47,933 bases of DNA from an uncultured Eggerthellaceae bacterium. GTDB taxonomy: Bacteria; Actinomycetota; Coriobacteriia; Coriobacteriales; Eggerthellaceae. Both the position numbers and the translations under genes were made by a program. The stretch's first letter is position 1. The number at the start of each line of letters is the position of its first letter. The stretch covers positions 1-47,933 of the forward strand of contig CAJFUR010000061.1 in the NCBI GenBank assembly GCA_904420215.1. The letters run 5' to 3'. Positions 1 to 47,933 of this stretch are shown piece after piece. Below the pieces are notes generated by a model. It was not told the origin of the DNA. It was given only the letters and a program-made list of their open reading frames with translations, and did not search any database.

Positions 1-1
1 G

Positions 2-724
2 CCCTACATCGTCATCATCATCGACGAGCTGGCCGACCTCATGATGAACGTGGGCAAGGAGGTGGAGTTCTCCATCAGCCGCATCGCGCAGCTGGCGCGC
101 GCGGCCGGCATCCACCTCATCGTGGCCACGCAGCGCCCCTCCACGAACGTGGTGACAGGCCTCATCAAGGCCAACATCACCAACCGCATCGCGTTCAACG
201 TGGCCTCGGGCATCGACAGCCGCGTGGTGCTGGACACCCCGGGCGCCGAGCGGCTCATCGGTTTGGGCGACCTTTTGTTCAGCAAGCCCGAGTACGCCAA
301 GCCGCAGCGCATCCAGGGCTGCTACGTGTCCGAAGACGAGATCAACGCCGTGGTGGCGAGGTGGAAGGAACAAGGCGAGCCGGAGTACCATTCGGAGATA
401 CTGCAGACGAACCTCATCACGCTGGGCGCGTCCTCGCCCGACGGGTCGGGCGGCGGGTCCACCTCCGACGACCCGCTTCTGTGGGAAGCGGCCGAGATCG
501 TGGTCTCCAGCGGGCTGGGCTCGACCTCGAACATCCAGCGCAGGCTCAAGGTGGGCTATTCGCGCGCAGGACGTATAATGGACATGCTGGAGGAAAAGGG
601 CGTCGTCGGGGCCCCGAACGGCAGCAAGCCGCGCGAGGTGCTGGTGGACGCCATGGAGCTGGAGACGCTGAAGGCGTTCGAGGCGAACGATGCGGCGGAG
701 GGCGCGTCCCGCATGGAGGAGTGA
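2..724 (+). CDS. ftsK: DNA translocase FtsK/SpoIIIE, C-terminal part (5' truncated by window edge)
   Basis: Frame 2 reads [15 protein letters not shown] (Walker B region), [38 protein letters not shown] and a C-terminal gamma (winged helix) domain; ORF open to window start. Confidence 0.95.
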   Translation, partial: [240 protein letters not shown]

Positions 725-728
725 CGAC

Positions 729-1823
729 GTGGCACAGACGACTTTCGGAGAGATACTGCGCGAGGCGCGCGAACGGCATGGCCTCGACCTCGCGACGGCG
801 GCGCGGCGCCTGCGCATACGCCCCGACATCCTGCGCGCCATAGAAGAGGGCGACTTCGCGCGCATGCCCCCGCGCGGCTACACGCGCAACATGGTGAACG
901 CCTACGCGCGGCTGGTGGGGCTGAACCCCACCGAAATGACCCGCATGTACCTGGACGGCGCCTATGCCTACCAGGTGGGGCGGGCGCGCAACGAGGCGCA
1001 GCCTTCCGGCTTCGACATGGGCGCCTCCCGCCGCCGTTCGCAGCGCGGGCGGGAAGACGCGCGGGAGACGCGGGGCGAGCGGGGGCGGGACGGACAGGGC
1101 AGGCGCCCCGGAGAGCCTGCCCGCCAAAACGCGTTCGGACGCGTCCTCTATGAAGACCGCACCGACGCGGGCGGGCGCACCTACGCGCAGGACCGCATGC
1201 ACCCCTCACGCCACGCCGCCGTGCCGGGAACGCAGTACACCAACTTCTACGCGGGCCCGAAGGCTCCGGGGCAGATGCGCTCCAAGCTGCCTTTCGTCAT
1301 AGCCGCCGGCGTGGTGCTGGTGGTGCTCGTCGTGGTGCTGGTGCTGGTGTTCGGCAACAGAGGCGAGGCGGAGCAGGACGTTCCCAGCGTGCCCATCACC
1401 GGCCTCACCGACACGTCGAACCCCGTTGACGACGCCACGGGAGGGGACGACGGCGCCACGCAGGCGCCCACTCCCGTGGCCCCCGACAAGGTGGTGTTCT
1501 CGTTCTCCGTGCCGGCGGGAAGCACGGCCTACATCGAGGTGTACGAGGGCGACGGCGGGCCGAGCCTGGCCGAAGACGTGGCGGGGCCCGCGGAAAAGAG
1601 CTACGACGTCACGACCACCCTGCGGTTCGTGACGAGCAACCCCGAGAACGTGACGCTCATGCTCGCGGGCGAGCAAGTGACCGCCGACCAGCTGACCGAC
1701 GCCGGCGGCGGGGTGTACACCTACACCGTGGACTTCGCGGCCTACCTCGAGCAGTGGAAGGCGGCGAACCTGCCCGCGGAAACGGAGCCCGTGGACACGG
1801 CGGCGCCGGCGGCGGCCGCCTAG
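729..1823 (+). CDS. RodZ-like protein: N-terminal HTH, one TM segment, DUF4115-like C-terminal domain
   Basis: GTG start at 729 (MAQTTFGEILREARERHGLDLATAARRLRIRPDILRAIEEGDF), TM VIAAGVVLVVLVVVLVLVF. Confidence 0.8.
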   Translation: MAQTTFGEILREARERHGLDLATAARRLRIRPDILRAIEEGDFARMPPRGYTRNMVNAYARLVGLNPTEMTRMYLDGAYAYQVGRARNEAQPSGFDMGASRRRSQRGREDARETRGERGRDGQGRRPGEPARQNAFGRVLYEDRTDAGGRTYAQDRMHPSRHAAVPGTQYTNFYAGPKAPGQMRSKLPFVIAAGVVLVVLVVVLVLVFGNRGEAEQDVPSVPITGLTDTSNPVDDATGGDDGATQAPTPVAPDKVVFSFSVPAGSTAYIEVYEGDGGPSLAEDVAGPAEKSYDVTTTLRFVTSNPENVTLMLAGEQVTADQLTDAGGGVYTYTVDFAAYLEQWKAANLPAETEPVDTAAPAAAA

Positions 1824-1857
1824 GGGCGCGCGGGGGCGCAACCGCCGCGTTATGGGC

Positions 1858-1897
1858 GAGGGGCGGGCGGGCCTTGCGGGCCTTCCCGCCCCTCTTT
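1858..1897 (+). terminator. Intrinsic terminator-like hairpin after the RodZ-like gene
   Basis: GAGGGGCGGG (1858-1867) pairs with CCCGCCCCTC (1885-1894), followed by TTT. Confidence 0.6.
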
Positions 1898-2078
1898 CGT
1901 TGGGGCGCGCCGGGCCGCCGCGCGTCTGGCGCCCGGCGGCTGCGCGGGGCCGCATTCCGTCCTTTTCCCGCGTTCTTCGGGCCCGTGCTTCTGCGACGCG
2001 GCCGGATGGGGTATCCTAAACGGTTGTGAAATCGCGCGCGCCGCGCGGCGCGCATGCCCCGGCAAGAAAGGACGCCCC

Positions 2079-2576
2079 ATGGCGAAGGAATCGAGTTTCG
2101 ACGTCGTCTCGACCGTTGACATGCAGGAAGTGGACAACGCCTTCCAGCAGGCGAAGAAGGAGATCGCGCAGCGCTACGACCTGAAGGACTCCGGGGCCGA
2201 GGTGGCGCTCGACAAGGCGGGGCAGACCATCACGGTGTCGGCGCCCTCCGATTTCGTGGCCAGGCAGGTCATCGACGTGGTGGGCAGCAAGTTGGTGAGG
2301 CGCGGCATCGACTTGGCCGCCGTGAAGTGGGGCGACGCGCAACCTGCCGCCGGGCAGAGCGTGCGCCAGCAGGCGAGCATCGTGAGTGGCATAGACAAAG
2401 ACACCGCCGGGCGCATCAACAAGGACATCAAGGCCACGAAGCTCAAGGTGAAGGTGCAGATAGAAGGCGACAAGCTGCGCGTGAGCTCGGCGTCGCGCGA
2501 CACGCTGCAGGAAGTGATCGCGTTTCTGCGCGGGCAGGACTACGGCCAGCCGCTGCAGTACGTGAACTACCGCTGA
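2079..2576 (+). CDS. yajQ: YajQ family nucleotide-binding protein (DUF520)
   Basis: MAKESSFDVVSTVDMQEVDNAFQQAKKEIAQRYDLKDSGAEV and C-terminal FLRGQDYGQPLQYVNYR typical of the family. Confidence 0.93.
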   Translation: MAKESSFDVVSTVDMQEVDNAFQQAKKEIAQRYDLKDSGAEVALDKAGQTITVSAPSDFVARQVIDVVGSKLVRRGIDLAAVKWGDAQPAAGQSVRQQASIVSGIDKDTAGRINKDIKATKLKVKVQIEGDKLRVSSASRDTLQEVIAFLRGQDYGQPLQYVNYR

Positions 2577-2593
2577 GACGGGATGCCGGCTTT

Positions 2594-4072
2594 ATGGGCT
2601 TCATGGATTCCCCCGACGGCATGGCCGAGCGCGCGCAGCGGCGGGAGGGCGCGCCCCGCGCGCGCTCGGTGGCGTTCGTCACCTTGGGATGCGCCAAGAA
2701 CGAGGTGGACACGGCGCACATGCGCGAACGCGTGGAGGCGGCGGGGCATGCGGTGGTGGACGACCCCGCGCTCGCCGACGCGGTGGTGGTGAACACCTGC
2801 TCGTTCATCCAGGCGGCCACCGAGGAGAGCATCGAGGCCGTCTTCGACGTGGCGGGGCTTCCCCGCATGGAGGACGGCAGCGCCGCCCTGGTGGTGGCGG
2901 GCTGCATGCCGGCGCGCTACGGCGAGGCGCTGGAAGACGAGCTTTCCGAGGCGCGCGCCTTCGTGCCGTGTGCCCGCGAGGACGACATCGTGCAGGTGCT
3001 GGAAGGCATGTTCGCCCAGCTGCCGGAAAGCGCGCCGGGCACGCCCGGCGCAGTCGGCGGCGGGCGTGCGGGTGCAGGCGACGGAAACGCGCCTACAGCG
3101 GCGGGCGACGGGGCCGCGGAAGGCGGCGCGGGCGTGCAGCCTGACGGGGGCTTCCCCGCCGAAGCCGATGCGGCGGGCGCACGGGGGGCGGTTTCCGCCT
3201 ACGTGAAGATATCCGACGGCTGCGACCGCTTCTGCTCCTACTGCACCATCCCCCTCATCCGCGGGCGCTACCGCAGTTTCCCCCTCGCCGACGTGTGCGC
3301 GGAAGTGGACGCGCACGTGGCGCGCGGCGTGCGCGAGATCGTGCTCGTGGCGCAGGACACGGGGCGCTGGGGCACCGACTTCGACGCGCCGTCGAGTCTG
3401 GCGGCGCTCCTGTCCGCGCTGGCCGAGCGGCACCCGCGCACGTGGTTCCGCGTCATGTACGTGCAGCCCGAGGGCGTGGACGACGCGCTGCTGGACGCGG
3501 TGGCGGCCCATGCCAACGTGTGCCCCTACTTCGACGTCCCGCTGCAGCACGTGGACCCGGAACTGCTTTCCGCCATGAACCGCCGCGGGTCGCGCGCCGA
3601 ATTCGAGGACCTGGCGCGCCGCATCAGGGAGCGCGTGCCGGGCGCGGTGCTGCGCACGACGCTCATCGCGGGATTCCCCGGCGAGACGGAAGAGCAGTTC
3701 CAGAGCCTGTGCGACTTCGTGGAGGACGCGCCCTTCGACTACGTGGGCGTGTTCGCCTACTCGCGCGAGGAGGGCACGCGCGCCTTCGGCCTTCCCGGTC
3801 AGCTGGACGAGGACGAGAAGGCCGAGCGCGCGCAGCGTTTGCGCGACGTGGCCGACGCCGCGTGCCTGCCGCGCATCGCCGCGCGCGTGGGCCGGGAAAT
3901 GGACGTGCTAGTGGAAGGGCACGAAGAGGACGGGCAGCTGTTCGGGCGCGCCATGTGCCAGGCGCCCGAGGTGGACGGCGTGGTGTATCTGGACGCGGGC
4001 GAGGTGGGACAGGTGGTGCGCGTGCGCATCGTGGATACGCTGCTCTACGAGATGGAGGGCGAACGGGCATGA
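2594..4072 (+). CDS. rimO: Ribosomal protein S12 methylthiotransferase RimO
   Basis: VAFVTLGCAKNEVDTAHM and radical SAM CDRFCSYCTIPLIRGRYRS; ORF open upstream, start assigned at ATG 2594; Gly/Ala-rich insertion between the N-terminal and radical SAM domains. Confidence 0.93.
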   Translation: MGFMDSPDGMAERAQRREGAPRARSVAFVTLGCAKNEVDTAHMRERVEAAGHAVVDDPALADAVVVNTCSFIQAATEESIEAVFDVAGLPRMEDGSAALVVAGCMPARYGEALEDELSEARAFVPCAREDDIVQVLEGMFAQLPESAPGTPGAVGGGRAGAGDGNAPTAAGDGAAEGGAGVQPDGGFPAEADAAGARGAVSAYVKISDGCDRFCSYCTIPLIRGRYRSFPLADVCAEVDAHVARGVREIVLVAQDTGRWGTDFDAPSSLAALLSALAERHPRTWFRVMYVQPEGVDDALLDAVAAHANVCPYFDVPLQHVDPELLSAMNRRGSRAEFEDLARRIRERVPGAVLRTTLIAGFPGETEEQFQSLCDFVEDAPFDYVGVFAYSREEGTRAFGLPGQLDEDEKAERAQRLRDVADAACLPRIAARVGREMDVLVEGHEEDGQLFGRAMCQAPEVDGVVYLDAGEVGQVVRVRIVDTLLYEMEGERA

Positions 4073-5358
4073 GCGGGACGGACGCGCGCGCGGGGGCGCC
4101 GAAGGAGAGGCTGTGGACGCCGGCGAACGTGGTCACGCTCGTGCGCATCTGCTGCGTGCCGGTGTTCGTGGCGGCCATCATCACCCCGTGGCCCACGTGG
4201 ATCCCCGCATGGAGCGACGCCGAGGCGTGGAAGCCGTGGATCGCGGCGGGCATCTTCGTCCTTTTGGCGGCCACGGACGGCCTGGACGGCTACTTGGCGC
4301 GCAGCCGGGGCGAGGTGACGACCTTCGGCAAGTTCATGGACCCGCTGGCCGACAAGATACTGGTGGCGGCGGCGCTGCTGGCCCTGGTGGAGCTTTCCGT
4401 GCTGCCTTCGTGGGTGGTGATCGTCATCCTCGCGCGCGAGTTCATCGTCTCCGGCATCCGCATGGTGGCCGCAAGCCAGGGCGTGGTCATTGCCGCAAGC
4501 TGGTACGGCAAGGCCAAGACCGTCGCGCAGATGGTGGCCATCGTGCTGTTCATCGTGAAGGACGGCGTGGTCATCACCGACTTCTCGGGCGTGGTGCGCA
4601 GTCCTTTGTACCTGGTGTCGTGGGCGGTCATGATTGTGGCGCTCGTGCTCACCATCGTGTCCATGCTCGACTACTTCTCCAAGGCGCGCGGGCTTCTGGG
4701 GTTCCAGCCGGCCGCCCGCGGCGGCGGGCGGGGCGTGGCGGAGGAAAACGGCGCAGGCGGGGTTTCCGCAAGCGCCGCGGGCGGCCGGGAGCGCCGGGGA
4801 AGCGAGGGCGCAGGCGGCGCGGCAGGCGTGCAGGAGGCAGGCGGAGAGGCGACGCAGGAAACGTGCCGGCAGGCGGCCGCGCGCGTGGTCTCGCTCGCGC
4901 GGGAGGCGGGCGTTTCGGTGGGCACCGCCGAAAGCCTGACCGGCGGCCTCGTGGCGGCCGCGCTCACCTCGGTGCCGGGGTCGTCCGCCTGCGTGCGCGG
5001 CGGCGTGGTGAGCTATGCATGCGACGTGAAGCGCGACGCGCTCGGCGTGGACGCCGGGCTGCTGGAAAGCCGGGGGGCCGTGGACGCCGATGTGGCCTGC
5101 CAGATGGCGCAAGGCGCGCGGGAGCGTCTTGGCGCGGACGTGGCCGTGGCGGTGACGGGCATTGCGGGCCCGGGCGGCGCCGAGCCGGGAAAGCCCGTGG
5201 GGACCGTGTGGCTGGGCCTGGCCGGCGCGCACGGGTCGCATGCGGAACGCCGCCGCTTCGCGGGCAGCCGCGACGAGGTGCGCGCCCAGACCGTGCTGTG
5301 GGCGCTCTCCGCCCTCGAAGCCGCCCTCGGCGGGGGCGGCGACGTGCAGGGCGGGTGA
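4069..5358 (+). CDS. PgsA (CDP-diacylglycerol-glycerol-3-phosphate 3-phosphatidyltransferase) fused to CinA C-terminal (NMN deamidase) domain
   Basis: CDP-alcohol phosphatidyltransferase motif DGLDGYLARSRGEVTTFGKFMDPLADK; after a low-complexity linker, VGTAESLTGGLVAAALTSVPGSS...VAVTGIAGPGG (CinA). ATGA overlap with rimO. Confidence 0.92.
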   Translation: MSGTDARAGAPKERLWTPANVVTLVRICCVPVFVAAIITPWPTWIPAWSDAEAWKPWIAAGIFVLLAATDGLDGYLARSRGEVTTFGKFMDPLADKILVAAALLALVELSVLPSWVVIVILAREFIVSGIRMVAASQGVVIAASWYGKAKTVAQMVAIVLFIVKDGVVITDFSGVVRSPLYLVSWAVMIVALVLTIVSMLDYFSKARGLLGFQPAARGGGRGVAEENGAGGVSASAAGGRERRGSEGAGGAAGVQEAGGEATQETCRQAAARVVSLAREAGVSVGTAESLTGGLVAAALTSVPGSSACVRGGVVSYACDVKRDALGVDAGLLESRGAVDADVACQMAQGARERLGADVAVAVTGIAGPGGAEPGKPVGTVWLGLAGAHGSHAERRRFAGSRDEVRAQTVLWALSALEAALGGGGDVQGG

Positions 5359-5743
5359 ACCCCGCCGCGCCGCATGCCGGCTGGCGCGACGCGGGCGCCG
5401 CCGTGCCGCGGTGCCGCCGGCGTGCAGCGCGGCTGGCGGCCCGGCGGCGACGAAGCGGCGACGGGAAGCCGTGCGCCGGCGGGCGCGGATCCGGCCGCAC
5501 GCCGGGAAGGCGCCGGCCCGTTGCGACGGGGAAGCGGACGTTTCGCGGGCTGCGGGCCACCCACGGGCCGAAAAGGCGCCGGCTTCACGCCGACGGAAGG
5601 CGGGGGAGAAGCCCCCTGTGCGCCGAAAACGCGCCGACAATGCACCGGCGGAAAACGGACGACGCGCCGGGAATGCGCAAGCGCCCCGCCGCATTGCGCC
5701 GCTATACTGGTGGCGCGGGGAAAAGGGGAGTTCGGTCAACCCC

Positions 5744-5771
5744 TTGACGAACAAACATATGTTCGTATAAT
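5744..5771 (+). promoter_or_regulatory. recA promoter with LexA (SOS) box in the spacer
   Basis: TTGACG (5744-5749), 16-bp spacer, TATAAT (5766-5771); spacer contains CAAAC-ATAT-GTTCG (5752-5765), one mismatch from CGAAC-N4-GTTCG. Confidence 0.9.
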
Positions 5772-5824
5772 AGGTGCAGGCAATGCAGTTCCGCGTGCCC
5801 CGCGCACGCCGCGAAGGAGAAGGA

Positions 5825-6883
5825 ATGAACGAAGAGAAGACGAAGATGCTCAAGCTGACCACCGACCAGATAGAGTCGAAGTTCGGCAAGGGTTCCATCA
5901 TGAAGTTCGGCGAGGGCGGACAGGACCTCAACATCGGCGTCATTCCCACCGGCGCGCTGCCGCTCGACGCGGCGCTCGGCATCGGCGGCGTGCCGCGGGG
6001 ACGCATCGTGGAGGTGTACGGGCCGGAATCGAGCGGCAAGACGACGCTCGCGCTCCAGATCCTGGCCGAAGCGCAGGGCATGGGCGGCATCGTCGCCTTC
6101 ATCGACGCCGAGCACGCGCTCGACCCGGTGTACGCCGCGCGCCTGGGGGTGGACATCGACGAGGTCCTCATCTCCCAGCCGGACACCGGCGAGCAGGCGC
6201 TCGAGATCTGCGACATGCTGGTGCGCTCGGGCGCCATCGACTGCATCGTCATCGACTCGGTGGCCGCCCTCGTGCCCCGCGCCGAAATAGAAGGCGAGAT
6301 AGGCGACACTACGGTGGGCCTGCAGGCAAGGCTGATGTCGCAGGCCCTGCGCAAGCTGGCTGGGTCCCTTTCCAAGTCGAACACCACGTGCATCTTCATC
6401 AACCAGCTGCGCGAGAAGATAGGCGTCATGTTCGGAAACCCCGAAACCACCACCGGCGGCCGCGCCCTCAAGTTCTTCTCGAGCGTGCGCATCGACATCC
6501 GCCGCGTCGATTCCATCAAGAAGGACGGCGAGATCGTGGGCAACCGCGTGCGCGCCAAAGTGGTGAAGAACAAGGTGGCGCCGCCGTTCCGCCAGGCGGA
6601 GTTCGACCTCATGTACGGCGAGGGCATATCGCGCGAAGGCTGCATCATCGACATGGCGGTGGAGGCCGGCGTGGCCAAGAAGAGCGGCGCATGGTACACC
6701 TACGGCGAGGAGCGCCTGGGGCAGGGGCGCGAGGCGGCGAAGCAGACGCTCAAGGAGAACCCCGACTTGCGTGCCGAGCTGGAGGCGAAGGTGCGCGAAG
6801 CCTACGACATCCCCATCGTCACGCGCAGCGCCGAGGAGTCCGACGCGTTCTCGCCGGTGGCTAAACCCGGCAAGAAGAAGTAG
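5825..6883 (+). CDS. recA: Recombinase RecA
   Basis: [74 protein letters not shown] 5825. Confidence 0.98.
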
Positions 6884-6892
6884 GCCGCGCGC

Positions 6893-7495
6893 ATGCACGG
6901 GCAGGGGCGCGATCCCTCGGCCGAAGTGAGGGCGCGCCTGCGGGAGCAGATGGAAGCCATCGAGGCGAGGGGGCGGGCGGGCGGCGCGGGGCAGCCCGGG
7001 GCGGATGCGGGCGCCGACGCGGCGGAGGACGCCTTCCGCAAGATCGAGCGGCTGGCATGCATGCGCGAGCAGTCGAGTTCCGCCCTGCGCTCCCGCCTCG
7101 TGCGCGAGGGCTTCCCGGAAGGCGCCGCATGCGCGGCGGTCGAGCGCGCGGTGGCATGCGGGCTGGTGGACGACAGGCGCTACGCCGACGTCCTGGTGCG
7201 CAGCCGCCTGGCACAGGGACGCGGCCGAAGGGGCATAGAGGCCGAGCTCGCCGCCGTCGGCATCGACGCCGAAGAGGCGGCCCGGCTCGTCGGCGAAGCG
7301 GCGGGAGCGTCGGGCGCCGGCGACGGGCAGGACGAGATCGAGCGCGCGCTCGAGTTGCTCGAGCGCCGCCCCCCGCATGCCAAGAACCTGCGCCAGGCGG
7401 CCTACCGGCGGCTCGTGCAGAAAGGCTACGGCTCCTCGGTGGCCGCCTCGGCGGCGCGCCTGTGGTGCGAGCAACAGGAGGCCGGGAGCCGCTAG
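6893..7495 (+). CDS. recX: Regulatory protein RecX
   Basis: Directly after recA; RSRLVREGFPEGAACAAVERAVACGLVDDRRYADVLVRSRLAQGRGRRGIEAEL repeats typical of RecX. Confidence 0.9.
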   Translation: MHGQGRDPSAEVRARLREQMEAIEARGRAGGAGQPGADAGADAAEDAFRKIERLACMREQSSSALRSRLVREGFPEGAACAAVERAVACGLVDDRRYADVLVRSRLAQGRGRRGIEAELAAVGIDAEEAARLVGEAAGASGAGDGQDEIERALELLERRPPHAKNLRQAAYRRLVQKGYGSSVAASAARLWCEQQEAGSR

Positions 7496-7564
7496 GGGTT
7501 TCCGCCGCGCCGCGCCCGGGGGGGGCGGGTTGCGCCTTCCGCCAGTGCTGGCACCTCTCCCCGC

Positions 7565-7593
7565 CGCACCCGCGCGCACCGAGCGCGGGTGCG
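7565..7593. repeat. GC-rich hairpin downstream of recX
   Basis: CGCACCCGCGC (7565-7575) / GCGCGGGTGCG (7583-7593), perfect 11-bp stem. Confidence 0.7.
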
Positions 7594-7605
7594 CCCTCCG
7601 CCCCA

Positions 7606-7687
7606 TTATCATCCCGAGCGGAGCGAGTCGAAGGATCTCGGGACGCCAAAGATCCTTCGACTCGCTCCGCTCGCTCAGGATGACAAT
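7606..7687. repeat. Long imperfect inverted repeat (REP/MITE-like intergenic palindrome)
   Basis: Left arm ATTATCATCCCGAGCGGAGCGAGTCGAAGGATCT and right arm AGATCCTTCGACTCGCTCCGCTCGCTCAGGATGACAAT are reverse complements apart from a 4-nt indel and a few mismatches. Confidence 0.85.
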
Positions 7688-7992
7688 GGGGGAAGCAACA
7701 CCATCGCCGGGTGCGCACGCCCGCATGCCGGAAAGCGGCGTTGACCGGTGATTTCCGATTATTTCTTGTCTAGGCTTTTACAAAGGTGCCGAAAGCCTTA
7801 TCATATGGTGAAGCTTGAGTGATGCGCGCCTGACGAACCGGCGGGTGCTTTCCATAAACAACCGCATACGCTGCTTTCCACGTGCGTATTCTGCTCATGC
7901 CCGATCCCGACCGGCATTTTTCATGCCAGGGACCTGCTTTTCGAACACACGGGCGAACGAAACGGAACGAAGAACACGGAAGGGGGGAGCGT

Positions 7993-9525
7993 ATGCCCGA
8001 GGCATTATGGCTCGTCATCGGAGCAGTCGTCGGCGTCGCTCTCGGCTTTGTCATCACCCGGTTTCTGGTCAATGCGCGTGCCAAGCAGGCCGCGCAGGAA
8101 GCCGAAAGCGTGGTTGCCGACGCAAGGAAACAAGCCGAGACGCTGCGCCGCGAGGCGCTCGTAGAAGCCAAGGACGAGGCGCTGAAGTACAAGCAGGAGG
8201 CCGAAGCCGAAAGCAAGGAGCGCCTGCGCGAAGTGCGTGCGGCGGAAAACCGCGTGTCGCAGCGCGAGGAGTCGCTCGACCGGCGCGTCGAGTCGCTCGA
8301 TGCGCGCGAGCACCAGATATCGTCCCTGCAGGGGCAGATAGAGCGGCGCGAGCGTGATCTGGACGCCGCCGAACGGGAAATGAGCCGCCGGCTGGAGCAG
8401 GTTGCCGGCATGACGCCCGAAGAGGCGAAGGCGGAGCTGCTCGACAGCCTGAAAGACGAGGTCACCCACGAATCGGCGGCCATCATCCGCGACGCCGAGG
8501 CACGTGCGAAGGCCGAAGCCGACAAGAAGTCGCGCATGATCCTGAGCCTGGCCATCCAGCGCGTCGCCGCGGACCATTCCGCCGAGAACACGGTGTCCAC
8601 CATCCACATCCCTTCGGACGACCTGAAGGGGCGCATCATTGGCCGCGAGGGGCGCAACATCCGCTCGTTCGAGCAGCTGACCGGCACGAACCTCATCATC
8701 GACGACACGCCGGAGTGCGTGACCATCTCCTGCTTCGACCCGGTGCGCCGCGAAATCGGGCGCGTGACCATGGAGAACCTGATCGCGGACGGACGCATCC
8801 ACCCGGCCCGCATCGAGGAGATGTTCGGCAAGGCGGAGTCCTTCGTCAACCAGCGCGTCCAAGAGGCGGGCGAACAGGCGGCGTTCGACACCGGCATCCA
8901 CGACCTGCACCCCGAAGTGGTGCGCACGCTCGGACGGCTGCGCTACCGCACTTCCTACGGGCAAAACGTGCTGAACCACTCGCTCGAGGTGGCCTACCTT
9001 TCCGGCGTCATGGCTTCGGAGCTGGGCCTCGACCCCGTTCCCGCCAAGCGCGCGGGGCTGCTGCACGACCTGGGCAAGGCCGTGGACCACGAGGTGGAGG
9101 GCAGCCACGCGGTCATCGGTGCCGATCTGGCGCGCCGTTTCGGCGAGCGCCCCGAGATCGTGCACGCCATCGAGGCGCACCACAACGACGTGGAGCCCAA
9201 CAGCGTGCTCGACGTGCTGGTGCAGGCGGCCGATGCGGTTTCGGCGGCGCGTCCCGGCGCCCGCAAGGAAACCCTCGACGCCTACATCAAGCGCCTGGAG
9301 AAGCTCGAGGAGATCGCGAATTCCTACAAGGGCGTCGAACGCACCTATGCCATCCAGGCAGGCCGCGAGGTGCGCGTCATGGTGGAGCCCGAAGTGGTGG
9401 ACGAGGCCGCCACGACGGTCCTCGCGCACGACATCGCGCACCGCATAGAGAACGAAATGCAGTATCCCGGCCAAGTGAAGGTCGTGGTCATACGCGAAAG
9501 CCGCGCGATCGGCATAGCGAAATAG
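7993..9525 (+). CDS. rny: Ribonuclease Y
   Basis: N-terminal TM, coiled coil, KH domain ([27 protein letters not shown]), HD domain ([21 protein letters not shown]); strong RBS GGGGGGAG. Confidence 0.97.
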
Positions 9526-9527
9526 CC

Positions 9528-10631
9528 ATGGACGGGCAAGCGCTGACCACCTTCGTGGAATCAGTGTGCGGGGAAGGCCATCTCCGGGTCGAAGCCGACC
9601 TCGGGGATGGCTTCGTTCGTTTGAGGAGCGCGGAAGCCGAGCGCCGGCAGGCCGCGCACGACATCAGGGCGACGGAAGACATCGTCATCGAAATGCTGCG
9701 CAACGCGCGCGACGCGCAGGCGCGCAACGTGTTCGTCGCCGTCACGCGCGAAGGGGAGCGCCGGCGCGTCGTCATGGCGGACGACGGCTGCGGCATCCCC
9801 GCCGCCCTGCAGGAAAAGGTGTTCGAGCCGCGCGTCACGTCGAAGCTCGATACCATGCACGTGGACAAGTGGGGTGTGCACGGGCGTGGCATGGCGTTGT
9901 ATTCCATCGCAGCGAATGCGGAAAGCGCCCGCGTGATGGCCTCGGCTCCCGGCCTGGGCACGTCCATTGCAGTGGAAACCGACCTTTCCCGCGTGGGTGA
10001 GAAGACCGACCAATCGACGTTTCCCACGTTCGAGCAGACCGCCGAAGGCGCCCTTTCCATGCGCGGCCCCCGCAACGTCCTGCGCACGGCTTGCGAGTTC
10101 GCGCTCGAGCACCGCGCCTCCTGCAACGTCTACTGCGGCTCGGCCACCGACGTGGCGGCCACGCTCTACGCCTTCGGGCTTGCAACCCTTTCCGCCGCCC
10201 AGCGCGCGTTCTGCCCGCACAGGGAAGACGTGCCCGTGTGCAAGCGCCTGGCCACGGCCGCCGATGCCGCAACGTTCGCGCAGGTGGCGGAAACGCTGGG
10301 GCTTTCCATCTCGGAACGCTCGGCGCGGCGCATCATGGATGGCGCCATCCTCCCGCTTGCCAGCCTGGCCGAACGCATCGGGGCCGAAGCTCTTGCCGGC
10401 CGGGACGCGGCAGGCGCGGGCGCCAGCCGGCAAGCCAAGGCCCCGGCTGCCCCGACCGACGCGCGGGGGCTGAAGCTTTCCGCTGGCGACGCCGCCGAAT
10501 TGAAAGGCGCGGTGCGGCGGGCCTTTGCGGACATCGCGCGGCGCTACTATTTGGAGGAAGACACCGAACCCGTGCTGCGGGTGGGAAAGGACGCAATCCA
10601 CATAACCATTCCCGTCGCGAAGCTGCGCTGA
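9528..10631 (+). CDS. GHKL (HATPase_c)-type ATP-binding protein of unknown function
   Basis: N-box-like EDIVIEMLRNARDAQARN, G1-like VVMADDGCGIP, G2-like WGVHGRGMALYSIA; no phospho-acceptor or receiver domain seen. Confidence 0.75.
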   Translation: MDGQALTTFVESVCGEGHLRVEADLGDGFVRLRSAEAERRQAAHDIRATEDIVIEMLRNARDAQARNVFVAVTREGERRRVVMADDGCGIPAALQEKVFEPRVTSKLDTMHVDKWGVHGRGMALYSIAANAESARVMASAPGLGTSIAVETDLSRVGEKTDQSTFPTFEQTAEGALSMRGPRNVLRTACEFALEHRASCNVYCGSATDVAATLYAFGLATLSAAQRAFCPHREDVPVCKRLATAADAATFAQVAETLGLSISERSARRIMDGAILPLASLAERIGAEALAGRDAAGAGASRQAKAPAAPTDARGLKLSAGDAAELKGAVRRAFADIARRYYLEEDTEPVLRVGKDAIHITIPVAKLR

Positions 10632-10759
10632 GGGAGCCATCGGCGGCAAACCCGCAGGTTGCGTCGCATGGGGTTTACGGATAGAATAATTATCAGCGCG
10701 AAGCGCAGCGAAAGGAACGCGCTGCGGCCCATTGAAACGAAGCATGAAACGGCCCTTCA

Positions 10760-11137
10760 ATGAACCAGAAACCAACGAAGGATACGCACGTGTCAACCAC
10801 AGCAGAACCCCGGCCGGAAATCGGCTGCCTCAAGGTATCGTCCAAGTCGTCCCCCGCCTCGGTGGCAGGCGCCATCGCCGGCATGGTGAAAGACGGCGTG
10901 TGCGTCGAAATACAGGCCGTCGGCGCGGGCGCCGTGAACCAGGCGGTCAAGGCCATCGCCATTTCCCGCGGATTCCTCTCTCCCGTCGGCATCGAGATCG
11001 TGTGCGTCCCCTCGTTCGCCGACATCGTGATCGACGGCGAGTACCGCACCGCCATCCGCTTCACGGTTGAGCCGCGCTACACGCGGGGGGTCGTTGCGGC
11101 CGATGCGCCGGTTCCGGCGGATGCCCTGCAGGGCTAG
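10760..11137 (+). CDS. spoVS: Stage V sporulation protein S (SpoVS) family protein
   Basis: LKVSSKSSPASVAGAIAGMVKDGVCVEIQAVGAGAVNQAVKAIAISRGFLSPVGIEIVCVPSFADI. Confidence 0.92.
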   Translation: MNQKPTKDTHVSTTAEPRPEIGCLKVSSKSSPASVAGAIAGMVKDGVCVEIQAVGAGAVNQAVKAIAISRGFLSPVGIEIVCVPSFADIVIDGEYRTAIRFTVEPRYTRGVVAADAPVPADALQG

Positions 11138-11144
11138 GAACGCC

Positions 11145-12608
11145 ATGCACGCGCCCTTCGCCGACCTCACGTTCTGCATCCGCACGTTCGGGTGCCAGAT
11201 GAACAAGCACGACTCCGAGCGCATTTGCGGCATGCTCGAGGCCCTTGGCGCCTTGCCGGTGGACGACGTGGAGTCCGCCGACCTCGTCGTCTTCATGACT
11301 TGCTGCGTGCGCGAGGCGGCCGACACGCGCCTCTACGGGCAGGTGGCCTCCCTGAAGAACGTCCCCTTGCGCCCCGGCACGCGCCTTGCGAAGCGCGTCG
11401 TTGCCGTGGGGGGATGCATCGGCCAGCGCGACGGCGAGAAGCTCACCCGCGCGCTGCCGCACTTGGACGTGGTCTTCGGCACGCACAACCTGGGGGCGCT
11501 GCCGCACCTGCTCGAGGCCGCGCTCGCCGACGGGCGGCACCATGTGGAAGTGCTCGACTCCGCGAGCTCCTTTCCCACCGACCTGCCCACTGCGCGCGAG
11601 CACGCCTGGGCGGCGTGGCTGCCCATCGCCATCGGGTGCGACAACTTCTGCTCGTACTGCATCGTGCCCCACGTCCGCGGGCGCGAGAAGTCGCGTCCCC
11701 TCGAGGACATCGTCGCCGAAGCGGAGCGCTACGTGGACGCCGGGGTGCGCGAGATCACGCTGCTGGGGCAGAACGTCAACTCCTATGGGCGCGACCTGTA
11801 CGGCAGCCCCCGCTTCGCCGCCGTGCTCGATGCGCTCGACGCGACGGGCGTGGAGCGGCTGCGCTTCGCCACCAGCCACCCGAAGGACCTCACCGACGAG
11901 GTCATCGCCAAGTTCGGCACCCTCCGCTCGCTCATGCCCGCGCTGCACCTGCCCGTCCAATCGGGTTCGAACGCCGTGCTCGACGCCATGAACCGCCGCT
12001 ACACGCGCGAACACTACCTGGGGCTGGTGGAGAAACTGCGCGACGCCTGCCCCGGCATCGCCCTTTCCACCGACGTGATAGTGGGGTTCCCCGGCGAGGA
12101 CGCGCGCGATTTCGAAGACACGTGCCGCCTCGTGGAGGAAGTGGGCTACCACCAGGTGTTCACGTTCATCTACTCCAAGCGCGAGGGCACGCCGGCCGCG
12201 AAGCTCGAAGACGCCACGCCGCGCGAGGTGATCCAGCAGCGCTTCGACCGCCTGGTGGCCCTGGTGCAGGACCACGCCCTGCACGCCAACCAACGCGACG
12301 TCGGCACGACGGTGGACGTGCTGGTGGAAGGCGCGTCCAAGCGCGACGGGGCGATGATCGCCGGCAAGAGCCCGAAGAACCAGACCGTCCACGCGCCCGC
12401 CCCGCACGGCCTTTCCGCCGACGCTCTTGCGGGGCGCATCGTGCGCGTGCGCATCGACGAGGCGCGCACGTGGTACCTTTCCGGCGAAGTGGTGGGAGGG
12501 GAGTTGGAAGCAGGCCCGGCGGACGGGCGCCTTTCTGGCGCAGCGCCCGAGCGCACGGGAGATTCTGCAGGAGGCCCTGAGGGCGGCGCGGCAGACGGGC
12601 GCCCATGA
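11145..12608 (+). CDS. miaB: tRNA-2-methylthio-N6-dimethylallyladenosine synthase MiaB
   Basis: FCIRTFGCQMNKHDSERICGML, radical SAM CDNFCSYCIVPHVRGREKSR, LGQNVNSYG. Confidence 0.96.
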   Translation: MHAPFADLTFCIRTFGCQMNKHDSERICGMLEALGALPVDDVESADLVVFMTCCVREAADTRLYGQVASLKNVPLRPGTRLAKRVVAVGGCIGQRDGEKLTRALPHLDVVFGTHNLGALPHLLEAALADGRHHVEVLDSASSFPTDLPTAREHAWAAWLPIAIGCDNFCSYCIVPHVRGREKSRPLEDIVAEAERYVDAGVREITLLGQNVNSYGRDLYGSPRFAAVLDALDATGVERLRFATSHPKDLTDEVIAKFGTLRSLMPALHLPVQSGSNAVLDAMNRRYTREHYLGLVEKLRDACPGIALSTDVIVGFPGEDARDFEDTCRLVEEVGYHQVFTFIYSKREGTPAAKLEDATPREVIQQRFDRLVALVQDHALHANQRDVGTTVDVLVEGASKRDGAMIAGKSPKNQTVHAPAPHGLSADALAGRIVRVRIDEARTWYLSGEVVGGELEAGPADGRLSGAAPERTGDSAGGPEGGAADGRP

Positions 12609-13687
12609 GCGCGCATCCACGGAAAGCCCCTTCGGGCGCTGCCGGCCGCGGCGGGGACGCAGCCGGCAGCGGCGTTTCAACGGGAGCAGCGGCTGGAATT
12701 GACGCCGCAGCCGGGACCTGCGGCGCATCCTTCGTGTCGGCGCTCTCCGCGCCGGTCGTCTGCGTGGTGGGGCCAACGGCCACCGGCAAGTCCGCCTTGG
12801 CACAGGAAATTGCCTGCCGCCTGGGCGGGGAAGTGGTGAGCGCCGACTCCATGCAGGTGTACCGCGGCATGGACATAGGTACGGGCAAGGTCCCGCCTGC
12901 CGACCGGCGCGTTCCCCATCACGGCCTGGACCTGGTGGATCCGGGCGAGGCGTATTCCGCCGCGCTCTTCCAGCGCCACGCGCGGCAATGCTTTTCCGCC
13001 ATAGACGCCCGCGGCGCGCGCAGCGTCCTGGCAGGGGGGACCGGCCTGTACGTGCGCGCGGCCATCGACGCCTACGCCTTTCCCGAAGGGGAGCAAGTGG
13101 AAAACCCCGTGCGGGCGCAGTGGGGCGCGTTCGCCGAGGAACACGGGGCGGAGGCGCTTTGGGAGGCGCTGCGCGGGCGCGACCCCGAAAGCGCCGCCGA
13201 GCTGCATCCGCACAACGTGCGGCGCGTCGTGCGGGCGTTCGAGCTTCTGGAGGCGGGGACGAGTTATGCCGAACAGCACCGTCACCTCGCCGCCATCGAG
13301 CAGGCCGTTCCCGCCCGGTTCTTCGGACTGGCCATGGATCCCGCTCGTCTCGCGCGGCGCATAGACGCGCGCGTTGACGAGATGTTCACCGCAGGGCTGG
13401 TCGAAGAAGTGGAGGGGCTGCTGAAGCGGGGCTTCCGCGACGGCATCACGGCGCCGCAGGCCATAGGGTACAAAGAAGTGGTTGCCGCCTTGGACGGGCA
13501 GGCGACTATGGACGAGGCGCGTGCGGCCATAAAGCAGGCCACGCGCCGCTACGCCAAGCGGCAGCGCACGTGGTTCCGCAAGGACGCGCGCATCGCGTGG
13601 CTGCAGGCGGACGGCAGGGACGCGCAGAGCCTTGCCGACGAGGCCTGCGCCCTGCTCGCGGCCGGGGATGCGGCCCGCAGGCCCTGA
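12605..13687 (+). CDS. miaA: tRNA dimethylallyltransferase MiaA with Ala/Gly-rich N-terminal extension
   Basis: VVCVVGPTATGKSALAQEIACRLGGEVVSADSMQVYRGMDIGTGKV; ATGA overlap with miaB. Confidence 0.95.
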   Translation: MSAHPRKAPSGAAGRGGDAAGSGVSTGAAAGIDAAAGTCGASFVSALSAPVVCVVGPTATGKSALAQEIACRLGGEVVSADSMQVYRGMDIGTGKVPPADRRVPHHGLDLVDPGEAYSAALFQRHARQCFSAIDARGARSVLAGGTGLYVRAAIDAYAFPEGEQVENPVRAQWGAFAEEHGAEALWEALRGRDPESAAELHPHNVRRVVRAFELLEAGTSYAEQHRHLAAIEQAVPARFFGLAMDPARLARRIDARVDEMFTAGLVEEVEGLLKRGFRDGITAPQAIGYKEVVAALDGQATMDEARAAIKQATRRYAKRQRTWFRKDARIAWLQADGRDAQSLADEACALLAAGDAARRP

Positions 13688-13844
13688 GCGGCCCCGGCGC
13701 CCCGGCCTTGCAACATGTGATATGATGGCGAAGCGCGCAGAGACGGCGCGCCTTCGACGGCGGATCGGACAGGAGCGTTCATGTAATACCTAGTAATCGT
13801 TTCTCATTTCCATTGCAAGCAACACTGCCGAGAAAGGATTACGC

Positions 13845-15152
13845 ATGTCCGAATTCGAATCCGTCACAACGCGCGGCGCCCTGTCGCGGGAAGAAGAGCG
13901 CCGCGAGCGCGCGGTGCTCGTGGGAGTGGAGCGCCCTGGCCTCGCATGGCCGCTCGCCTCCTCGCTTGCCGAGCTGGAGCGCCTGGTGGACACCGCCGGC
14001 GCCGACGTGGTGGCCACGACGACGCAGCGGCTCGATGCGCCCAACCCCCGCACCTTCGTCGGATCGGGCAAGGCCGAGGAAGTGGCCGAACTCGTCCGCG
14101 CGCACGCGGCCGACCTGGTGGTGTTCGACGACGAGCTCACTCCCTCGCAGCAGTCGAACCTCGAGAAGGCCGTCGGGCGCGACGTGAAGGTCATCGACCG
14201 CACGGCACTCATCCTGGACATCTTCGCATTGCACGCCACCAGCAAGGAAGGCCGCCTGCAAGTGCGGCTGGCCCAGAACCAGTACCTGCTGCCGCGCCTG
14301 CGCGGCATGTGGGCGCATCTGGCGTCCAACCGCATGGGCGGCGGCGTCGGCTCGCGCTTCGGCGAAGGCGAAAGCCAGCTGGAAGTGGACCGCCGCATGG
14401 TGCGCAAGCGCATCACCACCATCAAGCGCGAGTTGGCGCATCTTGCCGAAGTGCGCGCCGTGCAACGCGAGGGGCGCTATGCCAGCGGCATGTTCAAGGT
14501 TGCCCTGGCCGGCTACACGAATGCCGGCAAGTCGAGCCTGCTCAACCGCCTGACGCAGGCGGACGTGCTGGCATACGACAAGCTGTTCGCCACGCTGGAT
14601 TCCACCACGCGTAAGTTCGAGCTGCCGGAAGGGCGCGAGATAACCCTCACCGACACCGTGGGGTTCATCCAGAAGCTGCCGACCACCTTGGTGGAGGCGT
14701 TCAAGTCCACTTTGGACGAGGTCACCGGGGCCGATCTGATCCTGCACGTCATCGACGCGTCGTCTGCGGAGCGCGAGGCGCAGCGCACGGCCGTCGAGGA
14801 TGTCCTCGAGCAAATAGGCGCACACGAAACGCCGCGCGTCGAGGTGTTCAACAAGGCCGACCTTCTGGACGAAGACGAGGCGCGCGCCCTTTCGGTCCGT
14901 TTTCCAAACGCACAGGTGGTTTCCGCGGCAACGGGGCAGGGAATGGACGGCCTTGTCGAGCGCATCGCCCAGGCGGCTTCGGAGCGCGACGAGCGCCTCG
15001 AGGTGCTCGTTCCCTACCGCCGGGGCGATCTGGTGTCGCTTGCGCACGAGCGGTGCCGCATCCTCGAGGAGTCGCACGAGGAAGACGGGACGCGCATCAC
15101 GATGCTCGCCGGACCGGCGTATGCGGCCCTGTTCGGGGATTTCGTGGTGTAG
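13845..15152 (+). CDS. hflX: GTPase HflX
   Basis: LRGMWAHLASNRMGGGVGSRFGEGESQLEVDRR, GYTNAGKSSLLNRLT, TDTVGFIQKLP. Confidence 0.96.
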   Translation: MSEFESVTTRGALSREEERRERAVLVGVERPGLAWPLASSLAELERLVDTAGADVVATTTQRLDAPNPRTFVGSGKAEEVAELVRAHAADLVVFDDELTPSQQSNLEKAVGRDVKVIDRTALILDIFALHATSKEGRLQVRLAQNQYLLPRLRGMWAHLASNRMGGGVGSRFGEGESQLEVDRRMVRKRITTIKRELAHLAEVRAVQREGRYASGMFKVALAGYTNAGKSSLLNRLTQADVLAYDKLFATLDSTTRKFELPEGREITLTDTVGFIQKLPTTLVEAFKSTLDEVTGADLILHVIDASSAEREAQRTAVEDVLEQIGAHETPRVEVFNKADLLDEDEARALSVRFPNAQVVSAATGQGMDGLVERIAQAASERDERLEVLVPYRRGDLVSLAHERCRILEESHEEDGTRITMLAGPAYAALFGDFVV

Positions 15153-15188
15153 TTTCCGCTTTGCAGCGGCGGTTGCGCGCCCGAAAGG

Positions 15189-15827
15189 CTACAGGCGGCG
15201 GAAGACGGCCACCACTTTGCCGGCAATGGAGCAGTCGCGGGTGATAATGGGGTCCATGGACGAGTTCTCGGGCTGCAGGCGAATGTGGTCGGCCTCCTTG
15301 TAGAAGCGCTTCACCGTCGCCCCGTCGTCTATGATGGCCACCACGATGTCGCCGTTGTTTGCGACGGGCTGCTCCTTCACCACCACGTAGTCGCCGTCGT
15401 TGATGCCTGCCTCGATCATGGATTCGCCACGCACCGACAGGAGAAACGACGGCGCGTCTCCCACGATGTCGGTGGGCAGCGTGATGGTGTCGGTGATGTT
15501 CTCTTCCGCGAGAATGGGCGAACCGGCCGCCACGTTGCCCACGAGGGGCACGTTCACCAGCTTGCTGAAACTCGGTTGGACGACGTTCGATTCGGGCATG
15601 GCGTCGTCGAGCGGGTACGTGAGGGCAATGGAGCGCGACTTGAGGGGGTCGCGCTTGATGAGGCCCTTGTTTTCGAGCGCCTTCAAATGCACGTGCACCG
15701 TGGAGGGGGAGGACAGGCCCAGGCTCTGGCACACTTCGCGGACCGTGGGGCCATAGCCCTTTTCGCGGATGCATTCCTCGATGCAGTCGAGCACCGCCTG
15801 CTGGCGCTTCGTCACCTTGTCGGCCAT
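15189..15827 (-). CDS. lexA: LexA repressor
   Basis: MADKVTKRQQAVLDCIEECIREKGYGPTVREVCQSLGLSSPSTVHVHLKALE; cleavage region NVAAGSP, Ser in RGESMIEAG; start at 15827 preceded by a GGGAG RBS. Confidence 0.97.
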   Translation of the reverse strand: MADKVTKRQQAVLDCIEECIREKGYGPTVREVCQSLGLSSPSTVHVHLKALENKGLIKRDPLKSRSIALTYPLDDAMPESNVVQPSFSKLVNVPLVGNVAAGSPILAEENITDTITLPTDIVGDAPSFLLSVRGESMIEAGINDGDYVVVKEQPVANNGDIVVAIIDDGATVKRFYKEADHIRLQPENSSMDPIITRDCSIAGKVVAVFRRL

Positions 15828-15848
15828 GGTTGCTCCCTTTCCCGCATT

Positions 15849-15862
15849 CAAACATTTGTTTC
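15849..15862. promoter_or_regulatory. LexA box A (lexA-proximal)
   Basis: CAAAC-ATTT-GTTTC. Confidence 0.7.
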
Positions 15863-15864
15863 AG

Positions 15865-15878
15865 GGAACAAATGTTTG
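15865..15878. promoter_or_regulatory. LexA box B
   Basis: GGAAC-AAAT-GTTTG. Confidence 0.75.
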
Positions 15879-15887
15879 AAATTCTTG

Positions 15888-15916
15888 TTGACATGAACCT
15901 TTGTTCGCCTTATTAT
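15888..15916 (+). promoter_or_regulatory. Promoter of the SOS membrane-protein gene with LexA box C in the spacer
   Basis: TTGACA (15888-15893), 17-bp spacer, TATTAT (15911-15916); LexA box TGAAC-CTTT-GTTCG at 15894-15907. Confidence 0.88.
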
Positions 15917-15921
15917 ATATG

Positions 15922-15935
15922 CGAACAAAGGTTCT
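15922..15935. promoter_or_regulatory. LexA box D over the expected transcription start
   Basis: CGAAC-AAAG-GTTCT. Confidence 0.85.
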
Positions 15936-15959
15936 ACGCAAGGGCTGGGAGGTAAAAAG

Positions 15960-16370
15960 ATGAAGAATTTCGAGACGCATTACCCCACGCAAGGCTCGGC
16001 GGCCCTCAGCCCGCGTTACGAGGAAATGCCTGTTCGGCAAGGCATCATTATCGCATTTCCCGGCCAGGGGAGCAGGGATGGGCAAGACGGCGCCTTTGGC
16101 GCCGCGCATCCGTCACGCCCGGAGCGTCCCCTGCATGCGAAGCACGGAAGATGCGAGGCGCTGCAGTCCCCGTCGCAATCCCCGGCGGCGCATGCGGCCA
16201 AAGGCGTCCGCCACGCCACGGGCCGCCTCATGCAGACCGAGTTCGTGTCCAACGTGCGCCACGGCAGCGCACAGGGCGTTCCGTTCGGCCGCATGTCGCG
16301 CTGGCAGGCAGTCATGGTCGGGTGTGCGTTCTCGGCCTTGGCGTTCGCTGCGCTGTTTCTGGGAATTTAG
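15960..16370 (+). CDS. Uncharacterised SOS-regulated protein with C-terminal TM segment; candidate cell-division inhibitor (YneA/DivS/ChiZ positional analogue)
   Basis: 136 aa; RBS GGGAGG; C-terminal WQAVMVGCAFSALAFAALFLGI; divergent from lexA with four LexA boxes; followed by nrdR. Confidence 0.75.
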   Translation: MKNFETHYPTQGSAALSPRYEEMPVRQGIIIAFPGQGSRDGQDGAFGAAHPSRPERPLHAKHGRCEALQSPSQSPAAHAAKGVRHATGRLMQTEFVSNVRHGSAQGVPFGRMSRWQAVMVGCAFSALAFAALFLGI

Positions 16371-16506
16371 CGGCCCGACTGCACGTCCTGAGTCGCCCTG
16401 CTCGCACCATCGCCGTGCATGGCGGTCCTGCAGCACCGCCCGTCTAGGTAGAGCCGTAGGATCCAGTACGCCCCGCTGCCTTTTCCGCTGCCCTCGGCGG
16501 CCGTTT

Positions 16507-16546
16507 CACCGCCCACAGTTGCTGCGTTCTGTGGGCGGTGCCTTTT
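16507..16546 (+). terminator. Intrinsic terminator between SOS gene and nrdR
   Basis: CACCGCCCACAG (16507-16518) / CTGTGGGCGGTG (16529-16540), 12-bp perfect stem then CCTTTT. Confidence 0.85.
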
Positions 16547-16557
16547 GTGGTATGATA

Positions 16558-16583
16558 CCTTCGTTTCAAAGGCGAAACGAAGG
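16558..16583 (+). promoter_or_regulatory. Inverted repeat overlapping the nrdR ribosome-binding site
   Basis: CCTTCGTTTC-aaaggc-GAAACGAAGG, then AGTGCCATG; TATGAT -10-like element just upstream (16551-16556). Confidence 0.6.
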
Positions 16584-16589
16584 AGTGCC

Positions 16590-17036
16590 ATGCGCTGTCC
16601 CGCTTGCAGTCACCTCGAGTCGAAGGTGGTCGATTCGCGCCCCTCGGAAGACGGCACCTCCATCAGGCGGCGCCGCGAGTGCTTGGACTGCGGCTACCGC
16701 TTCACCACCTACGAACGCCTGGTGGACAATCCGCTCATCGTGGTGAAGGCTGACGGCTCCTCGGAAGCCTATGACCGCCAAAAGCTCATGCGCGGCCTTC
16801 TGACGGCCTGCGCCAAGCGCCCGATCTCCCCCGAGCAGATAGGCGACGTGATAGACGACATCGAAGCCGAGCTGCGCAACGCCTCGAAGAACGAGATCGG
16901 CTCGAAGCAGCTCGGCGACATGGCGCTCGTGCGACTTGCGAAGCTCGACGACGTGGCCTACATACGCTTCGCGAGCGTATACAAGGATTTCCAAAGCGTC
17001 GGGGAGTTCGCCACGGCGCTGGAAGGACTGCGCTAA
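16590..17036 (+). CDS. nrdR: Transcriptional repressor NrdR
   Basis: MRCPACSHLESKVVDSRPSEDGTSIRRRRECLDCGYRFTTYER. Confidence 0.97.
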   Translation: MRCPACSHLESKVVDSRPSEDGTSIRRRRECLDCGYRFTTYERLVDNPLIVVKADGSSEAYDRQKLMRGLLTACAKRPISPEQIGDVIDDIEAELRNASKNEIGSKQLGDMALVRLAKLDDVAYIRFASVYKDFQSVGEFATALEGLR

Positions 17037-17037
17037 C

Positions 17038-17490
17038 ATGGACGCCCTTGCCGTGCCCATCAAGCGGCTCGACCCCGACCTGCCGGTTCCCGCATGTGCC
17101 TATCCGGGCGACGCCGGCATGGACCTGTATGCCGCCACGGAAGCCGAGCTGGCGCCGTTCGAGCGCGCGCTCGTGCCGTGCGGCATAGCCCTCGCGCTCC
17201 CACCGGGCTACGCCGGGCTGGTATTGCCGCGCAGCGGGTTGGCCATCAAGCGGGGCATCTCGCTGGTGAATTCCCCGGGCCTCATAGACAGCAACTACCG
17301 CGGCGAGATAAAGGCGGTGCTCGTCAACCTCGATCCGCGCGAGACTTTCCACGTAGCGCGTGGCGACCGCATCGCGCAGCTGATGGTGGTGCGCGCCGAG
17401 AACGTCGCATTCGCCACTTGCGCCGAGCTTCCTCCGAGCGAAAGGGGAGAAGGCGGCTTCGGAAGCAGCGGTGTTTCTTCCGGCATTTAG
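17038..17490 (+). CDS. dut: dUTP diphosphatase
   Basis: AYPGDAGMDLYA, LPRSGLAIKRGISLVNSPGLIDSNYRGEIK, GDRIAQLMVV, C-terminal GGFGSSG motif. Confidence 0.96.
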   Translation: MDALAVPIKRLDPDLPVPACAYPGDAGMDLYAATEAELAPFERALVPCGIALALPPGYAGLVLPRSGLAIKRGISLVNSPGLIDSNYRGEIKAVLVNLDPRETFHVARGDRIAQLMVVRAENVAFATCAELPPSERGEGGFGSSGVSSGI

Positions 17491-17661
17491 GGCGGCTGGC
17501 GCAGGCATTTGCAGCGTGCCAAGTGGCCGTCGGCCGCGTAGCAAAGGCTGAAACACGCCAAGCGGCTATGGGCGCCGCGCAGCAAACGCTCGAGCGTGCC
17601 GCGCAGCCGACAATCGCACGTTAGGTGGTCGCAGCATGTCGTGCTTGCCTGTTCGCCGTAC

Positions 17662-17676
17662 TTAGAGTTACTCTAA
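17662..17676. promoter_or_regulatory. MerR-type palindromic operator candidate 1
   Basis: TTAGAGT-T-ACTCTAA, perfect. Confidence 0.75.
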
Positions 17677-17829
17677 CCGCATTCGCTCCGCTGTGGAGAA
17701 GGGCGGGGCGAGTGGCGGCAAGAGCCAAGAGCAGAAAGGGAAACGTGCGAATCCCCGGCCGGCAGGTGCAACTTCCTGCCAAGAACGCCCCGTACGTCGA
17801 TGCGGACGGCGGGTTGCCGGATTCAATAC

Positions 17830-17844
17830 TTCGAGTAACTCTAA
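17830..17844. promoter_or_regulatory. MerR-type palindromic operator candidate 2
   Basis: TTCGAGT-A-ACTCTAA, one arm mismatch. Confidence 0.65.
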
Positions 17845-17876
17845 GTTATTTTCGCGCAATGGTTGCCGAATTCGAT

Positions 17877-17895
17877 GCTTAGAGTTACTCTAAGC
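17877..17895. promoter_or_regulatory. MerR-type palindromic operator candidate 3
   Basis: GCTTAGAGT-T-ACTCTAAGC, perfect 19-bp palindrome. Confidence 0.8.
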
Positions 17896-17921
17896 ATATG
17901 ACACGCAAGCAACGAAGGCCA

Positions 17922-17936
17922 TTAGAGTTACTCTAA
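17922..17936. promoter_or_regulatory. MerR-type palindromic operator candidate 4
   Basis: TTAGAGT-T-ACTCTAA, perfect. Confidence 0.75.
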
Positions 17937-18092
17937 GCACAGATGGGAGCCGTTGGGGTTGCCCTAAGCGCAGAGCAGGCCTTGGCAGGAGCATCCCAAA
18001 CACCGTTGGAGCAACCCCAAATCGGCCACGGAGCGCTCCGGCTGCAAAAGACGGAAGGCGCCCGCCGATGCGGCGCTGCAGAAAGGAACCCC

Positions 18093-18527
18093 ATGCCCAG
18101 CGACCACGAAGCTCCCGATGAACAGCCCGCCAACTCCGCCACACCGGCCGAATCCGCGCGTTTCGGCATTGGCGAAGTCTCCGACATGACTGGCATATCG
18201 GCATTCACGCTGCGCTACTACGACAAGTGCGGATTCTTTCCCGGCCTCGCGCGCGACAAGCGCGGCGTGCGCTCTTTTTCCCATGCCGACATCGAGCAGT
18301 TGCATCTGGTCGAGGCCCTGCGGAAAAGCGGGCTTTCCATCGAGGGCATCCAGTACTACGTCCGCCTTGCCAAGCGCGGCCCATCCACCGCAGGCGAGCG
18401 CCTGTCCATCCTGCAAGAACGCGAGACGGCCCTCGCGTATCAACGGGACGAGATCGAGCTGCAGATCCGCCGCCTGCATGCCGCGGCCGTGGATTTATCG
18501 CTGAAGCTCGATGAGAGGCATCCGTGA
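18093..18527 (+). CDS. MerR family transcriptional regulator
   Basis: FGIGEVSDMTGISAFTLRYYDKCGFFPGLARDKRGVRSFSHADIEQLHLVEALRKSGLSIEGIQYYV; C-terminal coiled coil. Confidence 0.93.
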   Translation: MPSDHEAPDEQPANSATPAESARFGIGEVSDMTGISAFTLRYYDKCGFFPGLARDKRGVRSFSHADIEQLHLVEALRKSGLSIEGIQYYVRLAKRGPSTAGERLSILQERETALAYQRDEIELQIRRLHAAAVDLSLKLDERHP

Positions 18528-18681
18528 ATGCTATAGTTGGCAATGCGGTCATGGAAAACGCTTCTTTCCGCGACCTGGGAGTCATCCGAAGGCAAAACGG
18601 GGCCTTAGAACGGCTCTCAGAGCCTCGTTTATAAAACCGCAGATCAATCGTGGTGTTTTTCGAAGAGATGGGAGCGATGCT

Positions 18682-19104
18682 ATGTCCGAGGGCGAAAATC
18701 AGCAGCCGGCGCCTCCTCATGGCTATCAACCGAACGCCTTCGACGTCAAGAACCTGCAGACGGCGCGCACCCTCATCGTGTTCGCGAGCATAGCGGGACC
18801 CGTTTCGCTGCTCATTGGCGGGATGCTCCTGAGCGGCGCCGGCATCGTGTGCGGCATCGTCGCATGGCGCAAACTCAAAACCCTCGAAAGCCGCGACACC
18901 GAAGTGGCCGGATTCGCCAGACAGATGAAGAAGCCCTGCACGGTAGCGTTTGTCATGTGCGGAATCGCATTCGTCCTCAACACGGTGAATTTCGTCGTCA
19001 CCATGTCCGCCATGCTCGCCATGATCGAAAGCGGAGAATTCGTCGAACTCATGGCCGACATGGCCGGCGGCACTGCCGGCACGGACGCCTCGACGTGGGG
19101 ATAG
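18682..19104 (+). CDS. Small membrane protein (DUF4190-like)
   Basis: 140 aa with Pro-rich N-terminus and hydrophobic segments (IVFASIAGPVSLLIGGMLLSGAGIVCGIVAW; TVAFVMCGIAFVLNTVNFVVTM). Confidence 0.7.
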   Translation: MSEGENQQPAPPHGYQPNAFDVKNLQTARTLIVFASIAGPVSLLIGGMLLSGAGIVCGIVAWRKLKTLESRDTEVAGFARQMKKPCTVAFVMCGIAFVLNTVNFVVTMSAMLAMIESGEFVELMADMAGGTAGTDASTWG

Positions 19105-19133
19105 AAACCTACTTGGCTACGTGGGAAAACAAT

Positions 19134-19164
19134 AAAGCCCAGCTTTTCGGGCCGGGCTTATCGT
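19134..19164 (+). terminator. Terminator-like hairpin
   Basis: AAGCCCagCTTTTCGGGCCGGGCTT stem-loop directly downstream of the 18682 gene. Confidence 0.55.
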
Positions 19165-19287
19165 AGTTTACAAACTAATATGAATTATTGATAATATATG
19201 TTATGTAAAGTAAAAGGGAAATTATGTAAAGCATCGAGGTGAAGGGCTTGGCTTTAATAAGTTCGCGCGACTGCTAGGAGAAAATCT

Positions 19288-19408
19288 ATGCGCGCGAAAG
19301 TCAAGGCTGTTTGTCTGAGTATTGAGAAGAACGACTTTACGAAGAAGGGCACGGGCGAAGTTATCACGTACCGCCGGGCCAAGTTCTCGGTGCGCGGCAC
19401 CACCGAGG
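19288..19408 (+). pseudogene. 5' fragment of a small mobile-element-type gene
   Basis: MRAKVKAVCLSIEKNDFTKKGTGEVITYRRAKFSVRGTTEV looks native; beyond it the frame runs antisense into the XRE gene with unnatural composition. Confidence 0.4.
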
Positions 19409-19618
19409 TCAAACGTCTTCCGGGAACACGAACAGGTCTTCTATGGACGCGCCCACGGCGCGCGAAACATCAACCGCCAGCTTGAGCGAAGGATTGTACT
19501 TCCCCGCCTCCAAGCGGCTTATCGTTTCCCTGCGCACGCGGACGAGGATGGCCAACTCGTCTTGCGTGAGGCCCGCCATCTGGCGGTACCTCTTGAGGTT
19601 GCAGGTGAATTCGCCCAT
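19409..19618 (-). CDS. Small XRE-family transcriptional regulator
   Basis: LKRYRQMAGLTQDELAILVRVRRETISRLEAGKYNPSLKLAVDVSRAVGASIEDLFVF. Confidence 0.9.
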   Translation of the reverse strand: MGEFTCNLKRYRQMAGLTQDELAILVRVRRETISRLEAGKYNPSLKLAVDVSRAVGASIEDLFVFPEDV

Positions 19619-19629
19619 GGGATCCTACC

Positions 19630-19992
19630 CTATGACGCCTCGTAGATGCGGAATGCTATGGCATAGGAGAACAGCGACGCCGTCCAACCGAATGCGGCCG
19701 CAAGCACGGCGCCTTCGCCGTCTCCAAGGGAGTTCGCGGCCACGAAGCCCGTCAGGAGCACCGCGCACGCCGCCACGCGAAACGCCACAGCCGAAGCCCT
19801 TCGCGAATTCTCCCTCCACCGCTCATCGGGATACTCGTAGTTGATCCTGCCCAGAACGAAGAAGGAAAAGAAGGCGAAGAACGAGAAATAGAACAGGTCG
19901 CCCGGATTCCCCGTTGCGAAATAGCGCAGGCCGACAAAGCCCACCAGACCGGCGAACCCCCCGAAATTGAGCAACGCGTTCCTGATGCGCAT
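19630..19992 (-). CDS. Small integral membrane protein (DUF3796-like), operonic with the XRE regulator
   Basis: FGGFAGLVGFVGLRYFATGNPGDLFYFSFFAFFSFFVLGRINYEYPDERWRENSRRASAVAF and further hydrophobic segments. Confidence 0.7.
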   Translation of the reverse strand: MRIRNALLNFGGFAGLVGFVGLRYFATGNPGDLFYFSFFAFFSFFVLGRINYEYPDERWRENSRRASAVAFRVAACAVLLTGFVAANSLGDGEGAVLAAAFGWTASLFSYAIAFRIYEAS

Positions 19993-20025
19993 GGCCGCCC
20001 CCTTCCGCCTCTCCTATGTTCGCAC

Positions 20026-20066
20026 ATGTGATAAATACATCATATTACGAGATAAATATATCACAT
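20026..20066. promoter_or_regulatory. Inverted repeat upstream of the XRE/membrane-protein operon
   Basis: ATGTGATA (20026-20033) ... TATCACAT (20059-20066) with AT-rich centre. Confidence 0.5.
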
Positions 20067-20515
20067 AATGAGAAAAGCGGCAACGAATGCTGCCGCAGAA
20101 CAGGCGGCGCGCGGAACAATTGGCAACCTCAGACACTTTTCGCGCCGAGAACCACCGGGACACGGGCCAAAATGCGAGTTAAAGTATCGTCATCAAGTCC
20201 CCTGTTTCGCGAGTGCGTCTTTTCCTGTCTTCACGTTCCGGTCCGTAGCCCGAATTGCCTCACCCCTTTCCTGTGCCCCACTACGTACTCCCCCCACCCT
20301 TATGGGATTCAAGAAGTATGCAGGAAAGAAGAAAACGCCTTCAATCTAACGAACTAGTGGAAAACTCGCATGCGAATACCGCCCGCTCACATGCGGCTCC
20401 CCCAAGGAGTCGCCAACGATACTCCTGCACCAGCCGTGTTTGTTTCTTGACTTATCCTTCCATGTCCGTCATTCTCATGCAGAGGCGAAGGATCGGAGGG
20501 GGTGAATTTGCCCAC

Positions 20516-22207
20516 ATGAAAAAGCATAGGCTCCATTATCATCTGGCATTGCCCGTTACGGCCATCATCGTGACATTATTGCTAGTCAACATCGTTCTCA
20601 GCTCGTGCCTACAGCGGCAACAAGCAGAAAACACCATGCGCGACCAAGCCTACATCCTCTCGCAAGACATGGCCGCCATTTGGGATTTCATCTCCGTCAA
20701 TCAAAACCGGATCAACTACGACCGGGACGGCGTCTACAACCAGAAAGGACTCTACTGCTCGAAGGCAGGCCTGTCTGTCGGCGCGTTGTTTTCGAAGCGT
20801 ACCGATTACGTCATCAGGTATGCCGCATTGAACCCGAGAAGCGAGCAGAACCGTGCTGATGACTTCGAGATGGAGGCGCTCGTCGCCTTCTCGGACGATC
20901 CGAGTCTCGAAGAGTACACGACCTTTGGGGAGATGCAGGGAGAGGAAGGTCGCTATTTCCGGTACGCCGCCCCGCTGCGCATGGACGAGACATGCGAAAG
21001 CTGTCATGGAGGCGTTGCCGGCGAAATAGACGAAACGGGATATCCGAAAGAGGGCTTTGTTGATGGCGATCTGGTTGGCATCATCAGTATCGCCACACCC
21101 ACCAGGCAATTCGAGCAGAATTACTTCGACAATGCGTTGTTGCAGGGCGTGTTCCTCGTGGTCCTGTCAGTGGGCTGCATGGTCGCAAGCTACTGGTTCA
21201 TCCAGAAATACGTGTCGAGGCCGCTCGGAAAGCTGGAACGGGCAATAGAGCAGTCCGGCACCGATCGCTCATATGGGCAATTGGACGCCGAAGCGATTGG
21301 GGCGAAGGGGGAAATAAGCAGCCTAGTCTCTTTCTTCAACGATGCTTCAAGGAAGCTCGAAGCCGTTCATTTGGGACTCGAATCGGAGGTGTCGAAGAGA
21401 ACCCTCGACTTGAAATCCGCAAACGCCCTTCTGGCCTCGCAAGCCGAAAAATTGGAAGCGCTGAACAGGCGCCTGAAGGCCGACAGCCGATACAAGTCGC
21501 ATTATTTCACCATGATGAGCCACGAGCTTAAAACGCCTCTCACGGCCATCATCGCATATGCGAACATCCTCCGTGAAGCGAATGATTCGGGAAGCGCCTT
21601 GGACGCGGATGCGATAGAGGCCATCGCCAGCAATTCACGCGACCTCCTGCGACTTATCGAGAACATCTTGGAATCGGCGAAACTCGAAGCGGGCAAAACC
21701 TCGCTCGACATGCAGGTGGTCGATGCCGACGAGGTGTTCTACCATTTGGAGTCTTCGCTGGCATCGCTGGCCGCCGAACGCAACCTCGTCCTATCGTTTT
21801 TCAAGTCCAAGAGCATGCCGCTGTTCCTTGCCGACTCGGTCAAGTTGTCCCATATTCTGGAAAACCTGATCAGCAATGCAGTCAAGCACACGCCGGACAA
21901 CGGCTGCGTCGTCGTCGAGGCCTATCATCACAAGAAGGACGAGACCATAAGGTTCCGCGTCATCGACAGCGGCACGGGCATACCGGAAAAGGAACAGCAT
22001 GCGATCTTCGAGGAATTCGTGCAGGCGAGCGACCACATGGACAGACCCACAAGCGGCAGCGGCCTAGGGCTCGCCTTGGCGAAGGAATACGCGGAACTGC
22101 ATGGGGGATCCATTCAAGTAAAGAGCGCAGTGGGGGAAGGCAGCATCTTCACGGTCGTCCTCCCCTATGTCGCCGTGGCGTCCGGAGAGGGGGAAGGCGA
22201 TGTCTAG
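20516..22207 (+). CDS. Sensor histidine kinase with DUF3365-like sensor domain containing CxxCH
   Basis: N-terminal TM; METCESCHGGVAGEIDETGYPKEGFVDGDLVGIISI; second TM; H-box MMSHELKTPLTAI; ATPase SGSGLGLALAKEYAELHGG. Confidence 0.9.
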   Translation: MKKHRLHYHLALPVTAIIVTLLLVNIVLSSCLQRQQAENTMRDQAYILSQDMAAIWDFISVNQNRINYDRDGVYNQKGLYCSKAGLSVGALFSKRTDYVIRYAALNPRSEQNRADDFEMEALVAFSDDPSLEEYTTFGEMQGEEGRYFRYAAPLRMDETCESCHGGVAGEIDETGYPKEGFVDGDLVGIISIATPTRQFEQNYFDNALLQGVFLVVLSVGCMVASYWFIQKYVSRPLGKLERAIEQSGTDRSYGQLDAEAIGAKGEISSLVSFFNDASRKLEAVHLGLESEVSKRTLDLKSANALLASQAEKLEALNRRLKADSRYKSHYFTMMSHELKTPLTAIIAYANILREANDSGSALDADAIEAIASNSRDLLRLIENILESAKLEAGKTSLDMQVVDADEVFYHLESSLASLAAERNLVLSFFKSKSMPLFLADSVKLSHILENLISNAVKHTPDNGCVVVEAYHHKKDETIRFRVIDSGTGIPEKEQHAIFEEFVQASDHMDRPTSGSGLGLALAKEYAELHGGSIQVKSAVGEGSIFTVVLPYVAVASGEGEGDV

Positions 22208-22889
22208 CAGCATCCTTGTGGCCGACGACGAACCTAGCGTGCTCAAAGTGGTGAAGTATTACGCGGAAAAGAACGGATACCGGGTCTATACCGCCTCCGA
22301 TGGGGAGCAGGCTTTGGGTATCTTCCAAGATGCAACTCCCGATCTGGTCGTTCTAGACGTCATGATGCCGGGACTCAATGGATTCGAAGTTTGCGAGGCA
22401 ATCCGAGAAACCGATGCCAGAGTTCCCGTGATCTTCCTCACGGCAAAGGGCGATCTGGTTGACAAGGGCATGGGGTTCAAATTGGGAGCGGACGACTATG
22501 TGACAAAGCCCTTCGAACCCGAAGAATTGATCATGAGGATAAGGACATGCCTGCGCAGGCGCGATGCGTTTCCGGCGGCAAGAAAGAATCCGGACGTGAT
22601 CGACCTAGGCGACCTTTCCGTCAACTTGGACTCGAAAACCGTGGCAGTCCGCGGTGCGGGAGTGTCTCTGACGGCAAAGGAGTTCGATCTGCTGGCGTTC
22701 CTCGCGCAGCATCCGGCGGAGGCGATTTCCCGCGTGCGTCTTTTGCAGGGTGTATGGGGAGAAGACTACATAGGCGATCCCGGTGTCGTTGCGGTGGTTG
22801 TTCGCAAGGTCAGAGAAAAGATAGAGGAGAATCCGGCCAAACCGTGTCATCTGATCACCGAATGGGGATACGGATACCGACTCGTGTGA
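22200..22889 (+). CDS. OmpR-family response regulator
   Basis: ILVADDEPSVLKVVKYY, VVLDVMMPGLNGFEV, FLTAKGDLVDKGMGFKLGADDYVTKPFEPEEL; C-terminal winged helix. Confidence 0.94.
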   Translation: MSSSILVADDEPSVLKVVKYYAEKNGYRVYTASDGEQALGIFQDATPDLVVLDVMMPGLNGFEVCEAIRETDARVPVIFLTAKGDLVDKGMGFKLGADDYVTKPFEPEELIMRIRTCLRRRDAFPAARKNPDVIDLGDLSVNLDSKTVAVRGAGVSLTAKEFDLLAFLAQHPAEAISRVRLLQGVWGEDYIGDPGVVAVVVRKVREKIEENPAKPCHLITEWGYGYRLV

Positions 22890-22955
22890 CCGCATTCCCC
22901 GTCGTCTCGGAAATTCGGGAAGCCCGACATCCCGTTCGTCGCATTTCGCCCGCTC

Positions 22956-22992
22956 TTAATAATTCGTAATAATTCTTAATGAGTCCCTTAAT
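22956..22992 (+). promoter_or_regulatory. Phased direct repeats upstream of Mo-enzyme gene; candidate response-regulator binding sites
   Basis: TTAAT (22956), GTAAT (22966), TTAAT (22976), TTAAT (22988) within TTAATAATTC-GTAATAATTC-TTAATGAGTCCC-TTAATATC. Confidence 0.5.
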
Positions 22993-23066
22993 ATCTGGCA
23001 CTGGCCGCGTTGATAGCCTATCTCCAATGAGTTGACGCTAGGGAGAGCGTTGGTTAGGAGGGTCTT

Positions 23067-25595
23067 ATGGGTAATATCGGCCTCGAATCATCCAAAACGG
23101 GCATGAGCAGAAGGTCTTTCGTTGCTGCAACAGCCGCAGCGGCCGGAATTGCCGGTCTGACGCTTGCTGGATGCCAGCCGGCAAGTCAAGCGGAAGAAGC
23201 CACGGAAACCGCCGCCGAAACCGATGTGAAAACAGTGGGGGTTGCAAGTGGATACAATTGCTCGTACTGTTATCTGCAGGGAAAAATCAAGGACGGCAAG
23301 ATCGTCGGCGTGGAACCGGGTCCGCTGCCCAACCGCCCCGGCAATAGCAATGCCTGCGCGCGCTGCATGGCATTCGTCGAGAAAGTCCAAGACGAAAACG
23401 CACGCATCCTGCATCCCATGAAACGCACCGGTGAGCGCGGATCTGGACAGTTCGAGCAAATCACTTGGGACGAAGCCATCAAAGAGATCTCCACGAAACT
23501 GAAAGCCGTCATGGAGACGAATCCGCAAGCTGCAAGTTTCTGGGGAATGACCGGCAACCTGACGACGCTGGCCAACCAGTCCGTCAACCGCTTCGCTTTC
23601 AACATCGGCGCTTCCACGTGGGAACCCGAGCACATCATGGGCGATCACGGCGAGTCGATCGGCATGTTCATGACTTGCGGCGACCCGGCCCCCGGCCACG
23701 ACGGAGAGGACTGGTACAACTCGAAGTACCTGCTGTTCTTCGGTGCCAACAAGGTGGACACCTACACGCCCGTGGCCCGCCACATTGCCGAAGCGCGCCG
23801 GCGGGGCGCCAAGTTGGTGGTCATCGATCCGCGCTTGAGTTCCACGGCCGCAATGGCCGACCAATGGGTCCCCATCAACCCCGGCACCGATCCCGCGCTT
23901 ATTTTGGCCATGATGAACCTCATCTTCCAGAACGGCCTGCACGACGAGGCCTATCTTGCCAACTACACCTGCGCTCCCCTGCTGGTGAACGACGAGACCG
24001 GCGAATACCTGCATCCATCCGAAGGGACGTACTGCGCGTGGGACGCCGCCGCCAATGCCGCGGTCGAGATCGATCCGGCAGATGCCGGCGGCGCGGACGA
24101 CCAGACTTCCGGCCCCGAAAGCACCCTTGCCCTTACGGGTTCCTTCAATGTCAACGGTATAAACTGTCACCCCACCATGGACGATTTGGTTGCCGAAGCC
24201 GCTAAGTGGCCGGTTGACCGTGCCACTGCGATAACGGGCGTTCCCGTCGAGGTCATCCAGCAGTTGGCTCTAGAATACGCACAGGCCGAGCCAGCAGGCA
24301 TCCAAGTCACGCAGGGCACGAACCGAACCCGCTACAGCTACGCCACCTCGCGTGCAGCCGTCACACTGGGAGCTGTTTGCGGAAACATCGGCAAGTCCGG
24401 CGGCGGCGTAGGCCGCGAGCACTTGGGCGTTCCCATCGCCACGACGGGCGATGCGGTGAACTTCATCAGCTCCGGCTCTATCTTCAACGACGGCGAATGG
24501 TACGATGTGGGCGAGAATTCCGGTGCATTCGGCGCATTCTTCGAGGTGCTGCTCGGGCCTTACAGCCTGAAAGCCGACGAACTCATCGCCGGCAACGCGT
24601 TCAAGTCTTCGGAATTCTACGATGCCGCCATCTTTGGAAATCCGGTTCCGGTAGATTTTCTTTACATCGCCATTTCAAACTTCATCAACCAGAGTCCCGA
24701 TGCCAACAAGATAATAAACGAAGTGTTCCCGGCCATCGATTTCATAGTGACGGCCGATCCGTTCTGGACTTGGACCACCAAATACTCTGACATAGTATTG
24801 CCCGTTGCCACCTATTGGGAGTGCTGGGACGTGACCAACGACGGTCCTTTCGTGCGCATGAACCAGCCGCAAATCGAGCGCATGGGCGAAAGCAAGTCCG
24901 ACTGCGAAATCTTTTCCCTTCTCGCTCAGGAAATGGGTGTCGGCGACTACTGGAACAAAACGGACGAGGAATGGGTGCGTACCTTCTTGGAGGGCAGCGA
25001 GCATCCCGGCATGGCGTCCTTCGACATGGGCGAAATGCTGAAAACCGGCATATTCGCCCGAGACGACGGGGTGTATGGCCCTTCCTACCCATTCGGCGAC
25101 AAGAAGTTCGGCACCCCCACCGGACGCATCGAATTTTACCGGGACGACCTGGTTCCTTTCGGCGAGCAGGTTCCCACGTGCCAGCGCGTAGACGACAACC
25201 CCGAAGACGCCTTCAAAGACAGGTATCCTCTGCAGTTCATCCAATGGCACAGCCGTGCCGCCGTGCACACGCAAGGCATGTTGCCCGCGGCTACCAAGGC
25301 CATCGAAAGCGAGCCGTATCTAGTGATGAACTCCGTTGACGCCAACGCTCGCGGCATCGCCCATGGCGACGTGGTCCGCGCATTCAACGACCGCGGTTCC
25401 ATGAAGCTGCTCGCGTTCGTTTCGGACGGCATCATTGAAGGCACTACCGGCATGTCGCAGGGCTGGACGCCCGAGCAGTTCATCGAAGGCCACTACCAGA
25501 TGCTGACGCATTACACCAAAAACGCGGTCGAAGAGTTCGTGAGCGCCACCAGCAGCCCGTTCAATGACGTCCGCATTCAAGTCGAGAAGGCGTAA
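23067..25595 (+). CDS. Molybdopterin-dependent oxidoreductase (DMSO reductase superfamily), Tat signal with lipobox-like Cys
   Basis: MSRRSFVAATAAAAGIAGLTLAGC; FGANKVDTYTPVARHIAEARRRGAKLVVIDPRLSSTAAMADQWVPINPGTDPAL; C-terminal molydopterin-binding region. Confidence 0.92.
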   Translation: MGNIGLESSKTGMSRRSFVAATAAAAGIAGLTLAGCQPASQAEEATETAAETDVKTVGVASGYNCSYCYLQGKIKDGKIVGVEPGPLPNRPGNSNACARCMAFVEKVQDENARILHPMKRTGERGSGQFEQITWDEAIKEISTKLKAVMETNPQAASFWGMTGNLTTLANQSVNRFAFNIGASTWEPEHIMGDHGESIGMFMTCGDPAPGHDGEDWYNSKYLLFFGANKVDTYTPVARHIAEARRRGAKLVVIDPRLSSTAAMADQWVPINPGTDPALILAMMNLIFQNGLHDEAYLANYTCAPLLVNDETGEYLHPSEGTYCAWDAAANAAVEIDPADAGGADDQTSGPESTLALTGSFNVNGINCHPTMDDLVAEAAKWPVDRATAITGVPVEVIQQLALEYAQAEPAGIQVTQGTNRTRYSYATSRAAVTLGAVCGNIGKSGGGVGREHLGVPIATTGDAVNFISSGSIFNDGEWYDVGENSGAFGAFFEVLLGPYSLKADELIAGNAFKSSEFYDAAIFGNPVPVDFLYIAISNFINQSPDANKIINEVFPAIDFIVTADPFWTWTTKYSDIVLPVATYWECWDVTNDGPFVRMNQPQIERMGESKSDCEIFSLLAQEMGVGDYWNKTDEEWVRTFLEGSEHPGMASFDMGEMLKTGIFARDDGVYGPSYPFGDKKFGTPTGRIEFYRDDLVPFGEQVPTCQRVDDNPEDAFKDRYPLQFIQWHSRAAVHTQGMLPAATKAIESEPYLVMNSVDANARGIAHGDVVRAFNDRGSMKLLAFVSDGIIEGTTGMSQGWTPEQFIEGHYQMLTHYTKNAVEEFVSATSSPFNDVRIQVEKA

Positions 25596-25606
25596 GGGAG
25601 GCAACG

Positions 25607-26167
25607 ATGAGATACGGAATGCTTATCGACACGCGCTATTGCTCTGGCTGCCAGACCTGCGTGGTCAGCTGCAAAATGTCGAACCAAGTTGGAGGCGACG
25701 CATTTTACAGCCATGTGATCAGCCTAGACGGCGATGTTCTCTATCAGGCGACGGGCGTTTTCCCGGATGTCAGGATAAAATTCCGTCCGACGCTTTGCAA
25801 CCATTGCGAAAGCCCTGCCTGCTTCGCCAATTGCCCAACGGGAGCCGTTGCAAAGGATGTCGAAACCGGTATCGTGTCAATCGACAAGGAGCTGTGCATC
25901 GGATGTGGCGACTGCGCGGCCTCGTGTCCCTACGATATCCCCATCGTCCTTCAAGACGAAGGAATTGCCGGGAAGTGCGATTTCTGCGCCTCCCGCGTTG
26001 CGAATGGCGAGTTGCCCTACTGCGTGGCGGCGTGTCCTACCCGCACGCGCTACTTCGGCGACATCGACGATCCCGACAGTGACATCTCGAAGATGATTGC
26101 CGAATTTGGAGCGAAAACCTACCTACCGGAAGCTGGAACCGGTCCCTCCGTGTACTATATCGTATAG
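25607..26167 (+). CDS. DmsB/NrfC-like 4Fe-4S ferredoxin subunit
   Basis: CSGCQTCVVSCK, CNHCESPACFANCPTGA, CIGCGDCAASCPYDIP, CDFCASR...CVAACPT. Confidence 0.95.
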   Translation: MRYGMLIDTRYCSGCQTCVVSCKMSNQVGGDAFYSHVISLDGDVLYQATGVFPDVRIKFRPTLCNHCESPACFANCPTGAVAKDVETGIVSIDKELCIGCGDCAASCPYDIPIVLQDEGIAGKCDFCASRVANGELPYCVAACPTRTRYFGDIDDPDSDISKMIAEFGAKTYLPEAGTGPSVYYIV

Positions 26168-26211
26168 CGGTTGGCAACCAATCTCTGCTCGGTTGATCCG
26201 AAGCGCGGCTG

Positions 26212-26246
26212 CAGGCGCCCGAAGGTTATCGAACTTCGGGCGCCTG
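26212..26246. terminator. Strong hairpin after the FeS gene
   Basis: CAGGCGCCCGAAG (26212-26224) / CTTCGGGCGCCTG (26234-26246), 13-bp perfect stem. Confidence 0.7.
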
Positions 26247-26296
26247 TCTCGTCTCTGCGTGTTCTCCAGCGCTGCCGCTCTTTCCTTGGCCGTCTT

Positions 26297-26497
26297 TCAT
26301 GCCTTGGAATCATCTGGCCACGCTTCACGCTCGGCACCGACGAAGATGTCGTCGGACCACCCAAGGCTTTCTGCCGCAATTTCCGGTCCACGTCTCCCAA
26401 ACAGACTCTCGTAGGTGACACCCTTCATGGGCGCAACGCGACGATGAACGCGCGGTTTGGAAACAATTTCTATATTCCCCCGTTCGTTGACCCGCAT
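26297..26497 (-). CDS. Possible orphan AbrB/MazE-like antitoxin
   Basis: MRVNERGNIEIVSKPRVHRRVAPMKGVTYESLFGRRGPEIAAESLGWSDDIFVGAEREAW; C-terminus ends GAEREAW, as in MazE-type antitoxins. Confidence 0.35.
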   Translation of the reverse strand: MRVNERGNIEIVSKPRVHRRVAPMKGVTYESLFGRRGPEIAAESLGWSDDIFVGAEREAWPDDSKA

Positions 26498-26513
26498 CGA
26501 CACGCAGTCCCCC

Positions 26514-27062
26514 TCACGCGTCTCCCAAGCTCGCGCCGAGGGCGCGCGCCTCGTCCAGGCCGGGGTTGCCGGCAATGGCGCCCTTCTCGTAGACGCCGTT
26601 CACGCACACTTCGCCGAGGTTTTCCCACCCGCAGTAGGCGGCGTCGGCGCGGTAGGTGTCCACCAGATGCCGCGCTATGGTGGCGTCCTTGTCCTCGTAG
26701 CAGGTCAGAAGCGCCGCCTGTTTGATGCCGAACGGCTTGCCCACGCCGCAGAACATGCGGTCGATGAACGCCTTTATCTGCGCCGGCCACGAGAACACGT
26801 AGATGGGCGTCACGTAGACGATGGCGTCGCACTCGCGCAAAAGCGGGTAGAACTCCTGCATGTCGTCGTCCTGGCAGCAGGCGCCCTCGTGGGAGAAGCA
26901 GTACTCGCACCCCAGGCACCCGCCGATGTGCGCGCGGCCGGCATCCATCCGCACGACCTCGCATCCCGCCGCCTGCGCCCCCTCGATGAAAGCCGCGGCC
27001 AGCATCGAGGAATTTCCCTTCACCCGCGGACTGCCCGTGACCACCGCCACCTTGCGCGCCAT
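26514..27062 (-). CDS. NADPH-dependent FMN reductase / flavodoxin-like oxidoreductase
   Basis: KVAVVTGSPRVKGNSSMLAAAFIEGA, GCLGCEYCFSHEGACCQDDDM, VYVTPIYVFSWPAQIKAFIDR. Confidence 0.92.
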   Translation of the reverse strand: MARKVAVVTGSPRVKGNSSMLAAAFIEGAQAAGCEVVRMDAGRAHIGGCLGCEYCFSHEGACCQDDDMQEFYPLLRECDAIVYVTPIYVFSWPAQIKAFIDRMFCGVGKPFGIKQAALLTCYEDKDATIARHLVDTYRADAAYCGWENLGEVCVNGVYEKGAIAGNPGLDEARALGASLGDA

Positions 27063-27225
27063 GCGCTCTCCTTTCCGTCGTGCGGGCCGCCTGGCCCCTC
27101 CCCTGCAACTCCCAACGTGCAGCCTGCGGCTTCCAACCCTCAACCGCAGCCCCGCATCGAACCGATGCACCCAGCCAGTATAAGCCTTTTCGCGGGCCGG
27201 GGAAAGGCAGGGAGACGTCCCGTCC

Positions 27226-27927
27226 TCACTCCCCCTCGCGCGCGACGCCCAGGCGGTAGCCGGCGTGCCACACGGTTTGCACGAACCGCGGGTTCGACGG
27301 GTCGTCTTCCAGCTTGTTGCGCAAACGGTGCACCAGCACGGTGATGCCCGTGATCTCGCCCGCGTATTCCGGCCCCCAGATCTCCTCGGTGAGCTGCCGC
27401 GCCGAGAACACCTGCCCGGGGTTGCCTGCCAGAATGACGAGCAGCTGGAACTCCTTGGGCGCCAGCGCCACGTCGCGCCCATAGGCGCGCACCTTGCGGT
27501 TTGCCACGTCGATGGAAAGGCCGTCGAAGCTCAGCACCTCTTCGGCGCGTCCCTGCGTCGCCGCCATGTGGAAGCGGCGCATGAGCGCCTCCATGCGCAG
27601 CAGGAGTTCCTGTGCGATGAAAGGCTTGACCAGATAGTCGTCGGCGCCCATCTTGAAGCCGATGCTCTTGTCCACGATGTCGCCCTTCGCCGTGACCATG
27701 ATGACGGGCGTTGCCAGCCCGCGCGCCCGGATGCGCCCGCACACCCCATAGCCGTCGAGGGTTGGCATCATCACGTCCAGAAGCACGAGGTCGGGGCGGT
27801 GCTGGTCGAACAGGCGCAGAGCCTCTTCGCCGTCCTTCGCCATCAGGGCCTCGTGCCCGTTCTCTTCCAGTATGTGCCCGACGAGCGTGCGCATCCCCTC
27901 GTCGTCGTCGGCGAACAGCACCTTCAT
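27226..27927 (-). CDS. OmpR-family response regulator
   Basis: MKVLFADDDEGMRTLVGHILEENGHEALMAKDGEEALRLFDQHRPDLVLLDVMMP; winged helix C-terminus; start at 27927. Confidence 0.94.
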   Translation of the reverse strand: MKVLFADDDEGMRTLVGHILEENGHEALMAKDGEEALRLFDQHRPDLVLLDVMMPTLDGYGVCGRIRARGLATPVIMVTAKGDIVDKSIGFKMGADDYLVKPFIAQELLLRMEALMRRFHMAATQGRAEEVLSFDGLSIDVANRKVRAYGRDVALAPKEFQLLVILAGNPGQVFSARQLTEEIWGPEYAGEITGITVLVHRLRNKLEDDPSNPRFVQTVWHAGYRLGVAREGE

Positions 27928-28069
27928 GCCCGTCTCCCTGTCTCTCTCGTCCCTGCGGGGCGCCTGCCCGGCGCCCTTCCGGCTCCCGCGCGGCTGCGGC
28001 GGGCGGCCTCCCCCGCGCCCGCTGTGGGAAGCCCCGTCCATAGCTGTCCGCGCTGCCCCTTCCGCGCGC

Positions 28070-29761
28070 TCACCGCTCCTCGTCGCCATCCGCCAGCAAG
28101 CCCAGCGGCTCGGCGGGCACCGTCACGGTGAAAACGCTGCCCTCGCCCACGCGCGACTCCACCGACACGTTGCCGCCCAGAAGCTCCACCAAGTTCTTCA
28201 CCAGGGCAAGCCCCAAGCCGCTGCTGCCGTAGCAGCGGTCCACCACGCCCGCCGGAGGGTTGCCCCGCGCGAAGCGGTCGAACACGTGCGGCAGATCCTC
28301 CGGCGCGATGCCGCAGCCGTCGTCGGACACCGCAAGCAAAAGCTCGCGCGCGGCGAAGTCGTAGGACCCCTCCAGCCGCACGCGTCCGCCCGCATCGACG
28401 AACTTCACGGCGTTGGAGACCAGGTTCTCCACAATGCGGCGCAACTTCTCGGCGTCGGAGAGGACCACGGGCACGTCCTTGCCCACCGACACGCTCACCG
28501 TTGCCCGCTTCTTCTCGGCCAGAAACGTCACGCCGTCGCGCGCCATCCCCAGCAGGTCGGCCACGTCCACCGGCCCCAGGACCACTTCGGCACGCCCTGC
28601 CTCCACGCGCGTGAGGTCCAGGATGTTGTTCACCATGGAAAGCAGGATCTGGCTGGAAAGCTTCATCTCGCTCATGATCTTCCCCTCGCCCTCGTCGCGC
28701 GGTGTGTTCGTCTGCTCCCACAAATCGACGAAGGCCAGAATGGAAGTGAGCGGCGTGCGTATCTCGTGGCTCATCTTGGCCAGGAAGTCCTCCTTCAGCA
28801 GGTTATCCTGTTGGAGTATCCGGTTCATGCTCTCCAGTTCCCGGCGCTGCCGCTCCAGTTCGCGGTTGGATTCCACTATCTGCGCGGTGCGCACCTCCAC
28901 CTCGGATTCCAGATGCTCGTAGAGCGCCTTCAGCTCGCGGGCCATGGAATCGAAGCAGCGCGCCAAGTCCGCCACCTCGTCGCCCTGTCCCACGTCGCGC
29001 ACGTCCACGTCGAACTCGTGGCGCTCCAGCTTGCCCGCAGCCACCCCGAGCTTGCCGAGCGGGCGCGTGACCAGCCGGGAAACGCCGAAGAAGGCCACTA
29101 GCAAACAGCACGCGAGGAAGGCGAAGAACACCAGCGTCTCGCGCGCGGCGCTTTCCTGCGCGCTGGCAAGGTAGGTGTCGGCGGGAATGATGATGCTCAC
29201 CGCCCCAGCCAAGTCCCCCTCGGCCTTGCCCTCCTTGGGGTACCCCATGACGTCCAGCTCGCCTTCGGGTCCGCCATGGCATTCCAGGCACGATTCCGCC
29301 ATCCACAGCGGTTCCACGTAGCGGAACGCCTGCCCGTCCTCGGTTTCCACGAGGCCGTAATACGCCCCGAGGCCCGGGTCGTCGCGCAGCGCGTAGAGCG
29401 CCTCCAACTCGTAGTCGTCGGGCGCGTCGGTGGGCTTGCGCGTTTCGATGTTGGTGTAGTGGATGACCACGCCGCCGCTGTTGTTGGTGAACTTCTGGGC
29501 CACCACCTTGGCCGCCACCACGCAGTACACGTTGTAGGTGCCGTCGGCGTTGCGCACGAACTGCCCCTGGTTGATTTCGAGGAAGTCCCACACCGCGTCC
29601 ATCTCGACGGCCAGCATGCGCGCGGCCTCCAGCATCTCGCGCTCCACTTGGCTGTGCTGCACCGAATCGCGCCAGAAACCGTTGCCCATCAGCAGGGCTA
29701 CAGCCATGGCCACGAACAGCACCGCGAATTTCGCCTTCAGGCCGACCTTGCGCCGCGCCAT
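28070..29761 (-). CDS. Sensor histidine kinase with DUF3365-like sensor domain containing CxxCH (paralogue of 20516)
   Basis: MAESCLECHGGPEGELDVMGYPKEGKAEGDLAGAVSIIIP; HAMP; H-box KMSHEIRTPLTSI; ATPase SSGLGLALVKNLVELLGG. Confidence 0.92.
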   Translation of the reverse strand: MARRKVGLKAKFAVLFVAMAVALLMGNGFWRDSVQHSQVEREMLEAARMLAVEMDAVWDFLEINQGQFVRNADGTYNVYCVVAAKVVAQKFTNNSGGVVIHYTNIETRKPTDAPDDYELEALYALRDDPGLGAYYGLVETEDGQAFRYVEPLWMAESCLECHGGPEGELDVMGYPKEGKAEGDLAGAVSIIIPADTYLASAQESAARETLVFFAFLACCLLVAFFGVSRLVTRPLGKLGVAAGKLERHEFDVDVRDVGQGDEVADLARCFDSMARELKALYEHLESEVEVRTAQIVESNRELERQRRELESMNRILQQDNLLKEDFLAKMSHEIRTPLTSILAFVDLWEQTNTPRDEGEGKIMSEMKLSSQILLSMVNNILDLTRVEAGRAEVVLGPVDVADLLGMARDGVTFLAEKKRATVSVSVGKDVPVVLSDAEKLRRIVENLVSNAVKFVDAGGRVRLEGSYDFAARELLLAVSDDGCGIAPEDLPHVFDRFARGNPPAGVVDRCYGSSGLGLALVKNLVELLGGNVSVESRVGEGSVFTVTVPAEPLGLLADGDEER

Positions 29762-29846
29762 GCATCCCCCGTTTCCCCGCAGGCGCCCGCCCGTCTCCCC
29801 CCATGGCGCGCGCCGGACGGCACCCGTCCCCGGTCAGACGTCCATG

Positions 29847-30851
29847 CTATACCTTGCCGTCGGCTCCTGCAAGCCTCTCCGCGTCGGAGGCCACGAAGGC
29901 GGCGAGCGCGCAGGCGACGGGCGCGTAGCGCGGGGCACGCCCCTTCCCGCACAGCGCGTCCGCGAACTCCTGCACCCAAACGCCCAAGTGTTCCCGCAGG
30001 AACTGCGCGCTCGCCGCCAGCGCGTCGCGAGCGCCCTTGGCGTCCGCGCACTGGCACGCCTCCAAGGCTTCCTTGGCAAGCACAGCCATGAAGTCCAGTT
30101 CCAACGCCACATGGTCGTCCGGGACGCGCCTGCACAACGCCGGCTCGAACCCGCGCTTGCGGTAGGCGGCGCGCACTTCCAAGGTGGAGGGTTGCATGAC
30201 CAGCCGCCCGTGCGACGTGTACACCGATTCCCATGGCGGCGCCGGAAGGGCGGCAGGGCCCACGAACAGGCGCGTGTATTCGGCCTTCCACGCATCCAGC
30301 CCGTCCGCGTCGGCGCCGGCGGCGTCCTCGAGGACGCCGAGCAGCTCACGGAATGCGGGCGGCAGCGGCACGGGCGCGGCCGACGCTTCGCCGGCTTCGG
30401 TCGTGCTGCCGCTTCCGGGCGCCGCGTGCGCTGCGCCGCCGTCTCCGGGCATCGCGCGCGCCGCATCCCCGCCTTCGGCCGCCGATGCCAACGCGTCGGC
30501 GGCGCCCGCAACATCCGCCCCGCCACCGTCTTCGCCCGCGCCCGCTTCCGCCCCCGCGCTCCCGTCCGCCGCACCGCATGCGATGCCGAAGGCATCTCGC
30601 GCCACCGCGACGTCGATGGCCGAGAACAACTCCCCGCTCGGCTCCGCGCCGAACAGGCGCTGGAACAGCAGATAGGCGTACTGCCGCGCTGCCAGCCAGT
30701 CGGCCTGCGCCGCCGCTGCAGCGGGCGTTTCCCTGCGCCCACCAGCCGCCTCCCGCGCGCCTTCGGCCGCCCGCAGCGCGCCCTTCATGCAGGGCTGTGC
30801 GCCCCCAGCGGTTTCAGCCGTCGAAACCGCTTCTGCATACTCCCCCACCAT
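29847..30851 (-). CDS. TorD/DmsD-family chaperone with long Ala/Gly-rich insertion
   Basis: EYTRLFVGPAALPAPPWESVYTSHGRLVMQPSTLEVRAAYRKRGFEP...DDHVALELDFMAVL; low-complexity insertion after the N-terminal helices. Confidence 0.87.
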   Translation of the reverse strand: MVGEYAEAVSTAETAGGAQPCMKGALRAAEGAREAAGGRRETPAAAAAQADWLAARQYAYLLFQRLFGAEPSGELFSAIDVAVARDAFGIACGAADGSAGAEAGAGEDGGGADVAGAADALASAAEGGDAARAMPGDGGAAHAAPGSGSTTEAGEASAAPVPLPPAFRELLGVLEDAAGADADGLDAWKAEYTRLFVGPAALPAPPWESVYTSHGRLVMQPSTLEVRAAYRKRGFEPALCRRVPDDHVALELDFMAVLAKEALEACQCADAKGARDALAASAQFLREHLGVWVQEFADALCGKGRAPRYAPVACALAAFVASDAERLAGADGKV

Positions 30852-30975
30852 GTAGCCTCCCCTCTTCGGCGGAAGGCGTCCCTGCCGGCCACATGGCCTC
30901 GGGGACGCCTTCCGCCTCGCCTTTCGGGGCCCCGCCGCCCGGGCGTGGCCCCGCACCCGACACTCTCCTTCGCCG

Positions 30976-31554
30976 CTAGAGCACGACCTGCCTGAAGTCG
31001 GCGTTCAGCGCCGATACCTTCGGCTCCACCAGAAGCGAGGGCGCAGTCTCCGACGGGTCGGGCAGGATGGGCAGGGCGTTCACCGCATTGGGGTGCTTGG
31101 CCTTCAATTCCTCGATGTCGCCCCACTCGATGGCGCGCATCACGCAGGCGTCCACGCACACGGGGTTCTGCCCGGCATCGCGGAACGCCTTGCACCCGTC
31201 GCACTTGCCCGAGGTGCCCTTGTCGTCCTGCAGCATGGGCACGCCGTAGGGGCACGACTTCACGCAGGTGCCGCAGCCGATGCATTCCTTGTAGTCGATG
31301 AACACCGTGCCGTCGTCCGGGTCCTTCTGCATGGCGCCCGAGGGGCAGTTGGCCACGCAGGCGGGGTTGGCGCAGTGGTTGCAGGTGAGCGCGTAGTGGT
31401 ACACGGTGGCGTTGGGGTAGGTTCCCGTCTCGTAGGACCCGACGCGCCGGAACGTCACGCCCGGGGCCAAGTCGTTGCGGTCGCAACATGCCACTTGGCA
31501 GACCTTGCAGCCTATGCAGTCCTCCTGATTGAAGTAGAAGCCGAATTGCGTCAT
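30976..31554 (-). CDS. DmsB-like 4Fe-4S ferredoxin subunit
   Basis: MTQFGFYFNQEDCIGCKVCQVACCDRNDL, CNHCANPACVANCPSGA, CIGCGTCVKSCPYGVP, CDGCKAFRDAGQNPVCVDACVMRA. Confidence 0.95.
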   Translation of the reverse strand: MTQFGFYFNQEDCIGCKVCQVACCDRNDLAPGVTFRRVGSYETGTYPNATVYHYALTCNHCANPACVANCPSGAMQKDPDDGTVFIDYKECIGCGTCVKSCPYGVPMLQDDKGTSGKCDGCKAFRDAGQNPVCVDACVMRAIEWGDIEELKAKHPNAVNALPILPDPSETAPSLLVEPKVSALNADFRQVVL

Positions 31555-31569
31555 GGTCGTCCTCCCCCT

Positions 31570-34233
31570 TTATTCCTCGACCGTCGGGATGCGCTGGGGC
31601 AGCAGGTAGTCTTCCTCCAGTGCCTCGCCCGCGTACTTTTCGAAGTTCACTAGGTTGGTGTTGTAGCCGGCAACGCCCATGCCCGACGTTACCGGTTCCG
31701 TGAACAGGTTCTCCGCGCCGGCATGGTCGATGCCGCCCTCGTCCATGTCCACCCATGGGCCGTGCGGCAGCGCAACCACTCCCGGCATGAGCCGCTCGGT
31801 CACGCTGGCGGGACGCAGCGACTGCGCCTTGCCGTTCCAAATGCGCACCGTGTCGCCGTCCTGTATGCCCTTCTCGGCCGCGTCCACCGCGGAAATGAAC
31901 ACGGGGTTCGGCCACGCTTGGCGCAGGTAGGGCACGTTGTCGAACTGGGTGTGCGAGCGGCGCAGGTAGTGCGGGTTGAACACCTGGTAGGGGTATTCGC
32001 CCTTGACGCCGCCCTCGAAGTCGGAAAACGAAGCCTCGTAGCCGTTCACGGGCGCCTTGTAGGTCGGGTAGGGTTTCCACACGAAGCCGTCGGTGGTGTA
32101 GCCGCAGCCGTTCAGGGCATCGGCCTTCGTCTGGCTGTAGATCTCGAACTTGCCGCTGGGCGTGGCGAGCGGGTTCGCCTCCGGGTCGTTGATAAAGTCC
32201 TGGTAGCCCAGATAGGCGTAGGCGTCCCCAGCAGAGCGCTCGACCTTGTAGATGCCCTTCTCCAAAACCTCCGCAAGGGCCACGGCGCCTTCCTGCGGCT
32301 CGCCCTCCACTCCCATGGCGTCGATGTCCTCCTGCGTGATGGAGAACAGGGTGACGGGCTCGCCCGTCTCGGCGGACTTCATGGTCGTGCCGGCGAGCGT
32401 GTTGAAGAACTCCTGCTCGTCGCTCAGGGGGAACAACTCCCCGGCGTCCAGGCCCAGCTTCTCGGCCAGCCCCTTGGCTATCTCCTTGTCGGAGCGCGCC
32501 TCGAACAACGGCTCGGTCACCTGCGTGGCCACGATGAGGGCCTCGCGGTTGCGCAGAAACGCCGCCGCCCCGCCGCGCACGTCGCCCACCTTCTCCCATT
32601 CGGTGATCACCGGCAGCACCACGTCGGCGTAGCGCGCCTGCGTGGTGAAGGCGCGCGCAGTGGCGAACACGAAGTCCACCTTGCGCATGGCCTCGATGGC
32701 CCCCGTCGTGTCGAGCAGGGTGTTCAGCGGGCTGGCCTCCGTCAGGACGACAAGGCGCGTGTCTATGTCCTTGATGTTCTCGGGCAAGCACTCCATCAGT
32801 CCCCCGGCGCCGCGGGCGTTGAATTTGCCCGTCAGGATGGCGCTCCACTGCTCGGGGTCGTTCACCACGTCGGTGATGGGGTTGGCCGGCCCGGCCGGGG
32901 CGCCCGAGGCTCCCGTGAAGAAGATGTCGTCGATGCAGCTGCCCACGCAGTTGTGGTAGGCCGTCCCGGTGGAATGCCCCGGCTTGCCCACGTGCCCGCC
33001 CATCAGGCTCACGGTCATCCAGAGGTAGTTCGCGTCGTCGGAGTCGTTCGTGCGGAACGCCGCATAGCTGCGCAGCGTCGTGACCGCGTTGTCCTTCTTC
33101 AGCATGTCGGCGTAAAACGCGATGTCCTCCACCGGCGTGCCGCAGATCCTCGACGCCCATTCGGGGGTCTTGGGAATGCCGTCGTAGGCGCCCATCACGT
33201 AGTCGTGGAAATTCTCGTCCACCTTCGCGTCGGCGGGCATGCTGTCGCCGTCGATGCCCACCGTGTACTTGGCGAGGAAGTCCCAGTCGATGACCGAGCC
33301 GGGGGCCTGCTCGTCGTTGGCGAACATCTGGTAGGCCACGGCCATGAGAAACGCCGTGTCGGTGCCGGGGCGCACCTGGATCCACTTGGCGTCGAAATGC
33401 GCGGCGGTCACGTTGTACTCGGGGCCCACGAACACGAACTGCACGCCGGCCTTCTTCGCCTCGTTGAAGTAGTACATGTACGTTCCGGGGGAAGCCCATG
33501 CCTGGTTGCAGCCGTACAGCACGATGTAGTCGGCGTTCACCCAGTCGGTGCGGTCGTTCTCCTCGCCAAGGCCCATCAGCGGCATGCCCATGACCGTTGA
33601 GTGGTACAAGGCGGTGCCCATGGAGCCGGAAGTGGCGGAGGAAATGTAGCCGCCCAGCGAGTTGAGCACCTTCGTCACGTTGCCCTTGCACTGCCCGGGC
33701 AGCAGGATGGCGCGGTTGCCGTAGGTGTCGATGGTGTGCCTGATCTCCTCGGCAACGATCTCGAGCGCCTCGTCCCAGCTGATGCGCACCCACTCGTCAA
33801 CGCCGCGCAGCTCCTTCTTGCCGCCGGTGTGCGCCTCCCAGTTCTTGCGCCTCATGGGGTACTTCAGGCGGTCGGCGCCGAACGTGTGCTGCTTCTTCGA
33901 GCGCCCGCGCGGGCAGGCGCGCAGCTGGGGCGAGGCCGGGCTGTCCTCGGCGGTGTCGTCGGTCTTCTGCCGCACCACCACGCCGTCCACCACGTACACC
34001 TTGTTCAGGCACATGCCGCCGCAGTTGTTGTTGCAGCACGCGGTGACCCACTTGCCCTCGACGGACGGGTCCAGCTCCGCGTCCACCGCCGTCGCGCCGG
34101 CCGCCTCGCCCTCGGTCTTTTCCAACTTGTTCTCCGGCTGGCAGCCCACCAGTGCCAGACCCGCCATGGCCGCCGCACTCGCTCCCACGAACGAGCGCCG
34201 GGTGATGCCTCCGTGCTCCCTTTGCATTTCCAT
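31570..34233 (-). CDS. DmsA-like molybdopterin oxidoreductase catalytic subunit, Tat signal with lipobox-like Cys
   Basis: ITRRSFVGASAAAMAGLALVGC; CCNNNCGGMCLNKVYVVDGVVVRQKTDDTAEDSPASPQLRACPRGRS; C-terminal molydopterin-binding region. Confidence 0.95.
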   Translation of the reverse strand: MEMQREHGGITRRSFVGASAAAMAGLALVGCQPENKLEKTEGEAAGATAVDAELDPSVEGKWVTACCNNNCGGMCLNKVYVVDGVVVRQKTDDTAEDSPASPQLRACPRGRSKKQHTFGADRLKYPMRRKNWEAHTGGKKELRGVDEWVRISWDEALEIVAEEIRHTIDTYGNRAILLPGQCKGNVTKVLNSLGGYISSATSGSMGTALYHSTVMGMPLMGLGEENDRTDWVNADYIVLYGCNQAWASPGTYMYYFNEAKKAGVQFVFVGPEYNVTAAHFDAKWIQVRPGTDTAFLMAVAYQMFANDEQAPGSVIDWDFLAKYTVGIDGDSMPADAKVDENFHDYVMGAYDGIPKTPEWASRICGTPVEDIAFYADMLKKDNAVTTLRSYAAFRTNDSDDANYLWMTVSLMGGHVGKPGHSTGTAYHNCVGSCIDDIFFTGASGAPAGPANPITDVVNDPEQWSAILTGKFNARGAGGLMECLPENIKDIDTRLVVLTEASPLNTLLDTTGAIEAMRKVDFVFATARAFTTQARYADVVLPVITEWEKVGDVRGGAAAFLRNREALIVATQVTEPLFEARSDKEIAKGLAEKLGLDAGELFPLSDEQEFFNTLAGTTMKSAETGEPVTLFSITQEDIDAMGVEGEPQEGAVALAEVLEKGIYKVERSAGDAYAYLGYQDFINDPEANPLATPSGKFEIYSQTKADALNGCGYTTDGFVWKPYPTYKAPVNGYEASFSDFEGGVKGEYPYQVFNPHYLRRSHTQFDNVPYLRQAWPNPVFISAVDAAEKGIQDGDTVRIWNGKAQSLRPASVTERLMPGVVALPHGPWVDMDEGGIDHAGAENLFTEPVTSGMGVAGYNTNLVNFEKYAGEALEEDYLLPQRIPTVEE

Positions 34234-34354
34234 GCAATCCCCCTTTTCCCTTCGTTTCAACCGTCGCTTTCGGCACGCGGACTTGCGGCCGAAGTCCTGC
34301 GGAGATTGTCGCTCCCCGCAGCGCCCTCGGACAATTGAAACGCCGGTTATAGAT

Positions 34355-34370
34355 ATTACATCGCTGTAAT
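34355..34370. promoter_or_regulatory. Inverted repeat upstream of the DmsA-like gene
   Basis: ATTACA-tcgc-TGTAAT. Confidence 0.45.
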
Positions 34371-34698
34371 AAACGCCGCCAACCCTCCGCATGCCCCGCA
34401 CTTACGGCTGCGGGGCATGTCCGTGAAAGTGGCGCCAGATTGCGATGTTGGTCACCCAAATGCACGAAAATCGTTGTCGGATGCCACTGGAAAAATCGGG
34501 AACTGGGAAAACTCCGAGACGAACCGTTGCGAGGCCTTTCCAAGGTCGGTTTTATGCACGAAAACCGCAATCCAGTGTCGCTTTCGCCCCGCGCCGGCGG
34601 CTGCAAAGTGGGCTGGCGAAGTCGGAAAATCGTGAAGACTTTGGGGGCTTCGGCGGCCGCGGCCCCGTTTTGCGGCCGCGACCCACTATACTGCAATC

Positions 34699-34855
34699 AG
34701 TCGCTGCAAACACGCGTTGGCTCCCCAGACGGGAGTTTGAAGAGTCAACCCCCGCAGAGGTCCTCGCCGCCTTCCCTCCCTCCCCTGCGGCAATGGACCC
34801 GCCTCGCGGCAGAGAGCCCAAGTCTCTGCCGCGAGGCAATTTTTTTTTTGCCCGC
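34699..34855 (+). ncRNA. Candidate structured non-coding RNA ending at a strong terminator (5' end approximate)
   Basis: TATACT (34687-34692) -10-like element (weak -35); hairpin CTCCCcagacGGGAG; no convincing ORF; terminal 15-bp hairpin plus T-tract. Confidence 0.35.
34801..34851 (+). terminator. Strong intrinsic terminator
   Basis: GCCTCGCGGCAGAGA-gcccaag-TCTCTGCCGCGAGGC followed by AATTTTTTTTT. Confidence 0.9.
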
Positions 34856-34993
34856 CGCCCCTTTCGGCCCGCAAGGGTGAGGAACACGCCGAAAATCAGC
34901 CCCCTCGTGCCGTGCCCCAGAGCCGCGCTTGGCGTACCATGAAAGAAAACGCCGCCGCGCCAAAGAGAGGCGCGCTACCGGAAAGAGGTTCCC

Positions 34994-35188
34994 ATGGCCT
35001 GCTACCCCTGCACCCACTGCAACAAGTGCGGCATGTACTCCGCACGCGCTTCCGTGATCTGCGCCGCCTGCGAGACGCCCATCCCCGTGGGCTCGCCCCA
35101 CTGCCCCCAGTGCGGCGGCAAGTCGTTCAAGACCGTGCGCCTGCCCGACGACCCCTCCATCGTGAACTTCGTCAAGAAGAAGCAGTAG
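34994..35188 (+). CDS. Small zinc-ribbon protein
   Basis: MACYPCTHCNKCGMYSARASVICAACETPIPVGSPHCPQCGGKSFKTVRLPDDPSIVNFVKKKQ; RBS AAAGAGG. Confidence 0.75.
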   Translation: MACYPCTHCNKCGMYSARASVICAACETPIPVGSPHCPQCGGKSFKTVRLPDDPSIVNFVKKKQ

Positions 35189-35583
35189 CCACGGCCGGTT
35201 GGCGGGTGGGCACGCGGCCAGCCCACGTGCGGGCGGCTGCCGAACCCGCGCACCGGCTCCGTGAGGGTCCGTCACCTGCGGCGAAAGACGCGTACCCCGT
35301 CCACAGGCGCCGCTTCCCGGCCTCCCGGCACCGCCCCTGGGCGGCGCCGGGAGGACCCGCAACGCAAGGCGCGGCGCGCAGACACCCCCTGCCCGTCGCC
35401 GCTTAGTCCCCCGCCGTTTGCCGGCCTCGGGACGCCGCCTTGAAGCGGCAGTGTGCGCCTTTTTTCGCCGCAGGCCGGCGCTTTCCCGCCCGTGGCGGCG
35501 CACACGGGCCGCTATCTGGACGAACCCCGCCCGGTTGCGCTATCCTGTGGAGCAGCGATAGGGAGGATAGAAAGGGGAAATCC

Positions 35584-36111
35584 ATGTTCAAGAAAGCTGT
35601 ACTCGCCTGCGCCACGGCCGTTCTGCTCGCCTTCGGCGCCACCGCCCTTGCGGGCTGCGGCGGCCAGAGTGCCGAAGACCTCATCCGCGACAACCTGTCG
35701 GCCGAGTTCGACCAGGTGAAGAACCTCGACGAGGAATTCCTGAACGAAGTCACCGCAGACGCCTCCACGTCGGGGCTCGAGGAATTCGGCATCGACGCGG
35801 TGGAGCTCATGAAGGCGTACTTCGGCGGGTTCGACTACGTTATCGACGACGTGACGGTGGACGGCGACACGGCCACGGCAACCGTCACCCTCACCTGCAA
35901 GAGCTTCGACGACTACATGAACGCGATCACCGACGTCGCAATGAGCGCCAGCAGCGACGCCGACTTCGGCGCCGCCATCATCGAAGCCGTGAACGCCATC
36001 GAGCCGGTGCAGATCGACCCGATCGAGATCCCCTACGAGAAGGTGGACAACACGTGGGAGCCCACGGCCGAAGGCGAGCAGGCGCTCTACTCCGCCCTGT
36101 TCGAAGGCTAG
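35584..36111 (+). CDS. Secreted lipoprotein of unknown function
   Basis: MFKKAVLACATAVLLAFGATALAGCGG signal peptide/lipobox; RBS AAAGGGG. Confidence 0.85.
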   Translation: MFKKAVLACATAVLLAFGATALAGCGGQSAEDLIRDNLSAEFDQVKNLDEEFLNEVTADASTSGLEEFGIDAVELMKAYFGGFDYVIDDVTVDGDTATATVTLTCKSFDDYMNAITDVAMSASSDADFGAAIIEAVNAIEPVQIDPIEIPYEKVDNTWEPTAEGEQALYSALFEG

Positions 36112-36173
36112 CCCTCGAGCCGCGCCGCCGCCCAGCTGCAGGGCCACGGCAGGCGATGCGAGGAAACCCCGGG

Positions 36174-36211
36174 AAGCCGCGTTCCGGAACATGCCGGAAC
36201 GCGGCTTTTCC
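36174..36211 (+). terminator. Intrinsic terminator after lipoprotein gene
   Basis: AAGCCGCGTTCCGG (36174-36187) / CCGGAACGCGGCTT (36194-36207) then TTCCTTTT. Confidence 0.85.
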
Positions 36212-36215
36212 TTTT

Positions 36216-36233
36216 GACGGGTTGCAACCCGTC
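36216..36233. repeat. Perfect 18-bp palindrome
   Basis: GACGGGTTGCAACCCGTC. Confidence 0.8.
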
Positions 36234-36501
36234 CCAAGCCATGAAGATCCGCCTCTCGCCAGCCGCCTCCTGCGGGCAGGTTTCGCAGGACGCCAACCCA
36301 CTCGCGCCCGCAAGCAATCCCGCGGCGGGCGCGCCATCTTCCTCCGGCGCGTCCGCCGCAACCCGCTCGCGCCCGCACGGCCCGCCCACTGCGCCAGCCG
36401 GAGGATTACCGAATGATGACAGAACGGCCGAACCTTTGCCGCGCGTGCTAGTATTGAGGCATGCCACCTGCACATTCGCACGGCGTTGCAAGGAGGATGC
36501 C

Positions 36502-36576
36502 ATGGGGTATTTGATTTCCTTGCTGTGCTTCATAGGCGCCACCCTGTGCGTCTCGCTCATCCGGCGCCTCAACTGA
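36502..36576 (+). CDS. Candidate 24-aa hydrophobic peptide
   Basis: AAGGAGGATGCC-ATG; MGYLISLLCFIGATLCVSLIRRLN; followed by a strong terminator. Confidence 0.5.
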   Translation: MGYLISLLCFIGATLCVSLIRRLN

Positions 36577-36626
36577 AGCGCGCAAGGCGCGTGCCTCCGC
36601 CTGCCTAGGGCGCAAGGCCCGCGCTT

Positions 36627-36662
36627 CCGCCTGCCCGGTCATCGATCGGGCAGGCGGTTTTG
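36627..36662 (+). terminator. Intrinsic terminator
   Basis: CCGCCTGCCCG (36627-36637) / CGGGCAGGCGG (36647-36657) then TTTTGTT. Confidence 0.9.
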
Positions 36663-36823
36663 TTGACACTTCCCGTCATTCAATTACAATCGGAGCGAAC
36701 CCATTGATACGCCGCCCCGCGGCGAAGCGCGCCCGCGACGGGCCGGCGGCCCCGCCGCCTGCATGCCCGCCCGCAGCGCCCGCGCGCGGAAGGCAAGGCA
36801 CTGCGAAAAAGGAATGCGCATTC

Positions 36824-38041
36824 ATGGAAACCTGGCTTGCCTGCAGGCAGAAGCGGCTCGGCGTCGTCGGGCTGGTGTGCCTGCTCGTCATCACCTCGCT
36901 CGTCACTCCCCTGTCGCTGGACATGTACACGCCGGCCATCCCCCACATGACCGACTACTTCGACGCCGACGCCGGCACCGTCAACCTCACGCTGGTGGAC
37001 TACTACCTGTTCTTCGCGGTGGGGCTTTTGCTGTTCGGGCCGGTGAGCGACCGCTTCGGGCGCAAGCCCGTGCTCGTTGCGGGCGTGGTCACCTATGTGG
37101 CGGCCAGCGCGCTGTGCGCCATGGCGTTCGACATCTGGATGCTGGTGGGCATGCGCATCGTGCAGGCCTTGGGGGCAGGCGCCACGAGCGCGGTCTCCAC
37201 GGCGGTGGTCAAGGACGCCATCGCCGCCGACAAGCGCGAAATGGTGCTTTCGGTGGTGCAGGTCATGTTCGTCATCGGCCCCGTGCTCGCGCCCGTGGTG
37301 GGCGCGCTGGTGCTGCAGGTGGCCGACTGGCGCATGACGTTCTGGGTGCTGGCGCTCATCGGCACCGGATGCCTGGTGCTGGTGCTGCTGTTCGAGGAGA
37401 CGCTTCCCGTGCAGGAGCGTGCGCAAACGGGCGTGGCGGGCACGCTGAAAAGCCTCGTGGTGGTGGCGAAAAACAAGGGCTTTTCGGCGTTCCTTCTCAT
37501 AGCAGCCCTGTTCAACCTGCCCTTCATGGCCTACATCGCCGTGGGGTCCTACGTGTACATCACGTTCTTCGGCCTGTCCGAGCTGGCCTACAGCTGCTTT
37601 TTCGCCGCCGCGGCGCTCGTCACCGCGGCAGGCCCCCTCATTTGGCTCTTCGCCTCGCGGTTCGTGAGCGCGCGCACGTTCACCACCGTCCTCGTAGTCG
37701 TGGGCGCGGCGGCGGGCGTGGCCATGCTGGCAGTGGGCACCCTCTCGCCCGTGCTCTTCTGCGTCACCTTCGTGGCCTTCGCGCTGGCCGAGGCGGCCAT
37801 CCGGCCCTACAGCACGAACATCCTGCTTTCCCAGCAGGAGCGCGACACGGGCGCGGCCTCGTCGCTCATCAACTTCGCCAACACGGCCGTGGGCAGCGTG
37901 GGCATGCTGCTCGCCGTGCTGCCGTGGCCCAACTACGTCGTGGGGGTGGGCGCCATCATCGTGGCCACCATGGCGGCGGCGGGCCTCGTGTGGTGGGCGC
38001 TCCTGCGCTCGCGCATCCCGCTTCCCGGCATCAAGGACTGA
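36824..38041 (+). CDS. MFS transporter, Bcr/CflA drug-resistance type
   Basis: SLDMYTPAIPHMTDYFDADAGTVNLTLVDYYLFFAVGLLLFGPVSDRFGRKPVLVAGVV; about 12 TM segments. Confidence 0.9.
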   Translation: METWLACRQKRLGVVGLVCLLVITSLVTPLSLDMYTPAIPHMTDYFDADAGTVNLTLVDYYLFFAVGLLLFGPVSDRFGRKPVLVAGVVTYVAASALCAMAFDIWMLVGMRIVQALGAGATSAVSTAVVKDAIAADKREMVLSVVQVMFVIGPVLAPVVGALVLQVADWRMTFWVLALIGTGCLVLVLLFEETLPVQERAQTGVAGTLKSLVVVAKNKGFSAFLLIAALFNLPFMAYIAVGSYVYITFFGLSELAYSCFFAAAALVTAAGPLIWLFASRFVSARTFTTVLVVVGAAAGVAMLAVGTLSPVLFCVTFVAFALAEAAIRPYSTNILLSQQERDTGAASSLINFANTAVGSVGMLLAVLPWPNYVVGVGAIIVATMAAAGLVWWALLRSRIPLPGIKD

Positions 38042-38231
38042 GGTCGCGAGGCGCACGGCGGACTGGCGACCCATCGCGCCTCCAGCGGCCTTCGGGCTGC
38101 GGCCCCGCCGAAACCTGCGAACGCCCGCGCCGCAGCTTGGGGAGCGTTTCTCCCAAGACCCCTCCCTCGGCCGCCCCTGCACAGCCAAGCGGCCATAGCC
38201 GCGAGCGCGGCGAAGGGGGTTGGCGCACTCC

Positions 38232-39359
38232 CTACAGCGAAAGCGCCGCCGTGCTGGCGAAGACGGCGGCGGCGTAGAATGCGCCGAGGGCTATGTTCAA
38301 CCCGCACACCTGCGCCATGGCCCCGATGCGCGCCGCGGGCGCGAGCGGGTTTTTCAGCAGCGCGTTCAGAAGAGGGATGCATCCCAAAAGCATGAAGACC
38401 ATCACCAGAAGCCCGTTCGGGAAGAACGCCGCCACCAGCACCACGATGGCCGCAAGCCACGCGAACACGAGCGCATGGTAGAGCCTCCGCGCGCGGGCAC
38501 GCCCCAGAAGCACGGGAAGCGTGTGGCGCCCGGCCTCCACGTCCTTCTCGATGTCGCAGGTGTTGTTCGTCATCATGATCAGGCCCACGCCTATGATGGT
38601 GGGCAGGGCCCACAGCAGCGCCCGCAGGTCGAAGTCTTTCGTGAGCGCCTGGTAGCTGGCAAGCACGATGAGGCCGCCCATGACGAACCCGCTGGCAAGC
38701 TCGCCTATGGGCAGGTAGGACAGCGGCGTTTTCCCGGCGGAGTACAGCACCACGAAAAGGGCGCCCGCCACGCCGATGACGAGCGGGATCCACCCCGCCT
38801 GCACAATGACGTACACGCCCAGCGCGAACGCCGCCGCCAGAAACCCGATGGCCAACGCCAGCGCGGCACGGGGATTCACGTCGTTGTACACCAGCACCGC
38901 GTCGCTGGGGTCCACGTTGTCCTCGACCGAGTCCGCACCCTTCACGTAGTCGTAGTAGTCGTTGAAGGTGTTCACGGCCGCCTGCATGAGGATGGCGATG
39001 GCCAGAAGCACGCACGCCATGACGACCGACACGCCGCCGTGCGTGGCCGTCGCACAGGCCGTGGCCACCAGCACGGGGAAGATGGCCGCCGGCCACGTGT
39101 GGGGGGCCGCCAGCTGTACGCACATGCGCAGCGTGAGGCGTCCCGCAGCTCGCCCGGCGGCGGGCGTGGAAGCCCCAGATCCAGCGGCGTCCGGCGCCGA
39201 GGCAGCGGCAGGAACGAACCCGGCGGAGGCATTGCCGCGCTCGCTGGCGGCGGCAGCGCCGGAAGCACCGGCTCTGCCGCCAGACGCGCCCACGTCGGCT
39301 CCGTCGAGCATGCCGGCGGCGGCAGAGCGGGACATCCCGGCATCGGTGGTGTGACCCAT
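38232..39359 (-). CDS. menA: UbiA-family prenyltransferase, likely 1,4-dihydroxy-2-naphthoate polyprenyltransferase (MenA), with Ala-rich N-terminal extension
   Basis: NTFNDYYDYVKGADSVEDNVDPSDAVLVYNDVNP, MMTNNTCDIEKDVEAGRHTLPVLLGR. Confidence 0.85.
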   Translation of the reverse strand: MGHTTDAGMSRSAAAGMLDGADVGASGGRAGASGAAAASERGNASAGFVPAAASAPDAAGSGASTPAAGRAAGRLTLRMCVQLAAPHTWPAAIFPVLVATACATATHGGVSVVMACVLLAIAILMQAAVNTFNDYYDYVKGADSVEDNVDPSDAVLVYNDVNPRAALALAIGFLAAAFALGVYVIVQAGWIPLVIGVAGALFVVLYSAGKTPLSYLPIGELASGFVMGGLIVLASYQALTKDFDLRALLWALPTIIGVGLIMMTNNTCDIEKDVEAGRHTLPVLLGRARARRLYHALVFAWLAAIVVLVAAFFPNGLLVMVFMLLGCIPLLNALLKNPLAPAARIGAMAQVCGLNIALGAFYAAAVFASTAALSL

Positions 39360-39534
39360 GAGGAAACGCTTCCTTTCGCCCGGACGCCGCGCATGCCGCC
39401 TTCTGCATTCCCGGCACGGCGCAGGCATCCCCCAAGCGCGCACGGCGGTGATTCGGCGGAAGTTCGCCGCATGGGCCGCCGTTTGCGCTACGATATCCAT
39501 GACGGAACCATTGTAACCGACGAGGGGGCCTGCC

Positions 39535-39972
39535 ATGCGGGTTTGCACGCCAATTGCCGTCCGCTACGGCGAAACCGACATGATGGGCGTGGTGTACCAC
39601 GCGAACTACCTGCTGTACTTCGAAGACGCCCGCACGGCGTTCCTCGAGGCCATAGGGTATCCCTACCGCCTCATCGAGGAAGCGGGCCTGATGTCTCCCG
39701 TGCTGCACTTCGCATGCGACTACGGCGAGCCGCTGCGCTACGGCGACGCCGCCGTGGTGCGCACGCGTCTCGTGCTGGCGCGCCCCACGAAGGCCACCTA
39801 CGCCTACGAGGTGTTCCGCGAGGGCATGGACTTCGATGCCGACAAGCCGCTCGCGCAGGGCCGCAGCACGCACTGCCTGGTGGAGAAGGACACGTTCAAG
39901 CCGGTGAGCATGAAGAAGGCCACCCCCGAACTCTACGCCCGCTACCTCGAAGTCGTGGAACCGGAGGCGTGA
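39535..39972 (+). CDS. Acyl-CoA thioesterase, YbgC/4HBT hotdog family
   Basis: VRYGETDMMGVVYHANYLLYFEDARTAFLEAIGYPY. Confidence 0.93.
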   Translation: MRVCTPIAVRYGETDMMGVVYHANYLLYFEDARTAFLEAIGYPYRLIEEAGLMSPVLHFACDYGEPLRYGDAAVVRTRLVLARPTKATYAYEVFREGMDFDADKPLAQGRSTHCLVEKDTFKPVSMKKATPELYARYLEVVEPEA

Positions 39973-39974
39973 GG

Positions 39975-40002
39975 CGCCTGCCGCGGACGTCCGCGGCAGG
40001 CG
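39975..40002. repeat. Perfect 28-bp palindrome between convergent genes
   Basis: CGCCTGCCGCGGAC|GTCCGCGGCAGGCG. Confidence 0.85.
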
Positions 40003-40044
40003 GAACGCCCCGACGCCGGCGGCGTCCCCGAGCCTGCTTCGCGC

Positions 40045-40977
40045 CTATTTCCAGCGTATCTGCACCGGGTCTTCGAAAAGGGTCGGCAGCGCCGCGGGGT
40101 CGAAGCCCTGCAGAAGCTCCTCCGGCGTGGCGGGGTCGCAGGTGGGCGCCAGCCCGGTGATGCCGGCAATGTGCCCGATGACGCCTTCGGGCGTCTTGAA
40201 CCGCGCGAGCAGGGCGTCGAGGGCCGCATCATGGTCGCGCTTGGAAAGGCGCCGGTCGCGCTCGGCCACGACGAGCGGCACGTGCGCGTACACCGGGTGC
40301 GGCAGCCCCAGCAGGTCTTGCAGGTGCATCTGCTGCGGCGTGGAACACAGGAGGTCCACGCCGCGCACCACCAAGTTCACGCCCTGCGCCGCGTCGTCCA
40401 CCACCACCGCCAGCTGGTAGGCGAACGTCCCGTCCGAGCGGCGCACCAGAAAGTCGCCGCATTCCCGCGCGAGGTTCTGCCGGTAGTCTCCCTGCACCAG
40501 GTCGCGCAGGAAAACGTCGCAGTCGGGCACGCGGAGCCGCTGGGCGGGCACACGCCCAGCCGCCGCGCGCTGCGCGCGCTCTTCGTCCGAAAGGCGGCGA
40601 CACGTGCCCGGGTACACCGGTTTCTCGCCCCGGTGCGGGGCCGAGGCCGCGTGCAAATCGGCCCGCGTGCAGAAGCAGGGGTACACCAGCCCCTGCGCCG
40701 AGAGCGCGTCAAAGGCCGCGCGGTACGCCTCCTCGCGGCCATGCTGGAAGAAAGGCCCCTCGTCCCACGTGAGCCCCAGCCGCTCGAAGTCGCGCTGCAC
40801 GGCGTCGGCGTAGGTGGGCTTCGAGCGCTGCGCGTCCAAGTCCTCTATGCGCAGCACGATGCGCCCGCCTTGCGCCTTCGCCACCAGCCACGCCACGAGC
40901 GCCGCGAACACGTTGCCCGCATGCATGCGCCCCGTCGGCGAAGGCGCGAACCTCCCTTTCACCGGCTGCTCAGACAT
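40045..40977 (-). CDS. gluQ: Glutamyl-Q tRNA(Asp) synthetase (GluQ-RS)
   Basis: GRFAPSPTGRMHAGNVFAALVAWL, LRIEDLDAQRSKP, Zn ligands CFCTRAD...YPGTC, RRLSKRDHDA; about 310 aa, lacks anticodon-binding domain. Confidence 0.9.
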   Translation of the reverse strand: MSEQPVKGRFAPSPTGRMHAGNVFAALVAWLVAKAQGGRIVLRIEDLDAQRSKPTYADAVQRDFERLGLTWDEGPFFQHGREEAYRAAFDALSAQGLVYPCFCTRADLHAASAPHRGEKPVYPGTCRRLSDEERAQRAAAGRVPAQRLRVPDCDVFLRDLVQGDYRQNLARECGDFLVRRSDGTFAYQLAVVVDDAAQGVNLVVRGVDLLCSTPQQMHLQDLLGLPHPVYAHVPLVVAERDRRLSKRDHDAALDALLARFKTPEGVIGHIAGITGLAPTCDPATPEELLQGFDPAALPTLFEDPVQIRWK

Positions 40978-40982
40978 GCGCC

Positions 40983-42350
40983 TTATTTCCTGCGCAAGTC
41001 TTCCACATGCTTCGCCTTGCCGGTGGTGCGCTCGATGCCGCCCGGCTCCACCAGCTTCACCTGCACGCCCACCAGAAGCACGCCCTTCAGCTTCTCGGCA
41101 ATGGAAGCGCGGAAGGCGTCCATCTCCGCATACGAGTCGGAGAACGCCTCGGGCTTCAGTTCCACGTGCACGCTCATGCGGTCGAGACCCGTCTCGTTGT
41201 CCACCACGATGCGGTAGTGGGGCGTCACGCCCTCGATGCCGGCAAGCACGTCTTCCACCTGGCTGGGGAACACGTTGGTGCCGCGGATGATGAGCATGTC
41301 GTCGCAGCGCGAGCGCACCTTCTGCATGCGCGCCGTGGTGCGCCCGCAGGCGCACGGCTCGCGCACGACGCGCGTCAGGTCGTGCGTGCGGTAGCGCAAG
41401 ACGGGGATGGCCTGCTTGTCCAGCGGCGTGAGCACCAGCTCGCCCACTTCGCCCTCCGGCACGGGCTCGCCCGTCTCGGGGTCCACTACCTCCCACAGGA
41501 AGTGGTCCTCCGCAATGTGCTGCATGTCGCGCGACGCGAGGCATTCCCCGGACACGCCCGGCCCCATGACCTCGGTGAGGCCGTAGTTGTCGGTGCACAC
41601 GATGTGCATCCGGCGCTCTATCTCGGCCTTCAGCCCCGGCGGGCACGGCTCGCCGCCGAACAGCCCCACGCGCAGCGTGGAGGCCTCCCAGTCGAAGCCC
41701 AGGCGCTCCCCCACCTCGCACACGTGCAGCGCATAGGAGGGCGTGGCGATGAGCACCGTGGTGCCGTAGTCCTCTATCATGGCGATGTGCCGCTCGGTGT
41801 TGCCCGAGCCGGCGGGGATCATCATGCAGCCCAGCTTCATGAGGCCGTAGTGCAGGCCGAAACCGCCCGTGAACATGCCGTAGCCGAACGCCATCTGTGC
41901 CCGGTCGCCGGGCACGACGCCCGCCATCTGCGCCAGGCGCGCGATGCAGTCGCTCCACACGTCCATGTCGTGAGCGTTGTAGCCCACCACGATGGGCTTG
42001 CCGGTGGTGCCCGACGAGGCGTGCAGCTCCTTCACTTCGGAAAGCGGCACGGCGAAAAGCCCGTAGGGGAACGTCTCGCGCAGCACGCCCTTGTCCGTGA
42101 ACGGGAGCTTGCGCACGTCCTCGAGCGTGCGGATGTCGCCGGGCGCCACGCCGAGCGCGTCCATGCGCTCGCGGTACCACGCCACGCGCCCGTAGGTCCA
42201 CGCCACCTGCGCCTTGAGCTTCTCCAGCTGAATGGCGCGGATCCGCTCGCGCGGGGCGCATTCCACGTCGGGCGCGTAGACGGGCAGGCCGGAGAAGTCG
42301 CCTGCGGCAGCCGCGGCCAGGGCGGCCCCCTTGACGGTCAAGTCCACCAT
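40983..42350 (-). CDS. paaK: Phenylacetate-CoA ligase family protein
   Basis: LHASSGTTGKPIVVGYNAHDMDVWSDC, FGYGMFTGGFGLHYG, YRTHDLTRV, RGTNVFPSQVEDVL. Confidence 0.93.
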   Translation of the reverse strand: MVDLTVKGAALAAAAAGDFSGLPVYAPDVECAPRERIRAIQLEKLKAQVAWTYGRVAWYRERMDALGVAPGDIRTLEDVRKLPFTDKGVLRETFPYGLFAVPLSEVKELHASSGTTGKPIVVGYNAHDMDVWSDCIARLAQMAGVVPGDRAQMAFGYGMFTGGFGLHYGLMKLGCMMIPAGSGNTERHIAMIEDYGTTVLIATPSYALHVCEVGERLGFDWEASTLRVGLFGGEPCPPGLKAEIERRMHIVCTDNYGLTEVMGPGVSGECLASRDMQHIAEDHFLWEVVDPETGEPVPEGEVGELVLTPLDKQAIPVLRYRTHDLTRVVREPCACGRTTARMQKVRSRCDDMLIIRGTNVFPSQVEDVLAGIEGVTPHYRIVVDNETGLDRMSVHVELKPEAFSDSYAEMDAFRASIAEKLKGVLLVGVQVKLVEPGGIERTTGKAKHVEDLRRK

Positions 42351-42355
42351 GCGCC

Positions 42356-42871
42356 TCACCTCCCGCCCGCCGGCGCCGCGGCGCCCGCCGACTCGCCGGA
42401 GGCGGCTCCCGCCGCAGCGGCATCGGCCGCCGCGGCGGGCGCGGCGCCGCCGGCAAGCGGGCTTGCCAGCATCGCTTGGTCCACCAGCTCCACCGGCTCG
42501 TGGGCGAGCAGCGCCTCGGCCTGCGCCACGTCTTTCACCGACAGCGCGATGTAGGTGGATATGAGCGAGTAGCTGTACGCCACGTTGACGCCGCAGTCGG
42601 CCATGACGCCCATCACGCGCGCCAGCTCGCCCGGGCGGTCGTCCAGGCGCACGCACAGCACCTCGGTCGTCGTGGCGGCCGCGCCCTGTTCGCGCAGCAC
42701 CTCCAAGGCCCCCTGGGGGTCGTCCACCACGAAGCGCACGATGCCGTAGTCGCCGGTGTCCGACGCGCTGTAGCCGCGCACGCTCACGCCGGCCGCCTCG
42801 AATGCGTCCAGCACGCGGCGCAAATGCCCCGGCTTGCTTTCCAGAAACACGCTCACCTGCATGACGCTCAT
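42356..42871 (-). CDS. Tandem ACT-domain amino acid-binding protein with Ala-rich tail
   Basis: VFLESKPGHLRRVLDAFEAAGVSVRGYSASDTGDYGIVRFVVDDP and VRLDDRPGELARVMGVMADCGVNVAYSYSLIS. Confidence 0.88.
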   Translation of the reverse strand: MSVMQVSVFLESKPGHLRRVLDAFEAAGVSVRGYSASDTGDYGIVRFVVDDPQGALEVLREQGAAATTTEVLCVRLDDRPGELARVMGVMADCGVNVAYSYSLISTYIALSVKDVAQAEALLAHEPVELVDQAMLASPLAGGAAPAAAADAAAAGAASGESAGAAAPAGGR

Positions 42872-43464
42872 CGCGCGCCGCCCCCTTCCCCGCCGGCGAA
42901 CGCCGCGCCCGACCGGAAGGCCGCCAAGTTGGCCTCGACCGTCTTTTCCGGCACGCGCGCCACGATGGCCGCCTCCCACGCCGCGCGCGGGAAGTCCAGC
43001 GCCGTGGAAAGCGCGCCCAGCAGCACCACATTGCCGGCCTTGGCCGTCCCCGCCTCGCGCGCCAGCTGCGTGGCGGGAATGAGCAGCGCCCCCAGAGCCG
43101 CCAGCTGCCCGCGGGCGTCTTCGGGCATGGAGGCCGTCCCGCAGGCCACGGGCAAGGGGACGATGGTCTCGTCGGCCACCAGCAGGCGCCCGCCACGCTT
43201 CAAGAAGGCGACGTTGCGCAGCGCCTCGGTGGTCTCGAAGGACACCACCACGTCGGCGCAGCCCGGGTCGCACACCATGGAGCGCACGTCGGAGCCGAAG
43301 CGCACCACCGTGGTCACCGCGCCGCCGCGCTGGGCCATGCCGTGGATCTCGGACACCTTGACGGCATGTCCCGAGCCGAGCGCCGCGCGCGCCAGCAGGT
43401 CGGCCGCAAGCACCGTGCCCTGCCCGCCCACGCCGCACAGAAGCACCGTCGTCGCGTCACTCAT
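42868..43464 (-). CDS. iorB: Indolepyruvate:ferredoxin oxidoreductase beta subunit
   Basis: VLLCGVGGQGTVLAADLLARAAL, KVSEIHGMAQRGGAVTTVVRFG. Confidence 0.93.
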   Translation of the reverse strand: MSDATTVLLCGVGGQGTVLAADLLARAALGSGHAVKVSEIHGMAQRGGAVTTVVRFGSDVRSMVCDPGCADVVVSFETTEALRNVAFLKRGGRLLVADETIVPLPVACGTASMPEDARGQLAALGALLIPATQLAREAGTAKAGNVVLLGALSTALDFPRAAWEAAIVARVPEKTVEANLAAFRSGAAFAGGEGGGAR

Positions 43465-45391
43465 GAGCGCCTCCTTTCGCCCCTGCGGCGTTGCCGCCGC
43501 ACCCCGCCACAGGTCCACCAAGGTCAGCGAGGGTTTCCCCAGTGCCCGAGATTCGCGGGATGGCGGAGGCGCCGCGTGCTTCGGCACGCAAGCCTCCGTC
43601 AACGGAGCGAGATCGGGTGCTGGGGGAAGCCGCAGCGTCGGCCGTTCCGCCGTTCGGCAGAACGGCGGAACTCGAGATGGCGGAAAAAGCACAATATTGG
43701 GAGCACTGCCCGCAGCCGATGCACAGGGCGGCGTCGATGGAGGCCCGCCCCGTTTCGGCGTCCTTGGCGATGGCCGGGCAGCCCAGCGTGACGCAGGCGC
43801 CGCAGGCGGTGCAGGCTTCGCCCACCGCATAGGGGGCCTCGCGCACGCGCTCGAGCAGCACGCACGGGCGGCGGAACACGATCACCGAAAGCGCGTCGGC
43901 GGCGACGGCTTCCTTGAGGGCGCGGCGCACGGCCTTCATGTCCCAGGGGTCCACGGTGCGCACGTCCTCGATGCCGAGGGCGCGCAGCACACCTTCCATG
44001 TCCAGCTCGCGGCTCGGGCGCTTCTGCAGCGTCTCGCCGTTGAAGGGGTTGCCCTGCCGCCCGGTCATGGCCGTCGTGCGGTTGTCGAGGATGCACACCG
44101 TGCCGCCGCCGCGGTTGTACACGGTGGACACGAGCGAGCTCAGCCCCGAATGCGCGAACGTGGAATCGCCGATCACGGCCACCACGGGGCGGTGCTCGGT
44201 GCCCGCAAGCGCCAGCTCGAAGCCGTGCGCCATGGAAACCGACGCGCCCATGTCCACGCAGGTGTCCATGGCGGAAAGCGGCGGCAGGGCGCCCAGCGTG
44301 TAGCAGCCGATGTCGCCCGTGACGATGGCCTTCATGCGGGCCAGCTCCTTGAACACCAGGCGGTGCGGGCAGCCCGGGCACAGCGCCGGCGGCCGCGCGG
44401 GCAGGCCGGCCGGCGCCTCGTGGTGCTCCGGCGCCGCAAGGCCGAACGCCGCGCGCACGGCCCCGGGCGAAAGCTCCCCGTCAAGCGGCAGGCCGGCCGG
44501 GAAGGCGGCCACGTCGATGCCGAGCGCGCGCACCTGCTCGGCCAGGTACTCGGAGGCCTCCTCCACCACGTAGAGCGCCTCCACCGACGCCGCGAAGTCG
44601 CGCAGGGCGCGCGCAGGCAGCGGCCACGTGCAGCCCAGCTTGAAAATGGAAGCGTCGGGCAGCGCCTCGGCCACGTGCTGATAGGCCGACCCGGCGCACA
44701 CCACGCCCACGGCACCCCCGCGCCGCTCCACGCGGTTGTAGGGGCATTCCTCCGCCCACGCGCGCAGCGCCTCCACGCGCTTTATCTGCACCTTGCGCCG
44801 GGGCTTGGCGAAGGCGGGCATCATGACCCACTTGGCCGGGTCGCTCGCGTACTCCCGGTGCGGCGCCTCCGTGCGCGGCCCCGGCTCCACGGGGGTCTTG
44901 GTGTGCGAGACGCGCACGGACGAGCGTATGAACACCGGCACGTCGAAACGCTCGGAAAGCCCGTAGGCCTCGCGCGTGAAGAGCAGCGCCTCCGCGGCGT
45001 CGGCGGGGTCGAGCATGGGCACCTGCGCGGCGCGGGCGTAGTAGTGCGAGTCCTGTTCGTTCTGCGACGAGTACATGCCCGGGTCGTCGGCGGCCAGGAC
45101 GACCATGCCGCCGCCCACGCCGGTGTAGGCGGCCGTGAACAGCGGGTCGGCCGCCACGTTCACGCCCACGTGCTTCATGGTGGCAAGCACCCGCGCGCCG
45201 GCGGCCGACGCGCCCAGCCCCACTTCGAGCGCCACCTTCTCGTTGACGCACCACTCGGCGTAGACGCCTTCCTTGAGCGCGAACGCCTCCAGCGTCTCGG
45301 TGGAGGGCGTGCCCGGGTAGGCCACCCCCACGCGCGCGCCCGCCTCCCACGCCCCCTGGGCGATGGCCTCGTTGCCACTCATCAGTTCCAT
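43457..45391 (-). CDS. iorA: Indolepyruvate:ferredoxin oxidoreductase alpha subunit
   Basis: MSGNEAIAQGAWEAGARVGVAYPGTPSTE, CPGCPHRLVF, GDIGCYTLGALPP, 4Fe-4S CTACGACVTLGCPAI, CIGCGQCSQYC. Confidence 0.95.
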   Translation of the reverse strand: MELMSGNEAIAQGAWEAGARVGVAYPGTPSTETLEAFALKEGVYAEWCVNEKVALEVGLGASAAGARVLATMKHVGVNVAADPLFTAAYTGVGGGMVVLAADDPGMYSSQNEQDSHYYARAAQVPMLDPADAAEALLFTREAYGLSERFDVPVFIRSSVRVSHTKTPVEPGPRTEAPHREYASDPAKWVMMPAFAKPRRKVQIKRVEALRAWAEECPYNRVERRGGAVGVVCAGSAYQHVAEALPDASIFKLGCTWPLPARALRDFAASVEALYVVEEASEYLAEQVRALGIDVAAFPAGLPLDGELSPGAVRAAFGLAAPEHHEAPAGLPARPPALCPGCPHRLVFKELARMKAIVTGDIGCYTLGALPPLSAMDTCVDMGASVSMAHGFELALAGTEHRPVVAVIGDSTFAHSGLSSLVSTVYNRGGGTVCILDNRTTAMTGRQGNPFNGETLQKRPSRELDMEGVLRALGIEDVRTVDPWDMKAVRRALKEAVAADALSVIVFRRPCVLLERVREAPYAVGEACTACGACVTLGCPAIAKDAETGRASIDAALCIGCGQCSQYCAFSAISSSAVLPNGGTADAAASPSTRSRSVDGGLRAEARGASAIPRISGTGETLADLGGPVAGCGGNAAGAKGGAHE

Positions 45392-45580
45392 ACGCAGCCC
45401 CTCGTCTTGCTCGATGCTTCCACCGCCGCGCGCCCGCGCGCGCACCGCCGTCGGCCCCGCCCGCGCGGGGCAGGCGCCCTTGCGCCGTTCGGCCCGCCTT
45501 CGCCGGCGGCGCACCCCGGCGCAGCCCCCCGCGCCGCCCGCCCCGGCGAACTCGCGGCCCGCCGGGGCGGGCGGCGGCGC

Positions 45581-46021
45581 CTACTCCTCTTGATACAGCA
45601 GGCAGAACGTGCCTATCTGGATGACGTCGCCCGCCTGCAAAAGACGCGATTCGGCGCTTTCGTTGTTCACCCACACGCCGTTGAAGGAGTGCTCGTCGGT
45701 GATGACGTGCCCGGCGTCGGTGCGCCTGACGGTGGCATGCTGCCGCGACACCGTCATGTCGTTGAGGAAGATGCCGCATTGCGGCGAGCGGCCGATGGAC
45801 AGCACGGCGTCTTCGAGCGCGAAGACCGTCCCCGTCTGCGGGCCGCGCACCACGCGCAGCGCCGCGTGCCCAGGCGCCTTGCCGCGCGCGGGCAGCGGCT
45901 CGTCGGCCAGCGTCACCGGCGCGAAGCGCTGCGTCGTCCCCAGAAGCTTGTACCCGCACGCCGCGCACAGCGCGTCGGACGCGCCGACGGGGTTTCCACA
46001 CACGGGGCAGTTCTCGCTCAT
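45581..46021 (-). CDS. Zinc-ribbon plus FHA domain protein
   Basis: CPVCGNPVGASDALCAACGYKL; FHA LSIGRSPQCGIFLNDMTVSRQHATVRR...HSFNGVWVNN. Confidence 0.92.
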   Translation of the reverse strand: MSENCPVCGNPVGASDALCAACGYKLLGTTQRFAPVTLADEPLPARGKAPGHAALRVVRGPQTGTVFALEDAVLSIGRSPQCGIFLNDMTVSRQHATVRRTDAGHVITDEHSFNGVWVNNESAESRLLQAGDVIQIGTFCLLYQEE

Positions 46022-46045
46022 GCCGTTACCTCACCTTCAAAGACC

Positions 46046-46070
46046 GGGGGCGGGCCCCATGCCCGCCCCC
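46046..46070. terminator. GC hairpin between carboxypeptidase and FHA genes
   Basis: GGGGGCGGGC-cccat-GCCCGCCCCC. Confidence 0.55.
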
Positions 46071-46128
46071 GCAGGCACCGCGCCGCCTTGCGGCGGCGGA
46101 CAAGTATGTGCCCGCATCCAGTATATCC

Positions 46129-47595
46129 CTAGGAAGCCGCGCTCTGCGTCTTGTCGTTGACGAGCGGGGTCTCATTCAAGGTGACCGACTGCGCCACCTG
46201 CTGCTGGCCCGAGAATCCCCTGAACAGGCGGTCCCACCACACGCCGATGCCCTCCAGCAGGTTCGGCGCGGCCAGGTCCTCGCATGCCACCAGGTCCATG
46301 GTGGCGATCACGTTGTTGCGCTGCTTGAAGGTGATGGTGCCCACCTTGTCGCCCGCATGCACGTCGCCGGTCAGCTCGTCGAACGAAAGCGACTGGCTCA
46401 CGTTGCCGTTCAGGTCGAACACCTCCACGCTGGCCTGCGGGTCGGCCAGCGTCGCCTTCACGGTGGCGTCCACCCAGCCCGCATGCGCCACTTCGGCCAC
46501 CACGGGCACCTGCATGGCCTGGCCCCCGATGGTGGCCGACGCCGTTTCGGGGCTGTTCGCCAGCGGGTAGTCGATCACGTGCTCGAACACCCAGTCGTAC
46601 AGCGTGGTGGCGTCCTCGAAGCGCTGGGCCTCCGACGTGGAGTTGATCACGATGGCGAACAGCGTGCGCCCGTCGCGCGTGCACGCCCCCGCGAACGAGG
46701 GGCCAGCGCGGTCGGTGAGGCCGGTCTTGATGCCGCAGGCGCCTTCGTAGACGCCGATGAGCTCGTCGGTGGACTCCAGCTCCACGAGGCGCGCCACGCC
46801 GTCGGCGCCCGTCACCTCTATGGTGGCCGCCGCCTGCGCCACCACCGCGCGGAACGTCTCGTCCTGCATGGCGCAGCGCGCCATGAGCGCCACGTCCGCC
46901 GCGCAGCTGTGCAAGTCGCCCGCGAACTCGCCGTAGTCCAGGCCGTGCGGGTTGGTGAACACCGTGTCCACGCAGCCGAGCTCGGCCGCCTTGGCGTTCA
47001 TGGCGGCCACGAACGCCTCGTAGCCGTCCTCCTGCGCGCTCATGAGCGCCCCCACGCTCTCGGCGATGGCTATGGCCGCGTCGTTGCCCGAGGGCACCAG
47101 AAGCGCGCTCAGCGCCGTCTCCAGCGTGAGCACGTCGCCCTCCTGCAGCCCCGCGGAGGACTGCCCCACCGTGGCCGCCGCCGCGCTCACCCTCACCGGC
47201 GTGTCGAGCGGCGCGTTCTCCAGCGCCACGATGGCCGTCATGATCTTGGTGATGGAGGCTATCTCGGTGGGCTCCTGCGCGTTGCGCTCGAAGTACACCG
47301 TGCCCGCGTCGTCGGTCACGATGGCGTACTCGGCCTCGATGTCGGGGCACTGCGCCGCAGCCAGCCCGCGCGAGTCCACGCTCTGGCCCATGACCACGTC
47401 GGCCTTGCGCACGTCGGCGTGGGCGGGCGTCTGCCCGAAAGGCGCCGCGGCGCCCGCAAACGCAAGGACGCAGGCCAGAAGCAGCGCCGCCGCGCGCCCG
47501 CGCGCAGCGCGGCGGATGCCGCGCGCGGCATCCGCCTGCGCCGGCTCCCGGAAGGAGCCGGCGCCTCCACCTGTGTGCCTAGCGGTCCAGTTCAT
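46129..47595 (-). CDS. D-alanyl-D-alanine carboxypeptidase (PBP5/DacA-like, S11 family)
   Basis: ASITKIMTAIVALE (SxxK), PSGNDAAIAIAE (SGN), CGIKTGLTDRAGPSFAG (KTG); signal peptide; start uncertain. Confidence 0.92.
   Translation of the reverse strand: MNWTARHTGGGAGSFREPAQADAARGIRRAARGRAAALLLACVLAFAGAAAPFGQTPAHADVRKADVVMGQSVDSRGLAAAQCPDIEAEYAIVTDDAGTVYFERNAQEPTEIASITKIMTAIVALENAPLDTPVRVSAAAATVGQSSAGLQEGDVLTLETALSALLVPSGNDAAIAIAESVGALMSAQEDGYEAFVAAMNAKAAELGCVDTVFTNPHGLDYGEFAGDLHSCAADVALMARCAMQDETFRAVVAQAAATIEVTGADGVARLVELESTDELIGVYEGACGIKTGLTDRAGPSFAGACTRDGRTLFAIVINSTSEAQRFEDATTLYDWVFEHVIDYPLANSPETASATIGGQAMQVPVVAEVAHAGWVDATVKATLADPQASVEVFDLNGNVSQSLSFDELTGDVHAGDKVGTITFKQRNNVIATMDLVACEDLAAPNLLEGIGVWWDRLFRGFSGQQQVAQSVTLNETPLVNDKTQSAAS
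47512..47564. repeat. Two adjacent palindromes in the carboxypeptidase 5' region
   Basis: GCGGATGCCGCGCGCGGCATCCGC (47512-47535, perfect) and GCGCCGGCTCC-cggaa-GGAGCCGGCGC (47538-47564). Confidence 0.85.
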
Positions 47596-47933
47596 AGATC
47601 TCTTCGGGGGCCACCAGCTTGAAACCCGCATCGGAGAGCCTCTGCTCGATGCCTTCGTCGCCGTCCACCTTGATCACGTCCACCGCCGTGCCGCCGGGCG
47701 CGGCGAAGCAGTAGCCGTACTCGATGTTCGCGCCGGCCTCGTCCATGAACTCCAGAAGCGACGCCAGCCCGCCCGGCTCGTCGGGCACGCGCACGCCCAG
47801 CACCGGCGTCACCGCCGCGCGGTAGCCGGCCGCCGTCAGCGCGTCTGCCGCGGCCTGCGGCGTGTCGCAGAAGATGCGGGCGACGCCGAAGTCGGCCGTG
47901 TCGGCCACGAACAGCGCGTACATGTTGATGCCC
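47579..47933 (-). CDS. Tandem ACT-domain protein, 3' part (5' end outside window)
   Basis: VLGVRVPDEPGGLASLLEFMDEAGANIEYGYCFAAPGGTAVDVIKVDG; frame reads open (GIN-MYALF) to the window edge. Confidence 0.85.
   Translation of the reverse strand, partial: GINMYALFVADTADFGVARIFCDTPQAAADALTAAGYRAAVTPVLGVRVPDEPGGLASLLEFMDEAGANIEYGYCFAAPGGTAVDVIKVDGDEGIEQRLSDAGFKLVAPEEIYELDR

Follow-up and report, generated by a model that had tools for sequence, protein, structure and literature searches.

What is the function of the small gene that separates lexA from nrdR in Eggerthellaceae? We found no paper on the SOS response of this family in the open-access literature, and the gene is a candidate for a damage checkpoint in bacteria that are common in the human gut. 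The DNA analysed here (the window) is a 47,933-nucleotide stretch from an uncultured Eggerthellaceae bacterium, in which a 136-codon frame lies between the two genes and is divergent from lexA. An initial annotation had read this frame as encoding an SOS-controlled, tail-anchored protein and had proposed it as a new cell-division inhibitor; sequence and domain models bear out its placement of the gene and of both neighbours (Table 1). Judged by LexA, the named genera nearest to this genome are Gordonibacter, Rubneribacter, Adlercreutzia, and Ellagibacter, and the lexA-x-nrdR gene order is kept in relatives. In mycobacteria, nrdR also lies near the lexA-chiZ locus.

Table 1. Features of the lexA-nrdR interval and the recA operator of the same window (strand is given where a feature has one).
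Feature	Position	Strand	Remarks
LexA operator in recA promoter	5752-5765		CGAACATATGTTTG; internal standard for the box
lexA	15189-15827	-	LexA DNA-binding and S24 peptidase domains; TIGR00498 (3.4e-68), PF01726, PF00717
lexA start codon	15827	-	ATG, with ribosome site AAAGGGAG; read from sequence
Box D	15849-15862		CAAACATTTGTTTC; weak LexA-like palindrome in lexA leader; not generally conserved
Box C	15865-15878		GGAACAAATGTTTG; LexA operator in lexA leader; CGAACAAATGTTTG in most relatives
-35 of small-gene promoter	15888-15893	+	TTGACA; columns 87-91% conserved
Box A	15894-15907		TGAACCTTTGTTCG; in spacer of small-gene promoter and over expected lexA start site
-10 of small-gene promoter	15911-15916	+	TATTAT; motif scan
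-10 of lexA promoter	15912-15917	-	TATAAT; overlaps small-gene -10; read from sequence
Box B	15922-15935		CGAACAAAGGTTCT; over expected start site of small gene and in spacer of lexA promoter
Proposed -35 of lexA promoter	15936-15941	-	TTGCGT; 18-bp spacer; weak, putative assignment
Ribosome-binding site of small gene	15948-15952	+	GGAGG; read from sequence
Small gene (136 aa, tail-anchored, predicted SOS-controlled)	15960-16370	+	ATG at 15960, stop at 16370
Motif 1 codons	15981-16013	+	YPTQGSAALSP; family consensus YPVxGTSALxP; common to LysM-bearing relatives
Motif 2 codons	16044-16061	+	IIIAFP; family consensus IIxFP
Juxtamembrane segment codons	16230-16310	+	Family consensus LRxGxxxGxxFGRxxxWQA, running into helix
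Transmembrane helix codons	16299-16361	+	Residues 114-134; AlphaFold2 and hydropathy; ends two residues before C-terminus
Likely terminator between small gene and nrdR	16507-16540	+	12-bp stem, 10-base loop, CCTTTTG; read from sequence
nrdR	16590-17036	+	TIGR00244 (4.9e-57); far neighbour in lexA-x-nrdR order

We do not take the small gene and nrdR to form a single operon by default, since a strong stem followed by a run of T lies between the two; the hairpin scan picks up only the inner five pairs of this stem, whose 10-base loop exceeds its limit. An extended -10-like TATGAT lies directly 5' of nrdR, after the stem-loop (window 16540-16590), and TTGTATGAT-like sequences recur upstream of nrdR in relatives. 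A promoter of its own is probable for nrdR. Elsewhere in the window (7610-7685), a long and almost perfect inverted repeat (GAGCGGAGCGAGTCGAAGGATC...) lies between recX and rny and resembles a mobile REP-type element.

The region between lexA and the small gene holds four LexA-like sites in 87 bp, a clustering with a Poisson probability of ~7e-6 at the window's own site rate. All four palindromes reported in the initial annotation are present, and boxes A, B, and C are conserved in relatives with a spacing of ~28 bp. The box at 15849 is off consensus and mostly missing in relatives, so three boxes, rather than the four originally claimed, define the locus. Box B is the reverse complement of box A except for one end base. 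Covariation of the central four bases between boxes A and B (39 identical vs 29 expected, with a maximum of 41 in 2000 shuffles) is not counted as evidence. Elsewhere in the genome, ruvC has one LexA box upstream. A search for the box pattern returned overall as many boxes as its control, and only recA, lexA/small gene, and ruvC are therefore taken as likely SOS targets. The operators make SOS control of the small gene by LexA a nearly certain prediction. A perfect LexA-type box (CGAACATTTGTTTG) also occurs in a related locus (L180, ~1500), upstream of an unassigned 309-aa minus-strand frame that is possibly a further SOS gene.

The promoter TTGACA-N17-TATTAT at 15888-15916 agrees with the consensus at 11 of 12 positions (shuffles give 0.2), and the earlier reading of this near-consensus promoter, with one box in its spacer and a second over its start, stands. 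Absent from that reading was a lexA promoter built on the same boxes. A leftward TTGCGT-N18-TATAAT would drive lexA and the rightward promoter the small gene; the two opposed -10 elements share five bases. Box A occupies the spacer of the rightward promoter and covers the expected lexA start, and for box B the arrangement is reversed. A gapless alignment of 104 family genomes on box B gives the consensus TTGACA-t-GAACnTtTGTtCG-ntn-TATtaTAtaca-CGAACAaAGGTTCT-an-GCAAG, in which the T and A columns just 5' of box B are 98% and 95% conserved and the GCAA columns 3' of it 91-100%. These columns lie outside the LexA boxes and the ribosome site, and we attribute their retention to their role as elements of the leftward lexA promoter. 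The same layout, TTGACA-box-(-10)-box, is seen by eye in loci of family f10 (e.g., L124 and L250). Promoters with such pseudo-symmetry form a known class whose two directions may compete with each other (PMC12825309), and this locus clearly illustrates LexA placed on a bidirectional promoter of symmetrical build.

Conservation beside lexA in relatives, on which the initial annotation had staked its proposal beforehand, was assessed in the lexA upstream regions of 108 Eggerthellaceae genomes. In 92 of them (85%), a small gene lies next to lexA and its product terminates in a hydrophobic helix; the distance from box B to the start codon is most often 24 nt and usually 16-27 nt. Start codons were picked by a scoring rule that rewards motif and helix, so these counts lean slightly to the family pattern; shuffles and dN/dS are independent of the rule. 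A G-[TSN]-x-A-[LRIVM] motif occurs in the first 40 residues of 76 of the 92 proteins, compared with 1.2% of shuffled sequences, and the family has three conserved blocks: YPVxGTSALxP, IIxFP, and LRxGxxxGxxFGRxxxWQA. A protein search finds significant relatives only beside lexA, and a profile of 22 members finds no paralogue of the small gene in its own genome. A phage origin was also considered and rejected: tblastn gives no match in 50,697 phage records, the promoter pattern is absent from IMG/VR, and one weak PHROG match (E 0.099) falls on the helix region.

The protein was originally described as having a disordered N-terminus and a C-terminal transmembrane helix, which the AlphaFold2 model reproduces: residues 114-134 form a confident helix (block pLDDT 88-95), and the chain before residue 113 is of low confidence (pLDDT mostly 47-72) and looks disordered. 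With a pTM of 0.30, only the helix of this model is meaningful, and no solved structure was found for the protein. Pfam and NCBIfam yield no domain in the 136 residues, LysM included, as the earlier reading by eye had concluded, and the YneA model NF010723 matches neither the window protein nor 21 relatives.

The origin of this unmatched protein becomes apparent outside the family. In the sister families f4 and f10 (probably Atopobiaceae and Coriobacteriaceae) and in the more distant families f12, f15, and f23 of the class Coriobacteriia, the same lexA-x-nrdR slot encodes a protein with a transmembrane helix followed by LysM. The LysM model PF01476 is found in all six slot proteins tested, once below cut-off, and the NCBI YneA equivalog model (NF010723) matches five of five LysM slot proteins (9e-12 to 1e-16), of which one passes the curated cut-off. 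Among 300 Coriobacteriia genomes searched, the YneA model finds a match in 188, spread over f4, f10, f12, and numerous other families; the matches listed are one per genome and include no Eggerthellaceae genome. The LysM match lies beside lexA in all 12 f4/f10 genomes with both coordinates listed. In these two families, the YneA-like protein beside lexA is often the sole LysM protein of the whole genome. Five Eggerthellaceae genomes have LysM anywhere, none of them at the lexA locus, and the window's own genome (an assembly 85% complete) has none. LysM remnants downstream of the small-gene stop were looked for in Eggerthellaceae loci, and none was found.

The two forms have in common the N-terminal motif G-T-S-A-L ... 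I-I-x-F-P and the transmembrane helix. With an HMM built from the first 48 residues of the Eggerthellaceae proteins, four LysM proteins outscore all 1900 shuffled decoys, and eight LysM proteins come out on top of 652 natural open-frame products. The rank test against natural decoys gives p = 6e-9 for f4/f10 and a marginal p = 0.02 for the class outgroups; the homology is short and clear mainly for f4/f10. Bridging sequences include L236 (YIDGTSALKIDDGQDRFTVLPGG, no LysM) beside L128 (YQTSGTAALAPRKNAFTVHEG, LysM). An NrdR tree, built on few columns, has the LysM outgroups outermost, followed by a clade that largely lacks LysM. The f4 LysM loci form a single clade (97), the LysM-free families f1, f5, and f8 group with a support of 80, and the position of f7 is unresolved. 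The fewest changes of LysM state on this tree are two, and its simplest reading would be loss of LysM in the ancestor of the f1, f5, and f8 group. Slot, N-terminal motif, and tree together make a strong but, given the short alignment, not absolute case that the protein descends from a YneA-type LysM protein. The proposal of a division inhibitor, which had rested on position beside lexA, thereby becomes an argument by descent, since slot relatives match the YneA model and the N-termini are related. As for the novelty originally claimed, the protein does lack a family-library match, but it appears to be a stripped-down relative of YneA and ChiZ rather than a member of an unrelated family.

In 14 close pairs, dN/dS is 0.11-0.54, and by these ratios the small gene is under purifying selection. 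No frame was found in 16 of the 108 genomes, in one of which the contig ends there; with ~15 of 108 family genomes lacking the gene, it is dispensable in some lineages. LexA boxes are kept and the small gene is absent at L058/L134, L048/L212, L144, L164, L226, and L230, with nrdR directly next in most; there, the operators are presumably retained for lexA itself. In one genome (G010, locus L113), the gene looks frameshifted, with the start codon in one frame and GTSALKPQ in another, and this copy looks like a pseudogene or an assembly error. Such a copy would be expected of a decaying YneA remnant that ceased to inhibit division after LysM loss and is being eroded, as would the repeated shortening and outright loss inside the family and the fast divergence of the protein (53% identity within a genus vs 95% for LexA). 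Erosion is nevertheless improbable, given that dN/dS stays below 0.55 in every pair, that pN/pS is 0.28 even in the 23-aa forms described below, that ribosome site and start spacing are kept, and that 85% of genomes retain the gene.

Within Eggerthellaceae, protein length runs from 188 down to 23 aa. Forms of 33-34 aa occur in Parvibacter-like genomes, forms of 44-49 aa are found in the family f5, and the short Eggerthellaceae forms are nested among longer ones in the NrdR tree. Products of 23 aa, such as MARYEFPIAFALSTIASFVIFFA, occur in Adlercreutzia caecimuris, A. hattorii, A. equolifaciens, A. muris, and others (L039, L041, L045, L047, L132, L155, L213-L216, and L218); these loci retain both the ribosome site and the usual start position, ~24 nt after box B. 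Variable sites in these frames fall on 19 of 22 third codon positions vs 17 of 44 of the other two (p = 2e-4), a pattern that marks them as probably coding; peptides so short would probably be missed by routine annotation. One group thus displays a natural truncation series under the same operators, from LysM protein through tail-anchored protein, 33-34-aa peptide, and 23-aa peptide to loss. The helix is the part that survives in every member.

Single hydrophobic helices of 23-34 aa also invite comparison with DinQ and TisB, SOS membrane peptides that lower membrane potential or ATP and force dormancy rather than act on the divisome. SOS-induced single-pass toxic peptides do exist, as DinQ illustrates (PMC3567139), but descent from a LysM/YneA protein beside lexA, a long conserved cytoplasmic part in most members, and the lack of any known RNA family in the locus make this function quite unlikely here. 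The conserved cytoplasmic part could instead belong to an SOS-controlled membrane adaptor that tethers, for example, a repair or protease factor through GTSAL/IIxFP and has no direct effect on the divisome. Outside the helix, conservation is highest in the N-terminal motifs, whose presence in the LysM form also shows them to be old. The 23-34-aa forms lack these motifs, however, and several other members carry weak versions of them, while no member is without the helix, and we regard an adaptor role as very unlikely. Each of these rivals, erosion included, explains less than a LysM-free YneA derivative does.

We therefore return to division inhibition, which descent makes quite probable for the small protein. 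The wider issue is how Gram-positive SOS inhibitors stop division: YneA is said to block by its LysM domain, ChiZ can dispense with LysM, and SidA consists of hardly more than a helix. In Bacillus subtilis, the YneA helix binds transmembrane segment 7 of FtsW, and the transmembrane part alone localises but does not inhibit, LysM binding to peptidoglycan being needed (PMC13396833). A LysM-free protein must consequently work differently or may have lost activity. In Mycobacterium tuberculosis ChiZ, the disordered N-terminus and transmembrane helix suffice for filamentation (PMC7355643), and LysM appears unnecessary (PMC3989709). Since the Eggerthellaceae protein corresponds to exactly this part of ChiZ, we propose that it is induced in the SOS response, inserts through its tail helix, and inhibits FtsW/FtsI when the helix makes contact. 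Its own genome has FtsW/RodA genes and no SulA (PF03846), and the small gene itself has no Pfam match.

From operators, promoter geometry, conservation, selection, descent, and LysM absence, all read from sequence, we infer induction, topology, target, and effect on division as follows. The protein is likely to be a LysM-free derivative of the YneA/ChiZ group that acts as the Eggerthellaceae SOS checkpoint, stopping septal wall synthesis through its helix, most likely at FtsW or else at FtsI. In an undamaged cell, LexA on boxes A and B (and C) would shut the shared near-symmetrical promoter in both directions, silencing lexA and the small gene together. DNA damage would remove LexA, and the small protein would be made and inserted by its C-terminal helix, so that the N-terminus stays cytoplasmic and hardly any of the protein is exposed outside. 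Helix and juxtamembrane segment may then dock on the septal wall synthase, FtsW having about an even chance of being the direct partner, and the docked helix would halt septum synthesis until repair is finished. GTSAL... and IIxFP could serve as contact sites in the cytoplasm or mark the protein for turnover, and the shortest members would do without them. CtpA-type proteases clear YneA and SosA. The Eggerthellaceae protein offers such proteases no outside domain, and turnover would thus be cytoplasmic or intramembrane; that IIxFP is the turnover signal is speculation.

A bolder version, to which we give slightly less than an even chance, is that YneA-type inhibition is carried by the helix alone and that these bacteria discarded LysM and, in Adlercreutzia, all but a 23-residue helix, keeping SOS control and function. 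If true, LysM would be an accessory rather than the inhibitory part, and the Adlercreutzia peptides would be the smallest SOS division inhibitors known. The finding matters because B. subtilis YneA needs LysM to inhibit and ChiZ and SidA do not, and with the truncation series, short synthetic genes are enough to test directly which part stops division.

Compared with known systems, the Eggerthellaceae protein resembles YneA of Bacillus and Listeria (NF010723) in its divergence from lexA, its LexA boxes, and its single transmembrane helix, and relatives in the Coriobacteriia slot match the YneA model. It differs in having neither LysM nor any extracytoplasmic domain, in its C-terminal helix, and in its lack of a match to that model. 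ChiZ (Rv2719c), compared by layout rather than sequence, likewise adjoins lexA and combines a disordered, predicted cytoplasmic N-terminus with a transmembrane helix, but carries a linker and LysM outside. SosA and DivS both do without LysM (PMC6851548). DivS of Corynebacterium glutamicum, compared by description only, is a lexA-adjacent SOS division suppressor (PMC6851548, PMC3989709) that differs in its predicted extracellular C-terminus (PMC6851548). SosA of Staphylococcus aureus is also divergent from lexA and has a single transmembrane helix (PMC6851548), but this helix spans residues 10-30 and precedes an active extracellular C-terminus, the reverse of a helix that stops two residues short of the C-terminus. 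SidA of Caulobacter, a 29-aa SOS-induced membrane protein that acts on FtsW (PMC4211646), is of about the same size as the 23-aa Adlercreutzia forms; the likeness is one of size, which the Coriobacteriia forms reach by reduction from a LysM protein.
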